DNA of 64,000 bases from Pseudomonadota bacterium (GTDB taxonomy: Bacteria > Desulfobacterota > Binatia > Binatales > Binataceae), in contig JAJPHI010000034.1 of NCBI GenBank assembly GCA_021325355.1, positions 1 through 64,000 on the forward strand, read 5' to 3'. Below, in pieces: positions 1-64,000 of this stretch. Both the position numbers and the translations under genes were made by a program. Positions within the stretch are counted from its first letter, which is position 1. Each line of letters begins with the position of its first letter. The notes beneath the pieces are model-generated. The model was not told the origin of the DNA. It saw nothing but the letters and a program-made list of their open reading frames with translations, and searched no databases.

Positions 1-681
1 GACGAAATCGGTGCAGGTGGCGAGCTGCCGGTTTGTAGCGGCGTGCGCGAAACTGACGACAAGATAAAGCAGTTGGTCGGTCTTGCGTACGAGGCATTCA
101 CGCAGGCAGTCGTATTGCCGCAGGGGGAATTTGCCAATTTTTTGAGGAGCGCCCCGGGTGAGCAGCGCAAAATCCTGCGAGACCTCTTGCGCTTACAGGT
201 TTATGAACGGATGCGCGACCTCGCCGCGCGCAAACGCGACGATCTCAAGACGCTCGTTGGCCAGCTCGAAGACCGACTTACCAAGGACTACGCCGGTGCG
301 ACAGGCGAAGCGCTCGAATCGCGTAGACAGCAGGAACGGGAACTCGCTGATCAGATCAAGAGGCTTGCCGAGGAACTTAAGCGCCTAGAGGATCAACTGA
401 ACATCCTCAGGCGGCGGCGTGACCAGACGCGCGAACTCGAAGAGAAGCGCATGTTACTGGCACAGCTCATCAAAAAAGAACCCTCGATAAAGGCGTCCGA
501 GAATAAAGCAGATGCCGCTCGACGAGCGGCGCCCATTATACCTTTGGTCGAAGCCACGTCGCGCGCGTTACAGCGAGTGGAGAAGACTCAGGAGGACGCC
601 AAACGCGCAAAAGCGGAACGCGATGCCGAACGCGCGGCCATCCAGAAACTGAAATCAACGCTGGACCGCGCAACTCGTTAA
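1..681 (+). CDS. sbcC: SbcC exonuclease subunit, N-terminal part, cut by premature TAA
   Basis: Seen: the frame is open from base 1, so the gene enters from the left and the Walker A region lies outside the window. The stretch LPQGEFANFLR followed by a long charged helix is the segment just after the N-terminal ATPase lobe of SbcC/Rad50 proteins. The frame ends at TAA 679-681, and the same frame continues without a shift into the next entry. Known: SbcC with SbcD forms an ATP-dependent nuclease that cuts hairpins and DNA ends, and the helices form the coiled-coil arm. Inference: this and the next entry are one gene broken by a nonsense codon, or a sequencing or assembly error. The absent sbcD would be expected to the left. 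Confidence 0.85.
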   Translation, partial: DEIGAGGELPVCSGVRETDDKIKQLVGLAYEAFTQAVVLPQGEFANFLRSAPGEQRKILRDLLRLQVYERMRDLAARKRDDLKTLVGQLEDRLTKDYAGATGEALESRRQQERELADQIKRLAEELKRLEDQLNILRRRRDQTRELEEKRMLLAQLIKKEPSIKASENKADAARRAAPIIPLVEATSRALQRVEKTQEDAKRAKAERDAERAAIQKLKSTLDRATR

Positions 682-699
682 GCGGAAAAGATCTCAGAG

Positions 700-2772
700 T
701 TGCGCAAGCAGGTAAGCGCTCTGGACCAAGTTCTGGGTCAGATAAAAACACGAGACTCGCTTCAGACGCGTTTGATGCAGGCTGGGGGCAAGGTTAGTGG
801 CCTGAAAGCGGAGCTCGAAGCCGCAAAAAAGCAGCAGAAGAACGGCGCCGCGGAGTTGGAGCGCCGGCAATCCCTGTTGACGAAGATCAAGAAAGATTTG
901 GAATCGATCGGCTACAACCCCGAGCTCGATCATGCCCTTGATGCTGTTCGGAACGCCGCGACCGTCCTCACTTCGCTCCGCGAGACCATGGCGCAGAAGG
1001 CGGCAGAAGCTGAAAGCGCCTCAGAGCGGGGCAAACGCGAGCAGGAGAATTTCGCTCGCAGCGCAACGGCCTTGGAGAAAGCTAACGAACGATTGAAGAC
1101 CGCGACAGAGGGTTTAACACAAGCCCAGGCTGCGCGAGACGCGGCGCACCAACAGCACGCGGCTGCGATTCTGCGCCGCCAGGTCCGTCTAGGCGAGCCA
1201 TGCCCCGTGTGCGATCAGCCGGTCACCAAGCGTCCAGCCACCGTGCCCGCGCCGCATCTAGACGCGGTCGAACGAAAGCTGGACAAGGCCCGCAACGACG
1301 AGGCCGCCGTACGCAAAGCAGTGGAGGAAGCGAGGGCCGCCGAAGCAACGGCTAAGGCCTCGGCAAACGAGATTCGCCGTGCCGCTGAAAAAGCGGCGAA
1401 AGACCTGGAAAAGGCGCGCGCAAAAGTTGACAGCGCCGAGGGCGAGCTTGATGCAAAAGTCGGAACGCTGGTCGGTGACGAAGAAGGCGGCACCATCGAA
1501 AGAAGGACCCTCAGCGGCGTTGCGCGCGTTGCTGAGCTCCGGCGCCGGCACCAGGACGCTTCCGGTGCGCTGGCTGATGCACAAAAAGCGTATGACGAGA
1601 CACGTAACAATATAGAGAAGGCAACGCGCGAAGTCGAAAAGGAGACAGCGCTTCTTACCCAGGCCGAAAGTGAAATCAGGGGGCTACAAGACGATGTCGA
1701 CCGCATCACGTCGGAGATAGGGAAAGTGACGCAGGCACCTGACCCGAAGGCAGAACGCGAGCGGTTGGTCGGGGTCTGCACAGATTTGGAAGACGCCCTT
1801 ATCAAGGCCCGACGCGAACATGGTGAGGCTGAAAAACGGCTTTCCGCGGCGGAAACCAGAGCAGACGAAACCGACAAGGTGGCTCGCCAGGCGGTCAAGG
1901 ATGCCGACGAGGCGCAAAAGAAGGCTCGGGAGGCCGCCGTCGAGGCCGGCTTCCAAGATGAGGCCGCGCTCAAGAAGGCAGCACTACAGAAAGCTGACAT
2001 CGAGCGTCTCGATGCGGAAGTCCGTGGTTGGACGCGGAATCGAGACGCTGCGGCGAAGCGCGAAAAAGAACTCCTCGACGAGCTCGGAGACGACCGAGTT
2101 TCTGAGGACGCCCTGCAGAAGGCGCAGGCTGTCTTCTCGAATCACAAGAGGGCACATGGGGAGGCGCTCTCTGAACATGCCCGTTGCGGCCAAGATGTTC
2201 GACATCTCGAAGAGCAGGTAAAGCGGGCGATCGAGCTTGCTCGTAAACTCAGGGAACAACGTGCAGTTCATTCCCTTTATACACGGCTCGCAGACGACCT
2301 GCGCAGCGAACGCTTCCAGGCATTCCTGCTCGACGAAGTATTTCGTGATCTTGTGCACGGGGCTTCGGAGCGGCTCTGGAACCTGACCGAGGTTTATCGG
2401 CTCGAATGGCGGGATGGCACTTTCTATGTCGTCGACCACGATAACGCGCGTCAGCGAAGGACGGCTGACACTCTGAGTGGCGGTGAAACCTTCCTTGCCT
2501 CGCTCGCGCTCGCGCTGGAACTGAGCGAACAGGTTCAACGCGCCTCTGGCGCGGTTCCTCTTGACAGCCTTTTCATAGACGAGGGTTTCGGTACGCTCGA
2601 TCGAGAGACTCTTGATGATGCTGCATCTGCGATTGAACGCCTGCCGAAGAACGGTCGAACCGTCGGAATTATCACGCACCTCGAAGAACTAAGTGCCCGG
2701 CTTCCTGCACGTGTGAGAGTGGAAAAGCGAAATGGCAGCTCGCAGATCATCGCTGATATCCTCGCCAATTAA
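700..2772 (+). CDS. sbcC: SbcC exonuclease subunit, coiled-coil arm and C-terminal ATPase lobe
   Basis: Seen: 690 aa in the same frame as the preceding fragment. A long coiled coil carries a zinc hook GEPCPVCDQPV about 170 residues in, the CxxC where two SbcC arms join. The C-terminal lobe has the ABC signature LSGGETFLASLALA and Walker B LFIDEGFGTLD, then a typical D-loop/H-loop region (GIITHLEEL). Known: these are the SMC/Rad50-type ATPase parts of SbcCD. The listed start (TTG 700) is simply the first possible start after the TAA; no convincing ribosome site precedes it, so independent translation is doubtful. It ends 2 bases before the SIR2-like gene, suggesting one transcript. By eye this region is less G+C-rich than the rest of the window. 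Confidence 0.85.
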   Translation: MRKQVSALDQVLGQIKTRDSLQTRLMQAGGKVSGLKAELEAAKKQQKNGAAELERRQSLLTKIKKDLESIGYNPELDHALDAVRNAATVLTSLRETMAQKAAEAESASERGKREQENFARSATALEKANERLKTATEGLTQAQAARDAAHQQHAAAILRRQVRLGEPCPVCDQPVTKRPATVPAPHLDAVERKLDKARNDEAAVRKAVEEARAAEATAKASANEIRRAAEKAAKDLEKARAKVDSAEGELDAKVGTLVGDEEGGTIERRTLSGVARVAELRRRHQDASGALADAQKAYDETRNNIEKATREVEKETALLTQAESEIRGLQDDVDRITSEIGKVTQAPDPKAERERLVGVCTDLEDALIKARREHGEAEKRLSAAETRADETDKVARQAVKDADEAQKKAREAAVEAGFQDEAALKKAALQKADIERLDAEVRGWTRNRDAAAKREKELLDELGDDRVSEDALQKAQAVFSNHKRAHGEALSEHARCGQDVRHLEEQVKRAIELARKLREQRAVHSLYTRLADDLRSERFQAFLLDEVFRDLVHGASERLWNLTEVYRLEWRDGTFYVVDHDNARQRRTADTLSGGETFLASLALALELSEQVQRASGAVPLDSLFIDEGFGTLDRETLDDAASAIERLPKNGRTVGIITHLEELSARLPARVRVEKRNGSSQIIADILAN

Positions 2773-2774
2773 CG

Positions 2775-3248
2775 ATGGATGCTGTCTGGGTGGCTGATCA
2801 CGACCCAATAAGATTCGTAACGGACCTGGGCGCCAAACTCGCATCCACATCGCGCCACGTTTGCACCTTTCTCGGTGCCGGGGTTGCACGGGCATGTGGC
2901 CTACCTGATGTTACAGAGCTACAGGACCGGGTCCTGAAAACCCTTCAAGGCAAGCATCGAAAGCAATTTGCGCGGCAGCGGGAAGGGCAGAACCTGGAGC
3001 AGGCACTTAGCCGTCTTCGCCGGCTCGCAGGCCTTCTGCCCGCGAACGAGACACTATACGGGCTGACCGCGGAAGACGCGGTGCAGGCAAACGCCGACGG
3101 CTCCCGTTCGGTACAGTTTGCCCCTCCGTTGCCCCTCCGAGGAGCGACCTGTCGAAGAAATCCTTTGATTTACAAGGGAATTTTGGTGGAGCAGAAGGGA
3201 TTTGAACCCTCGACCCCCACGTTGCGAACGTGGTGCTCTCCCAGCTGA
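2775..3248 (+). pseudogene. SIR2-like domain protein, truncated at tRNA-Ala
   Basis: Seen: ATG 2 bases after the sbcC stop. Residues about 30-50 read CTFLGAGVARACGLP, the glycine-rich NAD-binding start of SIR2-like domains, followed by a helical stretch ending near AEDAVQ. After about residue 105 the sequence changes character, is rich in Pro/Arg, and the frame reads through the complement of tRNA-Ala. Known: SIR2-like domains in bacterial defence proteins hydrolyse NAD+, and full proteins are several hundred residues long. Inference: the gene lost everything after its first 85-105 residues by recombination at the tRNA 3' end. It could also be a distant sirtuin-fold protein of other role; the call rests on one motif. 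Confidence 0.55.
3118..3139 (+). repeat. Perfect tandem repeat of TTGCCCCTCCG
   Basis: Two abutting 11-bp copies, 3118-3128 and 3129-3139, 45 bp from the 3' end of tRNA-Ala. Such short direct repeats resemble arm-type binding sites of tyrosine recombinases, but no integrase is present to support this. Confidence 0.5.
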
Positions 3249-3259
3249 GCTACTGCCCC
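3184..3259 (-). tRNA. tRNA-Ala (anticodon CGC)
   Basis: A 76-nt cloverleaf read on the minus strand. The acceptor stem GGGGCAG pairs with CTGCTCC and contains the G3-U70 wobble that identifies alanine tRNAs. The D arm reads AGCTCAGCTGGGAGAGC. The anticodon stem CCACG/CGTGG closes the loop TTCGCAA (anticodon CGC, codon GCG). The T arm includes GGTTCAAATCC, and A73 and CCA are encoded. Its 3' end faces the disrupted sbcC/SIR2 region. Confidence 0.96.
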
Positions 3260-3361
3260 ACGGGGCTGCCATCTTACGACAGCCGAGGTCTTCAGCCAAC
3301 CGTTTAGCCACGATCGCTGACGAAAAGCCGAAGCGTTCGTTAAGGACTGGCGGCCCACAGC

Positions 3362-4534
3362 CTACGGACCGCCGGCGTCGGCCGAGGCGGTCTCCGGCGC
3401 CACCGTCACGCCCTTGCGCACACGCACGTGAACGTCAGGATGCGACGGCACGTCGACGCGCAAGCTGCGGTAACCGCCGCCTCCGGCGTCGGGCGCGACG
3501 AAGCCGATCGTGTACTGTTCCTGCAGCTCGTTGGCCATCTGCGCGCACGCCTCGCGGAGGGCCGCGCCGTCGCCAACCTCGCGCAACAGGAAGAACTTGG
3601 CGCCGGTTTCCGAGGAGAGCGCCTGCAGGGTTTTGGCGTCAACCTCGTCTTCGCTCGGGAGACTGGGAAGAAACCCTCCGAAGAGGCCGCCCGTCACGGG
3701 GGTCGCGTTGGGGTTGCCGATACCGATCGTGTAGATCAGCACGCCCATCCGGCGCGCATAGGCCACCACCGTGCCGACATCCGAGCTGCTTTCGTTATCC
3801 ATCCCGTCGGTCAGCACGAGCAGCGCTTTTTTGTCCCAGCGACCGTGCCGAACCTCCATCAGTCCGTCGATAATCGTATCGAACAGCGCCGTCTGCCCGG
3901 CGGCCTGAAGGATCTCGAGTCGCGCCTTCACCAGCATGTGGTTGGTGGTGAATGGCTGCAGCAGGTAGGGACGATTATTGAAGGCGAACAAAAACACATC
4001 ATCGAGCGGGTTCAGATCATCGATAAATTGCGCGATCGCGGCCCGCGCCTGCGGCAGTTTGACGTCCATACTGCCCGAAGTATCGACCAGGATACCGATC
4101 GAAACCGGCGTATTATTATCGTGGCGGAAGAACTGGATCGGCCGCTGGTTGCCGTCGACGAAGAGCTGGAAATCACCCCGCTGCAGGTCATTGACGTAGC
4201 CGCCGCGTTGATTCGTCACCGTCACGGTGACCTGCTCGTAGCCCATCTGTCCGCGCAGCGCCCTCGGCGCGATCGACAGTTCCGGTCCGCTCTGCGGCGC
4301 GCCGAGAGTCGGGTTGTTGTTGGTCGAGAACGGCTGTTGATGGGTGCTCGGCAATTCCAGCGTGGTGCCGCCGCGGGTCTGACCGGCGGGAATGGAAAAG
4401 GTCGGCGCCGGATTGGGTGGATTGAACGAACCCTGCTGCGCCCATCCGGTCGCCGGGAGGACCAGCACCGCCACCGCCGCCGTTGCCGCGATCGCGACGC
4501 TGCTCAGCCAGTTCCATCTCGCGACGATCTTCAT
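3362..4534 (-). CDS. Secreted VWFA-domain protein (VWFA-related Acidobacterial type)
   Basis: Seen: about 390 aa from the chosen start. An N-terminal signal peptide (hydrophobic run ending in GWAQQ) is followed by a Pro-rich linker and a domain with VTVTNQRGGYVNDL. A von Willebrand A domain then carries the MIDAS motif DTSGSM and a later TDGMDNES. Known: this layout fits the family named VWFA-related Acidobacterial domain (TIGR03436), exported proteins of unknown partner. The start at 4534 was picked because it places the signal peptide at the N-terminus; in-frame ATGs also exist at 4555 and 4654, none with a strong ribosome site. It stands alone, convergent with the tRNA side. Function beyond metal-dependent adhesion is unknown. 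Confidence 0.8.
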   Translation of the reverse strand: MKIVARWNWLSSVAIAATAAVAVLVLPATGWAQQGSFNPPNPAPTFSIPAGQTRGGTTLELPSTHQQPFSTNNNPTLGAPQSGPELSIAPRALRGQMGYEQVTVTVTNQRGGYVNDLQRGDFQLFVDGNQRPIQFFRHDNNTPVSIGILVDTSGSMDVKLPQARAAIAQFIDDLNPLDDVFLFAFNNRPYLLQPFTTNHMLVKARLEILQAAGQTALFDTIIDGLMEVRHGRWDKKALLVLTDGMDNESSSDVGTVVAYARRMGVLIYTIGIGNPNATPVTGGLFGGFLPSLPSEDEVDAKTLQALSSETGAKFFLLREVGDGAALREACAQMANELQEQYTIGFVAPDAGGGGYRSLRVDVPSHPDVHVRVRKGVTVAPETASADAGGP

Positions 4535-4758
4535 GGTTCGATCGGCCCTGTTCATCCGGCTTGCCGCTTCCACAAATCGACCTGCGCGCGGCAGTCTCGG
4601 CGCCGCGAACAGCTTCGTGCAATTAAGCTTCCTACTTCGGGGCCACCTCGGCAAGCTGGCTTTTTGCGCTTGATCATTTGACCGGCTCGCGCGCTTCCGC
4701 TATCGCGAAAGGCGGCGCATGCGCTAGCATGGTGCGGAAACGGTAAAGGTGCGATCAC

Positions 4759-5583
4759 ATGAGCGATACTCGCGACGAATTTGCCCGGCTGGCCGCGCGA
4801 GATCCGATTCCGCTCGCGCGGGGCGCTCTGCTGATTGCCAAAGAGGAATATCCGGGCCTCGATATCGATCAGTATCTGGGACGGATTGATCAACTGGCGC
4901 GCGAGGCTGCCGCAGTGGTCGGCGGCGCCACGGATACCGTCACGCGCATTCAGGGCTTGTCCGATTTTCTCTTCACGCAGAAGGGCTTCGACGGCAACCG
5001 TGACCAGTTCGGCGATCCGCGCAACTCGTTCCTCAACGAGGTGCTCGAGCGCAAGCTCGGGATTCCGATCACGCTGTCGGTGCTTTATATCGAGGTCGGG
5101 CGGCAACTCGGGCTTAATCTCTTCGGCGTCTCCTTCCCGGCGCACTTCCTGGTCAAGGCGGTGGACGAACGCGGCGAGATCGTCATCGACCCGTTTAACG
5201 GCGGCGCGATCCTGAGTCTCGACGAGATCCGGGCGCGCGTGGCGCAAATCTATGGCCAGCCGGTAGACCTCAACCCGGCGATGCTTAAGGCGGCCGGGGC
5301 GCGTGATATCCTCAGCCGGATGCTGCGCAACCTGAAGAATCTCTATGCTGCAGCGTCCGATTGGCATCGCGCGCTGAGCGCGGTCGATCGGATTCTGCTG
5401 CTCGATCCGCGCGCCCTCGGCGAGGTGCTGGAGCGGGGCGCGCTCTACGAACGCCTCGAATGCTTCAGCGCCGCACTCGACGAGTATCGGCGATTTTTAC
5501 AGCTCGCGCCCGATCATGCCGGCGCCGAAGCCGCGCGCGAGGGCGTGGTGCGCCTGATGCGTCAGGTGGCCCGTCTTAACTGA
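4759..5583 (+). CDS. SirB1-family transglutaminase-like protein with TPR
   Basis: Seen: 274 aa. The first half has the SirB1 pattern: LSDFLFTQKGFDGNRDQ, then GIPITLSVLYIEVGRQLGL and FPAHFLVK, with the conserved PxHFLV region. The second half (from about residue 180) forms helical TPR-like repeats (LKNLYAAASDWHRALSAVD, LERGALYERLECFSAAL). Known: SirB1 proteins share a transglutaminase-like fold usually without a proven activity. ATG 4759 follows a GGTAAAGGTGCGATCAC leader containing a weak AAAGGTG site. It is divergent from the VWFA gene and just ahead of lutBCA, but the 38-base gap does not prove an operon. Confidence 0.85.
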   Translation: MSDTRDEFARLAARDPIPLARGALLIAKEEYPGLDIDQYLGRIDQLAREAAAVVGGATDTVTRIQGLSDFLFTQKGFDGNRDQFGDPRNSFLNEVLERKLGIPITLSVLYIEVGRQLGLNLFGVSFPAHFLVKAVDERGEIVIDPFNGGAILSLDEIRARVAQIYGQPVDLNPAMLKAAGARDILSRMLRNLKNLYAAASDWHRALSAVDRILLLDPRALGEVLERGALYERLECFSAALDEYRRFLQLAPDHAGAEAAREGVVRLMRQVARLN

Positions 5584-5621
5584 GGTTCAAGTCGCAGCGG
5601 GGTCAGTTCGGCGTTTCCGGA

Positions 5622-7016
5622 ATGGCAGGGAGCAGCGAATTTCTAACGGTCGCGGAGCGGGCCGTTGCCGACCTCGAACTCCGACGCAAGCTCGAAAACG
5701 CGACCGGGCGCCATCTTAATCATGTGGCCGAGACGCGCGCCGAGTTCCCCCGCTTCGACGAGGAGCGGGAGACCGCGCGGCGCATCAAGGAAGAATCTAT
5801 TGGCCGACTCGATGAACTGTTGACCGCGCTGATCGATCGTCTGAAGGCCAATGGCTGCAAGGTAACCGTCGCCGCGGACGCGGCCGAAGCGCGCGAGTAT
5901 ATCGTCGGACTCGCCCGCCGGCGCGGCGTCAGGACGGTCGTCAAGGGAAAATCGATGACGACCGAGGAAATCGAGCTCAACCCGGCGCTGACGGCCGCGG
6001 GTATCCAACCGGTCGAGACCGACCTCGGTGAGTATATCGTGCAGTTGCGGCGCGAGAGCCCCTCGCACATCATCACGCCCGCCATCCATCTGTCGCGCGA
6101 GGATATCGGCCGGCTGTTCGCGGAGAACCTGGGAATCGCCTACACGCCCGAGCCCGAGCGGTTGACGGCGGCGGCGCGCGAACGCCTGCGTTCGATTTTT
6201 CTCAATGCCGAGATGGGCGTGACCGGCGCCAATTTCGCTATCGCTGAGACCGGCACGCTGGTACTGGTCGAGAACGAAGGCAACGGCCGCTATTCCAGCA
6301 CCTGGCCGCAGACACTGGTGGTCCTGATGGGGATGGAAAAGGTCATCCCGCGACTTGCCGACCTGAGTCATTTTCTCGAGATTCTGGCGCGCACGGCGAC
6401 CGGTCAGAAGCTCACCTGCTATACGAATTTCATTCACGGACCACGCGGCGCGGATGAAATCGACGGCCCGGAGCAGGTTCACGTGGTGATCCTTGATAAT
6501 GGCCGCACACGGATGCTGGCGGATCCGGTGCTGCGCGAGGCGCTCTATTGTCTGCGATGCGGTGCGTGCCTCAACGTCTGTCCGGTCTATCGGCGGATCG
6601 GCGGACATGCGTACGGCGTGCCGTACCAGGGACCAATCGGCTCGATCGTGAGTCCGGTTCTGTTCGGCACGCGCGCCGCCTATCTGCCGTTTGCTTCGAC
6701 GCTGTGCGGCGCCTGTCGCGAGATCTGTCCGGTAAAAATCGACATCCCGCGGATCCTGTTGCATCAGCGATGGCTGGAGAGCGGCGGCAACCACGGGGCA
6801 TCGATTCGCTTCCCGCGGTCAATCTCCCGCACGCGGCGCGCGCTGACCCGGTTCGCGCGGATGGCGCGTCATCCGCGCCGGATGCGGTTGCTGAATCGCG
6901 CCATGGCACTGCTCGCGTGGCCGCTCGAGCGCGACGGCTATATCCGGCGGATGCCGGGGGCGTTTCGCCACTGGACCCGCACGCGTGACTTCCGTGCGCC
7001 CCGCTCGAGACGATAA
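5622..7016 (+). CDS. lutB: LutB-type iron-sulfur lactate utilisation protein
   Basis: Seen: 464 aa with an N-terminal LUD-type domain (GVRTVVKGKSMTTEEI and FAIAETGTLVLVENEG). Two 4Fe-4S clusters follow, C310xxC313xxC316xxxC320P and C362xxC365xxxC369P, and a basic C-terminal tail. Known: LutB (also LldF/YkgF) is the iron-sulfur subunit of the LutABC system that oxidises L-lactate to pyruvate. The order here is lutB-lutC-lutA with gaps of 21 and 16 bases, so one operon is likely. No lactate permease or GntR/LutR regulator is next to it. The length matches the family. Confidence 0.93.
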   Translation: MAGSSEFLTVAERAVADLELRRKLENATGRHLNHVAETRAEFPRFDEERETARRIKEESIGRLDELLTALIDRLKANGCKVTVAADAAEAREYIVGLARRRGVRTVVKGKSMTTEEIELNPALTAAGIQPVETDLGEYIVQLRRESPSHIITPAIHLSREDIGRLFAENLGIAYTPEPERLTAAARERLRSIFLNAEMGVTGANFAIAETGTLVLVENEGNGRYSSTWPQTLVVLMGMEKVIPRLADLSHFLEILARTATGQKLTCYTNFIHGPRGADEIDGPEQVHVVILDNGRTRMLADPVLREALYCLRCGACLNVCPVYRRIGGHAYGVPYQGPIGSIVSPVLFGTRAAYLPFASTLCGACREICPVKIDIPRILLHQRWLESGGNHGASIRFPRSISRTRRALTRFARMARHPRRMRLLNRAMALLAWPLERDGYIRRMPGAFRHWTRTRDFRAPRSRR

Positions 7017-7037
7017 GATTCGCGGCATCCCTGAGCA

Positions 7038-7721
7038 ATGAGCGCTTTGCACAAGATTATCGCCGACGTGCGCATGGCGTTGGAGCGAACCGCGCCGTCG
7101 GCGGCGAACCATGATCACACCGCGCCGACTGCGCAGGTTGCCGCACCCTCGACGCACGCGCTCGTCGCACAGTTCACCCGTGAAGTCGAAGCCGTCGGCG
7201 GGGTCTGCTGGGGCTGGATCTCGCGCGCCGGGCTGAATGACGGCGTGACGGCGCTGGTGCGCAGCGACGGCATCAGGCGCATCGTCATCGGCGCTCCGGT
7301 TACCGGCGCCATCCCCGGGTTGGCCGCGGCTCTAAGCAGCCTCGGCGCCGAGGTCCTGAGCGTCGAGAAGATCCGCGGCGACGAGCAACGGGCCGCCGTC
7401 CGCGAAGCGCTCGCCGCGAGCGATCTGGGAATTATCGAAGCGGACTATGCCATCGCCGCGACCGGCACCTTATGCGTGATCGCGGCGGCCGCGCGTCCGA
7501 GCGCGCTCACCCTGCTGCCGCCGACCAATTTGATCACGATCCATCCGCAGCGGATCCTGCCGACGCTCGCCGACGTGATAGCGGCGATCGGCGCGGAGCG
7601 CTTTGCCCGCCATCGCGTGGCTTTCATCACTGGGCCGAGCCGTACCGCCGATATCGAGAAGATGATCGTCGTCGGCGTGCATGGGCCGAAGCGGCTGATT
7701 TGCGCGGTGGTCGAAAGTTAG
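7038..7721 (+). CDS. lutC: LutC-type LUD domain protein
   Basis: Seen: 227 aa, one LUD domain with the paired motifs IIEADYAIAATGTLC and a C-terminal VGVHGPKRL, typical of LutC/YkgG. The N-terminus is extended by a low-complexity Ala/Thr stretch. Known: LutC is the small subunit of the LutABC L-lactate oxidation complex. It sits between lutB and lutA, all co-directional. ATG 7038 is the first start after the lutB stop at 7016. Confidence is high because of the neighbours. Confidence 0.93.
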   Translation: MSALHKIIADVRMALERTAPSAANHDHTAPTAQVAAPSTHALVAQFTREVEAVGGVCWGWISRAGLNDGVTALVRSDGIRRIVIGAPVTGAIPGLAAALSSLGAEVLSVEKIRGDEQRAAVREALAASDLGIIEADYAIAATGTLCVIAAAARPSALTLLPPTNLITIHPQRILPTLADVIAAIGAERFARHRVAFITGPSRTADIEKMIVVGVHGPKRLICAVVES

Positions 7722-7737
7722 CGGAAGAAAGCTGCCG

Positions 7738-8460
7738 ATGCTCGAGGTCCAGCTCTTCAATACCTGTCTTGCGGAACAATTTTTTCCGGCAGCGATCGAA
7801 GCGACGGTCAAAGTCCTTGAAGCGCTGAAGCTCAAGGTGCGGCCGATGCGTCGGGCGTTCTGCTGCGGCCAGGCGCCCTTCAACGAAGGCTTGCGCGCCG
7901 AGGCGCTCGGGCTTGCGCGGAACTTTCTGGGCGCGGCGCTCCCGGGCATGCCGATCGTCGTCCCGTCGGGCTCGTGCGCGGCGATGATCCGCAACTTTTA
8001 CCGCGATCTGCTGGCCGACGAACCCGCCTCGCTAAAGCAGGCGGCGGCCCTGCAGCCCTGGGTCTTCGAGCTCGGCCAGTTCATCGTCAACGTCATGAAG
8101 GTGAAATATCTGGGCGCCCGCTTCGATCATACGGTGGCTTATCATCCGTCCTGCCATCTGGCGCGCGAGCTGCGCGCCGCCGACGATACGCGCGTCCTGT
8201 TAGCGAATGTGAACGGGCTCAAGCTGGTCGATTTTCGCAACCCGGAGGAGTGCTGTGGATTCGGCGGAATGTTCGCGGTCAAATTTCCGGCACTGTCCAC
8301 GGCGATGGCTCAGGACAAGCTCGAGCGGATTCGTGAAAGCGCCGCCGAACTCCTGGTCGCCAATGATTGCGGATGCCTGATGCAGCTCGGCGGCTTGAGC
8401 CATCGCAACCATCTCGGCCTCGAAGTGCGGCACGTCGCCGAAGTGCTGGCGGCCCGTTAA
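7738..8460 (+). CDS. lutA: LutA-type (Fe-S)-binding CCG-domain protein
   Basis: Seen: 240 aa with two CCG domains. The N-terminal one has RAFCCGQAPFNEG and PSGSCAAM; the C-terminal one has YHPSCHLAREL, ECCGFGGMF and NDCGCLMQLGG. Known: CCG domains, as in GlpC, heterodisulfide reductase subunit B and LutA (YkgE), bind an iron-sulfur centre; LutA is a subunit of the L-lactate oxidation complex. It is the last gene of the lutBCA set, 16 bases after lutC. Length is usual for LutA. Confidence 0.93.
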   Translation: MLEVQLFNTCLAEQFFPAAIEATVKVLEALKLKVRPMRRAFCCGQAPFNEGLRAEALGLARNFLGAALPGMPIVVPSGSCAAMIRNFYRDLLADEPASLKQAAALQPWVFELGQFIVNVMKVKYLGARFDHTVAYHPSCHLARELRAADDTRVLLANVNGLKLVDFRNPEECCGFGGMFAVKFPALSTAMAQDKLERIRESAAELLVANDCGCLMQLGGLSHRNHLGLEVRHVAEVLAAR

Positions 8461-8569
8461 GCTCCGGGGTTTCAGCCAATCTTAATCGCGAGCGGAATCC
8501 GCGGCGGAAGCATCGTCGGCTTGAATTCCTTCACGCACGATTCTGCCGGACTCTCGCGCGGGGGCATGC

Positions 8570-9139
8570 TTGGACATCCATCACGACTTGGTTGACTCAG
8601 CGAAGATCCTGGTCGTCGCGGCCGCGGTCGGACTCGATGTGCTGGCGATTTCGATAAGTCTTGGCGTCGCGCGCCTATCCTCGAGCGCCAACCTGCGCTT
8701 CGGTCTCAGCTTCGCGCTGGCTGAAATCTCGATGCAGGTGTTGGGCTACGCCCTGGGCGCCCATGCGGGAAAGCTGGTCGGAGACGCGGCCGCCTATTTT
8801 GGCTTCGGTCTGCTGGCGATCATCGGGGCGCGGATGCTCTACGAGTCGTTCAAGACCGAGCGCGCAGCAACATTCGATCCGTCGAAGGGCTCCGGGCTGC
8901 TGATGACCTCGTTGTCGGTAAGCCTCGACTCGTTCGGTGTCGGGATGGCGGTGGCGGTCGCCGCGATTCCCTTCATTCCGCTGCTGATCGCAATCTCGAT
9001 AACGACATTTTCGCTGACCTTCGCCGGTCTGACCTTCGGTGAACTCCTGGGGGCGCGGATGGAGCGGCGAGCGGAGTCGTTGGCGGGAATCACGTTGATC
9101 GTTCTGGCAGTCGGTTTTACGCTACAACATGTTCTCTAA
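8570..9139 (+). CDS. mntP: MntP-type manganese efflux pump
   Basis: Seen: 189 aa, six predicted membrane segments in two related halves, with the Asp-containing repeats AAAVGLDVLAISISLG and SLSVSLDSFGVGMAV that are the metal path of MntP. Known: MntP exports Mn2+ across the inner membrane. The start used is TTG 8570, which gives an N-terminus matching the family; no ATG precedes it in frame. I looked for a yybP-ykoY manganese riboswitch in the 110 bases upstream and saw no convincing match. Confidence 0.9.
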   Translation: MDIHHDLVDSAKILVVAAAVGLDVLAISISLGVARLSSSANLRFGLSFALAEISMQVLGYALGAHAGKLVGDAAAYFGFGLLAIIGARMLYESFKTERAATFDPSKGSGLLMTSLSVSLDSFGVGMAVAVAAIPFIPLLIAISITTFSLTFAGLTFGELLGARMERRAESLAGITLIVLAVGFTLQHVL

Positions 9140-9187
9140 TGTAACTGCACGTTGCCTGCTCGTTTGATATTGCCTCTGGCTCATTCG

Positions 9188-9267
9188 ACTGTTAACAAGT
9201 AGTTTTGTTTGTTCCAGCGAACTGTTAGCAAACTTGTGACACAAATTTTGGTCGATCTTCGCTGGAA
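9188..9267 (+). promoter_or_regulatory. Repeat-rich leader ahead of a small ORF
   Basis: Within 80 bp there are two direct copies of ACTGTTARCAA (9188-9198, 9221-9231, 33 bp apart, about three helical turns). An 11-bp inverted repeat TTGTGACACAA lies at 9234-9244, and a 9-bp inverted repeat TTCCAGCGA/TCGCTGGAA at 9212-9220 and 9259-9267. The arrangement looks like binding sites of a regulator or a structured leader; the factor is unknown. Confidence 0.4.
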
Positions 9268-9285
9268 ACAACCAAAGGGGGAAAT

Positions 9286-9588
9286 ATGGAAAACGGGAGG
9301 ATGGCGCGTCATCGCGACGTGCGACGACGACCCACCGCGCTGCGGCTCGAGCGCATCGAGGCGCAGCTCGATCTGCTGGAAGAGCAGCTTCGGAACTGTC
9401 AACGCCTGCATTGCGGGGCAGGCGCAAATGCCGGCTCGGGTCGGCCCCAAGCAGTCGCGCCAGCAATGGATTCGGCGACGCTCAAGTGCGTCGCGGAACT
9501 GCTGCTGGGCCTCGAGGCGGAGGACGGCAATCCGCCAGCCACCCGGCTGAAGCGCCGCACCATCGGTACAGCGCGCGCCGCCGCCTGA
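9286..9588 (+). CDS. Small basic hypothetical protein
   Basis: Seen: 100 aa, Arg-rich, with a short helix LERIEAQLDLLEEQL that could form a coiled coil and no membrane segment. ATG 9286 is preceded by a strong AAAGGGGG ribosome site 5-6 bases away, which is the main reason to accept it. The stop lies in the loop of a G+C-rich hairpin. I do not recognise a family. The upstream region is unusually rich in repeats. Confidence 0.55.
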   Translation: MENGRMARHRDVRRRPTALRLERIEAQLDLLEEQLRNCQRLHCGAGANAGSGRPQAVAPAMDSATLKCVAELLLGLEAEDGNPPATRLKRRTIGTARAAA

Positions 9589-9600
9589 AAGGCGGCGCGC
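9573..9600 (+). terminator. G+C-rich hairpin between convergent genes
   Basis: GCGCGCCGCC (9573-9582) is followed by a perfect complement GGCGGCGCGC (9591-9600), an 8-base loop apart, at the junction of the small ORF and phaC which face each other. No T-run follows on either strand, so it is a weak or bidirectional terminator at best. Confidence 0.4.
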
Positions 9601-9607
9601 CTGCGGT

Positions 9608-11311
9608 TTACGGCCGCTGATGCACGTAGGCACCGGGGGCCGGCATCAGCGGCCGATACGTTTCATTACCGGGCTCGCGCGGCGCCTCACGCCAATCGCC
9701 CGAGCGATGGTCGAGCCATTCGGCCCAATGCTCCCACCAACTGCCTTTGTGCTCGAGGGCCGCTTCGCGCCATTTGTCGGCGGTCGGCGCGAGGCGGGGA
9801 TTGGTAAAATATCGCGATTTGAAGTTGCCCGGCGGCGAAACCAGGCTCTGCACGTGGCCGCTGCCGTTCAGCACGAATTCCACACGACCGCCCAACAACT
9901 GCGCCGCGTGATAGCAGGAACGCCACGAGCAGATGTGATCGGTGAGCCCGGCGAGGACGTACAAATCGCTGTCCACCGCGCTCAGATCGATCGGCGTACC
10001 GAGAATTTCGATACTATTCGGCGTGACCAGCGGATTACGCAGCAGCAGATCGAGAAAGCCGGCGTGCAGCTCGGCGGGCAGATTGGTCGAATCGGAATTC
10101 CAATAAAGGATATCGAACGGCGCCGGATCCTTGCCCATCAGGTAGTTGTTCACCCAGTAGTTCCACACCAGATCGTTGGGTCGCAGCCAGGCGAAGATCC
10201 GCGCCAGTGAGGCCGCATCGAGCACGCCCCGGGCGCGCGAGCGCGCGCAGGCGGAGCGGACGTTTTCCTCGGTCGCGAACATGGTGGTGGCGGACGGCTC
10301 GCCCGAGTCCAGCATCGTCACGAGCAGCGTCGCCGCGTGGATGCGACGTTCGCCGAGCGCCGCCAGATGACCCATCAGCAAAGTCGAGGTGATCCCGCCG
10401 GCGCATACCGCGAGCAGATTGACGTCGCGGCTGCCAGTGATGGCGCTGACCACGTTGACGGCTTCCTTGAGCGCGGCGACGTAATCGTTGAGGCCGCGCG
10501 CGGCATACTCCGGCCCGGGATTGCGCCAGCTTATGGTGAAGAACTGAAAACCGCGCGCCACCGCGTATTCGATAAGACTGCGCTTGGGCGCGAGATCCAT
10601 CACGTAATACTTGTTGATTTCCGGCGGGACGAGCAGAAGCGGGCGCGTGCGAACCTGTTTGGTACTCGGCGCGTATTGGATTATTTCGCAGAGTTCGCCG
10701 CGATAGATCACCGAACCGGGGGTGACGGCAAGGGTCTCGCCGACCTTGAACGGGCGCTTATCGACCTGCGAGGGCATCCCGCCGTTGTTCTTGAGATCAT
10801 CGAGAAAATTGCGCAATCCGGCGAGCAGGCTCTGGCCCGCGGTTTCAAACGCCCGCTTGAGCGCCGCCGGGTTGCCGAGAAAAAAGTTCGTCGGCGCGAG
10901 CGCCTCGGTCAGAAGCGTCATCGCAAAACGATGCTGCGCCGCGGCTTTGCCGCGATCGCGCCCGTCGTCGAGCAGGCCGTGCATGGTCGTGCGCCAGGCC
11001 AGATAGCCCTGCATCAGCGCGCGATAAAAGGGATTTTCCATAAAGGTCGGATCGGCGAAGCGCCGATCCGACGGCTCGGGCGCGATCGCCGAAGCGCCGA
11101 TCGCGATCTCAGCGAGTTCAGTGAGCAGGCGCCCACCAGCGGTGAACAGCCGCGCCGGCTGCGTCAGCAGGTCGCTCGCGATCTCGCCGAACGTGGCGAA
11201 GATATCGCGCGTATCGAGATCGACAAAAGGGTTCGCGCCGAGAATCGAATCGAGCGCCGAAGCGGCATCTTCAGGGGGTATTTCGACGGCTTTTGGTTGA
11301 GCGAGCGCCAT
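9608..11311 (-). CDS. phaC: Polyhydroxyalkanoate synthase
   Basis: Seen: 567 aa from ATG 11311, which has an AAGGAGG site 9 bases upstream. An in-frame start at 11401 is less likely. The N-terminal PhaC domain is followed by an alpha/beta-hydrolase core with the nucleophile in LLAVCAGGIT (C303), the aspartate in LAGLTDHIC (D458) and the histidine in NGSGHVQSL (H486). Known: PhaC polymerises hydroxyacyl-CoA into storage polyester. The length is near class II enzymes. The usual first glycine of the GxCxG box is alanine here. No phaA, phaB, phasin or PHA depolymerase is adjacent, so monomer supply is not shown. Confidence 0.92.
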   Translation of the reverse strand: MALAQPKAVEIPPEDAASALDSILGANPFVDLDTRDIFATFGEIASDLLTQPARLFTAGGRLLTELAEIAIGASAIAPEPSDRRFADPTFMENPFYRALMQGYLAWRTTMHGLLDDGRDRGKAAAQHRFAMTLLTEALAPTNFFLGNPAALKRAFETAGQSLLAGLRNFLDDLKNNGGMPSQVDKRPFKVGETLAVTPGSVIYRGELCEIIQYAPSTKQVRTRPLLLVPPEINKYYVMDLAPKRSLIEYAVARGFQFFTISWRNPGPEYAARGLNDYVAALKEAVNVVSAITGSRDVNLLAVCAGGITSTLLMGHLAALGERRIHAATLLVTMLDSGEPSATTMFATEENVRSACARSRARGVLDAASLARIFAWLRPNDLVWNYWVNNYLMGKDPAPFDILYWNSDSTNLPAELHAGFLDLLLRNPLVTPNSIEILGTPIDLSAVDSDLYVLAGLTDHICSWRSCYHAAQLLGGRVEFVLNGSGHVQSLVSPPGNFKSRYFTNPRLAPTADKWREAALEHKGSWWEHWAEWLDHRSGDWREAPREPGNETYRPLMPAPGAYVHQRP

Positions 11312-11513
11312 GTCAGCGTCCCTCCTTGGCCGGGGCGGTATGATCATCCGTAGCAAAACCTCCTTCGCGTTGGCGATAGGCGGGCACCCGGATTCACGCA
11401 AATTGGTCGCGCGCGCGACGGAGCGCGCCGCTTCAACCGATTCCGCGACCCTGATAGAACCAGTGCGCCGGCGGGTGCTTCCTTAAACCAGCGGCCCGCA
11501 GCAGACTGGAACG

Positions 11514-11948
11514 ATGACCAAGGCGCAATTGCAGGATGACCTCAGGCAGGCGATGAAGGCCGGCGAGAAGCCGCGCCTGATGACGATTCGCGGCATACTT
11601 GCGGAAGTGAGCCGCGTCGAGAAGGACGTTCGGCGCGAGGCGACGAGCGACGAAATTCTGCAGATCATCAAGCGCGAACGCGCCCGGCGCGACGAGGCGC
11701 TCGAGTTTGCGCGCAAGGGCAAGCGCCACGACCTCATCGAACAGAACGAAGCCGAGGCCCGCGTTCTTGACGCCTATCTGCCGGCGGCGCTCAGTCCCGA
11801 CGAAATAAACGCGGCGATCGCCGAGCAGCTCAGCGCCGGCATCGCGCAGATGGGCCCGCTGATGAAAGCTCTGCGCGACCGCTTTGGCGCGCGTCTCGAC
11901 GGCCGGATTGCGAGCGATCTGGTCAAACAGGCATTGGCGAAGCACTAA
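11514..11948 (+). CDS. GatB/YqeY domain protein
   Basis: Seen: 144 aa, all-helical, with LRLMTIRGILAEV-like and ARVLDAYLPAALSPDEI segments followed by the C-terminal domain MKALRDRFGARLDGRIASDLV. This is the YqeY family, which resembles the tRNA-binding tail of GatB amidotransferase subunits. Its exact role is not settled. It is divergent from phaC and 32 bases ahead of the epoxide hydrolase gene. Confidence 0.88.
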   Translation: MTKAQLQDDLRQAMKAGEKPRLMTIRGILAEVSRVEKDVRREATSDEILQIIKRERARRDEALEFARKGKRHDLIEQNEAEARVLDAYLPAALSPDEINAAIAEQLSAGIAQMGPLMKALRDRFGARLDGRIASDLVKQALAKH

Positions 11949-11980
11949 GCGCAACCCGCGACCGCTGGAGGAAGGTCCAT

Positions 11981-13132
11981 ATGACCAGCACGATCGAACC
12001 TTTCAGGATAGAAGTTCCCGACGCCGTCCTCACGGACCTGCGCGAGCGTCTGGCGCGCACCCGCTTTCCCGACGAGATACCGAACAGCGGATGGGAGTAC
12101 GGGACCAACCTTGCCTACATGAAGGAGCTTATCGACTACTGGCGGTCGCATTATGACTGGCGCCGCCACGAGGCCGAGCTCAACCGCTTCCATCATTTCA
12201 AGGCGACGATCGACGGTCTCGGGGTCCATTTCATCCATGAGAAAGGGCGCGGGCCGAACCCGAAGCCTCTGCTGCTTTCGCACGGATGGCCGGGGACGAT
12301 TTATGAATTCATGGAACTGATCCCGATGCTCACGGATCCGGCCGCCCACGGCGCGCCGGCCGAACAGTCCTTCGACGTGATTGCGCCGTCGCTGCCCGGC
12401 TACGGTTTCAGCGACCATCCGACGACGCGCGCGACGAATATCCAGGCGATCGCTGAGCTTTTCCACAAGCTGATGACCGAAGTCCTGGGTTATCGCCGCT
12501 ATTGCGCGCAGGGCGGAGATTGGGGCTCGGCGATAACCTCGCGTCTGGGTGAAGTCCATGGTGAGAGCCTGTACGGTATCCACGTCAACCTGGTGTTCGT
12601 CGGAGGACGCACCCGGCGCGAGGGCGATCTGAGTAACGAAGAGAAGGTCTTCCTGGCCGACCTCGATTCCTTCCGGCGGGAGGAGACCGGGTATCAGCAA
12701 ATTCAGGGCACCAAGCCGCAGACGCTGGCCTATGGCCTCAATGATTCGCCGGCCGGACTGGCGGCGTGGATCATCGAGAAGTTCCGCACCTGGAGCGATT
12801 GCCACGGCGATATCGAGCGGCGGTTCACCAAGGATCAGCTCTTAACCAACGTGATGATCTACTGGATCACGCAGACGATTAACTCTTCGACGCGGCTCTA
12901 TTACGAGGCGCGGCATCATCCGTGGCGGCCCGATCCCAACAAAAGAATCGAAACGCCGACCGCCGCCGCCATCTTTCCGGGTGAGATCCTCAAGCCGCCG
13001 CGTGCCTGGGCCGAGGAAGCGTTCAATATCCAGCGCTGGACGGTGATGCCGCGCGGTGGTCATTTCGCCGCGATGGAGGAGCCGAAGCTTTTGGCGGATG
13101 ACATTCGCGCATTCTTCGCGCCGATGACCTAG
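11981..13132 (+). CDS. Epoxide hydrolase, alpha/beta-hydrolase with EHN domain
   Basis: Seen: 383 aa. An N-terminal EHN domain (FRIEVPDAVLTDLRERLAR, then WRYG-type GWEYGTN) precedes an alpha/beta-hydrolase core: oxyanion motif LSHGWPGTIYEF, nucleophile CAQGGDWGSAI (Asp), and a C-terminal RGGHFAAMEEP (His). These match microsomal-type epoxide hydrolases, which open epoxides to diols through an Asp-ester intermediate. The ATG has a GGAGGAAGG site just upstream. A GST gene lies 4.3 kb away. A role in detoxifying epoxides formed by the pmo-type monooxygenase is possible but only inferred. Confidence 0.9.
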   Translation: MTSTIEPFRIEVPDAVLTDLRERLARTRFPDEIPNSGWEYGTNLAYMKELIDYWRSHYDWRRHEAELNRFHHFKATIDGLGVHFIHEKGRGPNPKPLLLSHGWPGTIYEFMELIPMLTDPAAHGAPAEQSFDVIAPSLPGYGFSDHPTTRATNIQAIAELFHKLMTEVLGYRRYCAQGGDWGSAITSRLGEVHGESLYGIHVNLVFVGGRTRREGDLSNEEKVFLADLDSFRREETGYQQIQGTKPQTLAYGLNDSPAGLAAWIIEKFRTWSDCHGDIERRFTKDQLLTNVMIYWITQTINSSTRLYYEARHHPWRPDPNKRIETPTAAAIFPGEILKPPRAWAEEAFNIQRWTVMPRGGHFAAMEEPKLLADDIRAFFAPMT

Positions 13133-13206
13133 CGATGCGGCGCCCTCCAGCCGCAACTGCGTGGGCAGTCGGCGGAGCAGAGGCGCGCGAATGAAAGCGG
13201 CGGCCT

Positions 13207-14313
13207 TCAGCCGAGCGCCTGCTGAATCTCCCGCATCACCTCCGGGTCCGGCTCGCGCGCGATGGCGCGCTTGAGCTCCCGCGCCGCCGCGCCGTCCGCG
13301 ATTTGGCCGAGAGCCCAGGCGGCGTGCGCCCGCACGATAGGCTCGGGATCGTTCGCCAGGCTCTTCGCCAACACCGGAACCGCCGCGGGATTACCGCTGT
13401 TGCCGAGCGCCACGGCGGCGTTGCGTAAGAGGCCGCGCCGCCTGGCGCGGGCGATCGCGGTCTTTCCAAAGCGCCGGCGAAAGCCCGTCTCGTCGAGATC
13501 CATCAGTTCCGGCAGCGAAGGCATCAGTTCCGCGTTGGCCGGCGCCGCGCCGTCATCGCGATTCCACGGGCAGACCTCCTGGCAGATATCGCAACCAAAG
13601 ATCCAATTGCCGAGACCGGGACGAAGCTCGGTCGGAATCGAGCCACGATGCTCAATCGTGAGATAGGAGATACAGCGGCGTGAATCGATCAGCAGGCCAT
13701 CCGCCAAAGCGCCGGTAGGGCACAGCTCGAGACATCGTCGGCATTTTCCGCAATGGTCGCGGTACGGGGCGATCGCGGACGGAAATTCGACGTCGGTGAA
13801 AATCTCGGCCAGAAAAAAATACGATCCATGATGGACATTGATGAGATTCGTGTTGCGCCCGAACCATCCGAGACGCGCCGCCGCGGCCCATTCACGCTCG
13901 AAGACCGGACCGGTATCCACGTAGATCCGGGTCCGCGCGCCCGGCCGCAACTCGACCAGCCGGGCGGCCAAGCGTCGGGCCATCTGCAGCATCGTGTCGT
14001 GATAATCGGGACCGAGCGCGTACGCCGCGATCCGACCACGCAGCTCGGTGCGCCAATCAAGGCGCGGAGGGACCGGCGGCGTGTAGGGAAATGCCAGACT
14101 GATAACCGAGCGCAGACGCGGATCCAAACGGCGCGGATCCAGACGCCGCTCGGGCTCCCGCGCAAGCCACGCCATCTCGCCGGCGCGGCCATCTTCAAGC
14201 CAGCGTCGGAAGAACTCCTCGCGATCGTCGAGGCGCGCGATTCGGGCGAAGCCGGTCAGAACAAAACCGAGTGATTGCGCGGCCTCGCGAATTGCCTGTT
14301 CGAGCGAACGCAT
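13207..14313 (-). CDS. queG: Epoxyqueuosine reductase QueG with HEAT repeats
   Basis: Seen: 368 aa. The N-terminal domain has SLAFPYTPP and YVDTGPVFEREWAAAARLGW, typical of the cobalamin-binding QueG core. Two 4Fe-4S motifs follow, CGKCRRCLELCPTGAL and CDICQEVCPWN, and then a C-terminal HEAT-like repeat region (AHAAWALGQIADGAAARELKR). Known: QueG reduces epoxyqueuosine to queuosine in tRNA, the last step of queuosine synthesis, in the cytoplasm. Length and layout match the longer QueG form. It ends a minus-strand run with the two upstream genes, 16 bases after the membrane protein's stop side. Confidence 0.92.
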   Translation of the reverse strand: MRSLEQAIREAAQSLGFVLTGFARIARLDDREEFFRRWLEDGRAGEMAWLAREPERRLDPRRLDPRLRSVISLAFPYTPPVPPRLDWRTELRGRIAAYALGPDYHDTMLQMARRLAARLVELRPGARTRIYVDTGPVFEREWAAAARLGWFGRNTNLINVHHGSYFFLAEIFTDVEFPSAIAPYRDHCGKCRRCLELCPTGALADGLLIDSRRCISYLTIEHRGSIPTELRPGLGNWIFGCDICQEVCPWNRDDGAAPANAELMPSLPELMDLDETGFRRRFGKTAIARARRRGLLRNAAVALGNSGNPAAVPVLAKSLANDPEPIVRAHAAWALGQIADGAAARELKRAIAREPDPEVMREIQQALG

Positions 14314-14329
14314 CGCGGATCGTCATCGC

Positions 14330-16045
14330 TCAAGGCGCAGGCGGCGGCGGTATCACGACCGTAGCCGGATTGCTCATCGGCACGACCGGCGGCCTCACCT
14401 GAAAGGTTGCCGTCTCGCTCGTCAGCGCACCCCAGGCTTCGAGCCGCAGCAGGTAGCGCAGCGCGTGATGCCAGGTAAGCCTGTTCGGTTGAGCCTCCCA
14501 GCGTTCCGCATAGTCAACGCGATCGGGCGAAGGATGGCCGTCCTGGCCAGTCAGAACCAGCAGGCGAGCGTGATCGGCGTTTTGGACCGGTCGGAAACCG
14601 CGCAGATACCATCGCAGCACCGACGTCCATTCGCCTGCGCAAAAGACCGTGGCGTCGAGCGGCGGTATCTGCCGCTCGAGCAGTGCCGCGCGCATCGGCA
14701 GGTCGAGCGTGGTCGCGCCGTCGCTCCAGTAGAGATTCGCGTGACGCGTCCATGGCGGCTCAGCCGGATTCGGTGCCGGATAAATGAAGTTGATCATTAG
14801 TTGGACGTAAGCGGACAGTATCAGGAGCGCCAGCAATGGCCATCTGATCGACGCCCAGCCGGAACTGCGATACAGGTACTCGATCCCGATTCCACCGAGC
14901 AGCGCCGCCGGCGGCATCAGCGCGAGCACCTTCTCCTCCACAGCGAGCGGCAGCGACAGACACAGTGCAAAAGTAACCACCGTCCACAACAGTGTAAAAC
15001 CGCCCCGCCCGCTTCCGCGAGGCGTCAAGACAACGGCAACGAGGCCTACCACGACCCCGGCGACGATCGCGAATTCATAGAACCCCGCCGGCAGCGCGAG
15101 CGCATCGATGGCGTGGCCGAGCCTGACCATACTCGGCGCCGGCCATGCGGCAAGTCGCGTCGGGATATGATCGAAGGGACCGCCGACGGCCCACTGGATA
15201 GCGAGGCAGACGGCGCTTCCGGCAAACACTGCCGCATCGACACAGCCGCCATAGCGCTTGAGCCAGACGCGCGCGGCCAGATACGGATGTTTTGTGGTGA
15301 GCGCCGCGATTAGTCCCGCTATTCCCGCGCTCAGCAGCAGCGCGAGCCCGATGACGCCGCCCACCGTTCCCGCGCCGAGCATCAGGCCGGCGATCACGCC
15401 CAACAGCGCGGCCCGCCCGCGAGTAGGCAATTGCCGCAGCCGCATGAACGCGACCACGGCGAGCATCGCGGCGCCATCCGCAACAATTCCATCAGACCCG
15501 GCGCGCGTCAGGTACGCGAGCGTCGGCGACAGAGCCAGCATCAGGCCGAGCGCCAGCGCCCCGGCCCGACCGATTTGCCGACGCGACGCCAGCGCGACGC
15601 CGACCAGAAGGCATCCTGCGACAACCTGAATGACGCGCGCCGTGAAATCGTCCGCTCCTGCGGCGGCAAACACCGCCGCCTGCGCCATCTGAGCCCAACC
15701 GACCGAGTAAGGATGAAGACCGCCGACGGCTTCGTTCGTGCCGTTGGCCAGATCATACGCGAACAGCGCCCGCGCGGCGGCGCGCGCGCTCAAGGTGCTA
15801 AGTCCGAGTCCGAAAAAGCGTGTGACGACGGTCCAGAGAAGGATAACGCCCCAGGCCAACTCCTCCATCGTCAGGACGTGGAGTGGTCGGTCGAGCGGCT
15901 CGACGGAACTCTCGAGGGGTGCGGGCTCGGCGGCGATTGCGACCGGCGCCACACCGCCGGAAACCAGCCGCCAACCTTCAGGACTATCCGGCGACCGGCG
16001 CCATTTTCTCGGGATAATAGGCAATCGCGGCGGAGCTCCCCGCAT
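14330..16045 (-). CDS. Polytopic membrane protein, GT-C/TIGR03663-like
   Basis: Seen: 571 aa with about ten hydrophobic segments. The first luminal-loop region (GLHPYSVGWAQMAQAA after FFGLGLSTLSARAAARALFAYDL) resembles the acidic loop of GT-C glycosyltransferases of the PMT/ArnT type, and the C-terminus is a soluble segment. The likely family is the one related to Agl23/TIGR03663. Such proteins are thought to transfer sugars from lipid carriers, but no activity can be read here. It starts 14 bases after the zinc-ribbon/TPR gene, so the two are probably co-transcribed. Confidence 0.65.
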   Translation of the reverse strand: MRGAPPRLPIIPRKWRRSPDSPEGWRLVSGGVAPVAIAAEPAPLESSVEPLDRPLHVLTMEELAWGVILLWTVVTRFFGLGLSTLSARAAARALFAYDLANGTNEAVGGLHPYSVGWAQMAQAAVFAAAGADDFTARVIQVVAGCLLVGVALASRRQIGRAGALALGLMLALSPTLAYLTRAGSDGIVADGAAMLAVVAFMRLRQLPTRGRAALLGVIAGLMLGAGTVGGVIGLALLLSAGIAGLIAALTTKHPYLAARVWLKRYGGCVDAAVFAGSAVCLAIQWAVGGPFDHIPTRLAAWPAPSMVRLGHAIDALALPAGFYEFAIVAGVVVGLVAVVLTPRGSGRGGFTLLWTVVTFALCLSLPLAVEEKVLALMPPAALLGGIGIEYLYRSSGWASIRWPLLALLILSAYVQLMINFIYPAPNPAEPPWTRHANLYWSDGATTLDLPMRAALLERQIPPLDATVFCAGEWTSVLRWYLRGFRPVQNADHARLLVLTGQDGHPSPDRVDYAERWEAQPNRLTWHHALRYLLRLEAWGALTSETATFQVRPPVVPMSNPATVVIPPPPAP

Positions 16046-16059
16046 GCAGCGTAACCGAT

Positions 16060-17271
16060 CTACTCGGTCACCGACTGCATCACATGGCCGCTCGCGGCGT
16101 CGCAGAGATCAATCCTGATGGGCGTGGTCACTTTGTAGCTCGCCTTGGCGTTCTGCACGCCGGACTTGAGATCCGCAATCAGCTTGGCCTCGGCGAACGG
16201 TGGCATCTGGTCCATCGGAAAGTTGTCCATCAGCACACGCGCATTGTCATCCGAGGCCCAGGTTACGGAATCGACCTTGGGACCGGCGATCGGCAGGTTG
16301 CGGATCGCCTGCTCGACCGCTTGGCGGAAGTTGGTCGGCGAAGGGGCGGCGGCTGGCGCCGGCGGCGCGACCTCGGTTGAGTTGCCGGTAACCACCGGCT
16401 GACTGGCGCCACTCACGCTCGCCAGAATCTCGCTGGCCCGCGCGCGAGTCTGATCGTTCGGGGCGAGTCCGATGGCGCGCTGGAGAAGTTTCTTGGCCTC
16501 GTCCGGACGGCCGCTCTGAGCGTAGGCGATACCGAGGTTGAAGGTCGCCTCGAAGAAATCCGGATGCGCGCTGAGGACTTTCTGGTATTGGCGGATAGCC
16601 TCGTCAGTAGCGCCGCTCGACAGCAGCATCGTGCCGAGATCCGTGCGCACGTCAGGATCGTCAGGACGCTCCGCCAGATAATGCTCATAGGCGGCGATAG
16701 CCGCGTCGTACTTGCGTTCGTCAAAATCGATATTGCCGGCACCCCGCAGCGCATCGAGGTTATCCGGGTCGAGTTTGAGCACATGCGAGAACGCGTCGGT
16801 TGCCGTGGCGTAATAGCTAGGATCGAAGGCAGCGGCGCGCAGCGTGACCTCGCCCAGCAGATTCCACGCTTTGATATCCTGCGGATTCGCTTCGGCCTTT
16901 TTCTGCGTCGCGGCGATAAAGGCGACGGCGGCCGTCGGCAGTTGGACCTTCGGATGATCGGCGGGCGTCTGCGGTGCAGACGCATCGGATACCGTCGGCG
17001 GTGATGAAGCGGCGGCGATAAGCTGGTCGCGGACCGGAAGCTGGCGGAAAATGACAAAGGCGATGACTGCTCCGAAAGCCACCAGCGCCGTAAAAATGCC
17101 GACGAAGGGGGCGAGTGCAACCCATGCCCCGCCTCGCTCAGAGGTCGCGATCCGGGCCCGCTCCCGAGCGTCCGCACGAGCAGCTTCGGACGGGACGAGC
17201 GCCGCGCCGCAGCCAACGCAGAAGCGCGCATTGGCAATCGCCTCGGAACCGCACTGAGGGCAAAAACGCAT
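16060..17271 (-). CDS. Zinc-ribbon, single-membrane-span TPR protein
   Basis: Seen: 403 aa. The N-terminus is a zinc ribbon (MRFCPQCG ... FCVGCGAAL). One transmembrane helix lies near residues 50-75 (FVGIFTALVAFGAVIAFVIF). A low-complexity linker and about four TPR repeats (residues 130-290) follow, then a C-terminal domain of unknown type. Zinc ribbon plus membrane anchor plus TPR is common in proteins that organise envelope complexes. No enzyme motif is visible. It is close-coupled to the following membrane glycosyltransferase-like gene, so the two may act together. Confidence 0.75.
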   Translation of the reverse strand: MRFCPQCGSEAIANARFCVGCGAALVPSEAARADARERARIATSERGGAWVALAPFVGIFTALVAFGAVIAFVIFRQLPVRDQLIAAASSPPTVSDASAPQTPADHPKVQLPTAAVAFIAATQKKAEANPQDIKAWNLLGEVTLRAAAFDPSYYATATDAFSHVLKLDPDNLDALRGAGNIDFDERKYDAAIAAYEHYLAERPDDPDVRTDLGTMLLSSGATDEAIRQYQKVLSAHPDFFEATFNLGIAYAQSGRPDEAKKLLQRAIGLAPNDQTRARASEILASVSGASQPVVTGNSTEVAPPAPAAAPSPTNFRQAVEQAIRNLPIAGPKVDSVTWASDDNARVLMDNFPMDQMPPFAEAKLIADLKSGVQNAKASYKVTTPIRIDLCDAASGHVMQSVTE

Positions 17272-17458
17272 ACGAATCGCGGACTAACGATATGCAAAAT
17301 GCACGCTTACTGCTAGGCACTCGCGCCCCTCGATTCGCCCAGGCAGGGCGGCCTGATTGGGTCTTGCCAAGCGAATCGGCTATTATCCGGCCTCATCCGC
17401 TCGGCCCACGGCCGGCGGAACTGGTCCACTGATTCACCAGAAAGAGGGAGGAGTCTCG

Positions 17459-18109
17459 ATGCAGCTTTACAATTCTTTCGGACCGAATCCACGCGCGATG
17501 CGCATGTTTCTCGCCGAAAAGGGCATCACCATTCCGATGAAGGATATCGACCTGATGAAGGCCGAGAATCGCCGCCCGCCTTATACTGATCGCAACCCGG
17601 GCGGCCAACTGCCGGCCCTCGAGCTGGATAACGGCAAATGCATCGGCGAGACCGTGGTGATTTGGGAATACCTCGAAGAGAAGCATCCGACGCCGCCGCT
17701 GATCGGATCGACTGCCGAAGATCGCGCCGAAACCCGTCAGTGGGTGCGCCGCGTCGAGCAGAACATCACCGAGAATCTCTACAATGGTTTTCGCTTTGCC
17801 GAAGGCCTGCAACTCTTCAAGGACCGTGTGCCGTGCGAGCCGGACGCCGCGCCGGGCCTTAAGCGGATCGTGCAGGCGCGGCTCAAATGGCTCGACGGCC
17901 TGATGAACGGGCGCGAATATATCGTCCCGAACCGCTTCAGTATCGCTGATATAGTGCTCTATTGCGCATTGGATTTCGGTGCCGGCGTCGGTCAGAAAAT
18001 TGATCCGGCCTTGAGCAATATCAACGCCTGGTTCAAACGGATCGACTCCCGGCCCAGCGCCGCCGCAAGTCTGCATCCCGCATCCGCGCAACTGAAGATG
18101 AAGGGCTGA
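17459..18109 (+). CDS. Glutathione S-transferase
   Basis: Seen: 216 aa. The N-terminal thioredoxin-like domain has YNSFGPNPRAMRMFLAEKG and the cis-Pro/binding segment GGQLPALEL ... IGETVVIWEYLEE; the C-terminal helical domain includes the GST N-capping motif FSIADIVLY. Known: GSTs conjugate or isomerise electrophiles with glutathione in the cytoplasm. ATG 17459 follows GAGGGAGGAG, a good ribosome site, and is preferred over upstream starts. It may help with electrophiles or epoxides. Confidence 0.88.
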   Translation: MQLYNSFGPNPRAMRMFLAEKGITIPMKDIDLMKAENRRPPYTDRNPGGQLPALELDNGKCIGETVVIWEYLEEKHPTPPLIGSTAEDRAETRQWVRRVEQNITENLYNGFRFAEGLQLFKDRVPCEPDAAPGLKRIVQARLKWLDGLMNGREYIVPNRFSIADIVLYCALDFGAGVGQKIDPALSNINAWFKRIDSRPSAAASLHPASAQLKMKG

Positions 18110-18131
18110 GCGGGCTTCCCTCTGAGGGATC

Positions 18132-19145
18132 GTGACGGCGCCAGCAGATATCGCCGATCAGCTCCTGCGGTTCGTGCGCGATCAGACCGGTGACCGGGCA
18201 GCGACGGTCCGTGCCATCACGGTGCTGCCCGGCCACGCCGGTCAAAGCTACAGTTTCACGCTCGAACGGCAGGCGGACGGCGCGCCGATCAGCGAAAAAC
18301 TGGTGTTGCGGCTGGCTCCCGCGGGCGTACGAATCGCCGGCCCCGCCGATGTCGTGCGTCAGGCGCGTATCATGCGCTCGTTGGCCGGGACCGCCGTCCC
18401 GGCGCCACCAATCCGCTGGTTCGGCGACGATCCTGAATGGTTCGGGCGGCCCTACTTCGTCGCGAGCTTCGTCAGCGGCGACAAGCTGGCGCTAGGGGAG
18501 CGCGAATTTGCTCCCGCCGATCAACCACAACTGGCGTGCGCCACGATGCGGATGCTGGCGACTCTGCACGCACTACCATGGGCAAGCCGTCGCGAGGCGT
18601 GGGGCGAGCCGCAGTCGCTGGCCGATGAGCTGGAGCGGCTCGACAGCCTGCTCGATCGTCCGACCCTCGACCCCGTGATCGTCGCCGACGCCCCGCGTCT
18701 GCGCGAGCGCCTCCGCCGCACCCTCCCCACCGACGCGCGGATCGGCTGTGTCCACGGTGACCTCAACTGGACCAACTGCATCTATGAAAATGGTCAATTG
18801 CGGGCAGTGATCGATTGGGAGCTGGCGCAGATCGGCGCCGTCCTTATCGATCTCGGCTGGATCTGCCTCTTCTCTGATCGCCCAGTCTGGGTCAAGCAGG
18901 ACCTGATTCCGGCGCATATTCAATCGCCGGACGAACTCGTCGCGATCTACCGGGAACAGGCGCAGTCGCGGGAGAGCAAGGCGGAAATCGACTGGTTCCG
19001 GGCCTTCGCCTGTTATCGGTTCGGCGTAATCACCGCCTTCAATGTGATGCTGCATCGGCGCGGCAAACGCGTCGATCCGATGTGGGAAGATATCGCCCTG
19101 AGCGGACCGCGCTTCTTTGCGCGTGGTCTCGAGCTGCTCGCCTGA
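18132..19145 (+). CDS. Phosphotransferase-family (APH-like) kinase
   Basis: Seen: 337 aa. The C-lobe motif CVHGDLNWTNCIYE ... VIDWELAQIGAVLIDLGW is the catalytic HGDxxxxN and DW/DFG equivalent of aminoglycoside-phosphotransferase-like kinases. The N-lobe has GHAGQSYSFTLER. Known: this group includes the kinase half of ACAD10/11, which phosphorylates 4-hydroxyacyl-CoA, and also drug and choline kinases. Start GTG 18132 is 22 bases after the GST stop, so the two may be co-transcribed. The real substrate is unknown. Confidence 0.78.
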   Translation: MTAPADIADQLLRFVRDQTGDRAATVRAITVLPGHAGQSYSFTLERQADGAPISEKLVLRLAPAGVRIAGPADVVRQARIMRSLAGTAVPAPPIRWFGDDPEWFGRPYFVASFVSGDKLALGEREFAPADQPQLACATMRMLATLHALPWASRREAWGEPQSLADELERLDSLLDRPTLDPVIVADAPRLRERLRRTLPTDARIGCVHGDLNWTNCIYENGQLRAVIDWELAQIGAVLIDLGWICLFSDRPVWVKQDLIPAHIQSPDELVAIYREQAQSRESKAEIDWFRAFACYRFGVITAFNVMLHRRGKRVDPMWEDIALSGPRFFARGLELLA

Positions 19146-19154
19146 GCGCGCAGC

Positions 19155-20210
19155 TCAGACCGCATTAGTTGCGACGCCGCCTGCGGTTCTGAGCTGAGCC
19201 AAAGCGTCGCGGTACGGCGGCCGCGCGATGCCGCGTTCGGTGATTATCGCGCTCACGAGCTCCGCCGGGGTGACATCGAAGGCCGGGTTAAAGATCTCGA
19301 CGCCCTCCGGCGTAATCGGTTTGCCAAAGAACCGCGTCAACTCAGTCGGCGAGCGCTCTTCGATCGGAATCGCCGCACCGTCGGCGCAGTCAAAATCAAT
19401 CGTGGATAGAGGCGCCGCGACAAAAAACGGCACGTTGTGTCGCTGCGCCAGAACGGCGAGCGGGTAGGTACCGATTTTGTTAGCGACGTCGCCGTTTGCC
19501 GCAATCCGATCGGCGCCGACAATCACGCATGAGATCGCGCCCGCGCGCAGCACGGTCGCCGCCATATTGTCGGCAATCACCGTGACCGGAATCCGTTCCT
19601 TGCGCATCTCCCAGGCCGTCAAACGGGCGCCCTGAAGAAACGGACGGGTTTCATCCGCCACGACCCTGACCTTCTTTCCGCGAGCCCGGGCCGCGCGGAT
19701 CACTCCCAACGCAGTGCCGTATCCCGCGGTCGCGAGCGCGCCGGCATTGCAGTGCGTCAGGACGGTGGCGGGCGATTCGAGGAGACCCGCGCCGTGACTG
19801 CCGATCGCGCGATTTGCCGCGACGTCTTCGCGGGCAATCGCCAGTGCCTCATTACGCAGGCGGCGGAAAAGACGGTCGGCATCAAGCTCGCGATGGGACG
19901 CGAAGACCCGCTGCATGCGCTCGAGCGCCCACGCGAGATTGACGGCGGTCGGCCGCGTCGCGCGCAGCACCCGAGCGACCTGGTCGAAACGGCGCTCGGC
20001 CCGCGCGCCGCTGTAGCCGCGCAGACCGAGCGCCACGCCCATCGCGGCGGCCACACCGATAGCCGGGGCTCCGCGAATGACCATCGAACGAATCGCCTCG
20101 GCGACGCCGCGGTAGTCCTTGTAAATGCGCACCACTTCGCGTTGGGGCAGCAGGCGCTGATCGATCATGCGCACGCTGTCGTCGCGCCATTCAATGGTTT
20201 TTACAGCCAC
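19155..20210 (-). CDS. mtnA: Methylthioribose-1-phosphate isomerase
   Basis: Seen: 351 aa with [17 protein letters not shown], the catalytic-cysteine region [19 protein letters not shown], and the Asp motif [19 protein letters not shown]. Known: MtnA converts 5-methylthioribose-1-phosphate to the ribulose form in the methionine salvage pathway. Length is typical. eIF2B-like regulatory paralogs share the fold, but the Cys/Asp pair favours MtnA. No other salvage gene (mtnB, mtnC, mtnP) is nearby. It converges with the phosphotransferase gene with a 9-base gap. Confidence 0.93.
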
Positions 20211-20266
20211 GGCAGGAAGTAGCGGAACGAATCAGTATCGCGCGAGAAGTTCACTCGGATGAAAGC

Positions 20267-20668
20267 CTAGGCGCGCTCGTAGACGCCGCGCGCCTTGCGC
20301 TTGACCAGACCGGCATCGATCCAACGCGTGATCGCGGCGAAAATTTCAGACGGGCGCTTGCTTTTCGCCGCGCCGATTCCGCGCACGTCGGCCGCCTTGA
20401 ACTGCTTCGGCAATTGATCAAGCATCGCGCGCCAATCGACGCGACCGCTCGGCGCTGCCGCCGCGCGCGCCGCGCGTGCGCGGCCACGGGTGCCGCCCAC
20501 GGCGGCACTACCCAGACCTAAGCGATGAAGAGCCGCCGCTTCTTCCTTGAGTTGTCGCAGTTCAGTTTCCTTGCTGCGAATCTCGGATTGTAGACTTGCG
20601 TATAGTGCGCGGGCCTGCTCCTGAACCCGCGCGAAGCTGGTTACGCCGCGGAGCTTTTGTCGAGGCAT
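20267..20668 (-). CDS. Small coiled-coil / winged-helix-like protein
   Basis: Seen: 133 aa. The N-terminal third is a coiled coil (LQSEIRSKETELRQLKEE), the middle is Ala/Arg-rich, and the C-terminal 55 residues (DWRAMLDQLPKQFKAADV ... RWIDAGLVKRKARGVYER) look like a small winged-helix or HTH domain. No known family is recognised. ATG 20668 has an AGGAG site about 9 bases upstream, chosen over TTG 20671. The gene is preceded by a perfect 14-bp palindrome right behind the ribosome site and a promoter-like sequence, which suggests it may control itself. DNA binding is inferred. Confidence 0.7.
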   Translation of the reverse strand: MPRQKLRGVTSFARVQEQARALYASLQSEIRSKETELRQLKEEAAALHRLGLGSAAVGGTRGRARAARAAAAPSGRVDWRAMLDQLPKQFKAADVRGIGAAKSKRPSEIFAAITRWIDAGLVKRKARGVYERA

Positions 20669-20683
20669 CAAGTAGTTCTCCTA

Positions 20684-20697
20684 AGTAAAGCTTTACT
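20684..20697. promoter_or_regulatory. 14-bp perfect palindrome AGTAAAGCTTTACT
   Basis: A perfect inverted repeat next to the ribosome site of the small coiled-coil/winged-helix gene and 11 bp downstream of its proposed -10. The position suits a repressor operator, perhaps for the gene's own product. Confidence 0.55.
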
Positions 20698-20708
20698 GAT
20701 TGGGTATC

Positions 20709-20737
20709 TTAGTACACTACAGTTGGCTTATCCACAA
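20709..20737 (-). promoter_or_regulatory. Putative sigma70 promoter of the coiled-coil protein
   Basis: On the minus strand TTGTGG is followed after 17 bases by TACTAA, then the 14-bp palindrome and the ribosome site. Matches to consensus are only partial. The -35 element overlaps an exact DnaA-box sequence (20728-20736). Confidence 0.4.
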
Positions 20738-20997
20738 GTCAGCTTCCGAAGTAAAATATGACCTCGGTATATGATAGATAGGACGACTTGATAACCGAAA
20801 GTTTGCTTTTTCGGAGCGCAATAAAGAGATTTTTCAATGATGCCGCCGGTTCAGTTAACGGCCCTGATTAGGTCCCGGTCACTCGACTGAAAACCCACGG
20901 CGCGCACTGATCAGTTCGCGTCACGCCCCATCTTCAATCGTTTTCCCGATTTCCTGCTCTCAGCGGCGGTTATCATAAGAAGCGGCGCCTTGGCGGC

Positions 20998-21048
20998 GTC
21001 TGCAAAAGTGAATGCGTACGCATCCCGACAGCGACAGGTTTTGCAGAC
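20998..21048 (+). promoter_or_regulatory. Nested inverted repeat in leader of the RRM gene
   Basis: GTCTGCAAAA (20998-21007) pairs perfectly with TTTTGCAGAC (21039-21048), and between them lies a perfect 12-bp palindrome ATGCGTACGCAT (21012-21023). If transcribed, it folds into a stem carrying an inner stem-loop about 175 bases upstream of the RRM start codon. It could be a regulatory RNA element or a DNA operator. Confidence 0.5.
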
Positions 21049-21223
21049 TCTTCGACCGCAAGATGTTCGAGGCTATGTTAGGATGGTCAGGGATGCTATA
21101 AGGACGAGTCAAGGGGAAGGGTTTTTCGGCGAAGGGTTTTCATTTGTTTCGAGCGTGCGGTCTTGAAAACAGCTTACGGAACAGGTGTCGACCCACACGT
21201 CAGGGGCCCCGGGAGAGAACTCA

Positions 21224-21520
21224 ATGGGCCGTAGGCTGTACGTAGGGAATTTGGCTTGGGCGGTGACCGACGAAGACTTGGCGCAGGTGTTTGGGGAGGT
21301 GGGCAAAGTAGAGAATGCGCAGGTGATTATCGACCGGGCGACCAACCGCTCGCGCGGCTTCGGCTTCGTCGAGATGGCGAGCGACGAGGAAGCCGAGAAG
21401 GCCATCAGCGCGCTCGACGGACGGGAGGTCAAGGGCCGCGCGATTCGCGTCAATGAGGCGCAGGCGCGCAGCGGGGGCGGCGGCAGCCGCGGTGGTGGTA
21501 ATCGTGACCGTGATCGTTAA
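21224..21520 (+). CDS. RRM-domain RNA-binding protein
   Basis: Seen: 98 aa, one RRM with RNP2 LYVGNL and RNP1 RGFGFVEM, followed by a short Gly/Arg tail. Known: small bacterial RRM proteins of this type resemble plant and cyanobacterial glycine-rich proteins, often cold- or stress-linked and acting as RNA chaperones. ATG 21224 follows GGGAGAGAAC and starts just before the RRM; an upstream GTG would add 13 residues unlike the family. It has a long leader with inverted repeats, so post-transcriptional or self-control is plausible. Confidence 0.93.
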   Translation: MGRRLYVGNLAWAVTDEDLAQVFGEVGKVENAQVIIDRATNRSRGFGFVEMASDEEAEKAISALDGREVKGRAIRVNEAQARSGGGGSRGGGNRDRDR

Positions 21521-21822
21521 CCGTTCCACGCCGCAATAGTTCCCAAAAAAGGAAGGACCAAGCGTTAAGGCTCGGTCCTCCGCCAACCGGGAAAAGGGGG
21601 GGCAAACCCCGGCTAGCAGGTTTTATTGTACGCGGCCTTTAGCCACTTGCAATAGCCAATCGCGCGACAATCGACGATTATCGATCGAGAGCCGTCGGTC
21701 AAGCCCGCTCAAGAATCTCATTATTATTCCTAATCGTTCTTTATCCTCCGAACTTATATGTCGCTCAGAAGCGATACACGCCTCTGGACCGATCAAATCT
21801 GGTATAAAACTCAACCGCACGG
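21521..21822. other. Intergenic region between convergent RRM and molybdenum-hydroxylase genes
   Basis: About 300 bp. Apart from the hairpin at 21554-21579 I see no RNA gene. A 65-residue minus-strand frame exists at 21623-21820 but lacks a ribosome site and family features. Confidence 0.6.
21554..21579 (+). terminator. Hairpin after RRM gene
   Basis: AGGACC-A-AGC, a 6-base loop, then GCT-C-GGTCCT: a 9-bp stem with one mismatch, 34 bases after the RRM stop. It has no T-run, so termination strength is uncertain. Confidence 0.45.
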
Positions 21823-24165
21823 TTAGTCGGCCGCAGCGCTGGCCAACTGATTTGCCGTCGACCGCGATGAGGCGCGCAGCGCGTTGAGCAGCCGCGGCGG
21901 ATTTATCGGCAACTCGGTCACGCGCACACCAACCGCCTGATAGATTGCTTCAGCGATCGCTGCCATCGGCGGAACGATATTCACTTCGCCGACGCCGCGG
22001 ATACCGAGGGGATGGTCGGGATTCGGCACCTCGACGATGGTGGTCTCGATCATCGGCAGATCGAGACAGGTCGGCATCCGATAGTCGAGCAGCCCGGTAT
22101 TCCGCAGAATCCCGCGTTGATCGTAAAAGTATTCCTCGTTGAGTGCCCAGCCGATTCCCTGCACGAGACCACCCTGCATCTGTCCTTCGACATAGCTCGG
22201 ATGGATTGCGCGACCGACGTCCTGGGTGATCGAGGCGCGCAGTATCTGAACCTTGCCGGTCTCCGGATCAACCTCGACATCGACGCAGGCGGTTGCAAAG
22301 GCATTGCCGACGGCGCCGACGGCGCCGGCATTCAGACTGGCGCGACCCACCACCGGCCCGCCGGTGCTGATCAGCCGCGCGCCGAGATCCTTGATAGTGA
22401 GCGGCGGCGTTTGCTTGCCGCGGCGGGTGAAAACCCCGCGCGCGAAATCAACTTCCTGCGGATCACAGTCCCAGAGCTGTGCGGCGCGAAGTTTCAGTTG
22501 CCGCAACGCATCGTGCGCGGCATGGTAAACCGCCATGCCGGTCGCCAGCGTCACGCGGCTGCCGCCGGTTACGTCATTGTGGCCGATCGCGTCCGTATCG
22601 GCCACCAAAGGACGGACATCCTTGACATCGACCCCCAGCACTTCGGCGGCGATCATCGCCATCGAGGCCCGTGAACCGCCGATATCAACCGAGCCGGTAA
22701 CGACGCTGACGGTACCGTCGAGATGGATATTGACGTCGGCGGACGATTGCAGGCCGCCATTGAACCAGAAGCCCGAGGCCACGCCGCGTCCGCGATTCGC
22801 GCCGATCAGTTCGGAGCGATAGTGCCGGCTCTCGCGCATCGCTTCGAGCGTTTCAATGAAGCCGATTTTCTTGAACGGCGGACCGGCCGGCTGCGGGCTG
22901 CCCTGACGCGCCGCATTGCGCAGGCGGAACTCGATCGGATCGATACCGCACTTCTCCGCGAGCTCGTTGATTACACATTCGCAGGCAAAGGCTGAAGCTG
23001 GAGCGCCCGGGGCGCGGTAAGCCGCGACTTTCGGCCGATTGACGACGACATCGAAGGTGTCAATCAGCAGATTCTCGATATGGTAGGGCCCAAGCGTAGT
23101 CATCGCCCCCGGCGCGAACGGCGAGCCGGGAAAGGCGCCGGCCTCATAGGCCATCCACACCTGCGCAGCGGTGATTTTGCCCGTTCGATCCGCGCCAATC
23201 TTCACCCGGAACATGGTTCCGGAAGTCGGACCGGTAGCGCGCAGGACTTCGTTGCGCGTCATGCTCATCTTGACCGGCCGCCCGGTTTTCTTGGCGAGCA
23301 GCACCGCCAGTGGCTCGAGATAGACGGTCGTCTTGCCGCCGAAGCCGCCGCCGATCTCGGCGGGAACCACGCGGATTCGGCCCTCGGGCATGGTCAGCAC
23401 GGCGGCGGTCAAAGTGCGGACGTTGAAGCTGCCCTGCGTCGAGCAGTAGATAACGACGTGGTCGCTCGCATCCCATACCGCCAGGGCGTTCTGCGGTTCG
23501 ATATAGCCCTGATGAACGGCGGCGGTGCGAAATTCGCGCTCCACGATAAAGTCCGCGGCCGCAAAGCCGGCCTCGAGATCGCCGCGCTGCAGTTGGATAT
23601 GTCCCGCGATGTTACTCGGTCGATCCGGCCCCTCGGGCACCCCCGGATCGACCCGACTCTTCATGAACATCTGCCGCAGCTCAGGCAGCAGCACCGGCGC
23701 ATCGTCACGCATCGCTTCTTCGGCAGTCATGACCGGCGGGAGCGGTTCGTATTCAACCTCGATCAGCTCGAGCGCTTCCTCGGCGACATGCTTGCTGACC
23801 GCCGCAACCGCCGCGACGGCATGTCCGTCGTACAGCACCTTGTCGCGGGCCATCACGTTGAGCGAGAGGTAGTGCGTGTTAACGACCAGCTCGCCCACCT
23901 GGGCCATCGCGCCTTTAACTTCAGGGAAGTCCGCGCCCGTGATAACCGCGTGGACCCCCGGATGGCGCAGAGCCTTTGCCGTATTGATTGATTTGATGAG
24001 GGCGTGGACGTGCGGGCTGCGCAACACCTTGCCGTGGAGCATCCCCGGAAGATTGTAATCAGCGCCGTATTTGGCGCGTCCGGTTACCTTGTCTTCACCG
24101 TCATGCCGGATTGGCCGCGTGCCGACGACGCGGAACTCTCCGTTCGATTCATTGCGATCGCTCAT
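21823..24165 (-). CDS. Molybdenum hydroxylase large subunit (copy 1)
   Basis: Seen: 780 aa from ATG 24165, which has a GGAGG site 9 bases upstream; an earlier in-frame start adds an unrelated tail. N-terminal VVGTRPIRHDGEDKVTGRAKYGADY begins the a/b-hammerhead domain. The Moco-binding core has the motif GGGFGGKTTVYLEP and AAYRAPGAPASAF, and a conserved C-terminal GVGEVNIVPPMAAIAEAI. Known: this is the xanthine dehydrogenase/aldehyde oxidase CoxL-like family. The motif is not AYxCSFR of form-I CO dehydrogenase, so CO oxidation is unlikely. It is a close paralog of the 24853-27138 gene and shares its single FAD and 2Fe-2S partners. The substrate is unknown. Confidence 0.92.
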   Translation of the reverse strand: MSDRNESNGEFRVVGTRPIRHDGEDKVTGRAKYGADYNLPGMLHGKVLRSPHVHALIKSINTAKALRHPGVHAVITGADFPEVKGAMAQVGELVVNTHYLSLNVMARDKVLYDGHAVAAVAAVSKHVAEEALELIEVEYEPLPPVMTAEEAMRDDAPVLLPELRQMFMKSRVDPGVPEGPDRPSNIAGHIQLQRGDLEAGFAAADFIVEREFRTAAVHQGYIEPQNALAVWDASDHVVIYCSTQGSFNVRTLTAAVLTMPEGRIRVVPAEIGGGFGGKTTVYLEPLAVLLAKKTGRPVKMSMTRNEVLRATGPTSGTMFRVKIGADRTGKITAAQVWMAYEAGAFPGSPFAPGAMTTLGPYHIENLLIDTFDVVVNRPKVAAYRAPGAPASAFACECVINELAEKCGIDPIEFRLRNAARQGSPQPAGPPFKKIGFIETLEAMRESRHYRSELIGANRGRGVASGFWFNGGLQSSADVNIHLDGTVSVVTGSVDIGGSRASMAMIAAEVLGVDVKDVRPLVADTDAIGHNDVTGGSRVTLATGMAVYHAAHDALRQLKLRAAQLWDCDPQEVDFARGVFTRRGKQTPPLTIKDLGARLISTGGPVVGRASLNAGAVGAVGNAFATACVDVEVDPETGKVQILRASITQDVGRAIHPSYVEGQMQGGLVQGIGWALNEEYFYDQRGILRNTGLLDYRMPTCLDLPMIETTIVEVPNPDHPLGIRGVGEVNIVPPMAAIAEAIYQAVGVRVTELPINPPRLLNALRASSRSTANQLASAAAD

Positions 24166-24262
24166 CTGCCGATACCTCCGATGGATCGCGGAAATTTTGC
24201 CGGGCATCGGCGCGGCCTGCGCCTCGCCCGTCGCCGCAATTGCGACTGCCCGAAGGCGGGAA

Positions 24263-24499
24263 TCAGGGGACACCCGCGAGATGCGGGGCCGGTCCACTCA
24301 CCGGGATCGCGCTCGAGATGCCGCGGACGCCGGTGAACGGCGTACCGCTGCTGCCGCCAAAAAAGCAGGCCTGGGTGCCGACCACCGCCACGCCATAGTA
24401 GTGCAGGGCCTTGCATTGAGCGACCGGCATCTGACGGGCGGGCGGTTTCGTCCCGCTCATGCCGACCAACACAGCAAACAGTCCAGCGAGCAGATGCAT
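24263..24499 (-). CDS. Small exported hypothetical protein
   Basis: Seen: 78 aa, with a hydrophobic N-terminus MHLLAGLFAVLVGM that could be a signal peptide, and two cysteines. ATG 24499 has a GGAG site 7 bases upstream. It lies between the MoaD-like gene and large subunit copy 1, same strand, with 29- and 97-base gaps. No family is recognised, and it could be a spurious frame. Confidence 0.4.
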   Translation of the reverse strand: MHLLAGLFAVLVGMSGTKPPARQMPVAQCKALHYYGVAVVGTQACFFGGSSGTPFTGVRGISSAIPVSGPAPHLAGVP

Positions 24500-24528
24500 A
24501 GTGTATCTCCACTGTGCCGCGACGCGAC

Positions 24529-24795
24529 TCAGGTACCGCCGCCGATTGCAGGAATAAAGAAAATTTCACTGTTCTCGCGCACGCGATCGAGCAGACCGCC
24601 GGTGCCCATTTCCCCATCGATCGACACCGCCACGGACGGCTTGAGATCGCCATTCTGCAGCAATTGCTCGCGGAAACCGGGGAAGCGCCGCTCCAGGTCA
24701 TCGATAACCTGGCCGATAGTGCGGCCGCTCACCGGTACTCGTTCAACTCCGTTCGTCAGTTTGCGCAACAGCGCCGGCACAACCACGGTAGCCAT
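24529..24795 (-). CDS. MoaD/ThiS-like ubiquitin-fold protein
   Basis: Seen: 88 aa with the ubiquitin-fold pattern TVVVPALLRKL ... TIGQVIDDLERRFPG ... EIFFIPAIGGGT. The Gly-Gly near the C-terminus is the residue pair that carries the thiocarboxylate in MoaD/ThiS; here an extra Thr follows. Known: MoaD donates sulfur to molybdopterin. Sitting among two molybdenum-hydroxylase large subunits, it may supply cofactor sulfur to them. It could instead serve another sulfur-transfer path. Confidence 0.82.
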   Translation of the reverse strand: MATVVVPALLRKLTNGVERVPVSGRTIGQVIDDLERRFPGFREQLLQNGDLKPSVAVSIDGEMGTGGLLDRVRENSEIFFIPAIGGGT

Positions 24796-24799
24796 AAGT

Positions 24800-24831
24800 A
24801 AAAAGGGCCGGGCCTTGCGGCACCGGCCCTT
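24800..24831 (-). terminator. Rho-independent terminator after large subunit copy 2
   Basis: On the minus strand a 9-bp perfect stem AAGGGCCGG/CCGGCCCTT is followed by a run of T. It lies between the copy 2 stop (24853) and the MoaD start (24795), so it should separate or attenuate transcription of the moaD-copy 1 part. Confidence 0.8.
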
Positions 24832-24852
24832 CCTCTCAGTTCAGCATCACGA

Positions 24853-27138
24853 CTATCGGCCTGCGGCAGCGACCTGCGTGTCCGCGCTGCCGCGCTTCTT
24901 CAGTAGAGCCTTGAGCAGGCGCGGCGGAGACATCGGCAGCTCGGTCATCCGCACCCCGGTCGCCCGCGCGATCGCATTGGCGACGGCCGCCGGCGGCGGA
25001 ACGATATTGACCTCGCCCACTCCGCGCGAGCCGATCGGATGGCCGGGCGCCGGCACCTCGACGATAATCGTTTCAATCTGCGGCAGATCGAGGCAAGTCG
25101 GCATCCGATAATCGAGCAAGCCGAAGTTTCTCAGGTTGCCGCGATCGTCGTAGACGTACTCCTCGTTGAGCGCCCAGCCAATTCCCTGGGCCGTGCCGCC
25201 CTGCATCTGACCTTCGACATAGCTCGGATGGAGCGCCTTGCCGACGTCCTGCGCGCAGGTCGCGCGCAGTATTTTAACCTTGCCGGTATCGGTATCGACC
25301 TCGACGTCGACACAAACCGTGGCGAACGACGGGCCGACGCTGCGCAGATTGATACTGGCGCGGCCGCTGATCGGTCCGCCAGTACGGGCGAACTGCGCGG
25401 CCATCTCCTTGATCGTCATGCGCTTGTCGCCGCAGCTCAGCACGCCGTCCTGGTAAGCGACCTCCTCGGGCTTGACTTCCCAGCGTTTGGCGGCGCGCTC
25501 CTTGAGCTGACGCACCGCGTCCTCAGCAGCCATAAACACCGCCGCGCCGGTGGTGACGGCCGTGCGACTGCCGCCGGTCATGTCGGTGTACCCGATCGTA
25601 TCGGTATCGGCGACCGAGGGGCGAACGTCTTCGGCCTTGATCCCCAGTACTTCCGCGGCAACCATCGCCTGCGCGGCCCGCGTCCCACCGACGTCGACCG
25701 AGCCGATAACCAGGCTTGCGGTGGCGTCGGCGTTGAGATTGACCACGGCCGAGGAGTTCATACCGACGTTGAACCAGAAACCGCTGGCGACGCCGCGCCC
25801 GCGGTTCGGACCCTCGAGCTTCGACTTGTAATGCGGGCTGTTCTTGATTGCTTCGAGCGTTTCGATGAAGCCGATCCGTTTGTAGGGCGGTCCGGCCGTC
25901 TGCGGATCGCCTTCCTTGACGGCGTTTTTCAGCCGAAACTCGATCGGATCGATGCCGCACTTTTCGGCCAGCTCGTCAATGATGGTTTCCGACGCCATCG
26001 CCGCGTTGGTTGCGCCCGGCGCGCGATAGGCGGCGGTCTTCGGCCGGTTCACCACAACGTCGTAGGCGTCGATAATCATGTTGGGGATATTGTACGGCGC
26101 GATAATCGTCATCGCCCCCGCGCCGACCGGCGAACCGGGATAGGCGCCGGCTTCGTAAGCCATCCAGATCTCCGCGGCGGTGAGCTTGCCGTCCCGGGTG
26201 CATCCCATCTTGCATCGGATCGTGGAACCCGAGGTCGGTCCGGTCGCGCGCAGGACATCGGCCCGACTCATCACCATCTTGACCGGATGACCGGTCTTCT
26301 TGGAAAGCACCAGGGCTATCGGATCCAGATAGATTGTCAGTTTGCCGCCGAAGCCGCCACCAATCTCGGCCGGCACCACCTTCAACGAGGTTTCGGGAAC
26401 GCCGGCCACGGCGGAGGCGAGGGCACGGACGGCGAAGCTGCCCTGGGTCGAAGTATAGATGGTCGATTTGCCGTCGGCATTGTAGATCGCGACCGCGTTG
26501 TGCGGCTCGAGGTAGCCCTGATGGACCATCGCGGTCCTGAATTCGCGTTCGACGATAAAGTCGGCTTCCTTGAAGCCGGCCTCGACGGCGCCGCGCTTGA
26601 ATTGGATATGCGCGGCGACATTGGTCGGCTTGTCGCCCTCTTCCTTGTTGCGCAGTTTCGGATTGATGATCGGCGCGCCCGGCTTCATCGCGTCCTCGAC
26701 GGTCATCGCCGGCGGGAGCACCTCGTACTCGACTTCGATAAGCTTGACCGCCTCCTCGGCGATATGCGGGCTTGTCGCGGCGACCGCGGCGATCGCATGA
26801 CCGTCGTAGAGCACCTTGTCGCGCGCCATCAGATTTTCCGACAGATGCGCCAGGTTGACCGGAGCTTCACCGGCCGCCTCCATCTTGTCGGGCAGTTCCG
26901 GGAAGTCGGCGCTGGTGACGACCGCCTTGACGCCCGGCAGCGCCAGCGCCTTATCGACTTTGATCGACTTGATCCGCGCGTGAGCATAGGGGCTGCGCAG
27001 CATCTTGCCGTGCAGCATGTCAGGAAAGGCGTAGTCCGCCCCGTAACGCGCCCGACCGGTTACCTTGTCGACGCCGTCATGGCGGATAGGCCGGGTGCCG
27101 ATAACCTTGAAGTTTCTCTCATCGGTTGCTGCTGCCAT
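24853..27138 (-). CDS. Molybdenum hydroxylase large subunit (copy 2)
   Basis: Seen: 761 aa, starting KVIGTRPIRHDGVDKVTGRAR-like, with GGGFGGKLTIYLDP, AAYRAPGATNAAMASE and RGVGEVNIVPPPAAVANAI. Known: Moco-binding large subunit of the xanthine dehydrogenase superfamily. It follows the FAD and 2Fe-2S genes, so the three form a standard M-S-L set. It is closely similar in length and motifs to copy 1 downstream. ATG 27138 has AGAGGATC just upstream. Confidence 0.94.
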   Translation of the reverse strand: MAAATDERNFKVIGTRPIRHDGVDKVTGRARYGADYAFPDMLHGKMLRSPYAHARIKSIKVDKALALPGVKAVVTSADFPELPDKMEAAGEAPVNLAHLSENLMARDKVLYDGHAIAAVAATSPHIAEEAVKLIEVEYEVLPPAMTVEDAMKPGAPIINPKLRNKEEGDKPTNVAAHIQFKRGAVEAGFKEADFIVEREFRTAMVHQGYLEPHNAVAIYNADGKSTIYTSTQGSFAVRALASAVAGVPETSLKVVPAEIGGGFGGKLTIYLDPIALVLSKKTGHPVKMVMSRADVLRATGPTSGSTIRCKMGCTRDGKLTAAEIWMAYEAGAYPGSPVGAGAMTIIAPYNIPNMIIDAYDVVVNRPKTAAYRAPGATNAAMASETIIDELAEKCGIDPIEFRLKNAVKEGDPQTAGPPYKRIGFIETLEAIKNSPHYKSKLEGPNRGRGVASGFWFNVGMNSSAVVNLNADATASLVIGSVDVGGTRAAQAMVAAEVLGIKAEDVRPSVADTDTIGYTDMTGGSRTAVTTGAAVFMAAEDAVRQLKERAAKRWEVKPEEVAYQDGVLSCGDKRMTIKEMAAQFARTGGPISGRASINLRSVGPSFATVCVDVEVDTDTGKVKILRATCAQDVGKALHPSYVEGQMQGGTAQGIGWALNEEYVYDDRGNLRNFGLLDYRMPTCLDLPQIETIIVEVPAPGHPIGSRGVGEVNIVPPPAAVANAIARATGVRMTELPMSPPRLLKALLKKRGSADTQVAAAGR

Positions 27139-27198
27139 TGGAGATCCTCTGTGAGCTAGTCCAACATGCGCCCTGGGGATGCTATCGACCGGGCGCCA

Positions 27199-27687
27199 TC
27201 AAGCGGCGCGCGCGCCGGATAGAGTATTCGCGGCATCGATCACTGCCCGCACGATTTTATCATAACCGGTGCATCGACAGAGATTACCCGCCAGCGCGTA
27301 ACGAATCTCGGCTTCGGTCGGGCTCGGATTGCGGTCGAGCAGAGCCTTGGCCGACATCAGGAAACCCGGCGTGCAGATCCCGCACTGCAGGGCGGCGTGC
27401 TCGAGGAACTTCCGCTGCAGCACATGCAGCCCCTCGGGACGGGCCAGGCCCTCGATGGTATCGATTTTCTTGCCCTGGGCCTCGACGCCCAGCACCAGGC
27501 ATGAGCAGGTCGGGCGCCCGTTGATAATCACGGTGCAGGCGCCGCAGTCGCCGGTCAGGCATCCTTCCTTGCTGCCGGTGAGTTCGAGTTCGTCGCGCAG
27601 GACTTCGAGCAGACTCTGACGCGGCTCGCACAGGAATTCCGTCGCTTCGCCGTTGATGGTGGTCTCGACTACTACCTTCTTTGACAT
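27199..27687 (-). CDS. 2Fe-2S subunit of molybdenum hydroxylase
   Basis: Seen: 162 aa from ATG 27687 (GAAGGGTAAA before it). The plant-ferredoxin-type motif GCLTGDCGACTV (C43, C48, C51, with C63) is followed by the second cluster motif CGICTPGFLM and NLCRCTGYDKIV. Known: the small subunit moves electrons between the Moco and FAD subunits. It lies between the FAD subunit (31-base gap) and large subunit copy 2 (60-base gap). Confidence 0.95.
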   Translation of the reverse strand: MSKKVVVETTINGEATEFLCEPRQSLLEVLRDELELTGSKEGCLTGDCGACTVIINGRPTCSCLVLGVEAQGKKIDTIEGLARPEGLHVLQRKFLEHAALQCGICTPGFLMSAKALLDRNPSPTEAEIRYALAGNLCRCTGYDKIVRAVIDAANTLSGARAA

Positions 27688-27718
27688 TTTACCCTTCGCC
27701 GTCCCGGATGAAATTAGG

Positions 27719-28603
27719 CTACCGACTCTGCGCGACGCGCGCCCGCTCGGCCGCAAGTTTGACCACGCGCCGGGTCAGCACACCGACGACGTGCCGGCGG
27801 AACTCGGCCGTCCCGCGCATATCATCGATGGGCGAACTGGCCGCGGTCGCCGCCCGCGCGGCGTTATCAATCGAGGCCTCATCGAGGCGCTTGCCGACGA
27901 GCGCGGCGGCCGCTTCGCGCGCGAAGATCGGCGTCGGGCCCACCGCGCCGAGCGCAATCCGCGCCGCCACACAGCGGTCGTCAGCCGGATCAAGTGTGAT
28001 CGCGGCACCGACGCCGACCACCGCGATATCCATCTCGTTGCGCGGAATAAAGCGCTGATAGGCGTCGCTCGAATGGGGCGCCGGCGTCGGAATCTGAAAT
28101 TCGATCAGAATCTCGTCCGGCTGCAGCACGGTGCGGCCCGGCGCGGTGCAGAACTCCTCAACCGGAACCAGCCGTTCACCCTGCGGGCCGATAACCCGCG
28201 CCTTCGCCGCGACCGCAATCAGCGCCGGAATCGTGTCGGCGGCCGGCGAGCCGTTACAGAGGTTGCCGCCGACCGAAGCGCGGCTTTGAATCTGCAGCGA
28301 GCCTATCAGATGCGCCGCTTCGGTCAGCCCCGGATAGTAGCGGCGCATGTCCGCATTTTCATGAATCTCGATTGCCGGCACCGCGGCGCCCAAACGCAGG
28401 CCGTGCTGCATGCTGAAAGAAATCTGGCGGAGCGCCGCGATATTCTTCAGATCGACAACGTACTCGGGACGACGCACGCCGGCGCGCATCTGGATAATCA
28501 GGTCGGTACCGCCGCAGAGCGCGCGAGCTTTGTCGCCATGCGCCGCCATCAATCTGATTGCCTCATCGATGGTCGATGGGGATTCGTAAGTAATCGCGTG
28601 CAA
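27719..28603 (-). CDS. FAD-binding subunit of molybdenum hydroxylase
   Basis: Seen: 294 aa, an FAD_binding_5 domain with GDKARALCGGTDLIIQMRAG near residue 25-45 and IGGNLCNGSPAAD-like SVGGNLCNGSPAAD, then a CO_deh_flav_C domain. Known: medium subunit, transfers electrons to the acceptor. The start is TTG 28603 with an AAGGA site 7 bases upstream; no ATG precedes it in frame. It is the first gene of the M-S-L set. Confidence 0.94.
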   Translation of the reverse strand: MHAITYESPSTIDEAIRLMAAHGDKARALCGGTDLIIQMRAGVRRPEYVVDLKNIAALRQISFSMQHGLRLGAAVPAIEIHENADMRRYYPGLTEAAHLIGSLQIQSRASVGGNLCNGSPAADTIPALIAVAAKARVIGPQGERLVPVEEFCTAPGRTVLQPDEILIEFQIPTPAPHSSDAYQRFIPRNEMDIAVVGVGAAITLDPADDRCVAARIALGAVGPTPIFAREAAAALVGKRLDEASIDNAARAATAASSPIDDMRGTAEFRRHVVGVLTRRVVKLAAERARVAQSR

Positions 28604-28619
28604 GAGCCAATCCTTCCCG

Positions 28620-28647
28620 GGCGGCGTCAGTCTCGCCTGAGGCCGCC
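28620..28647 (-). promoter_or_regulatory. Hairpin abutting ribosome site of FAD subunit
   Basis: GGCGGC-G-TCAG, a 6-base loop and CTGA-G-GCCGCC: a 10-bp stem with one mismatch, ending 4 bases before the AAGGA ribosome site of the FAD subunit gene. It could hide the site or stop upstream transcription. Confidence 0.4.
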
Positions 28648-28769
28648 CCTGTGGTTATCGGCCCAATTTAGTCAAAGATCGCCGCACGACAAAACCCCTC
28701 GCGCAGAAGGTCTTTCAAGCGGCGCTGACGGGCGCTGGGCGGACTGTAAAGCACTGTTGACGATGACTA

Positions 28770-29882
28770 CTATCCTTGACGAAAACCATAACGTCTGACG
28801 ATTTCGGCGGCCGTGCGGGCGAGCACCGGCGGCTGCACGCCCATGCTGCCGAAGCGCGGGTCGTGCGTCTGACCACGCACGAAGCGCACGTAGATCTGCT
28901 GGACGACCGTTGCCGTCTTCCACAGGGCCCAGGCGCGGTAATAGGGCGCCCAGGTCACGTCACGCCCGGTGCGCCGCGCATAGAGCTCGACCAGGTCGTC
29001 ACGCTTGAGAAAGCCCGGCTGCGTGGTGTGGGCGTGCCCTTCGCTGAGCGCGATCAAATCGGGCGCGTCGTCGGGATCGCGCCAATAATTGAGGGCGATC
29101 CCGAGGTCGACCATCGGATCGCCGAGTGTCGACATCTCCCAGTCGAACACGCCCACGACCCTGCCGTTGTTCTCCGGCGCGAACATCACGTTGTGCAGGT
29201 AGTAGTCATTGTGCAGCAGGACGGGCTTTTGCGGCTCCGGCAAATGATCGAGGAACCACGCGCCGAGCTGATTCATCAGCGGCACTTCGTCGGTTTTGGC
29301 CTTTTCCCAGCGATCCATCCATCCGGTGATCTGGCGCTTGAGAAAACCCTCCGGGCGGCCGAGCCCTTCGAGGCCGAGCGCCTGGTAATCGACCCGATGG
29401 AGATCGGCAAGGGCGTCGATGAAGCCCTCGGACATCGCGCGGAAAGTCGCCGGCGCCGTGTCGATTCGCGGATCGAGCGGCCGGCGATTGGGAATCGTAA
29501 AGCCGGACTTGCGCTCCATCACGAAGAACGGCGCACCGATAATCGAAGTATCGTCGCTGAAGAGGATGGCGCGCGGCGCTTGCGGAAAGCCCTCCCAGAT
29601 GCGCGACAGCACGCGATACTCGCGCGCCATGTCGTGGCCGCCCGCCGGCAACGGTCCGAACGGCGGGCGGCGCACGACCCATTCGATGCGGTCGCCGAAG
29701 CGCAGCAGGTAGGTCAGATTCGAATGGCCGCCGCGGAATTGCTTGACCGTGAGCGGCAGTTCACTGCCCTCGACCCGATGCTCGCGCAGGTAGGCGGCAA
29801 GGCGGTTCCAGTCGAGCTGCTCTTCGGCGGTGACGTCGCTGAATTCCGGCAGCGGTTGGCTCGGATCGTGATCGTTGGACAT
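28770..29882 (-). CDS. Phosphotransferase-family kinase (ACAD10/11 N-half type)
   Basis: Seen: 370 aa. The catalytic motif VLLHNDYYLHNVMF and metal motif GVFDWEMSTLGDPMVDLG belong to APH-like kinases, and the N-lobe has RGGHSNLTYLL. Known: in ACAD10/11 such a kinase domain is fused to an acyl-CoA dehydrogenase, and phosphorylates 4-hydroxyacyl-CoA before elimination. Here the dehydrogenase is a separate gene immediately upstream on the same strand (51-base gap). Function is inferred from this pairing. Confidence 0.85.
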   Translation of the reverse strand: MSNDHDPSQPLPEFSDVTAEEQLDWNRLAAYLREHRVEGSELPLTVKQFRGGHSNLTYLLRFGDRIEWVVRRPPFGPLPAGGHDMAREYRVLSRIWEGFPQAPRAILFSDDTSIIGAPFFVMERKSGFTIPNRRPLDPRIDTAPATFRAMSEGFIDALADLHRVDYQALGLEGLGRPEGFLKRQITGWMDRWEKAKTDEVPLMNQLGAWFLDHLPEPQKPVLLHNDYYLHNVMFAPENNGRVVGVFDWEMSTLGDPMVDLGIALNYWRDPDDAPDLIALSEGHAHTTQPGFLKRDDLVELYARRTGRDVTWAPYYRAWALWKTATVVQQIYVRFVRGQTHDPRFGSMGVQPPVLARTAAEIVRRYGFRQG

Positions 29883-29933
29883 CGCAACAACCCCTCGCCT
29901 GCTGACTTGACGAAAAGACCCGGGCGCCGGCTG

Positions 29934-31127
29934 CTAGCGCCACTTGCGGCATTCGCGGCGCGCAATCTGCATCCGATGAACTTCGTCGGGACCGTCCACG
30001 ATGCGCATCGCGCGATTCTCGCGCCAGAACCGCGCTATCGGGGTGTCGTCGCTGACGCCCATCGCGCCGTGCAACTGGATCGCCCGGTCGAGCACGTTCA
30101 TCACCATGTTGGCCGCCTGAACCTTGATCATGGCGATCTCCTGGCGGGCCTCGCGCTTGCCGACCGTATCGATCTTCCACGCCGCCTGCATGACCATCAG
30201 GCGGGTCGCGTCAATCTCGATCCGCGAATCGGCGATCCACTGCTGCACGTTGGCCTTGTCGGCGAGCAGGCTGCCGTGGGTGAAGCGCGTGTTCGCCCGC
30301 TTGCACATCAGTTCGAGCGCGCGCTCGGCCACGCCGATATTGCGCATGCAGTGATGGATTCGACCGGGGCCGAGACGCGCCTGCGCGATCGCAAAACCGT
30401 CACCTTCCTTACCCAGCAGGTTGGTGACCGGCACCTTGCAATCCTTGTAGATGATCTCGCAGTGGCCGCCGCCCCCCGTATGCCCCATCACCGGCACCGG
30501 ACGGACGCAATTAAACCCCGGCGTGTCGGTCGGCACGATCAGCATGCTGGCGCGCCGATGCGGCTCGGCATTGGGGTCCGTGACCACCATCGCAATGGCG
30601 AAGCCGGCGCCAATCGCGCCGGAGGTGAACCATTTGTGCCCGTTGATATTGTAGTAGTCGCCTTCGCGGACGGCGCGCGTGGCAAGCAGCGTCGGATCGG
30701 AGCCGGCGGTCTCCGGTTCGGTCATCGAGAAGCAGGTGCGCATCTCACCGTTGAGGCACGGCTCGAGCCAGCGCTTTTTCTGCTCCGGAGTGCCGAAGTC
30801 CATCAGAATTTCCATGTTGCCGGTGTCGGGCGCCATACAATTGAAGGCCCGCGCGCCGATTGGACTCCGGCCCATGATTTCGCACAGCGGGGCATACTCG
30901 GCGACCTTGAGGCCCTTGCCGTATTCGTCAGGAGCGAAGAGGTTCCATAATCCGGCAGCCTTGGCTTTCGCACGAACCTCTTTGAGGACCTGCGGCTCGG
31001 TGTGCTCCTTGCCCGGCACGCTCATCTCTTCCTCGACCTGCTTTTCGATCGGGTAGACGTAGCGGTCCATGAACTCGGAGACTTGCCGCTGATAATCCTT
31101 GACCTTGGGAGATAGCTCGAAATCCAT
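29934..31127 (-). CDS. Acyl-CoA dehydrogenase, ACAD10/11-like
   Basis: Seen: 397 aa with FAD/substrate motifs CFSMTEPETAGSDP and YYNINGHKWFTSGA, and the C-terminal IVDGPDEVHRMQIAR. Known: DGPDEVH near the C-terminus is typical of the ACAD10/11 group, with Asp where most acyl-CoA dehydrogenases carry their Glu base. The gene starts at ATG 31127 and leads the kinase-like gene. Together they may degrade 4-hydroxyacyl-CoA (lactone or keto-acid derived). Precise substrate unknown. Confidence 0.92.
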   Translation of the reverse strand: MDFELSPKVKDYQRQVSEFMDRYVYPIEKQVEEEMSVPGKEHTEPQVLKEVRAKAKAAGLWNLFAPDEYGKGLKVAEYAPLCEIMGRSPIGARAFNCMAPDTGNMEILMDFGTPEQKKRWLEPCLNGEMRTCFSMTEPETAGSDPTLLATRAVREGDYYNINGHKWFTSGAIGAGFAIAMVVTDPNAEPHRRASMLIVPTDTPGFNCVRPVPVMGHTGGGGHCEIIYKDCKVPVTNLLGKEGDGFAIAQARLGPGRIHHCMRNIGVAERALELMCKRANTRFTHGSLLADKANVQQWIADSRIEIDATRLMVMQAAWKIDTVGKREARQEIAMIKVQAANMVMNVLDRAIQLHGAMGVSDDTPIARFWRENRAMRIVDGPDEVHRMQIARRECRKWR

Positions 31128-31515
31128 TAGATCCTCGCGTTTGTTTAGCTTCAGCCAGAACGCCGACTGTCAGGAATCTTCATAGCCCAGCCCATAGTCA
31201 AACAAAAGCCGCCTCCGGCCTTCGAAGGTCAGATTGCAGCGCTTCGGTTTGCAGCGCGGCGGGCGGATGCGCAAGCTTTGCTGGTACCTCGCCCCGCACC
31301 GAAGCTCAGCCGGCGAGGCCATTGTCGGGCGGCCTGAGCGATCGCAGAACAATTTACCGTGAGCCGCCGCCGCTGCCGGGCCGCCGGGCGGGCCCGTCAG
31401 CCGCCCTGCTTCAATCAACTAACATAAAGCGATTTTGTCAAAGGCGCGGCAGATGGCATCGCGCTTGCGCTGCTCTCCTTTCGACCAATCCATCCATTCG
31501 TCGAAAGGATTTCCC
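31128..31515. other. Intergenic region between divergent genes
   Basis: 388 bp between the acyl-CoA dehydrogenase and the small Cys protein, which point away from each other. Two promoters are expected; I see no convincing -35/-10 pair, RNA gene or ORF with a ribosome site other than 31516. Confidence 0.6.
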
Positions 31516-31734
31516 ATGGCCAACTGGGGACTTTGCCAGGACTGTAAGTGGTTTCAAATCGAGCCCAAGGCTACGGCCGGCGAGCGCACGCTCGGACTAT
31601 GCATCGAAGAGGACTTGCAGGAGTTCCGCCTCCGCGTCTCCGGCGCCAGCGGATGCAATCGCTTCACCGAGGGCGATGTCGCGCACGCCAAGGGCTCCAG
31701 CTCAGCGCCGCCGACCGCCAAGCCGCAGCGCTAG
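31516..31734 (+). CDS. Small Cys-rich protein
   Basis: Seen: 72 aa with CQDCKWF near the N-terminus, then LGLC and GCNRF: four cysteines able to bind a metal or iron-sulfur cluster. ATG 31516 has AAAGGAT upstream. The CxxCKWF...LxLC...GC pattern resembles small Fe-S subunits that accompany glycyl-radical enzymes such as benzylsuccinate synthase, but no such enzyme is nearby, so this likeness is weak. The end is a low-complexity Ser/Pro tail. Confidence 0.65.
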   Translation: MANWGLCQDCKWFQIEPKATAGERTLGLCIEEDLQEFRLRVSGASGCNRFTEGDVAHAKGSSSAPPTAKPQR

Positions 31735-31827
31735 GCCGTCAGCTTCCTGCGGCACTTTTCAGCATCCTTGGCGTTTGACCGCCGTTACCGACCCGATTAG
31801 ACAAAACGCCAGGTGGGAGGCACCGCG

Positions 31828-32526
31828 ATGGAACTCAAGCGACCGCAGGTTGATGTCGGGCTGTTTACCAACAATATCGACGCGATGAAGGCCTTTTACG
31901 GCGACAACCTCGGGCTCGAATTCGAGTCGATAATGCCCGTTGGTGGCGGCTTCAAGCAGCATCGCTACATTGCCAATGGCTCGATCATCAAGCTGATGGA
32001 ATCGCGCGATCCGCTCCCGCGGCGCCATCCAGGGGGATACGAGACCCTGATGATCGCGACCAACCGCGTCACGCAGCCCGAAGCGATCAATGACCCTGAC
32101 GGCAACACCATCGAACTGGTGCCGCCGGGCCGCGATGAAGTGACGCAGTTGGCGGTCCGCCTCGGCGTCAGCGACGTGGAGCTCTTCGGCGAGTTCTATA
32201 CGAAGGCCGCCGGAGCCGTCGCGATTGGACATAATCGTTACAAGATCGGCGAGACGATTTTCGGCTGCTTTCGGCATCCGCTGGCGCGCCGCCAGAAGCC
32301 GGCGCCGCTGGGCGGCCTGGCGGAGGTGGTCAAGGCGATGGCCGCGCTCGGGATCCGTTACGTGACGCTGCAGGTGAACAACTGCGATGCGGCGTTCAAG
32401 GAAATGACCGCCGGCGGTGCCGCGGTGTGTGCCGAGCCGGCGACCTTCAACAACGTGGTGAAGGTGGCTTTTGTGCGCGATCCGGACGGGAATTTCATCG
32501 AACTCGCGCAGCGTCCGCCGACCTGA
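31828..32526 (+). CDS. VOC-family (glyoxalase fold) protein
   Basis: Seen: 232 aa with two VOC-type modules (VDVGLFTNNIDAMKAFYGDNLGL, NDPDGNTIELVPPG; then FVRDPDGNFIELAQ). Known: the fold hosts glyoxalases, extradiol dioxygenases and epimerases. ATG 31828 with GGGAGG upstream is preferred over GTG 31813. A rho-independent terminator follows. The substrate cannot be read. Confidence 0.82.
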   Translation: MELKRPQVDVGLFTNNIDAMKAFYGDNLGLEFESIMPVGGGFKQHRYIANGSIIKLMESRDPLPRRHPGGYETLMIATNRVTQPEAINDPDGNTIELVPPGRDEVTQLAVRLGVSDVELFGEFYTKAAGAVAIGHNRYKIGETIFGCFRHPLARRQKPAPLGGLAEVVKAMAALGIRYVTLQVNNCDAAFKEMTAGGAAVCAEPATFNNVVKVAFVRDPDGNFIELAQRPPT

Positions 32527-32531
32527 GGCCC

Positions 32532-32562
32532 GGCGCTCCGCGCCAGGCGGACAGCGTCCGCC
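32532..32562 (+). terminator. Two tandem hairpins after VOC gene
   Basis: GGCGC-tcc-GCGCC (32532-32544) and GGCGGAC-agc-GTCCGCC (32546-32562) sit just after the VOC stop. No T-run follows directly; the stronger terminator lies further on. Confidence 0.4.
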
Positions 32563-32604
32563 ATTGCCGGCCGCACGATACGGTTATCCGCGAATCCAGG
32601 CGGG

Positions 32605-32630
32605 CCGCCGTATCGACGGTCGGTTTTTTT
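32605..32630 (+). terminator. Rho-independent terminator of the VOC gene
   Basis: Stem CCG-CCGT with ACGG-CGG (one bulged T) followed by seven T, read on the plus strand, 78 bp after the VOC stop and just before the end of the convergent helicase gene. Confidence 0.75.
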
Positions 32631-32642
32631 GAGCGGGAAGTC

Positions 32643-33854
32643 TCAGGCCCAGCTTGAGCGCAGGCGGGTGCGAGCCGGACGACTGACGAAGGAACTGAAC
32701 AGTTTGACCGGTTTCGGCGAGGTTATCTCGGGCTGCTCGAAGCCCTCGACGACTTCGCGCTCGAGCGTGATGCCGAGGGCGCGTTCGATGCGGCCGAGCG
32801 CGATCCGCTCTTCGCTGGTGACCAGGCTTATCGCGCGACCTTCGCGACCCATGCGCGCCGTGCGCCCGATACGATGGATATAGTTCTCCGCCTCGTCCGG
32901 CAGATCGAAGTTGATGACGTGCGAGACGCCCGGAATATCCAGGCCGCGGGCGGCAACGTCAGTGGCCACCAGCACGCGATATCGTCGCTGACGAAAGCCG
33001 GCAAGGGCCGCAGTCCGGCGACCCTGCGACAGATCGCCGTGGATCGCGACTACGCGGACACCGTGATGCTTGAGCATCCGGGCCACGCGATCGGCGCGGT
33101 CCTTGGTGCGCGTGAACACGATGGCGCTCTCGACCTCGGGTCGCGACAGCAGGGCTTTAAGCACCTCGCCCTTATCGGCAAGACGCACCGTACAGACCGA
33201 TTGCACGATCGTCGCCGGCGGAGTGGCCTTGTCGCCGATACTGACGCGCTGCGGATGGCGCAGGAACTCCCGTGCCATCAACTCGGCCGCAGAATCCATC
33301 GTGGCGGAAAACATCAGCGTCTGCCGCCGCGCCGCCGGAATAAGCTTCATGATGCTGCGGACCTGGGGCATGAAGCCCATGTCGAGCAGCCGGTCGGCTT
33401 CATCGATTACCACCGCGCTCACATCGTCGAGCCGCACGGTGCCGCGCTCCAGATGGTCGAGCAGGCGGCCGGGACACGCGATCAGTACCTGCGGGCCGCT
33501 CTGCAGCTCCTGAAGCTGCCGGCGCATCGATTCGCCGCCGACAATCAGCGCCGCGCGCAACCGCGTATGGCGCGCCAGCAGCCGGAACTCACGCGCGACC
33601 TGCGCCGCAAGCTCGCGGGTGGGCTCGATCACGAGCAGCGACAGCTTGCTTTGCTTCTCGAGATGAAGGCGATCAATCAGCGGAATCAGAAAGGCGGCGG
33701 TTTTGCCGCTGCCGGTCTCGGCGGTGGCAACGACGTCGTGGCCGGCCTGGATCAGTGGAATCGCACCCGCCTGGATAGGAGTTGCCTCATGATGGCCACG
33801 GTCGCGAATCGAACGATGTACTTCGGGAGAAAGGGTAAAAGCGGAAAACGACAA
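32643..33854 (-). CDS. DEAD-box RNA helicase (RhlE-like)
   Basis: Seen: 403 aa with the ordered motifs: Q-motif region, I AETGSGKTAAFL, Ia PTRELAAQV, II DEAD (VIDEADRLLDMGF), III SAT, V VATDVAARGLDIPG, VI HRIGRTARMGREG. Known: DEAD-box helicases unwind RNA in ribosome assembly and decay; the short C-terminal tail fits the RhlE group. It is divergent from pmoC, sharing the 311-bp intergenic region. Confidence 0.93.
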   Translation of the reverse strand: MSFSAFTLSPEVHRSIRDRGHHEATPIQAGAIPLIQAGHDVVATAETGSGKTAAFLIPLIDRLHLEKQSKLSLLVIEPTRELAAQVAREFRLLARHTRLRAALIVGGESMRRQLQELQSGPQVLIACPGRLLDHLERGTVRLDDVSAVVIDEADRLLDMGFMPQVRSIMKLIPAARRQTLMFSATMDSAAELMAREFLRHPQRVSIGDKATPPATIVQSVCTVRLADKGEVLKALLSRPEVESAIVFTRTKDRADRVARMLKHHGVRVVAIHGDLSQGRRTAALAGFRQRRYRVLVATDVAARGLDIPGVSHVINFDLPDEAENYIHRIGRTARMGREGRAISLVTSEERIALGRIERALGITLEREVVEGFEQPEITSPKPVKLFSSFVSRPARTRLRSSWA

Positions 33855-33927
33855 GCGGGATCCTTTATGAATGGTTGACTTTGCAGGAATTGACTGACGG
33901 GCGGAGTGGCGGCGGTTCGCGCCCTAC

Positions 33928-33954
33928 GACAACCTTACTGTTGGTTTGGTTGTC
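33928..33954. promoter_or_regulatory. Inverted repeat GACAACC/GGTTGTC
   Basis: Perfect 7-bp arms with a 13-base spacer (33928-33934, 33948-33954), about 95 bp upstream of the pmoC -35. The spacing of roughly two helical turns between arm centres suits a dimeric regulator. Confidence 0.4.
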
Positions 33955-34048
33955 ATCCGTGTTCGACATATATTCTTCGCTCCCAAGCTTATCGGAGACC
34001 TCGACTTACTGCAATGCGCCACTCCGCAAGGGCGTTTCGGTTCAACTG

Positions 34049-34076
34049 TTGACGATCGGCAAGAATTCGCTATAAC
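34049..34076 (+). promoter_or_regulatory. Putative sigma70 promoter of the pmo operon
   Basis: TTGACG, a 16-base spacer, then TATAAC, both close to consensus. The expected transcript start is about 80 bases before the pmoC ATG. Confidence 0.6.
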
Positions 34077-34106
34077 CCGCATAGGCATAAGCCGCATCGG
34101 TAAGGA

Positions 34107-34122
34107 CGCGGGCACGCCCGCG
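34107..34122 (+). promoter_or_regulatory. Leader hairpin upstream of pmoC
   Basis: CGCGGGC-AC-GCCCGCG, a perfect 7-bp inverted repeat in the predicted 5' leader; it may stabilise the mRNA or bind a protein. Confidence 0.45.
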
Positions 34123-34165
34123 ATCGAGAGCCGACCTGACGGCCTCGAACGGAAGGAGGTCAGAG

Positions 34166-34969
34166 ATGGCCGGGAGTATCGCAATGCATGAAGTGGAAAA
34201 CCCGACCGGCTGGTGGAACGGGTGGCGGACGCTGTTTATCGGTTGCGCGGCACTGCTCGCCTGCAATCTGTTCCTGTGGATCTGGGATTACAGATTCGCC
34301 TTCTCCGTCGGTCTGGATTCGAGCACGCATGCCTTCACCACGCATTATCGCGCGCTCTTCTGGGGCGAGTTGATTTCACTCGGCGCTTTCACCGGTATCT
34401 GGTACGGATGGCTGGTGCGCACGGGTCGCGCGCTCGAGGGGCAGCCCATTTCGCCCTCCGAGGAGGTCCGGCGGATAGCGGTGCTGTGGGGGATCATCGG
34501 CGCGACCAGTCTCTCGCTGTATATCGAGGCGAGCTTCTGGCCGAACTGGGACGGCGCGTGGCATCAGACGATGGTGCGCGATACGGCGCTCACTCCGACC
34601 CACATCCCGATGTTCTATTTCTTCTTCCCGCTGTCGATCATTCTGGCCCTGGGCGCTTACCTCTACGGTCAGTATCGCATTCCTGCGGTTTACGCCTGGA
34701 AAAAGGGCTTCCCGTGGTCGTTCTTCCTGTTGATCTCGGCGGCGGTGCTCGAGTTCGTGCAGGTGGCCTTCAATGAATGGGGCCATAGCCTCTGGCTGTC
34801 CGAGGAATTCTTCTCGGTGCCATTTCACTGGCCGTTCGTGACCTACGGATGGCTCGCCAGCGGGATGTTCGCGGTGTGGGGTGAAACCATCATTCGGCTC
34901 CTCGCGATCGAGAAGGAAGCGCGGACCGTCGAGATCCATACGCAGACCGCGGCGGCGGGTGGTGCCTGA
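34166..34969 (+). CDS. pmoC: Copper membrane monooxygenase subunit C
   Basis: Seen: 267 aa, about six membrane segments. The segment WDGAWHQTMVRDT with LTPTHI carries D129, H133 and H146, equivalent to the CuC ligands of PmoC; NEWGHS and the following HWPF give N203, H207 and H221, equivalent to the CuD site. Known: PmoC, with PmoA and PmoB, forms the trimer of particulate methane, ammonia and hydrocarbon monooxygenases, and the catalytic copper is thought to be in PmoC. AAGGAGGT lies 6 bases before ATG 34166. It is first in the operon. The sequence does not by itself separate methane, ammonia and short-alkane enzymes. Confidence 0.95.
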   Translation: MAGSIAMHEVENPTGWWNGWRTLFIGCAALLACNLFLWIWDYRFAFSVGLDSSTHAFTTHYRALFWGELISLGAFTGIWYGWLVRTGRALEGQPISPSEEVRRIAVLWGIIGATSLSLYIEASFWPNWDGAWHQTMVRDTALTPTHIPMFYFFFPLSIILALGAYLYGQYRIPAVYAWKKGFPWSFFLLISAAVLEFVQVAFNEWGHSLWLSEEFFSVPFHWPFVTYGWLASGMFAVWGETIIRLLAIEKEARTVEIHTQTAAAGGA

Positions 34970-35007
34970 TAAGGCTGGGGGAGCGCAGCGAGGAAGGGGA
35001 GGCAGCG

Positions 35008-35802
35008 ATGGCGGCAGCAGCAACCACCGGCATGACCGCGGCGGAGCGGCAGAAGCGGCTCGAGCTCACGGAATTGCTCAATGCCAAGTACCAGTGGATC
35101 GACCGCACCTGGGATGTCGTCTTCTGGATCACGGCGATTTTCATCGTTGGCGGCGCGGCGGATATCACCAAGCTGCTGTTCGCCGGCGACTGGGACTTCT
35201 GGACTGACTGGAAGGATCCGCAGTGGTGGCCGGTGGTCACGGCCTTCGCGACCATTATCATCCCGTCCGCCTTGCAGTGGATTCAGTGGGTAGCGTGGCG
35301 TTTTCCAACCGGCGCCACCTACACCTGCACCTGTTTGTTCCTGGCCAGTTGGATCGGTCGATTCTTCCAATGGCATATCGCGGAAACCTATCCGTTGAAC
35401 TTCATCTGGCCGATCTCGACCGTGCCGGCCGCGATCATTCTCGACTGGATCCTGATGAAGACGCGGAGCTTCGTCGTCACGTCAGTGGTCGGCGGCGTGG
35501 TATGGGCCGTGCTGGTCTGGGCCTTCAACTATATTCCGCTCGCGCCCTACCTGCAGCCGGCGGTGTTCATGCATCACATCCTGACGGTTTCGGACGTGCA
35601 GGGTATCGCCTATATCCGTTCGCAGACGCCGGAGTATATGCGGCATATCGAACGCGGCGCGCTGCGCAGTTTCCTCGGTGAGACGCAGTATGTCTCGCTG
35701 GTCTTCGGCGGATCGCTGGCGATCCTCGGTTACTGGATCGGGCAGCTTATCGGCCGCTACCTGGCCGTCTGGCCGATCGGCAAATATATCAAGACCTACT
35801 GA
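35008..35802 (+). CDS. pmoA: Copper membrane monooxygenase subunit A
   Basis: Seen: 264 aa, about seven membrane segments. It contains GDWDFWTDWKD, encoded by the exact target of the widely used A189f pmoA/amoA primer (35185-35202), and SQTPEYMRHIERGALRSF, matching the conserved C-terminal loop of PmoA. Known: PmoA is the membrane beta-subunit. GGGGAGG precedes the ATG, 38 bases after pmoC. The rest of the sequence reads unlike Methylococcus-type PmoA, pointing to a divergent CuMMO group. Confidence 0.95.
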   Translation: MAAAATTGMTAAERQKRLELTELLNAKYQWIDRTWDVVFWITAIFIVGGAADITKLLFAGDWDFWTDWKDPQWWPVVTAFATIIIPSALQWIQWVAWRFPTGATYTCTCLFLASWIGRFFQWHIAETYPLNFIWPISTVPAAIILDWILMKTRSFVVTSVVGGVVWAVLVWAFNYIPLAPYLQPAVFMHHILTVSDVQGIAYIRSQTPEYMRHIERGALRSFLGETQYVSLVFGGSLAILGYWIGQLIGRYLAVWPIGKYIKTY

Positions 35803-35820
35803 GCGGCAGGTGAGTTTTCG

Positions 35821-36054
35821 ATGCGACTGCGTAATCTCTGCTGCGCCATCCTGACCGCGCTCGCCTGGCTGCTGATCAGTGCCGGCGTCGCCCATGCGCA
35901 CGGCGGGATGGCCGGACCCGATGAGATGGGTCCGCCGCTGGGTATCTCGGTCGCGCTGGGACTCGCCTGTTATTACGTCATCACGCTATGGCCGTCGCGC
36001 GAACGCGCCGACGGTGCGAAGCACGGCAAAGCGGTTCGGCGGGGTGCACGGTAG
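35821..36054 (+). CDS. Small membrane protein between pmoA and pmoB
   Basis: Seen: 77 aa with an N-terminal hydrophobic segment ending in AHA, then HGGMAGPDEMGPP, a second membrane segment (LGISVALGLACYYVITLW) and a basic tail. AGGTGAG lies upstream of ATG 35821. The gaps to pmoA and pmoB are 18 and 38 bases, so it is part of the operon. If the signal is cut after AHA, the mature protein starts with His27-Gly, as PmoB does. I do not recognise a named family; an accessory subunit or copper-binding helper is a guess. Confidence 0.75.
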   Translation: MRLRNLCCAILTALAWLLISAGVAHAHGGMAGPDEMGPPLGISVALGLACYYVITLWPSRERADGAKHGKAVRRGAR

Positions 36055-36092
36055 CGCTCTTCCACGCGGACGATTGAGACGAGGGGACCGAG

Positions 36093-37343
36093 GTGAAACG
36101 AGAACGCTTGCCTGTTCTGGCGGTGGCGGTGATGCTGCTGCTGCCGATGATGCCGCGCGCGGCGGCCGCGCACGGCGAAGCCGCCGACGAACCGTTCCTT
36201 AAGGACCTGACCGTCGCATTCTATGACGTCAATATCGGCCCGACCAGCGTGACGGTCGGCCAGCCGGTGACGATCACCGGCAAACTCACGATCCTCGATA
36301 CCTGGCCCTATACGCTCGATCCGCCGCAGACGGCCTATATCACGCCCGTCGTCCCCGGACCGGTCTTCGCGCTCACCGACCGCACCATCAACGGCGAACC
36401 GGCCTTCGGATCGGTCGAAGTCGAGAAGGGCGGCACCTATGCCTTCAAGATGGTGATGCTGGCGCGCGACCCGGGTCATTGGCACGTTCATCCCGGTATC
36501 GCAATCCAGGGAACCGGTACGCTTATCGGTCCGGGACTGTGGGTCGATGTCGCGCCGAGCGGCCAGCCCTTCGTCCTGCCGGTAACCTTGCTCGACGGGC
36601 GGAAGGTTAACCTCGAGACCCTCGGCGGCAACTTCGTCTGGTGGTGGTCATTCATCGGTTTCCTCATCGGCCTGGTCTGGATGATCTACTGGACCGTGCC
36701 GAAACGGACCGTGACGCGGCTGGCGGTCACTTCACAACTGCCGGTCAACGACGATGCGCCCGATATCGGTTTGATCACGCCGCGCGATCACTTCTGGATG
36801 GACGTTCTGGCCGGACTGACCATCCTGCTCCTGGTCATCGGATGGGTGGGGATGGCGCGCAAGTATCCGGTGCGCTTGCCGCAGCAGACCGATCGTTTCG
36901 AGCCGACCTCGCTTACGCCGAGCACGCATATGGCGACGGTGCGATCATCCGGCGCGACCTTCGACCAGAGCAACGATACCCTGACGATCAACGCCCGGAT
37001 TCACAACACGAGCGCGAGTCCGATCACTCTCAAGAGCTACGTGATGGCCATGACTTCGTTCGTGGACGGCCCCGAAGAAGAGCTGGCCAAGGCGGGACCG
37101 GCCGATTACGTCGGCAAACTGAGCGTCACTCCGGACGGGGCGATCGCGCCGGGCGAAACCCGCGACGTGACGCTCAAGATGACGAGCGAAGTGTTCGAGC
37201 AGGAGCGCCTTATCCCCCTGCATGATCCGCAGCAGCTAATCGCGGGCTTGCTGCGCTTTACCGACGATCAGGGTCATCAGGACATCGTGACGCTCAAGTC
37301 GGTACTGGTGCCGACCGAGTTCCGCCCGCAGTATTTGCCTTGA
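36093..37343 (+). CDS. pmoB: Copper membrane monooxygenase subunit B
   Basis: Seen: 416 aa from GTG 36093 (GAGGGG 6 bases upstream). A signal peptide is followed by HGEAADEPFL at residue 27. The first cupredoxin domain includes GHWHVHPG (H131, H133). Two membrane helices (about 180-205 and 235-260) and a second cupredoxin domain follow. Known: His at the mature N-terminus with HxH forms the CuB site of PmoB, and all three ligands are present. The soluble domains lie in the periplasm. The position after an extra small ORF is unlike classic pmoCAB. Confidence 0.95.
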   Translation: MKRERLPVLAVAVMLLLPMMPRAAAAHGEAADEPFLKDLTVAFYDVNIGPTSVTVGQPVTITGKLTILDTWPYTLDPPQTAYITPVVPGPVFALTDRTINGEPAFGSVEVEKGGTYAFKMVMLARDPGHWHVHPGIAIQGTGTLIGPGLWVDVAPSGQPFVLPVTLLDGRKVNLETLGGNFVWWWSFIGFLIGLVWMIYWTVPKRTVTRLAVTSQLPVNDDAPDIGLITPRDHFWMDVLAGLTILLLVIGWVGMARKYPVRLPQQTDRFEPTSLTPSTHMATVRSSGATFDQSNDTLTINARIHNTSASPITLKSYVMAMTSFVDGPEEELAKAGPADYVGKLSVTPDGAIAPGETRDVTLKMTSEVFEQERLIPLHDPQQLIAGLLRFTDDQGHQDIVTLKSVLVPTEFRPQYLP

Positions 37344-37359
37344 GCCGCGCGGATGGGCG

Positions 37360-38400
37360 ATGAAAGCCGCGGTCCTCAATAGTTACGACACGACGCTCGG
37401 CCGGAGCGATTTCGTCGTCGTCGCGGAAGTCCCCGAGCCGAAGATCAAGGCGCCGAGCGACGTGATCGTGCGGATCGGCGGGGCCGGTGTCTGCCGTACC
37501 GATTTGCACATTATCGAGGGCCTCTGGCGCGACCGCGTTAGCGTGACGCTGCCCTACATTCTGGGACACGAGAACGCCGGATGGGTCGAAGAGGTCGGCA
37601 GCGGTGTCACGGCCCTCAAACGCGGCGACGCCGTAATCTGTCATCCGTTGCTGAGCAATGGCGCCACGCTTGCGGCCCGGCGCGGCAACGATATGCACGC
37701 CGGCGGCGCCTTTCCGGGAATCGATGCGAACGGCGGCTACGCCGAACTGCTCGCCACCACGGAGCGCGCGCTCGTCAAGCTTCCGCAAACCCTCGCGCCC
37801 AAGGACGTGGCGCCACATGCTGACGCGGGCCTGACGGCCTATCACGTGGCGAAGAAGGCCTCGCGGCATTTGTTGCCGGGCGAGTACGCGGTGGTGATCG
37901 GCGCGGGCGGTCTCGGCCATATCGGTATCCAGGCGCTGCGTGCGCTGTGCGCCGCCACTATCATCGCGGTCGATCGCTCGCCGACCGCTCTGGCGCTCGC
38001 TCGCGAATCGGGCGCCGAACATCTGGTCACCGCCGACGGCAACGAAGTGGCGGCGGTGCTCGATCTGACCCATGGCAACGGCGCCGAAGCGGTAATTGAT
38101 TTCGTCGGTGAAGGGTCAGCCATCGCTCATGGGCTCGCGATGACCCGTAACGCGGGTTTCTACTACGTCGTCGGCTACGGCGGAAAAATCGAGCTTCCGA
38201 CGATGGACCTGATCGTTTCGGAGAAGACGATCGTCGGCAACCTGGTCGGCACCTATCCCGACCTGGTCGAATTGATAGCGCTGGCCGAGCGCGGACGGGT
38301 CAGGCTCGCCACGCGCGAATACCCGCTGAGTCAGGCCAACACGGCACTGCACGATCTCAAAGACGGCAAGGTCAAGGGACGCGCCGTGCTCATCCCATGA
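37360..38400 (+). CDS. Zinc-dependent alcohol dehydrogenase lacking structural-zinc cysteines
   Basis: Seen: 346 aa MDR-family dehydrogenase. Catalytic zinc ligands appear as C45 (GVCRTDLH) and H70-E71 (GHENAG), with D155 in ADAGLTAYH. The Rossmann motif is GAGGLGHIG. At the positions that normally hold the structural-zinc cysteines (C-x2-C-x2-C-x7-C) there are N100, T103, A106 and A114. Known: such enzymes oxidise primary or secondary alcohols with NAD(P)+. It starts 17 bases after pmoB, so it probably oxidises the monooxygenase product. Confidence 0.9.
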   Translation: MKAAVLNSYDTTLGRSDFVVVAEVPEPKIKAPSDVIVRIGGAGVCRTDLHIIEGLWRDRVSVTLPYILGHENAGWVEEVGSGVTALKRGDAVICHPLLSNGATLAARRGNDMHAGGAFPGIDANGGYAELLATTERALVKLPQTLAPKDVAPHADAGLTAYHVAKKASRHLLPGEYAVVIGAGGLGHIGIQALRALCAATIIAVDRSPTALALARESGAEHLVTADGNEVAAVLDLTHGNGAEAVIDFVGEGSAIAHGLAMTRNAGFYYVVGYGGKIELPTMDLIVSEKTIVGNLVGTYPDLVELIALAERGRVRLATREYPLSQANTALHDLKDGKVKGRAVLIP

Positions 38401-38425
38401 GGTTGCGAGGATTTACGTACGATCG

Positions 38426-38938
38426 ATGAAGTCAGGGGAGCGTCACTGGCTGCCGCTACTGATCGCTGTGGCCCTGAGCGGATTCACCGCCGCTTCGGCT
38501 GCTGCGCAATGCCCGGGTGCAAACGGCTGCCGCGGAAAGAGCCCGGGGGGCGGGATTTACAGCCAGATGACCGGCGCGCCGACGCCACCGCCATCCGAAT
38601 CGGCGAGCGGCAATCCCGGGATGTCGTCGCTTTTCGGCGCGAGCTCGGACGATACGGCGGAGCCGGCGCCGACGCTTTATCAGGAGCGCTGCGCCAGTTG
38701 CCATGGCAAGGACGGTCACGGGGACGGACCGGGAGCGCTGGCTCTCAAGCCCAAGCCAATCAATTTCCATAACCAGGATTGGCAGCATTCAGTCAGCGAC
38801 GATCAGATTGCGAAGGCGATCGTCGAAGGCGGAGCGGCGGTGGGTCTGAGCAAGCAGATGCCCGATAATCCGGACCTTGAAGATAACCCCAAGGAAATCA
38901 CTGCGCTGGTGGCCTATATCCGCGCTTTCGGCAAATGA
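38426..38938 (+). CDS. Periplasmic monohaem cytochrome c
   Basis: Seen: 170 aa with signal peptide (cleavage near ASAAAQ), a Pro/Ser linker, one CASCH haem motif (C89, C92, H93) and a likely axial Met in SKQMPDNP (M145). Known: a class I cytochrome c of the periplasm. It precedes the GMC dehydrogenase genes and is likely their electron acceptor; it may also serve the monooxygenase electron supply. Same strand, 26 bases after the alcohol dehydrogenase. Confidence 0.92.
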   Translation: MKSGERHWLPLLIAVALSGFTAASAAAQCPGANGCRGKSPGGGIYSQMTGAPTPPPSESASGNPGMSSLFGASSDDTAEPAPTLYQERCASCHGKDGHGDGPGALALKPKPINFHNQDWQHSVSDDQIAKAIVEGGAAVGLSKQMPDNPDLEDNPKEITALVAYIRAFGK

Positions 38939-38948
38939 TGAGAACCCT

Positions 38949-39485
38949 ATGAAGCGACGTGAATTCCTGAAGCGTACGGCACTGCTCGCGACCGGTGCCG
39001 CGGCGGCCGCCTCCGGTCTCGGCGTCGGACTGACGGCGGCCGATCCTTCGCCGCCGACGGCGCTCGATGCGCATCAGCAGGCGACCCTCTTGGCCATGAC
39101 GCGCCAGATCTATCCCCACGACCGCCTGGCCACCGCCGATTATCAGAAGGTGGTCGATGAACTCGACGCGCAGGCGGCGCAAACCCCGGCGACGGCGGCG
39201 CTGTTGCGTGACGGCGTCGCGAGCCTCGATAGCGGCGGCAGCACCAAGTTTGTCGATCTGAGCGCCGAGCAACAGGTGGCGGCGCTCAAGAAGATCGATA
39301 CCACACCCTTTTTTCAAAAGGTGCAGAGTACGGCGCTGGTGGCGCTTTATAACAACCACGACGTATGGAAAAAGCTGGGTTATCCCGGCCCCTCCTACCA
39401 GATCGGCGGTTATATCCATCATGGCTTCAATGATTTGAGCTGGCTGCCGAATCCTCCAGAATTCGCCAGCCCGAAACCCGCTTGA
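38949..39485 (+). CDS. Gluconate 2-dehydrogenase subunit 3-family protein
   Basis: Seen: 178 aa from ATG 38949. The N-terminus KRREFLKRTALLATGAAA is a Tat-type signal, and the body has ATLLAMTRQIYPHD and WKKLGYPGPSYQIGGY, typical of the small subunit that accompanies GMC-type gluconate and alcohol dehydrogenases. Known: it helps export and mature the flavoprotein partner. It lies 10 bases after the cytochrome and almost overlaps the GMC gene. Confidence 0.9.
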   Translation: MKRREFLKRTALLATGAAAAASGLGVGLTAADPSPPTALDAHQQATLLAMTRQIYPHDRLATADYQKVVDELDAQAAQTPATAALLRDGVASLDSGGSTKFVDLSAEQQVAALKKIDTTPFFQKVQSTALVALYNNHDVWKKLGYPGPSYQIGGYIHHGFNDLSWLPNPPEFASPKPA

Positions 39486-39493
39486 GGAGCGAC

Positions 39494-41062
39494 GTGGCAA
39501 AGTACGATCTCAAGGACGATTCGGTCGTCGTGATAATCGGTTCCGGGGCGGGCGGCGGCACGCTCGCCAACGAGCTTTGTCAAAAGGGCCTCAAAGTGGT
39601 GCTGCTCGAAGCCGGCAAGCGACAGTCACCGGCCACCTTTCACAACGACGAGTGGGCGGCGTTCAACCAGCTTGCCTGGCTCGACAAGCGCACGACCTCG
39701 GGCAGTTGGCGGGTGGCGAAGGATTTTCCCAATCTGCCGGCGTGGACCTGCAAGACGGTCGGCGGCACCACGACCCATTGGGCGGGCGCTTCGCTGCGTC
39801 TGCAGGACTACGAGTTCAAAGCCAAAACGGTGTACTCGGGCGTCAGCGGCGCCAATCTCCTCGACTGGCCGCTGACGCTGGACGAGCTCGCTCCCTACTA
39901 CAGCAAGGCCGAGTACAAGATGGGAGTGACGCGGACCAACGATATTCCCGGTTTGCCAGGGAACAACAACTTCAAGGTCATGTATAACGGCGCGACGCGC
40001 GTCGGTTACAAGACCGTCCATACGGGGCGGATGGCGATCAACAGCCGCCCGCGCGATGATCGTTCGGCCTGCTGGCAGCTTGGCTTCTGCTTTCAGGGCT
40101 GCAAGTCCGGCGCGAAGTGGTCAACCCTGTATACCGAAATTCCCAAGGCTGAAGCTACCGGCCGGCTCGATCTGCGCACCCAGGCGCAGGCCTTGCAGAT
40201 TCAGCACGACGCGCGCGGCAGAGTGACCGGGGTGCTCTATGCCGACCGCGCGGGGACGCACAATCTGCAGAAAGCGCGGGTGGTATGCGTCGCCTGCAAC
40301 TCCATCGAGACCGCGCGGCTCCTGCTCAACTCCCATTCGTCGCAATTCCCGCAGGGCCTCGCCAACAGCTCCGGCCAGGTGGGTCGCAACTACATGCGCC
40401 ATACGACCGGCTCCGTCTTCGGCATCTTCAAGCAGCCCGTCCATATGTACCGCGGCACCGTGATGGCCGGAATTGTCGCCGACGAGTCGCGCTTCGATCC
40501 GTCGCGCGGCTTCGCCGGCGGTTTCGAGTTCGAAACGATCTCGCTCGGCCTGCCCTTCGCCGCGGCCTTCTTGAATCCGGGCGCGTGGGGGCGCGAATAC
40601 ACCGCGCTGCTCGATCAGTACGATTACATGGCCGGGATGTGGATCGTCGGCGAGGATATGCCGCAGGAAAGCAACGCCGTAACCCTGCATCCGACGGAGA
40701 AGGATCAGTTCGGACTGCCGATTCCGAACGTCCACTACGACGACCATCCGAACGACGCCGCGATGCGCAACTATGCCTACAAGCGCGGCACGGCGATCTA
40801 TCAGGCGGTCGACGCGGTCAAAGTTATCGAAGTGCCGCCCTATCCTTCGACGCATAATCTGGGCACCGCGCGGATGAGCGCCAATGCACGCGACGGCGTC
40901 TGCAACAAGTACGGGCAAACCCACGATATCAGGAATCTCTTCATCTCCGACGGCAGCCAGTTCACCACCGGCGGCGGTGAGAATCCCACCCTGACTATCG
41001 TGACGCTGGCGATTCGGCAGGCGGACTACATCGCCCGCGAATGCTCCCGGCGCAACATTTGA
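39494..41062 (+). CDS. GMC-family FAD dehydrogenase (membrane alcohol/sugar dehydrogenase type)
   Basis: Seen: 522 aa from GTG 39494, with GAGGAG overlapping the previous stop. FAD dinucleotide motif VIIGSGAGGGTLANEL at the N-terminus, the cluster CWQLGFCFQGCKSGAKWS, and the catalytic His-containing THNLGTARM near the C-terminus. Known: large subunit of three-component gluconate/sorbitol/alcohol dehydrogenases that pass electrons to cytochrome c in the periplasm. With the two preceding genes it completes such a complex. Its placement behind pmoCAB suggests it oxidises an alcohol made by the monooxygenase. Confidence 0.92.
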   Translation: MAKYDLKDDSVVVIIGSGAGGGTLANELCQKGLKVVLLEAGKRQSPATFHNDEWAAFNQLAWLDKRTTSGSWRVAKDFPNLPAWTCKTVGGTTTHWAGASLRLQDYEFKAKTVYSGVSGANLLDWPLTLDELAPYYSKAEYKMGVTRTNDIPGLPGNNNFKVMYNGATRVGYKTVHTGRMAINSRPRDDRSACWQLGFCFQGCKSGAKWSTLYTEIPKAEATGRLDLRTQAQALQIQHDARGRVTGVLYADRAGTHNLQKARVVCVACNSIETARLLLNSHSSQFPQGLANSSGQVGRNYMRHTTGSVFGIFKQPVHMYRGTVMAGIVADESRFDPSRGFAGGFEFETISLGLPFAAAFLNPGAWGREYTALLDQYDYMAGMWIVGEDMPQESNAVTLHPTEKDQFGLPIPNVHYDDHPNDAAMRNYAYKRGTAIYQAVDAVKVIEVPPYPSTHNLGTARMSANARDGVCNKYGQTHDIRNLFISDGSQFTTGGGENPTLTIVTLAIRQADYIARECSRRNI

Positions 41063-41073
41063 GGGCACGGATC

Positions 41074-41700
41074 ATGGGTTACCGCCTCCACCGCTCGGGA
41101 ACTCGTCGCGTCAATCCGCTGGCAACGGCCGTCATCGCAGGCGCGCTGCTGCTCGTGCCCTCGCGCATGACGCGCGCGGTGCAGACCGGCACCAATGCCG
41201 CCGACGCTCCGGCGGTGGATTACCTCCCTGACATTCCGCTGGTGGATCAGTACGGCCACAACACCACGCTGGCGTCTTTCAAGGGCAAGCCCGCTTTGGT
41301 CGGCTTCATCCATACTTCGTGCGGCGGCGTCTGCCAGATGCTGACGGCGAAGATGAAGAGCGTCGCCGACAGCGTCACGCCACCCTTCGGCGCAAAGCTC
41401 ACGATGATCACCATCACCACCGACCCGAAGGAGGATGGACCAACGCAGCTCACCTGGTATGCGAAAGCCCAGGGAGCGACCGATCCAGGGTGGGTCTTCC
41501 TGACCGGCAAGCCGGAGAATGTCGCGACGGTTCTGCGCCTGTACGGGGTGCCGGACGATCCCGACGATGCGCTGACGCACGTTTTCGAGCTGCGTCTGAT
41601 TGGCGCCAATGGCGCGCAACTCAAAGACTACAAGGGCAGCAATATCAAGCCGTCCCAAGTCGCCGCGGATCTGCGCGACGTTCTCGCCCATCGCGATTGA
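41074..41700 (+). CDS. SCO1/SenC-family copper chaperone
   Basis: Seen: 208 aa. An N-terminal hydrophobic stretch is followed by a thioredoxin-like fold with HTSCGGVCQML, the CxxxC copper/thiol pair, and a His in LTHVFEL. Known: SCO proteins bring copper to periplasmic or membrane copper centres such as CuA. Here it is the last gene of the pmo operon, so it probably helps load copper into the monooxygenase. ATG 41074, with GAGGGC upstream, was preferred over 41041, which would overlap the GMC gene. Confidence 0.9.
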   Translation: MGYRLHRSGTRRVNPLATAVIAGALLLVPSRMTRAVQTGTNAADAPAVDYLPDIPLVDQYGHNTTLASFKGKPALVGFIHTSCGGVCQMLTAKMKSVADSVTPPFGAKLTMITITTDPKEDGPTQLTWYAKAQGATDPGWVFLTGKPENVATVLRLYGVPDDPDDALTHVFELRLIGANGAQLKDYKGSNIKPSQVAADLRDVLAHRD

Positions 41701-41733
41701 TGGCGGTAAACGCGGCCGCGGCGCCAGCAACTA

Positions 41734-41770
41734 TACTGACTACTGCACCTTCTCTACTGACTACTGCACC
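41734..41770 (+). repeat. 16-bp direct repeat at the pmo/CaiB boundary
   Basis: TACTGACTACTGCACC occurs at 41734-41749 and 41755-41770 (period 21 bp). The second copy covers the stop region of the CaiB gene at 41761. It may be a slipped-strand tandem duplication. Confidence 0.6.
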
Positions 41771-43068
41771 CTGCTAGCCGACGGACGGCGCTCGCCTTCT
41801 TCGGCAATTCTGATGACGCCGGCCGCCGCGAGCGCCGCGATTTCAGCCGTCGCCACGCCGGCGCCGCTCAGGACCTGCGCGGTATGCTCGCCGAGGCGCG
41901 GGGCGCGTCGATGATAATGGAAATGAGGTTCCGAGCCATCGGTCGCGACCGTCCCGGGATAGCGCAGGCGCCGCCCCAGTTCCGGATGCTCAATTGACGC
42001 AAAGGTGCCGCGCGCCGCGAAGTGCGGATCAGCGAGGTTGTCCTCGGGACGGCGAATCGGCGACCACGCGAGACCCAGCGCCTGTGCGCGCTGCAGCAGC
42101 TCCTCGGCCGGCAGGCTCGCCACGACCTGTTCGATCAGATCGTTGCGATAGGTCAGCGCGGCTCGGTAATCCTGTTTTTCCAGCTCCTTGTATTCCGGCT
42201 TGCCCAGAACGTGCTCGATCCCGACCTGATCGAGAAGCTGGATAAGGGCCCGTTCCTCGCGCTCGAACGGGCTGATACTCGCGAGCATCAGGATATTATC
42301 GCGCGTGGTTACCAGCCGCATCTGCGTCACCGCCGGCATCGCATGGCGTGCGGTTTGCCGTAGGACGGTCTGACCGTTGTAGATGTAGGTCGGGATCGCG
42401 ATTTCCGTGCAGGTATTGACGGCTTCATGCACCGACACGTCGATCAACTGACCTTCGCCGCTCAGGTCGCGAAAGTTGAGCGCCGCGTTGATCGCGATCG
42501 CGGCATACTCGCCGGCGATATGATAGGCGTGCCACATCGCCGGACAGATCGGCGGGGTATCGTAATGGCCGTCATCATTGGGATCATAGCCGCATACCGC
42601 CATGATTCCGCCGAGCGCCATCAGCGTCAGATCGGTAGCCTTGAAATCCCGATAGGGACCATCGAGCCCGAATGGCGTGATGGTACATTCGATGGCGCCG
42701 CGATTACCGCTCATGCAGCGCTGCAGAATACTGCGCCGCCGGGCAACTGCCTGATATTCACCGGCCATGAGCACGACGTCGGCTTTGCCTAGAAGCCGTG
42801 TCAGGGCGTCGGCGGCCGCGGGATTATCCAGATCGATGCAGATACTCTGCTTGTTCAGATTATACCGCCAGAAGTAGAGGCTCTGTTCAGGATCGCGATC
42901 CGTGGCAAACGGGCCGATCGCGCGCGAAGGCGAACCTGCTAGCGGTTCAAGCTTGATTACCGTGGCGCCGAGACCGCCAAGCAGCATCGCGGCATAGTCA
43001 CCCATCTCATCGCCGGCCTCGACCACGGTAATGTCTTTCAGCGCGCCGCGAAGATTCCCAAGACTCAT
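41761..43068 (-). CDS. CaiB/BaiF CoA-transferase family protein
   Basis: Seen: 435 aa with VEAGDEMGDYAAMLLGGLGA at the start, ITPFGLDGPYRDF and GQLIDVSVHEAVN in the family core. Known: CaiB/BaiF (class III) transferases move CoA from one carboxylic acid to another. Its ATG overlaps the stop of the upstream gene as TGATG, so the two are translationally coupled and may form a two-subunit enzyme. Substrate unknown. Confidence 0.9.
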   Translation of the reverse strand: MSLGNLRGALKDITVVEAGDEMGDYAAMLLGGLGATVIKLEPLAGSPSRAIGPFATDRDPEQSLYFWRYNLNKQSICIDLDNPAAADALTRLLGKADVVLMAGEYQAVARRRSILQRCMSGNRGAIECTITPFGLDGPYRDFKATDLTLMALGGIMAVCGYDPNDDGHYDTPPICPAMWHAYHIAGEYAAIAINAALNFRDLSGEGQLIDVSVHEAVNTCTEIAIPTYIYNGQTVLRQTARHAMPAVTQMRLVTTRDNILMLASISPFEREERALIQLLDQVGIEHVLGKPEYKELEKQDYRAALTYRNDLIEQVVASLPAEELLQRAQALGLAWSPIRRPEDNLADPHFAARGTFASIEHPELGRRLRYPGTVATDGSEPHFHYHRRAPRLGEHTAQVLSGAGVATAEIAALAAAGVIRIAEEGERRPSASRVQ

Positions 43069-44381
43069 CAGATCACCTCTTCGGCCGACAATGCCGCTAT
43101 TTCGTCCGGGCTAAGCCCCAGCACCTCGCCATAGATAAACTGGTTGTCTTCGCCGAGCTTCGGCGCGGCGCGACCGGTGAGGCCACCGACGTCGGCGGGA
43201 GAGGCCGCGAGTTTGGCGGGGAATCCTTCAATCGGCCATACGCCGATCTCGCTGTGCGGCAGATCGACGTAATAGCCGCGCGCCTTGAGCTGCGGATCCC
43301 GATCAAACCGGTCAGCCGCCTTTTGCACCGCGCCGGCAGGGATTCCGCGCGCCTGCAGCCGCTCCATCAGGGCGTAGCGCTCCTGCGTCAAGGTGAAGGC
43401 GGTCAGCTTCGTTTCGAGTTCGTCCTCGTGCTGCTTGCGCCCAGCCGAGTGGGCGAAACGCCGGTCTCTGGCCCACTGCGGCGACCCCATTTCATCGACC
43501 AGGCCCTGCCATTGGTCGTCGTTCTGGACTGAGATTGCTATCCAGTTGTCGTCTCCAGCGCAGCGAAAGGCACCGTGTGGCGCCCAATCTCGATATGGCA
43601 TTCGATTGCCGTAGCGCTGAGTCGGCCTGCCGGTAAGCTGATGTTCGATAATCGAGGTACCGGTGAGCATGAGCCCGGTCTCGCTCTGCGACATATCAAT
43701 ATAGACGCCCTTGCCCTCGATTCGCTGCTGCCGGAGCGCCGCCATCACCAGCATCGCGCCGAAGTAGCCGGGTGAGTGATCGAGATATGAATAGCCCCAT
43801 CCGGCTGGTTGATAGGGTTCCGGTAGACCGGAGAGAAAGGTGAGGCCGGAGAAGGCCTGCGCGGTCGGACCATAACTCACGTAGTCTTTGTAGACACCCG
43901 CCTTACCTACTCCGGTAGTACGCATGTAGATGAGGCGCGGATTGATCTTGTGCAGCTCTTCGTAGCCGAGGCCCCATTTATCCATTTGACTGGGGCTGAA
44001 GTTCTCGCACAAGGCATTGGCATCGCGGACCATCCGTTTGAGCAGATCGCGCCCCTTCGGATGATTCAGGTTCAGGGTAATTCCGTACTTTCCCGGGTTG
44101 GTATTGTTGAAGTAGGCGCCGCGATCATAATTGCCGCGCACACCGTGACTGCGCGCAGCACCCTGGATCCGCCCGCCGTCGGCCGTCGCATGATCGGGCG
44201 CGAATGGCGCGTAGTAGCGGAGGAAATCGATCGCACCGCGCCCGCGCCATTCGACGCGAATCACCTGCGCGCCGAACGTCGCGAGGATCCGGGTGGCCTG
44301 CGGGCCGACCTGCAGCCAGGTCAAATCAATGATCCGAACGCCGTCCAGCGCGCGACGTTTCGGCAAGTTTGGACTTTCCAT
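43068..44381 (-). CDS. CaiB/BaiF CoA-transferase family protein
   Basis: Seen: 437 aa with VRIIDLTWLQVGPQATRIL, MRTTGVGKAGVYKDYVSYGP and KGVYIDMSQSETGLM, typical of class III CoA-transferases. It is the first gene of a minus-strand pair and overlaps the second by one base. It is divergent from the amidohydrolase gene and shares its 284-bp control region, so the two directions may be regulated together. Confidence 0.9.
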   Translation of the reverse strand: MESPNLPKRRALDGVRIIDLTWLQVGPQATRILATFGAQVIRVEWRGRGAIDFLRYYAPFAPDHATADGGRIQGAARSHGVRGNYDRGAYFNNTNPGKYGITLNLNHPKGRDLLKRMVRDANALCENFSPSQMDKWGLGYEELHKINPRLIYMRTTGVGKAGVYKDYVSYGPTAQAFSGLTFLSGLPEPYQPAGWGYSYLDHSPGYFGAMLVMAALRQQRIEGKGVYIDMSQSETGLMLTGTSIIEHQLTGRPTQRYGNRMPYRDWAPHGAFRCAGDDNWIAISVQNDDQWQGLVDEMGSPQWARDRRFAHSAGRKQHEDELETKLTAFTLTQERYALMERLQARGIPAGAVQKAADRFDRDPQLKARGYYVDLPHSEIGVWPIEGFPAKLAASPADVGGLTGRAAPKLGEDNQFIYGEVLGLSPDEIAALSAEEVI

Positions 44382-44429
44382 CGATGGCGTCCTCTCGGCG
44401 TCAAATCCTCAGGACAGGAGTCAGACGTT

Positions 44430-44449
44430 ATTGCGGATATCGCCGCAAT
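44430..44449. promoter_or_regulatory. Inverted repeat ATTGCGG/CCGCAAT
   Basis: Perfect 7-bp arms around a 6-base centre (ATATCG), located between the divergent CoA-transferase and amidohydrolase genes. A candidate operator. Confidence 0.4.
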
Positions 44450-44665
44450 CCCTCCGACCGTTGGTGGCACAACTGCTCGCTCATACCAAGGCGCTGCTCC
44501 CGGAGTCAAACCGAGTTATCGCGCCAGCCAGCATCGGAATCTGTCACACGATGGCAACCGTCCCAACGAGGCGGCGACGCGGCCGATTCAACGACGAAAG
44601 CATTTTACGAACAAAGGCGACTGTGTTTAGATCCGCTTGGATCGCATCCTCGCGAGGTGAACGTG

Positions 44666-45793
44666 ATGGACTATAACGTCATCGACGCAGACGGGCATGT
44701 GCTCGAACCGATCGATCTCTGGGAACGGTACATGGAGCCCAAATATCGCGACTCCTGTCCGAAACTGATCTATACCGAAGGCGGCGGAGAGATCCTGCGG
44801 ATCGAGGGCGACGACGCGATCGATCTCGCGCACGGCAAGCGCCCGATCAAGCTCGGCGGCCTCGGCACCATCGGCGCGCGCTCCGGCGGTATCAAGTCCT
44901 TCGAGGTACCCTATCTGGAAGGCAAGCGCGGCGGCTTCGATCCGCACGTGCGGATCAAGGACATGGACGCCGAAGGTATCGACGCGGCCTTTCTTTATCC
45001 GAGCATCGGACTCTTCCTCGGCGCGACCAAGGACCCTGACTTCTCGGCTGCCGCCTGTCGGGCCTACAACCGCTGGCTCGCCGACTACTGCAAGCCCTAT
45101 CCGGAGCGGCTTTTCGGCGCCGCGATGCTGCCGCTTCAATCGATCCCGCACGCCGTGCAGGAAATGCGCTTCGCGCGCGAGCAACTGGGTTTCCGCGCGG
45201 GTTTCATCCGTCCCAATCCCTATAACGGCCGGGCGCTGCACGACCCGGAAAACGATCCGGTCTGGCAGGCGGCGCAGGACCTCGATTTTTCCATCGGCAT
45301 CCACAGCGGATCCGAGAGCGGTCAGGTGACGCTCGGCTTCGATCGCTTCACCCGGGGCCTCGCCGTGCGCCATCTGGTGGCGCACACGATCGAGATGGAG
45401 GCGGCGGCGATCAGTCTGATTATGTGCGGGGTCTGCGACCGCTTCCCCCGACTGCGCATCGCGTTTCTCGAATCGGGCGGGGGCTGGATGGCCGGGCTGC
45501 TCGATCGGATGGATCGTCACTTCGATGACAAGGGGATGAACGATACGCGGCTGACCACGCGTCCGAGCGACATTTTCCGCCGCCAGTGTTTCATCTCGTT
45601 CGAGCCGGTCGAAGGTTCGTTGAAGTATCTGGCGGATTATCTCGGTTCCGACAATATCCTGTGGGCAACTGACTATCCGCATGCCGACGGCTTTCCTGAC
45701 GCACCCAACATGATCAAGCGGATGGGCTTGCCGCCGCAAACGCTCGCCAATATCCTCGCCGGCGGGGCCAAGCGCTATTACAACATACAGTAG
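44666..45793 (+). CDS. Amidohydrolase-family (ACMSD-like) protein
   Basis: Seen: 375 aa, starting VIDADGHVLEP, with an inner SIGIHSGSESGQ and the C-terminal ILWATDYPHADG. These are marks of the amidohydrolase_2 group, whose members are metal-dependent decarboxylases and hydrolases of ring or cyclic compounds. ATG 44666 with GAGGTGA upstream was chosen over an upstream frame that runs through the intergenic region. It heads a plus-strand run of catabolic genes. Confidence 0.9.
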   Translation: MDYNVIDADGHVLEPIDLWERYMEPKYRDSCPKLIYTEGGGEILRIEGDDAIDLAHGKRPIKLGGLGTIGARSGGIKSFEVPYLEGKRGGFDPHVRIKDMDAEGIDAAFLYPSIGLFLGATKDPDFSAAACRAYNRWLADYCKPYPERLFGAAMLPLQSIPHAVQEMRFAREQLGFRAGFIRPNPYNGRALHDPENDPVWQAAQDLDFSIGIHSGSESGQVTLGFDRFTRGLAVRHLVAHTIEMEAAAISLIMCGVCDRFPRLRIAFLESGGGWMAGLLDRMDRHFDDKGMNDTRLTTRPSDIFRRQCFISFEPVEGSLKYLADYLGSDNILWATDYPHADGFPDAPNMIKRMGLPPQTLANILAGGAKRYYNIQ

Positions 45794-45976
45794 ATGTTTT
45801 CCGCCGCCGGCCGCGACGGGTGGGTCTTTTGGGATGCGCCCGTTCCGGCCTGAGGCGGATTCGTGCAGACCCAGCGCGCGTTGGAGGTCCCGCACGCGAC
45901 GGTTTCCGCCATCGATGCTTGACATCGACGGCGCTATCGCCGATGACAAGCCATCAGCCCAAGGAGTGCCCGATTG

Positions 45977-47050
45977 ATGGAATTCGCGATCTCGTATCCC
46001 GCCCGGCCGGACGCCTGGAAAGACCTGGTGATTGCCGAAGATAACGGCTTCGTCAACTGCTGGTTCTATGACTCGCAGATGATTTACAGCGACGTCTACG
46101 TCTGCATGGCGCTCGCGGCCGAGCATACGAAACGCATCAAGCTTTCGACCGGCGTGGCGATTCCGTCGAATCGAATCGAGCCGGTCACCGCGCACTCCAT
46201 CGCGACGATCAACCTGCTTGCGCCAGGCCGCGCGATTCTCGGCATCGGTAGCGGCTTCACCGGCCGCAATACGATGGGCCTGCCGCCGGTGCCACTCGAG
46301 CGCATCCGCGAATACGTCGCGATCGTGCGTGGACTGTTGAAGGGCGAAGAGGTGATTTATCGCGACGGCAAACGCGAGCGCGCAATTCGTTTCCTCCATC
46401 CCAAAACCGAGCAGGGCTACATCAATATCGAAAACCCGATTCCGATCCATCTCGCTGCCGACGGCCCGAAGGCTCTCGAGCTGACCGGAGAGATCGCCGA
46501 CGGCTGGATGACGGTGCTGTCGGGCCCGGAGCGCTTCAAGGAAAAATACGCGATGGTGCAAAAGGGCGCGGCGAAGGTCGGCCGCTCCTTCGATCATCTG
46601 CCCAACGCTATCCTGACCTCCGGATGCGTCCTGCGCGACGGCGAAACCCTCGAATCGCCGCGCGTGATCGAGCGGATGGGGCCGTTTGCGCTGGTCTTCC
46701 TGCACGCCTTGTGGGAAGCCTCGACCGTCGCTCCTGCGATCGACGGGCCGCTGGGTGACCTGTGGAAGCGTTATCGCGACGAATACATCCCGACGATGAA
46801 AACACCGCCGGCGAAACGCTATCTGGAGATGCACGAAGGCCATCTCATCTACATGCGGCCTGGCGAGGAAAAGTATGCGGCACCCGACCTGATCGGCACC
46901 ATGACGCTCAGCGGCCACGGCGACGAGATTCGCGCGCGGCTCAAAGCGCTCGAAGCCGCCGGCGTCAAGCAGGTCGCCATCCAGGTGGTGTATCCGCACG
47001 GTCGCGAGATGATCGAGGAATTCAGCCGCGAAGTGATCGCCAAGTATTAA
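45977..47050 (+). CDS. LLM-class (F420-type) flavin oxidoreductase
   Basis: Seen: 357 aa, a TIM-barrel luciferase-like protein: KLSTGVAIPSNRIEPVTAHSIATI, LGIGSGFTGRNTMG and IPIHLAADGPKALELTGEIADGW. Known: members use F420 or FMN, and reduce or oxidise diverse substrates. Start ATG 45977 follows AAGGAG; TTG 45974 is possible. It lies between the amidohydrolase and a CoA-transferase, so it is probably part of the same pathway. No F420 synthesis gene is visible. Confidence 0.88.
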   Translation: MEFAISYPARPDAWKDLVIAEDNGFVNCWFYDSQMIYSDVYVCMALAAEHTKRIKLSTGVAIPSNRIEPVTAHSIATINLLAPGRAILGIGSGFTGRNTMGLPPVPLERIREYVAIVRGLLKGEEVIYRDGKRERAIRFLHPKTEQGYINIENPIPIHLAADGPKALELTGEIADGWMTVLSGPERFKEKYAMVQKGAAKVGRSFDHLPNAILTSGCVLRDGETLESPRVIERMGPFALVFLHALWEASTVAPAIDGPLGDLWKRYRDEYIPTMKTPPAKRYLEMHEGHLIYMRPGEEKYAAPDLIGTMTLSGHGDEIRARLKALEAAGVKQVAIQVVYPHGREMIEEFSREVIAKY

Positions 47051-47058
47051 GTCGCGCA

Positions 47059-48243
47059 ATGGCTAATGCGCTCGCAGGCATCCGCGTCATCGAGGTGGCG
47101 CAAATCTACGCCGGGCCCTACTGCGGGCTCCAGCTTGCCCATTTCGGCGCCGAGGTTATCAAGATCGAACCGCCGGGCGAGGGCGAATTCCTGCGGATGC
47201 GGCCGCCGGCCTGGCGCGGCGCCAATCCCGGCTTTATCATGCTCAACGCCGGCAAGAAGTCGGTGACGCTTAACCTCAAGCACCATCGCGGCCGCGAGCT
47301 GCTGATGGCTCTGCTGGCCACCGCCGACATCCTGGTCGAAAACTACGCAAGCGGGGCGCTCGAGGGACTTCATCTGGGTTACGAGGACCTTGCGCAACGC
47401 TTCCCGCGACTGATCTACGCCTCGTGCAAGGGCTATGGTCCCGACAGTCGATGGGCGCGGCTCGGGGCGATGGATTTCACCGTCCAGGCCGCTTCCGGCA
47501 TCGTCGATATGACCGGCTATCCCGATCGCCCGGGTGTGCGCGCGACCGCCGCGCTGATCGATACCAGCACCGGTATGCATCTGGTGGCGGGCATCCTCGC
47601 CGCCTTAATCGAACGCGAACGCACCGGTCGCGGCCAGAAGGTCGAGGTCGCGATGCTCGACGTTTGCGTGCCCGCCGTTAACGGCATGATCGCCAACGCC
47701 CTCGACGGTAACTCCCTGCCTCGCCTGGGCAACCGGCATCCGAGCGCCTGCCCGTCGAACACCTATCCCGCCGCCGACGGTGAGATCCTCATCTACTGCC
47801 TGACCGAAGATCACTGGCGCCGGTTCGCGCGCTTGATCGGACGCGCCGACCTGCTGGACGATCCGCGCTACCGCGACCATGCGCGGCGCTATGCGATTAT
47901 CGATGAAGTCGAACAGGTGGTGCGCGACTGGACCGCACACCGCCGGCGCGATGAAATGATCGAGCTGCTGATCGAACATGGCGTTCCGTGCGCCCCCGTT
48001 CGCTCGATCACCGAAGTCGCGCATGACCCGGAACTCGCCCGACGCGGGCTTATCCGGACCGGCGAGTTTTCGCCTCATGGCGAGGTGACGGTCATGGGTT
48101 CGGCAATCAAGATGGCGGGGGCTGCGAGTGACGAGAGTCGCCCACGCGTCCCCGACCTCGGCGAAGACACCGCCGCGGTCCTCGCCTCGCTGGGTCTCGA
48201 TGCCGGCGCCATCGCGGAACTGCGGCGCGACGGCGTTATCTGA
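47059..48243 (+). CDS. CaiB/BaiF CoA-transferase family protein
   Basis: Seen: 394 aa. VIEVAQIYAGPYCGLQLAHF opens the N-terminal domain; YASCKGYGPDSRWARLGAMD and RGQKVEVAMLDVCVPAVNG follow. Class III CoA-transferase. It starts 8 bases after the LLM oxidoreductase and is followed by two enoyl-CoA hydratases, so it probably makes the CoA ester that the latter use. The AlphaC and C-terminal regions are full length. Confidence 0.92.
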   Translation: MANALAGIRVIEVAQIYAGPYCGLQLAHFGAEVIKIEPPGEGEFLRMRPPAWRGANPGFIMLNAGKKSVTLNLKHHRGRELLMALLATADILVENYASGALEGLHLGYEDLAQRFPRLIYASCKGYGPDSRWARLGAMDFTVQAASGIVDMTGYPDRPGVRATAALIDTSTGMHLVAGILAALIERERTGRGQKVEVAMLDVCVPAVNGMIANALDGNSLPRLGNRHPSACPSNTYPAADGEILIYCLTEDHWRRFARLIGRADLLDDPRYRDHARRYAIIDEVEQVVRDWTAHRRRDEMIELLIEHGVPCAPVRSITEVAHDPELARRGLIRTGEFSPHGEVTVMGSAIKMAGAASDESRPRVPDLGEDTAAVLASLGLDAGAIAELRRDGVI

Positions 48244-48276
48244 TGCGGCGCGGGCGCGCCGCCAGGGAGGACGACG

Positions 48277-48960
48277 ATGTCGAATTATTTCAAACTAGAT
48301 AAAAGTGACAGCGTCGCGCTGCTGACCTTCGATCGTAATGAGAAGCGCAACCCGCTCAACCAGGACAGCGTCGCCGAGCTCGAGGCCAATCTGCTGGCGA
48401 TTCGCGACGACCATGAAATCCGCGCGCTGACGATCACCGGTGTCGGCAACACCTTTTCCGCCGGCGCGGACCTTTCGCACATGAAGGGCGTCGCCGATCC
48501 GGCCGAACGCCAGCGGCTGTTTACCTCAATCGCTCCCGAACGACGGCGCATCCTGCGGCGAACCCTCGCGTTGCTGCAGAATCTTGAAATACCGACCGTC
48601 GCCGCGGTCAACGGGTTCGCGGTCGGCGGCGGATGGTTTCTCGCGCTCGCCTGCGATCTGCGAATCGCCGTCGAAGGCGCGGAATTCTGGATGCCCGAAG
48701 TGGATCTGGGCTCGCCGGGTCCCCGCGGCCCCGAGCAGTGGCTCGCGCAGCACGTCGGTCCGGCGCGCGCCAAGGAGATCATCTTTACCTGCCGCCACTT
48801 CAAGGCCGACGAGCTCTTGCAGTGGGGCCTGCTGAACCGGGTCGTCAAAAAAACCGACCTGATGCCGACCGCACTCGAGCTGGCGCGCAGTCTCGCGGCC
48901 AAGCGTCCCGATGCGATCCGGCAGGCCAAAGCGCAAATCAACGGTTATTTCCTGGAGTAA
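48277..48960 (+). CDS. Enoyl-CoA hydratase/isomerase family protein
   Basis: Seen: 227 aa crotonase-fold protein with FSAGADLSHMKG (oxyanion hole), VNGFAVGGGWFLALACD and WMPEVDLG, with Glu in the first of the two usual catalytic places. It is shorter than the common 250-260 aa. The next gene, 2 bases on, is a close relative, so they are co-translated and could form a mixed oligomer. Confidence 0.92.
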   Translation: MSNYFKLDKSDSVALLTFDRNEKRNPLNQDSVAELEANLLAIRDDHEIRALTITGVGNTFSAGADLSHMKGVADPAERQRLFTSIAPERRRILRRTLALLQNLEIPTVAAVNGFAVGGGWFLALACDLRIAVEGAEFWMPEVDLGSPGPRGPEQWLAQHVGPARAKEIIFTCRHFKADELLQWGLLNRVVKKTDLMPTALELARSLAAKRPDAIRQAKAQINGYFLE

Positions 48961-48962
48961 CG

Positions 48963-49658
48963 ATGCCTGAAAACTTCCTCTATGAGCAGGCGGCGGCGGT
49001 CGCGACGATCACCTTCAACCGCCCGGAGCGCCGCAACTGCATGACCCGCGAGGTCATGCTTGAGTTTGAACAACTGGTCCATCGCGTGCGCGATACGCCC
49101 GAAATCCGCGTTCTCATCGTGACGGGAACCGGCACCGCGTTCTCTGCCGGAGCCAACGTCGCCGGCGCCAAAGGCATCACCGATCCCCGCGAACGCGCCC
49201 GCATCTTTGCCGCCGACAACAAAGGACTGCCGCGCATCATCGGCCGGATCTTTGACACCGTCCTGCGGCTGGATGCGCTCACGATCGGTGCCGTCAACGG
49301 CTATGCGGTGGGCGGCGGATGGGCTCTGGCCGCGGCGATGGATTTCGTCATCGCCGCCGAATCGGCCGAGTTCTGGTTGCCCGAGGTCGAATTGGGCGCG
49401 CCGTTCGTCGGCGGCCCCGCCGAGGTGATCGCCCGGCGCGTTGGCCCCTGGCGCGCCAAGGAAATCATGATTCTCTGCCGCCACTATATGGCCCGCGATC
49501 TGCTCGCGATGGGCATGGTCAATCAGGTTGTCCGGCCGGACGAGCTGCTCGAGGCCGCGCGCGCGTTGGCGGCCGATCTGATCAAGCTTCCACGCGGCGC
49601 CTCCATCGCGACCAAGCACGTTATCGACGGAGTTTCGATCGGTCCGCGGCTGTATTAG
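48963..49658 (+). CDS. Enoyl-CoA hydratase/isomerase family protein
   Basis: Seen: 231 aa with FSAGANVAGAKG, VNGYAVGGGWALAAAMD and WLPEVELG. It resembles the preceding protein in length and motifs, suggesting an ancient tandem duplication. The start ATG 48963 is 2 bases after the previous stop. Function within the CoA-thioester pathway is inferred. Confidence 0.92.
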   Translation: MPENFLYEQAAAVATITFNRPERRNCMTREVMLEFEQLVHRVRDTPEIRVLIVTGTGTAFSAGANVAGAKGITDPRERARIFAADNKGLPRIIGRIFDTVLRLDALTIGAVNGYAVGGGWALAAAMDFVIAAESAEFWLPEVELGAPFVGGPAEVIARRVGPWRAKEIMILCRHYMARDLLAMGMVNQVVRPDELLEAARALAADLIKLPRGASIATKHVIDGVSIGPRLY

Positions 49659-49712
49659 CGATTTCCCCCTCAGAGGAGTAAGAATTCAGCATAAGGCAGG
49701 AGGCCTTCGCTC

Positions 49713-50213
49713 ATGATTACACCGGATCGAATCGGTCATGTCGTTATCAAGGTGCGCGACCTCGAGCGCTCGAAAAAGTTCTACATGGACGTTCTCGGGC
49801 TCCAGCTCATGATGGAACTGCCGAAGCTCAAGATGGCCTTCTTTGCCAGCAACGGCCGCGACCATCATGAGATCGCGTGCGCCGAGGTCGGTGCCGACGC
49901 GCCGGGACCGCAGGCGCGTCAGGTTGGCCTGGTCCATATCGCCTTCCGCCTGCGCGACGAGGACCATCTGCGCGCTGCCTACAAGGAGCTTAAGGAAAAG
50001 AACGTTCCGATCGTCTTTACGGTCGATCACGGCATCACCAAGAGCATCTACTTCCGCGATCCCGACGGGAATCAGCTCGAGGTCTATTGTGACAATCCGC
50101 CGGAGTATATCGCCAAGATGAAGGAAAACCGCTACATGGGGATGGATAAGCTCGACTTCACACCCGACGAGCCCAGCATCCTCGAAGCCTTCAAAGCGAA
50201 TACCGTGCTGTAG
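49713..50213 (+). CDS. VOC-family protein (glyoxalase/extradiol dioxygenase fold)
   Basis: Seen: 166 aa. Metal-ligand positions can be read as His in IGHVVIKVRDLERSKKFY, His in GLVHIAFRL and Glu in DGNQLEVYCDNP. Known: this 2-His-1-Glu set occurs in type I extradiol dioxygenases and glyoxalases. GCAGGAGG lies upstream of ATG 49713. It closes the 44666-50213 cluster, where a ring-opening or isomerase role would fit. Confidence 0.88.
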   Translation: MITPDRIGHVVIKVRDLERSKKFYMDVLGLQLMMELPKLKMAFFASNGRDHHEIACAEVGADAPGPQARQVGLVHIAFRLRDEDHLRAAYKELKEKNVPIVFTVDHGITKSIYFRDPDGNQLEVYCDNPPEYIAKMKENRYMGMDKLDFTPDEPSILEAFKANTVL

Positions 50214-50245
50214 CGGATTGCCGCCGGAACACGATCGCTCCGCAC

Positions 50246-50278
50246 CGTGCGGGCGGCTTCCCATATCCTGCCCGCACG
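50246..50278 (+). terminator. Hairpin after VOC gene
   Basis: CGTGCGGGC and GCCCGCACG form a 9-bp perfect stem around a 15-base loop, 33 bases after the VOC stop. No T-run, so termination strength is uncertain. Confidence 0.45.
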
Positions 50279-50321
50279 AAACCTCTCGCCCTAGCTGCGT
50301 CCGACTGCTTTAGTAGTGCGG

Positions 50322-50750
50322 ATGAAGCGTGGGTTCGCTCTGATAATTGGCGCCATCCTGGCCGGATGCGCTTCGGCGCAGGGTCCGGCCTTTGCTCCCA
50401 AGAAAAGCTTACTGGGCTCGGTCATTTACGTTTACCGCCCGGACAACACGGTCCTAATCACCTATCCGCTGGAAGGTGTGGTGAACGTGCCGATGCTGGT
50501 GGTATGCGGCAATGACTCGGCTTCGCTCGACCCCGGCGGTTATCATGCTTTCACGGTCGGCCCCGGCGTGACGTCATGCTCAAGCCTCAGCGCCGAGTCC
50601 TCGGCCGTGCTCCGGATTAGCGCCGAAGAGGGCAAGTCGTACTTTGTCAAAGGTTCGCTAGGCCCTGGCTTCTATGCGCCGCATCCGCAGTTAAAGCTGG
50701 TCTCGACCGACGCGGCGCCGACCGGAATCCAGCAGTGCGCGCTCGAGTGA
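50322..50750 (+). CDS. Small lipoprotein of unknown function
   Basis: Seen: 142 aa. The N-terminus FALIIGAILAGCASAQ contains a lipobox (LAGC), so the mature protein should be lipid-anchored. No domain is recognised; the body is beta-rich (ISAEEGKSYFVKG). ATG 50322 was chosen over GTG 50316. It converges with the ammonium transporter gene, 11 bases away. Confidence 0.72.
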   Translation: MKRGFALIIGAILAGCASAQGPAFAPKKSLLGSVIYVYRPDNTVLITYPLEGVVNVPMLVVCGNDSASLDPGGYHAFTVGPGVTSCSSLSAESSAVLRISAEEGKSYFVKGSLGPGFYAPHPQLKLVSTDAAPTGIQQCALE

Positions 50751-50760
50751 GCGAGTTCGC

Positions 50761-52236
50761 CTAAACTGTCGGATAGGCCTCGCTGCCCATTTCGAGTGCG
50801 TCGAGGCCGCTCCACTCGACCTCCGCGATAACGCGGTTGCCGATGGTCCGTTCGACGAGCATGAAGAAGGCGAACGATAAACCGAGCACCACCACCAGAT
50901 TGACGGAAACCCCGATAAGTTGCGCAACGAACTGACCGGGGTCGCCATAAAGCAGGCCGCGCACCGGCCCCGCGACGCCATTCCAGCCGTCACCGTAGCT
51001 GCCGTCCGCAAACAGCCCCAGGGCAAGCGCGCCCCACGCGCCGGCGACGCCATGGACGGAAATGGCGCCCACCGGATCGTCGACGTGAAAGCGGCGCTCA
51101 AGTTCGAGCACGCTGCCGACGACAATCAGTCCCGCGACAACCCCGATCATCACGGCCGCCGCCGGCGTCACGAAAGCGCAGGGCGCCGTGATCGCGACCA
51201 GACCGCCGATAAGACCATTGCAAGCCATCGCCAGGTCGGGGCGGTTGTGTCGTTCCCATAGATAAAGTATGGCCGCGAGGGAGCCCCCGGCCGACGCCAA
51301 CATCGTATTAACCGCGATCACGCCGATTCGCGGATCGGACGCTGCCAGCGACGATCCGGCGTTGAAGCCGAACCAGCCGAAGGCCAGGATCAACGTGCCG
51401 ATCACCGCCATCGGGAGGTTGTGACCAGGCAGCAGGCCGATCGCGCCACCGCGGCGAAACTTGCCAATCCGCGGTCCGAGCATAATCGCCCCGGCCAGCC
51501 CGGCAAACCCGCCGGTCATGTGCACGACCGATGATCCGGCAAAATCGACGTGGCCATGTCCGAGCCCGAGATTGGCGCCCAGTTGCGACAACCATCCGCC
51601 GCCCCACACCCAATTGCCATAAAGCGGGTAGAGGAACATCGACATGAAGAAGCCGTAAACGAAGAACGCCGAGAACTTCCATCGTTCCGCCATCGCGCCG
51701 GTCGGAATCGTCGCGGCGGTGTCCATGAACACCACCGCAAACAAAAACATCGCGAGACTTGCCGGATCGTGGCTGACACTGACAAGACCGAATTTCGCCA
51801 GCCCCAACACGCCCCAGCGATGCCCGCCGATGGTCAGCGCCAACTCACGATGCGGCACCTCGGCGATTCCCAGCGCCGGCCAGGCGTGAACGCCGCCCAT
51901 CATGAAACCGTACCCCGTCAACCAGAAGCCAATGAGGCCGATTGGATAGATAATGAAGTTCATCGCCATCGTATTGACGGCGTTCTTCGCGCGCGTGAAA
52001 CCCGTCTCGAGCATCGCGAAACCGGCCTGCATGAACATCACGAGGAAGCCGGCGATAAGCACCCACGCGAGGTTCAGCGAATTGAGCAGCCCACCCAGCT
52101 CGGGCGCGCGGACAGCCTGAGCGCGAGCACTTCCGCTCGTCAGCAGGAAGATCCCGGCCGCGGCGAGGACGCCGATCGGTCGCAGCGGCGGCCGCCTGGC
52201 TCCAAAGTGAACGAACGGATGCCTGAGACGCATCAT
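50761..52236 (-). CDS. amt: Ammonium transporter (Amt)
   Basis: Seen: 491 aa with a signal-like N-terminal extension (GIFLLTSGSARAQA), eleven membrane segments, the Amt motif FAMLETGFTRAKNAVNTMA and the twin histidines in SSVVHMTGGFAG and SVHGVAGAWGA. Known: Amt moves ammonium across the inner membrane. It follows a Ser/Thr kinase gene with one base between; no GlnK/PII gene, the usual partner, is next to it. Confidence 0.93.
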   Translation of the reverse strand: MMRLRHPFVHFGARRPPLRPIGVLAAAGIFLLTSGSARAQAVRAPELGGLLNSLNLAWVLIAGFLVMFMQAGFAMLETGFTRAKNAVNTMAMNFIIYPIGLIGFWLTGYGFMMGGVHAWPALGIAEVPHRELALTIGGHRWGVLGLAKFGLVSVSHDPASLAMFLFAVVFMDTAATIPTGAMAERWKFSAFFVYGFFMSMFLYPLYGNWVWGGGWLSQLGANLGLGHGHVDFAGSSVVHMTGGFAGLAGAIMLGPRIGKFRRGGAIGLLPGHNLPMAVIGTLILAFGWFGFNAGSSLAASDPRIGVIAVNTMLASAGGSLAAILYLWERHNRPDLAMACNGLIGGLVAITAPCAFVTPAAAVMIGVVAGLIVVGSVLELERRFHVDDPVGAISVHGVAGAWGALALGLFADGSYGDGWNGVAGPVRGLLYGDPGQFVAQLIGVSVNLVVVLGLSFAFFMLVERTIGNRVIAEVEWSGLDALEMGSEAYPTV

Positions 52237-52237
52237 T

Positions 52238-53257
52238 CTATTTCATCTGACCTCGATAGGAATGGCTTGGTTGCGTCGGCGCCGCCGGATAACGATTCGC
52301 CAGCCAGACCAGCAGAATCAGCAGCCCGGCGAGCGAGCCGAAGAAGAAGGCGGTCCATAGGTACCCCTTGATACGCATCCATTTGAGACTGCGCGGATGA
52401 AGCTGGGCGGCGCGATTGTGGATCACCACGCGCGCGGGATCGCGCAAATCCTCGAGCATCTCCTTAGCCGTGGCGTAGCGATTGCGCGGCTGTCGTTCGA
52501 TCGCGTGGAGGATGATCTCTTCGAGATGCGGGTCAATCTCCGGTAAATGGCGACTGGGCGGTTGCGGATCCTCGCTGGTCTTCGCCCGCATCACGTTGTA
52601 CACATTGTCGCCGCTGTAGGGCAGTTCGCCGGTCAGCATTTCGTAGAGGATCGTGCCCAGAGCATAAATATCGGTGCGGACGTCGCCGCGTTTGCCGCTG
52701 ACCTGTTCGGGCGCCATATAGTCCGGCGTCCCGATCGTCGACGACAAACCCGACCAGGTCAGGCGCCGCGCCGACTCGTCGAGGGCGATGCCGAAGTCCA
52801 TGATTTTGATGCGCCCGTCGGCATTAACCAGGATGTTCTCCGGTTTCAGGTCGCGATGGACCACGCCCTGGCTGTGCATGTAGACCAGCGCCTCGGCGAT
52901 CTGCCGGGCCAGATCAAGGGCCTTCTGCGGTTCCATCCGCGGATGGTCGCGCATGATGGCGCGCAGGGAGACGCCTTCGACGTACTCCATCGCGATATAC
53001 ATCCGGCTTTTATGCTTGGGCGTGAGGACCTTGATTATGGCCGGATGGTTGAGCCTTTTGCCGACCTCCTCTTCGCGTTCGAAGCGGCTGAAAAAGACCA
53101 CGTCGCTCTCGAACTGCATGTAGGGGACCTTGATAGCGACGGTGGCGCCGCCGTTGAGGGTGTCGCGCGCCATGAAAATCGAGGCCATCCCGCTACGCGC
53201 GATTAGATCGGTCAATTCGTACTGATCGACCCGGTCGCCAACATTGACTTCGCGCAT
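52238..53257 (-). CDS. Transmembrane Ser/Thr protein kinase
   Basis: Seen: 339 aa Hanks-type kinase: VAIKVPY (lysine), HRDLKPENI, MDFGIALDE, GTPDYMAPEQVSG, DIYALGTILYEMLTGELPY. One transmembrane helix lies near the C-terminus (LWTAFFFGSLAGLLILLVWL) with a very short outer tail, so there is no obvious sensor domain. Known: such kinases phosphorylate Ser/Thr on partner proteins. It lies between a PP2C phosphatase and amt on the same strand. Confidence 0.94.
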   Translation of the reverse strand: MREVNVGDRVDQYELTDLIARSGMASIFMARDTLNGGATVAIKVPYMQFESDVVFFSRFEREEEVGKRLNHPAIIKVLTPKHKSRMYIAMEYVEGVSLRAIMRDHPRMEPQKALDLARQIAEALVYMHSQGVVHRDLKPENILVNADGRIKIMDFGIALDESARRLTWSGLSSTIGTPDYMAPEQVSGKRGDVRTDIYALGTILYEMLTGELPYSGDNVYNVMRAKTSEDPQPPSRHLPEIDPHLEEIILHAIERQPRNRYATAKEMLEDLRDPARVVIHNRAAQLHPRSLKWMRIKGYLWTAFFFGSLAGLLILLVWLANRYPAAPTQPSHSYRGQMK

Positions 53258-53342
53258 CAGCTCAGCGTACGAGTGCCGTCGCGCGCGGACGTTATCATCC
53301 TCTGCAAGCCGTGATCAAATTGGGCTTAAGCAGACCGCGTCT

Positions 53343-54200
53343 TCAGGTCAGCGCCGCGCTCCGGCTGAAGATCCGGGTCAGCCGGCGCCACAATGGCGGC
53401 TTCAGCTCATGATGGCCCGTCGGCGCATCCATGGTGAAGAAGCCGACCGTCAGATTGTCCGCCGTGCCGCGCTCGTTGGCGACCTCGATGAGCCGACTGC
53501 AGGCGGCCTCGGCGCGTAAGCCGCGACTTACCTGCTCGAGTTCGTGATCTTCGAGCACGCCGTGAAGCCCGTCGCTGCAGACCAGGATGCGGTCGTGCTG
53601 CAACAGCGGCAGGGTAATGCGATCGACCGAAACGATCAGCTCGTGACCAACGCTGCGGGTCAGGGCCGAACGTTCCGGATGAGTGCGCGCCCGCGCCGCC
53701 GACATCATCCCCATCCGGACCTTTTCCTGCACCATCGTGTGGTCCTTGGTGATCTGCTTAATCCGGTTGCGGCGAATCAGGTAGACGCGGCAGTCGCCGA
53801 CATGCGCGGCATGCAGCATCCCGTCGCTCACCGCGATCGCCGTGAGCGTGGTTCCCATGCGGCGCAGTTCGGGCACCGTCAGCGCGCGATTATGAATCTC
53901 GATGTTCGCGCGCTGGACGGCCCGGGCGAGGCGTTTCGCCGGACCCCACGCCGGCGGACTCTCGCGATAGCTCGCCAGCGTAATCTCCACCGCCATTTGG
54001 CTGGCGACCTCGCCGCCTTCATAGCCGCCGATACCGTCCGCCACCACCAAAACCACGGTGTCGGCGCTCTCGATCCAGAAGCCGCAGGCGTCCTCGTTGT
54101 TCTCGCGGTTGGTGCCCAGATCGCTCAGGACGGCGATATCGAAGTTCGCCGGAGGGGCGGCCTGATCGACCAATTCGAGGCTCGGCGGCTGCGCGGTCAT
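53343..54200 (-). CDS. PP2C-type Ser/Thr phosphatase
   Basis: Seen: 285 aa with the metal-binding motifs DLGTNRENNEDACG, VVADGIGGYEGGE, DGLHGVLEDHE and RGTADNLTVGFF. Known: PPM/PP2C phosphatases such as Stp reverse Hanks-kinase phosphorylation. It is cytoplasmic and upstream of the kinase gene (85-base gap), a common pair. It probably counters the 52238-53257 kinase. Confidence 0.94.
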   Translation of the reverse strand: MTAQPPSLELVDQAAPPANFDIAVLSDLGTNRENNEDACGFWIESADTVVLVVADGIGGYEGGEVASQMAVEITLASYRESPPAWGPAKRLARAVQRANIEIHNRALTVPELRRMGTTLTAIAVSDGMLHAAHVGDCRVYLIRRNRIKQITKDHTMVQEKVRMGMMSAARARTHPERSALTRSVGHELIVSVDRITLPLLQHDRILVCSDGLHGVLEDHELEQVSRGLRAEAACSRLIEVANERGTADNLTVGFFTMDAPTGHHELKPPLWRRLTRIFSRSAALT

Positions 54201-54249
54201 TGGCTGTGACCGTCCCGGTCGCGACCGCAGGGCGGCGGGACGGCCGCGA

Positions 54250-54576
54250 CTAGGAGTCCGCCGCCAACCGCGCGCGCAACTCGCGCTCGGCGTCGAGCCA
54301 GTCGCTCAGCGCGTCGCCCGGAGCGCCGTCGCGACGCAGGAAAAGTTCGTAGGCGCGTTCGCGAATCTGCTCCACCGTCGGCTGCACCGTAACTCGCGCG
54401 AGTCCGTTGCCGCCCGCCGATGGCATCGTGATGCCGTCGCCCGGATACCCGGCGCCGTTGCCGTTCATCAGGTCGGTCGCCGCCGCCGCCGTTGCGGACG
54501 CCGTCTTTACCTGACGGGATTGCGTCTTCGAAGCGACTCGCCGCGGTTTGTCCGGCCTGTTCTTGCGCATAGCCAT
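54250..54576 (-). CDS. DUF2934 domain protein
   Basis: Seen: 108 aa. The C-terminal third, IRERAYELFLRRDGAPGD with DALSDWLDAERELR, matches DUF2934, a short helical domain of unknown function. The N-terminus is basic and Ala-rich. GGAGGAAG precedes ATG 54576. It is the first gene in line with the phosphatase, kinase and amt genes. Confidence 0.82.
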   Translation of the reverse strand: MAMRKNRPDKPRRVASKTQSRQVKTASATAAAATDLMNGNGAGYPGDGITMPSAGGNGLARVTVQPTVEQIRERAYELFLRRDGAPGDALSDWLDAERELRARLAADS

Positions 54577-54719
54577 CGCTCATCTTCCTCCACGTGCTAA
54601 CTACCTGCCTCCGCAGGCTTGCGCTTGACCAAAGTGTGCCATCTCGGATGGCGCGATTCGAGTGCCCGCCATCCGTCAGAGTTCTCGATGTTTCAGGCTT
54701 AGTCACTGTCGAACACGGC

Positions 54720-54747
54720 GGCGTGGACCCGCTCTCGAGTCCACGCC
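54720..54747 (-). terminator. Hairpin after the outer-membrane barrel gene
   Basis: GGCGTGGAC/GTCCACGCC, a 9-bp perfect stem with a 10-base loop, about 60 bases past the barrel gene's stop. No T-run on the minus strand; a plus-strand reading has a distant T-rich stretch. Confidence 0.45.
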
Positions 54748-54807
54748 GGATGAATCTACCTTTCTTTTACAAACCCGCGGGCGGCCCCGACTTTCAAGTT
54801 GCGAGGT

Positions 54808-56151
54808 TTACAGGAGCACGCCGAATTCCAGGGCGCCGCGCACCTGCGCCGGATTTTCGAACTTGTTGCCGAAGACATCGCCGGAAGTGTAACTCAGCGC
54901 CTGCACGTACGAGACCTCGGGCCGCGCGAAGAACTGCTTGTACTGGTAGGTGGGCGTCAGCGTCAGCGAATAGGCCTGACTCCCCGGTCCATAAAGCAGA
55001 TTGGCGGCGCCGTCGGTCGCATTGCCGTTCTGTCCAATAAACTCACCGCGTCCGGCGATAAAGAAGTGCTCGGAAACCTGATAGCTCGCGAGGATCGCTC
55101 CGCCCAGGGTGTAGGTGTTCTTGCCGACGCCGATATCCGAATTATGCGGGACCAGCGTCCACTGAAAGTACGGTTGAAAAATCCACGGCGCGCTGTTGTA
55201 GGTATAGATGAGATTGAAAATTTCGCTGTTGTTCTGCGCCGCCGGGGTCGCGAAGTTGCTGAACTTCGAAAAACCCAGATTGCCGCCGCCCACCGCCTCC
55301 AGCGAGTTGGCGGAATTGAACGCATAGGTCAGCTCGCCCGTCAGCCACGTATAGCTCTTCGAATAAAAGCCGTTGTTCCAGCTTATCGCGCCACTGAGCG
55401 GCCCCTGGCTATAGTTCACCTGAACCCCGCGGCTGATGGCCGGCTCCTGGTTCCATAAGAGTCCGCGCTCGATATTCATGTTCTGGAAGGTGAAGGTATA
55501 TTCCGCACCGATGAGCGTCGGCAGATTGCCGCCCTGGATCGATAGGCTGTCGGTGGGCTGGATCTTCAGGAAGCCGACCGGCAACGGTCCCCATAGCTTG
55601 TTCACCGAATTGCCCGAGGACGTATACGGCAAGCCCAAATCCGGGATGCTGTAGGCGCCGACCTGCAGATAATACTGAATCAGTCCGTTGGGCTGCTGCA
55701 GGATAATCTGGGCATTGCTCGCGTCTGCGCGCGAGGAACGATCGCCCGGTTCGGCATGGTCTTGCACGATACCAATACCGCTGGCAACCCCGTTCAAATC
55801 AAACTTCTCCAGATTCTGGATCGATTCCGGCAGACCGCTGAGCATCGGTCCGGCAACACCGCTCAAATCGACCGTGGTCGGCGAGTTCATGGTAAGCGGC
55901 CCGGTGACACTGGGCGTCGTCAGGGGCGGCGCCGGGGTCGGAGCGGGAGTCGGCTTGGCGGCCTTGAGTTGGGCTTCGAGTTGCGCCTTCTGCTGCTTTA
56001 GCTGGTTGATTTCCTGGTTGAGCTGATCGATCTTCTGCTGGTCTGTTGGGGCTGCGCTGGAATCCGCCGACGCGTAGCCCTGCGACCACCATCCGGCCGC
56101 CACTGCTGCTGCGACCACCACTACCCCCATCCGCAATGCTGTTCTTTTCAT
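54808..56151 (-). CDS. Outer-membrane beta-barrel protein with coiled-coil N-terminus
   Basis: Seen: 447 aa from ATG 56151. A signal peptide is followed by a coiled coil (KIDQLNQEINQLKQQKAQLE), a Pro-rich linker, then about 340 residues of alternating beta strands rich in aromatic residues ending FGVLL. Known: this looks like the OmpL-like/DUF-type porin-barrel family, which form outer-membrane pores. The coiled coil suggests trimers or contact with the cell wall. An upstream in-frame start (56283) is possible but lacks a signal peptide there. Confidence 0.75.
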   Translation of the reverse strand: MKRTALRMGVVVVAAAVAAGWWSQGYASADSSAAPTDQQKIDQLNQEINQLKQQKAQLEAQLKAAKPTPAPTPAPPLTTPSVTGPLTMNSPTTVDLSGVAGPMLSGLPESIQNLEKFDLNGVASGIGIVQDHAEPGDRSSRADASNAQIILQQPNGLIQYYLQVGAYSIPDLGLPYTSSGNSVNKLWGPLPVGFLKIQPTDSLSIQGGNLPTLIGAEYTFTFQNMNIERGLLWNQEPAISRGVQVNYSQGPLSGAISWNNGFYSKSYTWLTGELTYAFNSANSLEAVGGGNLGFSKFSNFATPAAQNNSEIFNLIYTYNSAPWIFQPYFQWTLVPHNSDIGVGKNTYTLGGAILASYQVSEHFFIAGRGEFIGQNGNATDGAANLLYGPGSQAYSLTLTPTYQYKQFFARPEVSYVQALSYTSGDVFGNKFENPAQVRGALEFGVLL

Positions 56152-56350
56152 GCTGCTCGTCTTGATGCTGCTGCGATCCTTTCCGGGGTAGCCTGACCCA
56201 CACCTTTCGGAGTTGGGCGTGATTCCCCCGTGCCGCGATGAACCAATTTCCATGCCTGCAAAGGGACTAGACAACCGCTTCATTGCTGCGAGCGGATCCC
56301 GTTCCGCCTGCCTGTTTCAGCAGCAACCGCCAAAACCTGCATCAATGGAA

Positions 56351-56383
56351 AATCACAAGGGCCGCGTCGCGACCCTTGTGATT
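56351..56383 (-). terminator. Rho-independent terminator of the APC permease
   Basis: An 11-bp perfect stem AATCACAAGGG/CCCTTGTGATT with an 11-base loop; on the minus strand it is followed by TTTT. It lies 27 bases after the permease stop. Confidence 0.8.
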
Positions 56384-56409
56384 GCCGACAACTCGGATGG
56401 TCGAGCGAC

Positions 56410-58071
56410 TTACGCCGGCTTCGCCACGAGCATCGTGCTCTTGCCTTTCTTGCGCGAGGCACGGGTAAAGTAGATTGCTCCGTAAATACCCCACAGCACC
56501 GAGATGCCGAGCGCCAGCAACGGCTCTTTCACGCTGCCAAGCCCCTCCATCGGACCAATCACGTAGAAAGCCAGGCAGGCGAAGTTAGCGACTGCGCCGA
56601 AAATCGGCACCACCATGTGCTTGAAGCCATGGAAGGAATGGTGCTCGCGGAAGGCCACGATACAAATGATGTTGGTCAGCCCATAGAGGACGAACGTGCC
56701 GAAGTTCGACAGCAGCGTGATGGTCAGCAGACCGTTCGGTAAGGCGGAAAGCCCGGCATTCGAACCCATCCCGAGCGCGTACCAGATGTTATGCGGCAGC
56801 GTCGCGATCGTCTTGTCGTCGGGCGCGGAACCGCCGGTGAAGAAGCCCAACGCGCCGATTACGCCGAGCACCGCCGAGATCGTCGCCAGCGTCCAGATCG
56901 CCCGATGGGGCGTCAGATTATCGCCATGAAGGAGCCCGAAGTGCTCCGGCACCTCCTCGTCCCGCCCCATCGCGTAGGTCACGCGGGCGCCGGTGTTAAT
57001 ACAAGCGAGCGTGGTTCCGATGAGCGCGAGGAACACCGTGAACGCCTCGATCAGCATGAACGCCTGACCGTGACCACCGAGCATCGCGTTCCCCAGGATA
57101 ACCATCATGTCGCCGATCGGCGCCGCTGAGCCCTTCGCGTCATTGAGGCTATAGGCGTTGCTCAGGAAATAGTTGGCGGCGAAATACTCGAACAGGTACA
57201 TCACCAGGCACTGGATCGTGATCGACAGCAACACCGCACGTGGAATGTCTTTCTTGGGATTTTTCGCCTCTTCGCCCAGCGCGGTCACCGACTCGAAACC
57301 CACCAGCAGCAGGATCGCCACCGTCATCTGCAGCATCGTCCAACTGAAGCCGTGCGGCAAAATAACCGACCATCCGTTCGGATGCGACGGCGCATCGCCA
57401 GTCAGACTGTAGTGCAGGACCTTCTTGGTGCCATCGAGCGCGAGCCCGACTGAACCTTCGGGATGGCCGAGGCGGTACGAGATTGCGAGCACGGAGAAAA
57501 AGATTAGAGCGCAAATCTGGATGATGTTGATCGTCAGATTGACATTGGTCGAGCCGTTGACGCCCTTGAACGCGATCCACGAAACGGCGAACGCAAAAAT
57601 AACCGCGATCAGCGCCATGAATACCGGCCCGGGCACCCCGGAATTCATCGAATCCGGGAAGAGCGTGCCGACGATATAGCCGATCATGACGCCCATCGTG
57701 GCGACCATCACCCCGGGATATACCCAGTAGTACAGATGCGAAGACCAACCGATGACGAACTTGGCAATTCGCGCGAATTTGTAGGCGTGCGTCGTGTTGA
57801 GGAAGGCTTGTTCGGCGAACAGATAGGAGCTGCCCGCTCCCGGGAAGAGTTTCGCCATCTCGGCGTACGAGATCGCCGTAGCATAGGCCAGCAGAATCGC
57901 GGCGAAGATGCCCGCCCACATCGAGAGCGCGGACGGATAAACGTAGCCGGCCTGGATGACGAAGGTAATCCAGAGAAAGGCGCCGGGGGCGATTAGCGCC
58001 ATCGCGTTGACGGTGACGCCGGTCAAACCCAGCGTCGCCTTCATCTTGGGGGCTTCAGGGGTCGCAGCCAT
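56410..58071 (-). CDS. APC-superfamily amino-acid/amine permease
   Basis: Seen: 553 aa from ATG 58071 (AAGGAGAAGAG upstream; a longer frame starts without a ribosome site). About 12-14 membrane segments; the first one includes LTGVTVNAMALIAPGAFLW, the substrate-binding motif of APC transporters. Known: exchanges or imports amino acids or polyamines across the inner membrane. A terminator follows it. The substrate is not deducible. Confidence 0.9.
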   Translation of the reverse strand: MAATPEAPKMKATLGLTGVTVNAMALIAPGAFLWITFVIQAGYVYPSALSMWAGIFAAILLAYATAISYAEMAKLFPGAGSSYLFAEQAFLNTTHAYKFARIAKFVIGWSSHLYYWVYPGVMVATMGVMIGYIVGTLFPDSMNSGVPGPVFMALIAVIFAFAVSWIAFKGVNGSTNVNLTINIIQICALIFFSVLAISYRLGHPEGSVGLALDGTKKVLHYSLTGDAPSHPNGWSVILPHGFSWTMLQMTVAILLLVGFESVTALGEEAKNPKKDIPRAVLLSITIQCLVMYLFEYFAANYFLSNAYSLNDAKGSAAPIGDMMVILGNAMLGGHGQAFMLIEAFTVFLALIGTTLACINTGARVTYAMGRDEEVPEHFGLLHGDNLTPHRAIWTLATISAVLGVIGALGFFTGGSAPDDKTIATLPHNIWYALGMGSNAGLSALPNGLLTITLLSNFGTFVLYGLTNIICIVAFREHHSFHGFKHMVVPIFGAVANFACLAFYVIGPMEGLGSVKEPLLALGISVLWGIYGAIYFTRASRKKGKSTMLVAKPA

Positions 58072-58433
58072 CTCTTCTCCTTGCTCTCCGCGCGCAATAA
58101 CCTTGAGCGCGAATGGTTTCGCCAGCGCGGTTCGCGGCTCTGCGAGCAAGCCGGATGCCATCGTGTTGCATTCCGCAATAGCCTTAACGATCGACGCCGC
58201 TGCCTCAATCTTGTGCAATCGCCCAATCGATGAACGTGACTGTCCACTAAACCATCGTCGCTCCGTCAACCTTGAGCCCTTTCCTTGACGACTCGGCCGC
58301 ATTCGTTGGAGCATCGGAGGAGGCCAACCGCCTCACCTGCTCCGCGACCGGGCGTCATCTTCGGTCAATCGATGCATGAGGCGGGCGAGTGCGGGATCGC
58401 TACGGCCAGGGGCTAGTCCCGAGGAGGATCCGG
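58072..58433. other. Intergenic region between permease and EthD genes
   Basis: 362 bp between divergent genes. No RNA gene or clear -35/-10 pair was seen; the longer in-frame reading of the permease through part of this region is not supported by a ribosome site. Confidence 0.6.
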
Positions 58434-59213
58434 ATGATCAGACTCGTCTATCCGTTGCGGCGGCGCGCCGGGATGTCGCGGGCGGAGTTTCAGCGCTACT
58501 GGCGCGAAATCCACGGTCCGCTCGTGGCGCGCCATAGCACGACCCTCGGCATTCTGCGCTATGTCCAGTTGCATACCCTCGACGATCCGATAAACGACCA
58601 ATTGGCTGGCAGCCGCGGACCGATGGAACCGGCTTACGACGGCGTCGCGGAGTTATGGTGGACTGATCGCGAGACGCTGGCCGGTTCGTTCGCGCGGGCG
58701 GAGGGTCAGGCGGCGGGGCGCGAGTTGCTCGAGGACGAGCGCCGCTTTATCGACCTGCCCAATTCACCGCTATGGCTCGCCTACGAGTATCCGCAGGTCA
58801 ACCCGTCCGAAGATCTCCTCGCCCGTCCGAGCGGCTCACTGGTCAAGCTGTTCTTCTGCCTGCGCCACCCGAGCAGGCAGACTCTCGACGAGGCGCAACT
58901 GTACTGGCGCACGAGCCACGGCCCGACCATCCGCGGCATCGCTCAGGGGATGCGACTCCGCCGGTACCTGCAGGTCCATCGGTTCGTGGATCAACTCGAA
59001 GGCGAGCTGCGGACCGCGCGCGGCACCGTCGTCGATCCCTATACGGGCCATGCCGAGGCCTGGTTCGATCGCTTCGAGCTCGCGGCAGTCGGCAATACGC
59101 CGGAAGGCCGCCAGGCGATGGCGATCGCGGTGGAAGACGAGCGAAAGTTCATCGATTTTGCGCGTTCGGCAATTTTCATCGGCAAAGAGCATACGTTTAT
59201 CGATCGCCGATGA
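58434..59213 (+). CDS. Tandem EthD-domain protein
   Basis: Seen: 259 aa with two EthD (dimeric alpha/beta-barrel) modules: MIRLVYPLRRRAGMSRAEFQ ... YWREIHGPLVARH and VKLFFCLRHPSRQ ... YWRTSHGPTIRG. GAGGAGGA lies before ATG 58434. Known: EthD proteins accompany ether or aromatic catabolism genes, role uncertain. It stands at the head of a run with a CoA-transferase and an enoyl-CoA hydratase. Confidence 0.85.
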   Translation: MIRLVYPLRRRAGMSRAEFQRYWREIHGPLVARHSTTLGILRYVQLHTLDDPINDQLAGSRGPMEPAYDGVAELWWTDRETLAGSFARAEGQAAGRELLEDERRFIDLPNSPLWLAYEYPQVNPSEDLLARPSGSLVKLFFCLRHPSRQTLDEAQLYWRTSHGPTIRGIAQGMRLRRYLQVHRFVDQLEGELRTARGTVVDPYTGHAEAWFDRFELAAVGNTPEGRQAMAIAVEDERKFIDFARSAIFIGKEHTFIDRR

Positions 59214-59255
59214 GTGGAGCTTAAGGTGCCGGTCTGATGTAAGGAGGTCGCGCTG

Positions 59256-60479
59256 GTGACGAAGCAATCGCAACACATGCTAAGTGGCTACAAAGTCCTC
59301 GACTTCACGCAGTATGTCGCTGGTCCGACGGTGACCAAGCTGATGGCGGAGATGGGCGCCGAGATTATCAAGGTGGAACTCGCGCCCAAAGGCGATCTCT
59401 GTCGCAACTTCCCCTACATCAAGGACAATCGCAGCGCCTATTTCGTGCAACAGAATCGCGGCAAACTGAGCCTCTGCCTCGATATCAAACATCCGAGCGG
59501 CAACGCGATCGTGCGCGACCTCATCCCGCTAGTCGATGTGATCGTGCAAAATTACGCGCCCGGCGTGATGGCGCGGATGGGCTTCGATTACGAGTCGGTG
59601 CGCGCCCTCAATCCCCGGGTGATCATGTGCTCGGTCTCGACCTTCGGCCAGCAGGGGCCGCTGGCGCATCAGCCCGGCTACGACTTCATCGGACAGGCCT
59701 ATGCTGGAGTCACCTCGCTGAGCGGTGAGGAGGGCGGCGACTATTATCCGCCGATCCTGGCGATCGGCGACGTTTCCACCGGCGTCCACGCCTACGCCGC
59801 GGTGGCGACCGCCCTGCTGCATCGCGAACGGACCGGCCAGGGCCAGCATCTCGACCTCTCCCTGCTCGATTCCTACTTCCATTATCACGATGGTGCGGTC
59901 GAGCTGATCAGCGCCAGTCACGGCGAATTCAAGGTGCGCCGCACCGGTAATCACGTCGGCATTCTGTCGCCTGCCGGAATCTATCGCACGAAGACCGGCG
60001 GTCTTTGGATACTGGCGTTCCAGGACAATCATTGGGCGAATCTCTGCCGACTGATGAATCGGCCGGAGCTGATCAGCGATCCGCGATGCGTCGATAATGC
60101 CGCGCGCGTCACCAACCGAGCCGTCGTCAATGAAGCCATCAATGGATGGCTGAGTACCCTGTCGGGGACTGAAGAAGCCGTGGCGAAGCTCCAGGAAATG
60201 CATATTCCGCACGCACCGGTTTTGACGGTCGAGCAGGCGATGGCTCATCCGCATCTCCGCCAACGCCGGACGGTGCGCACGGTGCACGATCGCATCATCG
60301 GCGATTTCCAGGTGCCGGGTTTCCCGCTCCGCTTCTCGGAGTTTCCCGAAGAGCTCGAACTCGAGGCGCCGCTACTCGGCGAGCATAACCGGCGGATCCT
60401 GCACGATTACCTGCACTATTCCGACGATCAGATCGAACGGCTCGAGCGCGAGGGCGTTCTGCACAGCGCCCCATATTGA
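59256..60479 (+). CDS. CaiB/BaiF CoA-transferase family protein
   Basis: Seen: 407 aa from GTG 59256 (AAGGAGG 9 bases upstream). KVLDFTQYVAGPTVTKLMAEMG, CSVSTFGQQGPLAHQPGYDF and QHLDLSLLDSYFH match class III CoA-transferases. Known: moves CoA between carboxylates. Followed after 6 bases by an enoyl-CoA hydratase, so a CoA-ester pathway is likely. Confidence 0.93.
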   Translation: MTKQSQHMLSGYKVLDFTQYVAGPTVTKLMAEMGAEIIKVELAPKGDLCRNFPYIKDNRSAYFVQQNRGKLSLCLDIKHPSGNAIVRDLIPLVDVIVQNYAPGVMARMGFDYESVRALNPRVIMCSVSTFGQQGPLAHQPGYDFIGQAYAGVTSLSGEEGGDYYPPILAIGDVSTGVHAYAAVATALLHRERTGQGQHLDLSLLDSYFHYHDGAVELISASHGEFKVRRTGNHVGILSPAGIYRTKTGGLWILAFQDNHWANLCRLMNRPELISDPRCVDNAARVTNRAVVNEAINGWLSTLSGTEEAVAKLQEMHIPHAPVLTVEQAMAHPHLRQRRTVRTVHDRIIGDFQVPGFPLRFSEFPEELELEAPLLGEHNRRILHDYLHYSDDQIERLEREGVLHSAPY

Positions 60480-60485
60480 AGTCAG

Positions 60486-61244
60486 ATGAAAGTCATATAC
60501 GAAAAGAAAGGCGCCATCGCCTACGTCACGATCAATCGGCCCGAACGCCTGAACGCGTGCGACTTTGAAACCTATCATCGTCTCGCCGAGATCTGGCGTG
60601 AGGTGCGCGACGATTCGACGGTGCGCGTCGGCATTCTGACCGGGGTCGGCGAGCGCGCCTTCTGCGCCGGCAGTGATATCAAGTCAAACTACATTGCCCA
60701 TCGCGGCGAGGAACCCCATAACGTCCTCTTCCCGGTTCTGCTCGAAATGAACAAGCCGATAATCGCCGCGATAAACGGCCATGCCAACGGCGGCGGCCTC
60801 GAACAGGCGCTCGCCTGCGATATCCGCGTCGCCGCCGACCATGCCGAGTTCGGGCTCGGCGAGGTCCGCCTCGGATGGTTGCCGGGAGGCGGCGGCACGC
60901 AACGGCTCCCGCGCCTGATTCCGCTCGGCCGCGCACTCGAAATGCTCTATACCGGCAACCGGATTGGCGCCTCCGAAGCGCTTCGCCTCGGTCTGGTGGA
61001 CCACGTTGTGCCGATGAGCCAGTTGATGAGCAAATGCGAAGCGATTGCGGCGGAGATCTGCAAAAGCGCGCCGCTCGCCGTCCAGCGCATCAAGTATGTC
61101 GCCCTGCACGGCCTCGACCTGCCGCTCGCCGACGGCCTGCGTCTCGAACGCGAGCATTATGAGTGGCTGCAGACGACCGAAGATTCGCGCGAGGGCGCCT
61201 TGGCTTTCGCCGAGAAGCGTCCGCCCGACTGGAAGGGACGCTGA
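60486..61244 (+). CDS. Enoyl-CoA hydratase/isomerase
   Basis: Seen: 252 aa crotonase fold: FCAGSDIKSNY, INGHANGGGLEQALACD, LGEVRLGWLPGGGGTQRLPR and RALEMLYTGNRIGASEA. Both glutamates used by classic hydratases are present (in GEV and LEM), so true hydratase activity is plausible. It starts 6 bases after the CoA-transferase. Confidence 0.94.
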   Translation: MKVIYEKKGAIAYVTINRPERLNACDFETYHRLAEIWREVRDDSTVRVGILTGVGERAFCAGSDIKSNYIAHRGEEPHNVLFPVLLEMNKPIIAAINGHANGGGLEQALACDIRVAADHAEFGLGEVRLGWLPGGGGTQRLPRLIPLGRALEMLYTGNRIGASEALRLGLVDHVVPMSQLMSKCEAIAAEICKSAPLAVQRIKYVALHGLDLPLADGLRLEREHYEWLQTTEDSREGALAFAEKRPPDWKGR

Positions 61245-61365
61245 ATCACGGGCGGGCGCCAACGCACGCGGTCATCCTGTAGCAAAATATAACCGGGAGT
61301 AAACGCGGACGTCGTCCGGTGCGGCTCGGCGGTGGCGATTCGTCGCGATCGCCACGCCAACCCGC

Positions 61366-62757
61366 TTATCGACCCGGGGTTGAAGCGCCGCGCCAGGCGA
61401 TCCGCCAGACATAGCCGTTCCCGTCTTCGGTGACGATCAGCGCGCCGTCATGCGCGACGGCCACGCCGACCGGCCGTCCCCATACGTCGGCGTCGGAAGC
61501 AACCATCCCGGTCATGAAATCCTCGTATTCGCCGGTCGCGTGACCGTTTTTCATCAGCACGCGGATGACCTTGTAACCGGTACGCATCGCCCGATTCCAT
61601 GAACCATGTTCGGCGGCAAAGATGTCGTTCCGATATTCAGCCGGAAACTGGCTCCCGGTGTAAAAAACCATCTCGAGCGACGCCGAATGGGGCTGCAGCA
61701 GCACGTCCGGAGTGATCACTTTGCCCTTGAGATCGGGACGCTCGCCGCGATGGCGCGGATCCTCGTGATCGCCGATATAGTACCAGGGCCAGCCATAAAA
61801 CCCGCCCGGTTCCACATGAGTTATATAGTCCGGCGGCAGGTTATCGCCGAGCCCGTCCCGCTCATTGGTCGAGCACCATAACTCACCATTGACGGGATTG
61901 ATCGCCATGCCGACGCAGTTGCGCAAGCCGGTCGCATAGATTGCGGGCGCGCCGCCGTCCGGGCCGAATTCGAGGATATCGGCGCGGTGTTCTTCGGCAC
62001 CGAAGAGCGCTCCCGGCGGATGGGCGGAAGCGTATTGCATCAAGGCGTCCAGGCGGTCGCGGCCAAAACTTTCAGCGTCGTTCGAGGCCGATCCAACCGA
62101 GACGAACAGGTGCTGTCCATCGGGGGAGAAAACGATATCGCGGGTCCAGTGTCCACCGCCGCGCAGCCACCCTCCGGAGGGAATCTCCGAGGTGATCAAC
62201 TGTGCCGGCCCCCGGGCCTTCAGATCGCCGTTCTGATACGGAAAGCGCACCACGGAGCCGGTGTTCGCGACATATACATATCGAGGATTCGGACCTGGCG
62301 GCCAGAACGCGATACCAAACGGCGCGTCGAGCCCCTCGGCATAGATCGATGACGCCTGACTCGTCGGGGCACCGTCGGGCGCGCGCAGAACCACGATCTT
62401 TCCGGCGTGGCTCTCGGCCACGAAGATATCCCCGTCCGGCGCAACGCGCACCAGCCGGGGATGCTCGAGATGCGCGAACTCGGTTACGACAAATCCTGGC
62501 GGGACGCGCGGCAGGGCGGAGTCGGGACGATCCACCACGCGCGGGCCGTTGCCGACGGAGGCCGTGGCGAACGGCGGCGGCAAATCCGCCGGAGTGATAC
62601 GAAAGCGGACCCCGGGAGCGTCACTGTGCCAGTCGCTGTAGGCCGCCTGGCCTGCAGGAACCGTGGCGCTCGCGGCGGCGGCGCGGCCCCCGTCGAAGAC
62701 AAGCACCACCGCTGTCATGATAATCGCCAGCGCAAAACTGATCGCAAAAATCCTCAT
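61366..62757 (-). CDS. PQQ-type sorbosone/glucose dehydrogenase-like protein
   Basis: Seen: 463 aa from ATG 62757. Signal peptide (FALAIIMTAVVLVFDG), then a six-bladed beta-propeller with VRVAPDGDIFVAESHAGKI, FSPDGQHLFVSVGS, ATGLRNCVGMAINP and EDGNGYVWRI. Known: the soluble glucose/sorbosone dehydrogenase group is periplasmic and uses PQQ. No PQQ synthesis gene is here. It starts 14 bases after the cyclase gene's stop, so the two may be one operon. Confidence 0.88.
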   Translation of the reverse strand: MRIFAISFALAIIMTAVVLVFDGGRAAAASATVPAGQAAYSDWHSDAPGVRFRITPADLPPPFATASVGNGPRVVDRPDSALPRVPPGFVVTEFAHLEHPRLVRVAPDGDIFVAESHAGKIVVLRAPDGAPTSQASSIYAEGLDAPFGIAFWPPGPNPRYVYVANTGSVVRFPYQNGDLKARGPAQLITSEIPSGGWLRGGGHWTRDIVFSPDGQHLFVSVGSASNDAESFGRDRLDALMQYASAHPPGALFGAEEHRADILEFGPDGGAPAIYATGLRNCVGMAINPVNGELWCSTNERDGLGDNLPPDYITHVEPGGFYGWPWYYIGDHEDPRHRGERPDLKGKVITPDVLLQPHSASLEMVFYTGSQFPAEYRNDIFAAEHGSWNRAMRTGYKVIRVLMKNGHATGEYEDFMTGMVASDADVWGRPVGVAVAHDGALIVTEDGNGYVWRIAWRGASTPGR

Positions 62758-62770
62758 CCCGGGCCGATGC

Positions 62771-63571
62771 TCATGGCAGAATGGCAAACGCGCGGGCCGG
62801 AAAGCCAAGTCCATGAGCCGGCTTGGCCCACGTCGCGACAATCAGCGCGCCCGTGGCCGGAACCTTATCGAGATTATCCATCACCTCGATCTGCCAATGC
62901 CCGTGCTGGAGCAACCAGGTCTCCGACTTCATGTCGGGAGTGGTGTCGGTGTCGAGCGATTCATGTCCATTGGCGACGATACCCCGCTGCTCGTAGAGAA
63001 ACCTGATCGCGTCGAGGCTCCATGCGGGGAAAGGATAGCGCTTGAAGCGCACCGGATTATTCCAATCCTTGCTCAGATCGGTGCGCAGCGCCGCAAAGCA
63101 TCCGCGCGGTACCCGGCCATGCACGCGTTCCCAGGCCAGGATGTCGTCCGCGGTGAAAGCGTGATTGGGATCTCGCGCGAGTAGCGGCGTGCTGTCGAAC
63201 ACCACCAGCTTCAGGATCATCTGTTTCAACGGCAGTTGGTCGAGCGTGGCGCCTTTGGGATCGAAATGGGCGGGCGGGTCGATATGCGTGCCGTACTGCC
63301 CGACCATCGCGAAGAAGTCCGCGCGAAAACCGTCGTCAGGAATGGTGTAGGGCCGTCCGTCGGCAGGGTCCGCGGCGGCAGCAAAGGTCGCCGGTCCGAA
63401 TCCTTTCCATACCGGAGTATTCGGACTGAAAGTGTGCGTGAGATCGACGAAGCGCCGTGTCGCAATGATTTCATAGGCCTTCGTCAGCGAGTCGTCCTGC
63501 GCCCCGGCTATCCGCGGGGCCAGCAGGATCACCAGGCATCCGACCGTCAGGCAGCAGAAGCGGCGCGCCAT
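62771..63571 (-). CDS. Cyclase-family (kynurenine formamidase-like) hydrolase
   Basis: Seen: 266 aa, with a signal peptide (GCLVILLAPRIAGAQ), and the metal motif GQYGTHIDPPAHF, plus FVDLTHTFSPNTPVW near the N-terminus. Known: this family contains kynurenine formamidases and other metal-dependent cyclases and hydrolases. Here it is exported, unlike cytoplasmic kynurenine formamidase. Role with the following PQQ dehydrogenase unknown. Confidence 0.88.
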   Translation of the reverse strand: MARRFCCLTVGCLVILLAPRIAGAQDDSLTKAYEIIATRRFVDLTHTFSPNTPVWKGFGPATFAAAADPADGRPYTIPDDGFRADFFAMVGQYGTHIDPPAHFDPKGATLDQLPLKQMILKLVVFDSTPLLARDPNHAFTADDILAWERVHGRVPRGCFAALRTDLSKDWNNPVRFKRYPFPAWSLDAIRFLYEQRGIVANGHESLDTDTTPDMKSETWLLQHGHWQIEVMDNLDKVPATGALIVATWAKPAHGLGFPARAFAILP

Positions 63572-63639
63572 GAGGTACCGTCCTCGAGCGGTAGTTTAGA
63601 AGGACTGCGGCTGCGAAGGGAACCCGCGGCCCGACCTGC

Positions 63640-64000
63640 TCAGACGTCGAGATTTTTCACTTCGAGCGCGTGCTGCTCGATAAAGCTGCGGCGCGGCTCG
63701 ACCTGATCGCCCATCAGCTTGGCAAAAATCTCCTCGGCCTCCTCCTGCGATCCGATCTCGACTCGCAGCATCGAGCGCGCCTCTGGATTCATCGTCGTGC
63801 TCCAGAGTTGTTCCGGATTCATTTCGCCAAGGCCTTTGTAGCGCTGAATCTCGACGCCCTTCTGTCCGGCTTCGAGGACGGCGTCGGCGACCGCCTTGAG
63901 GGAGGTCACCGTGCGCTTATCATCGCCGCTCTGCACCACCAGCGGCGATGCGTAAGCTTCCAACTCGGCGCCGAGACGGCGAATTTCGCGCAACTCACCG
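63640..64000 (-). CDS. gyrB: DNA gyrase subunit B, C-terminal end
   Basis: Seen: about 120 residues at the window's right edge, open to the boundary. [22 protein letters not shown] is the conserved C-terminal motif of GyrB/ParE, and the end [14 protein letters not shown] fits GyrB rather than ParE. Known: ATPase subunit of gyrase. The gene continues beyond the window to the right, where dnaN/recF/dnaA are often found. Confidence 0.95.

Follow-up and report, generated by a model that had tools for sequence, protein, structure and literature searches.

The window, meaning the whole 64,000-nucleotide stretch of DNA that was analysed, carries a copper membrane monooxygenase (CuMMO) operon in which a short ORF, referred to here as SML, lies between the genes for subunits A and B. 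The features of the locus are as follows:

34166..34969, + strand: pmoC/hmoC, CuMMO subunit C (Pfam AmoC; presumptive CuC and CuD ligands present)
35008..35802, + strand: pmoA/hmoA, CuMMO subunit A (Pfam AMO)
35821..36054, + strand: SML, small His-first membrane protein gene, the "x" of Murphy et al. 2021 (ORF and family analyses)
35821..35898, + strand: predicted signal peptide of SML, residues 1-26, ending VAHA (cleavage-site pattern, dN, model helix 2-26)
35899..35937, + strand: predicted mature periplasmic stub HGGMAGPDEMGPP, residues 27-39 (His27 at +1, Glu35 invariant)
35938..35994, + strand: predicted single membrane helix, residues 40-58, with a Trp-Pro end (hydropathy, conservation; model helix 33-76)
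35995..36051, + strand: predicted basic cytoplasmic tail, residues 59-77 (Arg/Lys excess in homologues, positive-inside rule)
36093..37343, + strand: pmoB/hmoB, CuMMO subunit B (Pfam Monooxygenase_B; mature His27 and HVH CuB ligands present)
37360..38400, + strand: zinc-type alcohol dehydrogenase, in the same operon as SML
38426..38938, + strand: cytochrome c, in the same operon as SML
38946..39485, + strand: gluconate 2-dehydrogenase subunit 3-like protein
39482..41062, + strand: GMC oxidoreductase
41041..41700, + strand: SCO1/SenC copper chaperone

The SML frame (ORF 35821-36054, + strand) translates to 77 amino acids, MRLRNLCCAILTALAWLLISAGVAHAHGGMAGPDEMGPPLGISVALGLACYYVITLWPSRERADGAKHGKAVRRGAR, and AGGTGAG stands a few bases upstream of its ATG. 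As an earlier note on this DNA had described, the product has two hydrophobic segments and its gene sits between pmoA and pmoB. The search for conserved homologues that the same note had proposed was run on genomes of the class Binatia, a group of soil bacteria, and found them in related operons, with E values down to 1e-25 for a single-protein query; residues A26, H27, G28, E35, P39, Y51, W57, and P58 are invariant in an alignment of 16 sequences. Pairwise counts place dN well below dS in most pairs, indicating purifying selection, with a few very close pairs carrying too few changes to judge. SML is a real, conserved gene that was previously uncharacterised. The suggestion that it is a chance ORF or a functionless remnant draws on its short length and on the degraded state of some orphan copies (L104, L105), and deserves next to no credence, being refuted by the conservation, the purifying selection, and the co-occurrence with PmoB described below. 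Profile searches of Pfam, NCBIfam, and the PDB placed SML in no family, and nothing in those collections linked its sequence to a known CuMMO subunit or copper protein; SML as a query against plasmids gave no match. A weak PDB match to an AA10 LPMO (E = 0.56) spans only the signal peptide and the residues AHG.

The earlier note had called this protein unrecognised. SML had indeed not been analysed before, but it had been drawn: CAxB and CAxxB CuMMO operons, with x a hypothetical protein, are recorded for Binatota by Murphy et al. (2021, PMC8262859). Their x resembles SML in phylum and position, and the CAxxB order fits the tandem pairs of L115 and L116, a likeness of arrangement. In that study x is only drawn as hypothetical, and the main text holds no analysis of its sequence, processing, or conservation.

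The operon survey comprised 53 annotated loci. Every one of the 26 intact operons that share the window's type has SML between A and B, and the operons cut off by a contig end (L055, L113, L120, L122) are consistent with the order A-SML-B so far as they are present. The genes for the alcohol dehydrogenase, cytochrome c, gluconate-dehydrogenase-3, GMC, and SCO1 proteins are found downstream (e.g., L106, L107, L111, L118), upstream (e.g., L108, L112, L122), or not nearby at all (e.g., L123). Because this set changes place or goes missing, SML is the sole gene other than C, A, and B that always stays. Two CuMMO types coexist in many Binatia genomes, one with SML and one encoded by a canonical-type operon. 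The canonical-type operons (L086-L099), each accompanied in its genome by the window's type, encode a PmoB about 30% identical to that of the window, and SML is missing from 14 of 14 of them, A and B being adjacent with no space between. Tandem, divergent SML copies occur between pmoA and pmoB in two lineages (CAxxB; L115:7489-8155, L116:6014-6584) and possibly form a hetero-pair.

The distribution of SML follows that of the enzyme. Homologues were found in 30 of the 148 Binatia genomes surveyed, all of them MAGs, and span 16 genera; PmoB (PF04744) was found in 32 of the 148. All 30 SML carriers possess PmoB and none of the 116 PmoB-free genomes possesses SML (Fisher p = 2.4e-29, a value that overstates the count of independent events because the genomes are related). 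In the two genomes with PmoB only (G020, G029), the PmoB pieces are truncated at contig ends. SML distances correlate with those of PmoA and PmoB (Spearman 0.56 and 0.57; Mantel p = 0.0005), more weakly than PmoA and PmoB distances correlate with each other (0.90). A phylum-wide scan sampled mostly distant classes and added little. SML is a dedicated partner of one CuMMO type. Orphan homologues (HAHRGFGPAELG...) with no pmo gene near them (L100:6187-6561, L101:5938-6285, L102:6184-6462, L103:6013-6285) are confined to some genomes of one Binatia genus and count against that reading. These orphans keep the His and the Glu and have Arg in place of Gly28; a further copy, L104, is degraded.

Processing of the product has also been probed. 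The junctions are as the earlier note had given them, with a cut after AHA leaving H27-G-G-M in SML and a cut after AAA (RAAAA before HGE) leaving H27-G-E in PmoB. In 35 of 35 distinct SML sequences, tabulated by selection on the Ala-His motif, position -3 is Ala, Val, or Gly, position -1 is Ala, and position +1 is His; only the degraded orphans L104 and L105 failed this selection, and therefore no in-operon exception is hidden. The n- and h-regions preceding the site are variable, with dN above that of the mature part (0.60 versus 0.29 for the window and a congener). Among other signal-peptide-like ORFs, over a baseline of about 600 kb of Binatia loci plus the window, His at +1 was seen only in PmoB and PmoD-like proteins. 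The AlphaFold model of SML (mean pLDDT 70, pTM 0.36) contains helices at residues 2-26 and 33-76, interrupted at 27-32. The earlier note had named non-cleavage of the first segment as an outcome that would overturn its proposal, and both the A/V/G-x-A pattern before His and the end of the model helix at residue 26 favour cleavage. These patterns suggest that SML is very likely cleaved exactly before His27, so that the mature protein would start with His.

It could be argued instead that the N-terminal segment stays in place and that SML is a two-helix protein, the positional counterpart of archaeal AmoX/PmoX. SML does have two hydrophobic segments, the C-A-x-B position is the same as the C-A-X-B order of Angelarchaeales (PMC9038741), and AmoX of N. 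viennensis is credited with two membrane segments (PMC10030591). However, the strict A/V/G-x-A-His junction and a first segment that evolves quickly and keeps only its pattern fit a cleaved signal peptide, leaving the two-helix arrangement very improbable.

If cleaved, SML would present a short N-terminal stub. Across homologues the stub is 10-15 residues long and contains an invariant Glu. The N-terminus would lie outside because the tail is rich in Arg and Lys (positive-inside rule). Conservation around the helix is uneven, with S/A, G/A, Y, and V/M on one face (small-xxx-small-xxx-Tyr; conservation moment marginal, p = 0.049), which hints at a single packing face. The Met and Asp residues of the linker, to which the earlier note had drawn attention, do not hold up, as Met30 is replaced by I, L, V, F, or N and Asp34 by A, G, S, or E in homologues, and the invariant acidic residue is Glu35. 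Met30 and Asp34 were consequently rejected as copper ligands. No SML homologue has a second His in the periplasmic stub, and none has a Cys there.

The core copper sites of the partner enzyme appear complete. In all alignable operons of the window's type, the PmoB residues H27, H131, and H133 that form CuB are conserved, as are the PmoC residues that we take, from the M. capsulatus numbering, to be the CuC (D129, H133, H146) and CuD (N203, H207, H221) positions. The CuB ligands are given as His33, 137, and 139 in PMC8262859 and PMC12576850. Replacement of a lost core copper ligand by SML was rejected, since CuB, CuC, and CuD are all intact. The label pmo used in the earlier note is better read as a hydrocarbon-type CuMMO. 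The PQQ methanol dehydrogenase family (TIGR03075, PQQ alcohol dehydrogenases) has no match in the window's genome, and the SML operon carries alcohol-oxidising genes; most Binatota PmoA sequences group with enzymes of Actinobacteria and SAR324, among which the characterised ones oxidise short alkanes (PMC8262859). On these three grounds the enzyme is assigned as putatively hydrocarbon-type, a substrate class predicted from gene content and sequence grouping.

Among known CuMMO-associated proteins, PmoD and its relatives AmoD and AmoE (PMC6189053; PDB 6CPD) resemble SML in having a signal peptide, a periplasmic part, a membrane helix, and linkage to CuMMO genes. PmoD/AmoD is defined by a periplasmic cupredoxin-like domain in which a strictly conserved pair of Cys forms a CuA site (PMC6189053), whereas the SML stub, some 12 residues long, contains no Cys. 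A PmoD homologue from the SML loci matches 6CPD (E = 6.5e-8), while SML gave no match to 6CPD at E <= 10 in the PDB profile search. With no such match and no periplasmic Cys pair, the identification of SML as PmoD was rejected. PmoD homologues occur in 23 Binatia genomes, 22 of which are SML carriers, and in several lineages a PmoD homologue and SML share an operon; in four carriers PmoD lies solely beside the canonical operon. SML might still stand in for PmoD in hydrocarbon-type CuMMOs, as a helper for copper or for electron transfer. CuMMO-bearing genomes of Mycobacterium and Nocardioides reportedly lack PmoD (PMC6189053), and a PmoD match is absent from eight SML carriers, namely the window's genome and seven others. 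Substitution is nonetheless quite unlikely, as SML lacks the two periplasmic Cys and is no simple substitute for a protein with which it occurs together in many operons.

The Binatia PmoD homologues, like SML, start with His after an AxA site (L089:3364-4149, L088:2-511, L122:2212-2808, L129:2820-3512, L132:2638-3357, L134:9249-9923), their predicted mature starts being HGGGxGLDxDPC or HRDRGPDDPC. PmoB, PmoD, and SML would thus all start with His in Binatia. Additionally, single ORFs beside Binatia CuMMO operons join a PmoD-like domain to a SCO1/SenC domain in an apparent PmoD-SCO1 fusion (L108:2479-3774, L109:2598-3908, L112:8559-9701, L113:2069-3217); these have a signal peptide and an AH-xxGGPNDPC start.

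The nearest working analogues of SML are likely AmoX, AmoY, and AmoZ, small extra subunits with structural roles in archaeal AMO (PMC10030591). Like SML, these are small helical membrane proteins; their genes accompany the AMO genes, and the proteins were found with the complex. AmoX is credited with two membrane segments and has no reported His-first start (PMC10030591), and its likeness to SML is one of description only; for PmoX/AmoX of Angelarchaeales (PMC9038741), which are archaeal and share the C-A-X-B gene order, the likeness is one of position only. The mature N-terminal His recalls the CuB site of PmoB and the LPMOs, a resemblance that for SML is one of sequence pattern only. A His brace calls for one or more further His ligands, supplied by the same chain, and the SML stub has none.

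Possible counterparts were also found outside Binatia. One, an ORF of weak similarity to SML, stands between A and B of a Rokubacterial operon (L166:5766-5993, AVADHGRLLEGEGDLSGG..., E = 0.0076), and its score was reached by 0 of 5000 shuffles. In actinobacterial hmo operons a small ORF directly after B reads LAHGGQ-[ML]-T-[GS]-DE-[MI] followed by one helix; its profile scores were reached by 0.2-0.7% of shuffles, and its profile-profile match to SML is weak (probability 4.5%, E = 0.0089). The ORFs of Mycolicibacterium NBB4, M. dioxanotrophicus, and Rhodococcus plasmids share with SML an AHGG-x4-DE[MI] motif, one membrane helix, and a basic tail, but have no signal peptide, place the His at residue 8-9, and follow hmoB rather than lying between A and B. 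In actinobacterial hmo operons hmoB is followed by a pair of small single-helix ORFs (71 and 114 aa in NBB4; L174:7110-7666, L175:7065-7705), the first of which carries AHGG...DE ahead of its helix; the NBB4 and M. dioxanotrophicus records annotate them merely as hypothetical proteins. The actinobacterial and Rokubacterial ORFs, in which the His-Gly motif is internal, are possible counterparts of SML. Were they related to SML, His-Gly would be the feature that counts, and a free N-terminal His would not; were they not, SML would be peculiar to Binatia. Because these possible counterparts have no free N-terminal His, an N-terminal copper site would be no general requirement.

Genetic linkage to the core genes and co-occurrence with them, the pattern expected of a CuMMO accessory subunit, were both found for SML. 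SML looks like a fourth component of the enzyme because it is always with the CuMMO and is very probably His-first. We consider it, with a probability of roughly 0.6, a small protein dedicated to the Binatia hydrocarbon-type CuMMO, serving either as an accessory subunit or as an assembly factor. The earlier note had proposed a fourth subunit or a copper-handling helper; linkage makes subunit or helper the best reading, and the copper part is weakened by the missing second His and the variable Met and Asp. SML would be made with a signal peptide, and cleavage behind Ala26 by signal peptidase I would leave a mature protein of about 51 residues, consisting of the His-Gly periplasmic stub, one membrane helix, and the basic cytoplasmic tail. 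The small-xxx-small-xxx-Tyr face of the helix may pack on the membrane core of PmoA, PmoC, and PmoB. An unassigned membrane helix is present in some pMMO crystal structures. With the stub outside and the tail cytoplasmic, the stub would sit where the membrane meets the periplasm, on the side shared with the cupredoxin domains of PmoB. The likeliest function of the N-terminal His and the Glu would be to help hold or pass copper there, together with a ligand contributed by a different subunit. Conservation, position, co-occurrence, and the cleavage-site pattern are observed, and from this basis we infer physical association and metal binding.

A copper role for His27 and Glu35 is possible on the residue pattern. 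The more specific proposal, that His27, the invariant Glu, and a residue of PmoB, PmoC, or PmoA form an extra inter-subunit copper site of hydrocarbon-type CuMMOs, is unlikely; if true, the hydrocarbon-type would need an additional site that, in the canonical enzymes for methane and ammonia, is missing or constructed differently. A purely structural function, for which we see somewhat less than an even chance, would have the helix stabilise the CuMMO trimer or aid insertion or assembly, with the His-Gly start binding no metal and serving as a packing or cleavage-site feature. The structural roles of AmoX, AmoY, and AmoZ, the intact core copper ligands, and the possible actinobacterial counterparts with AHGG...DE before the helix and no signal peptide all agree with such a function. 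Yet packing leaves unexplained why His stands at +1 in every one of the 35 sequences when the His-to-helix distance varies by several residues.

CuMMOs control the oxidation of methane, ammonia, and short alkanes. Activity is lost from the purified enzymes, and the suspicion that components are missing is an old one (PMC6189053). SML offers a tangible candidate for a component of this kind, given its linkage to one enzyme type, its absence from the canonical paralogues, and its predicted mature His. As the difference is the presence or absence of one gene, its role is testable, and co-expression of SML would be advisable in the production of Binatia-type hydrocarbon monooxygenases.
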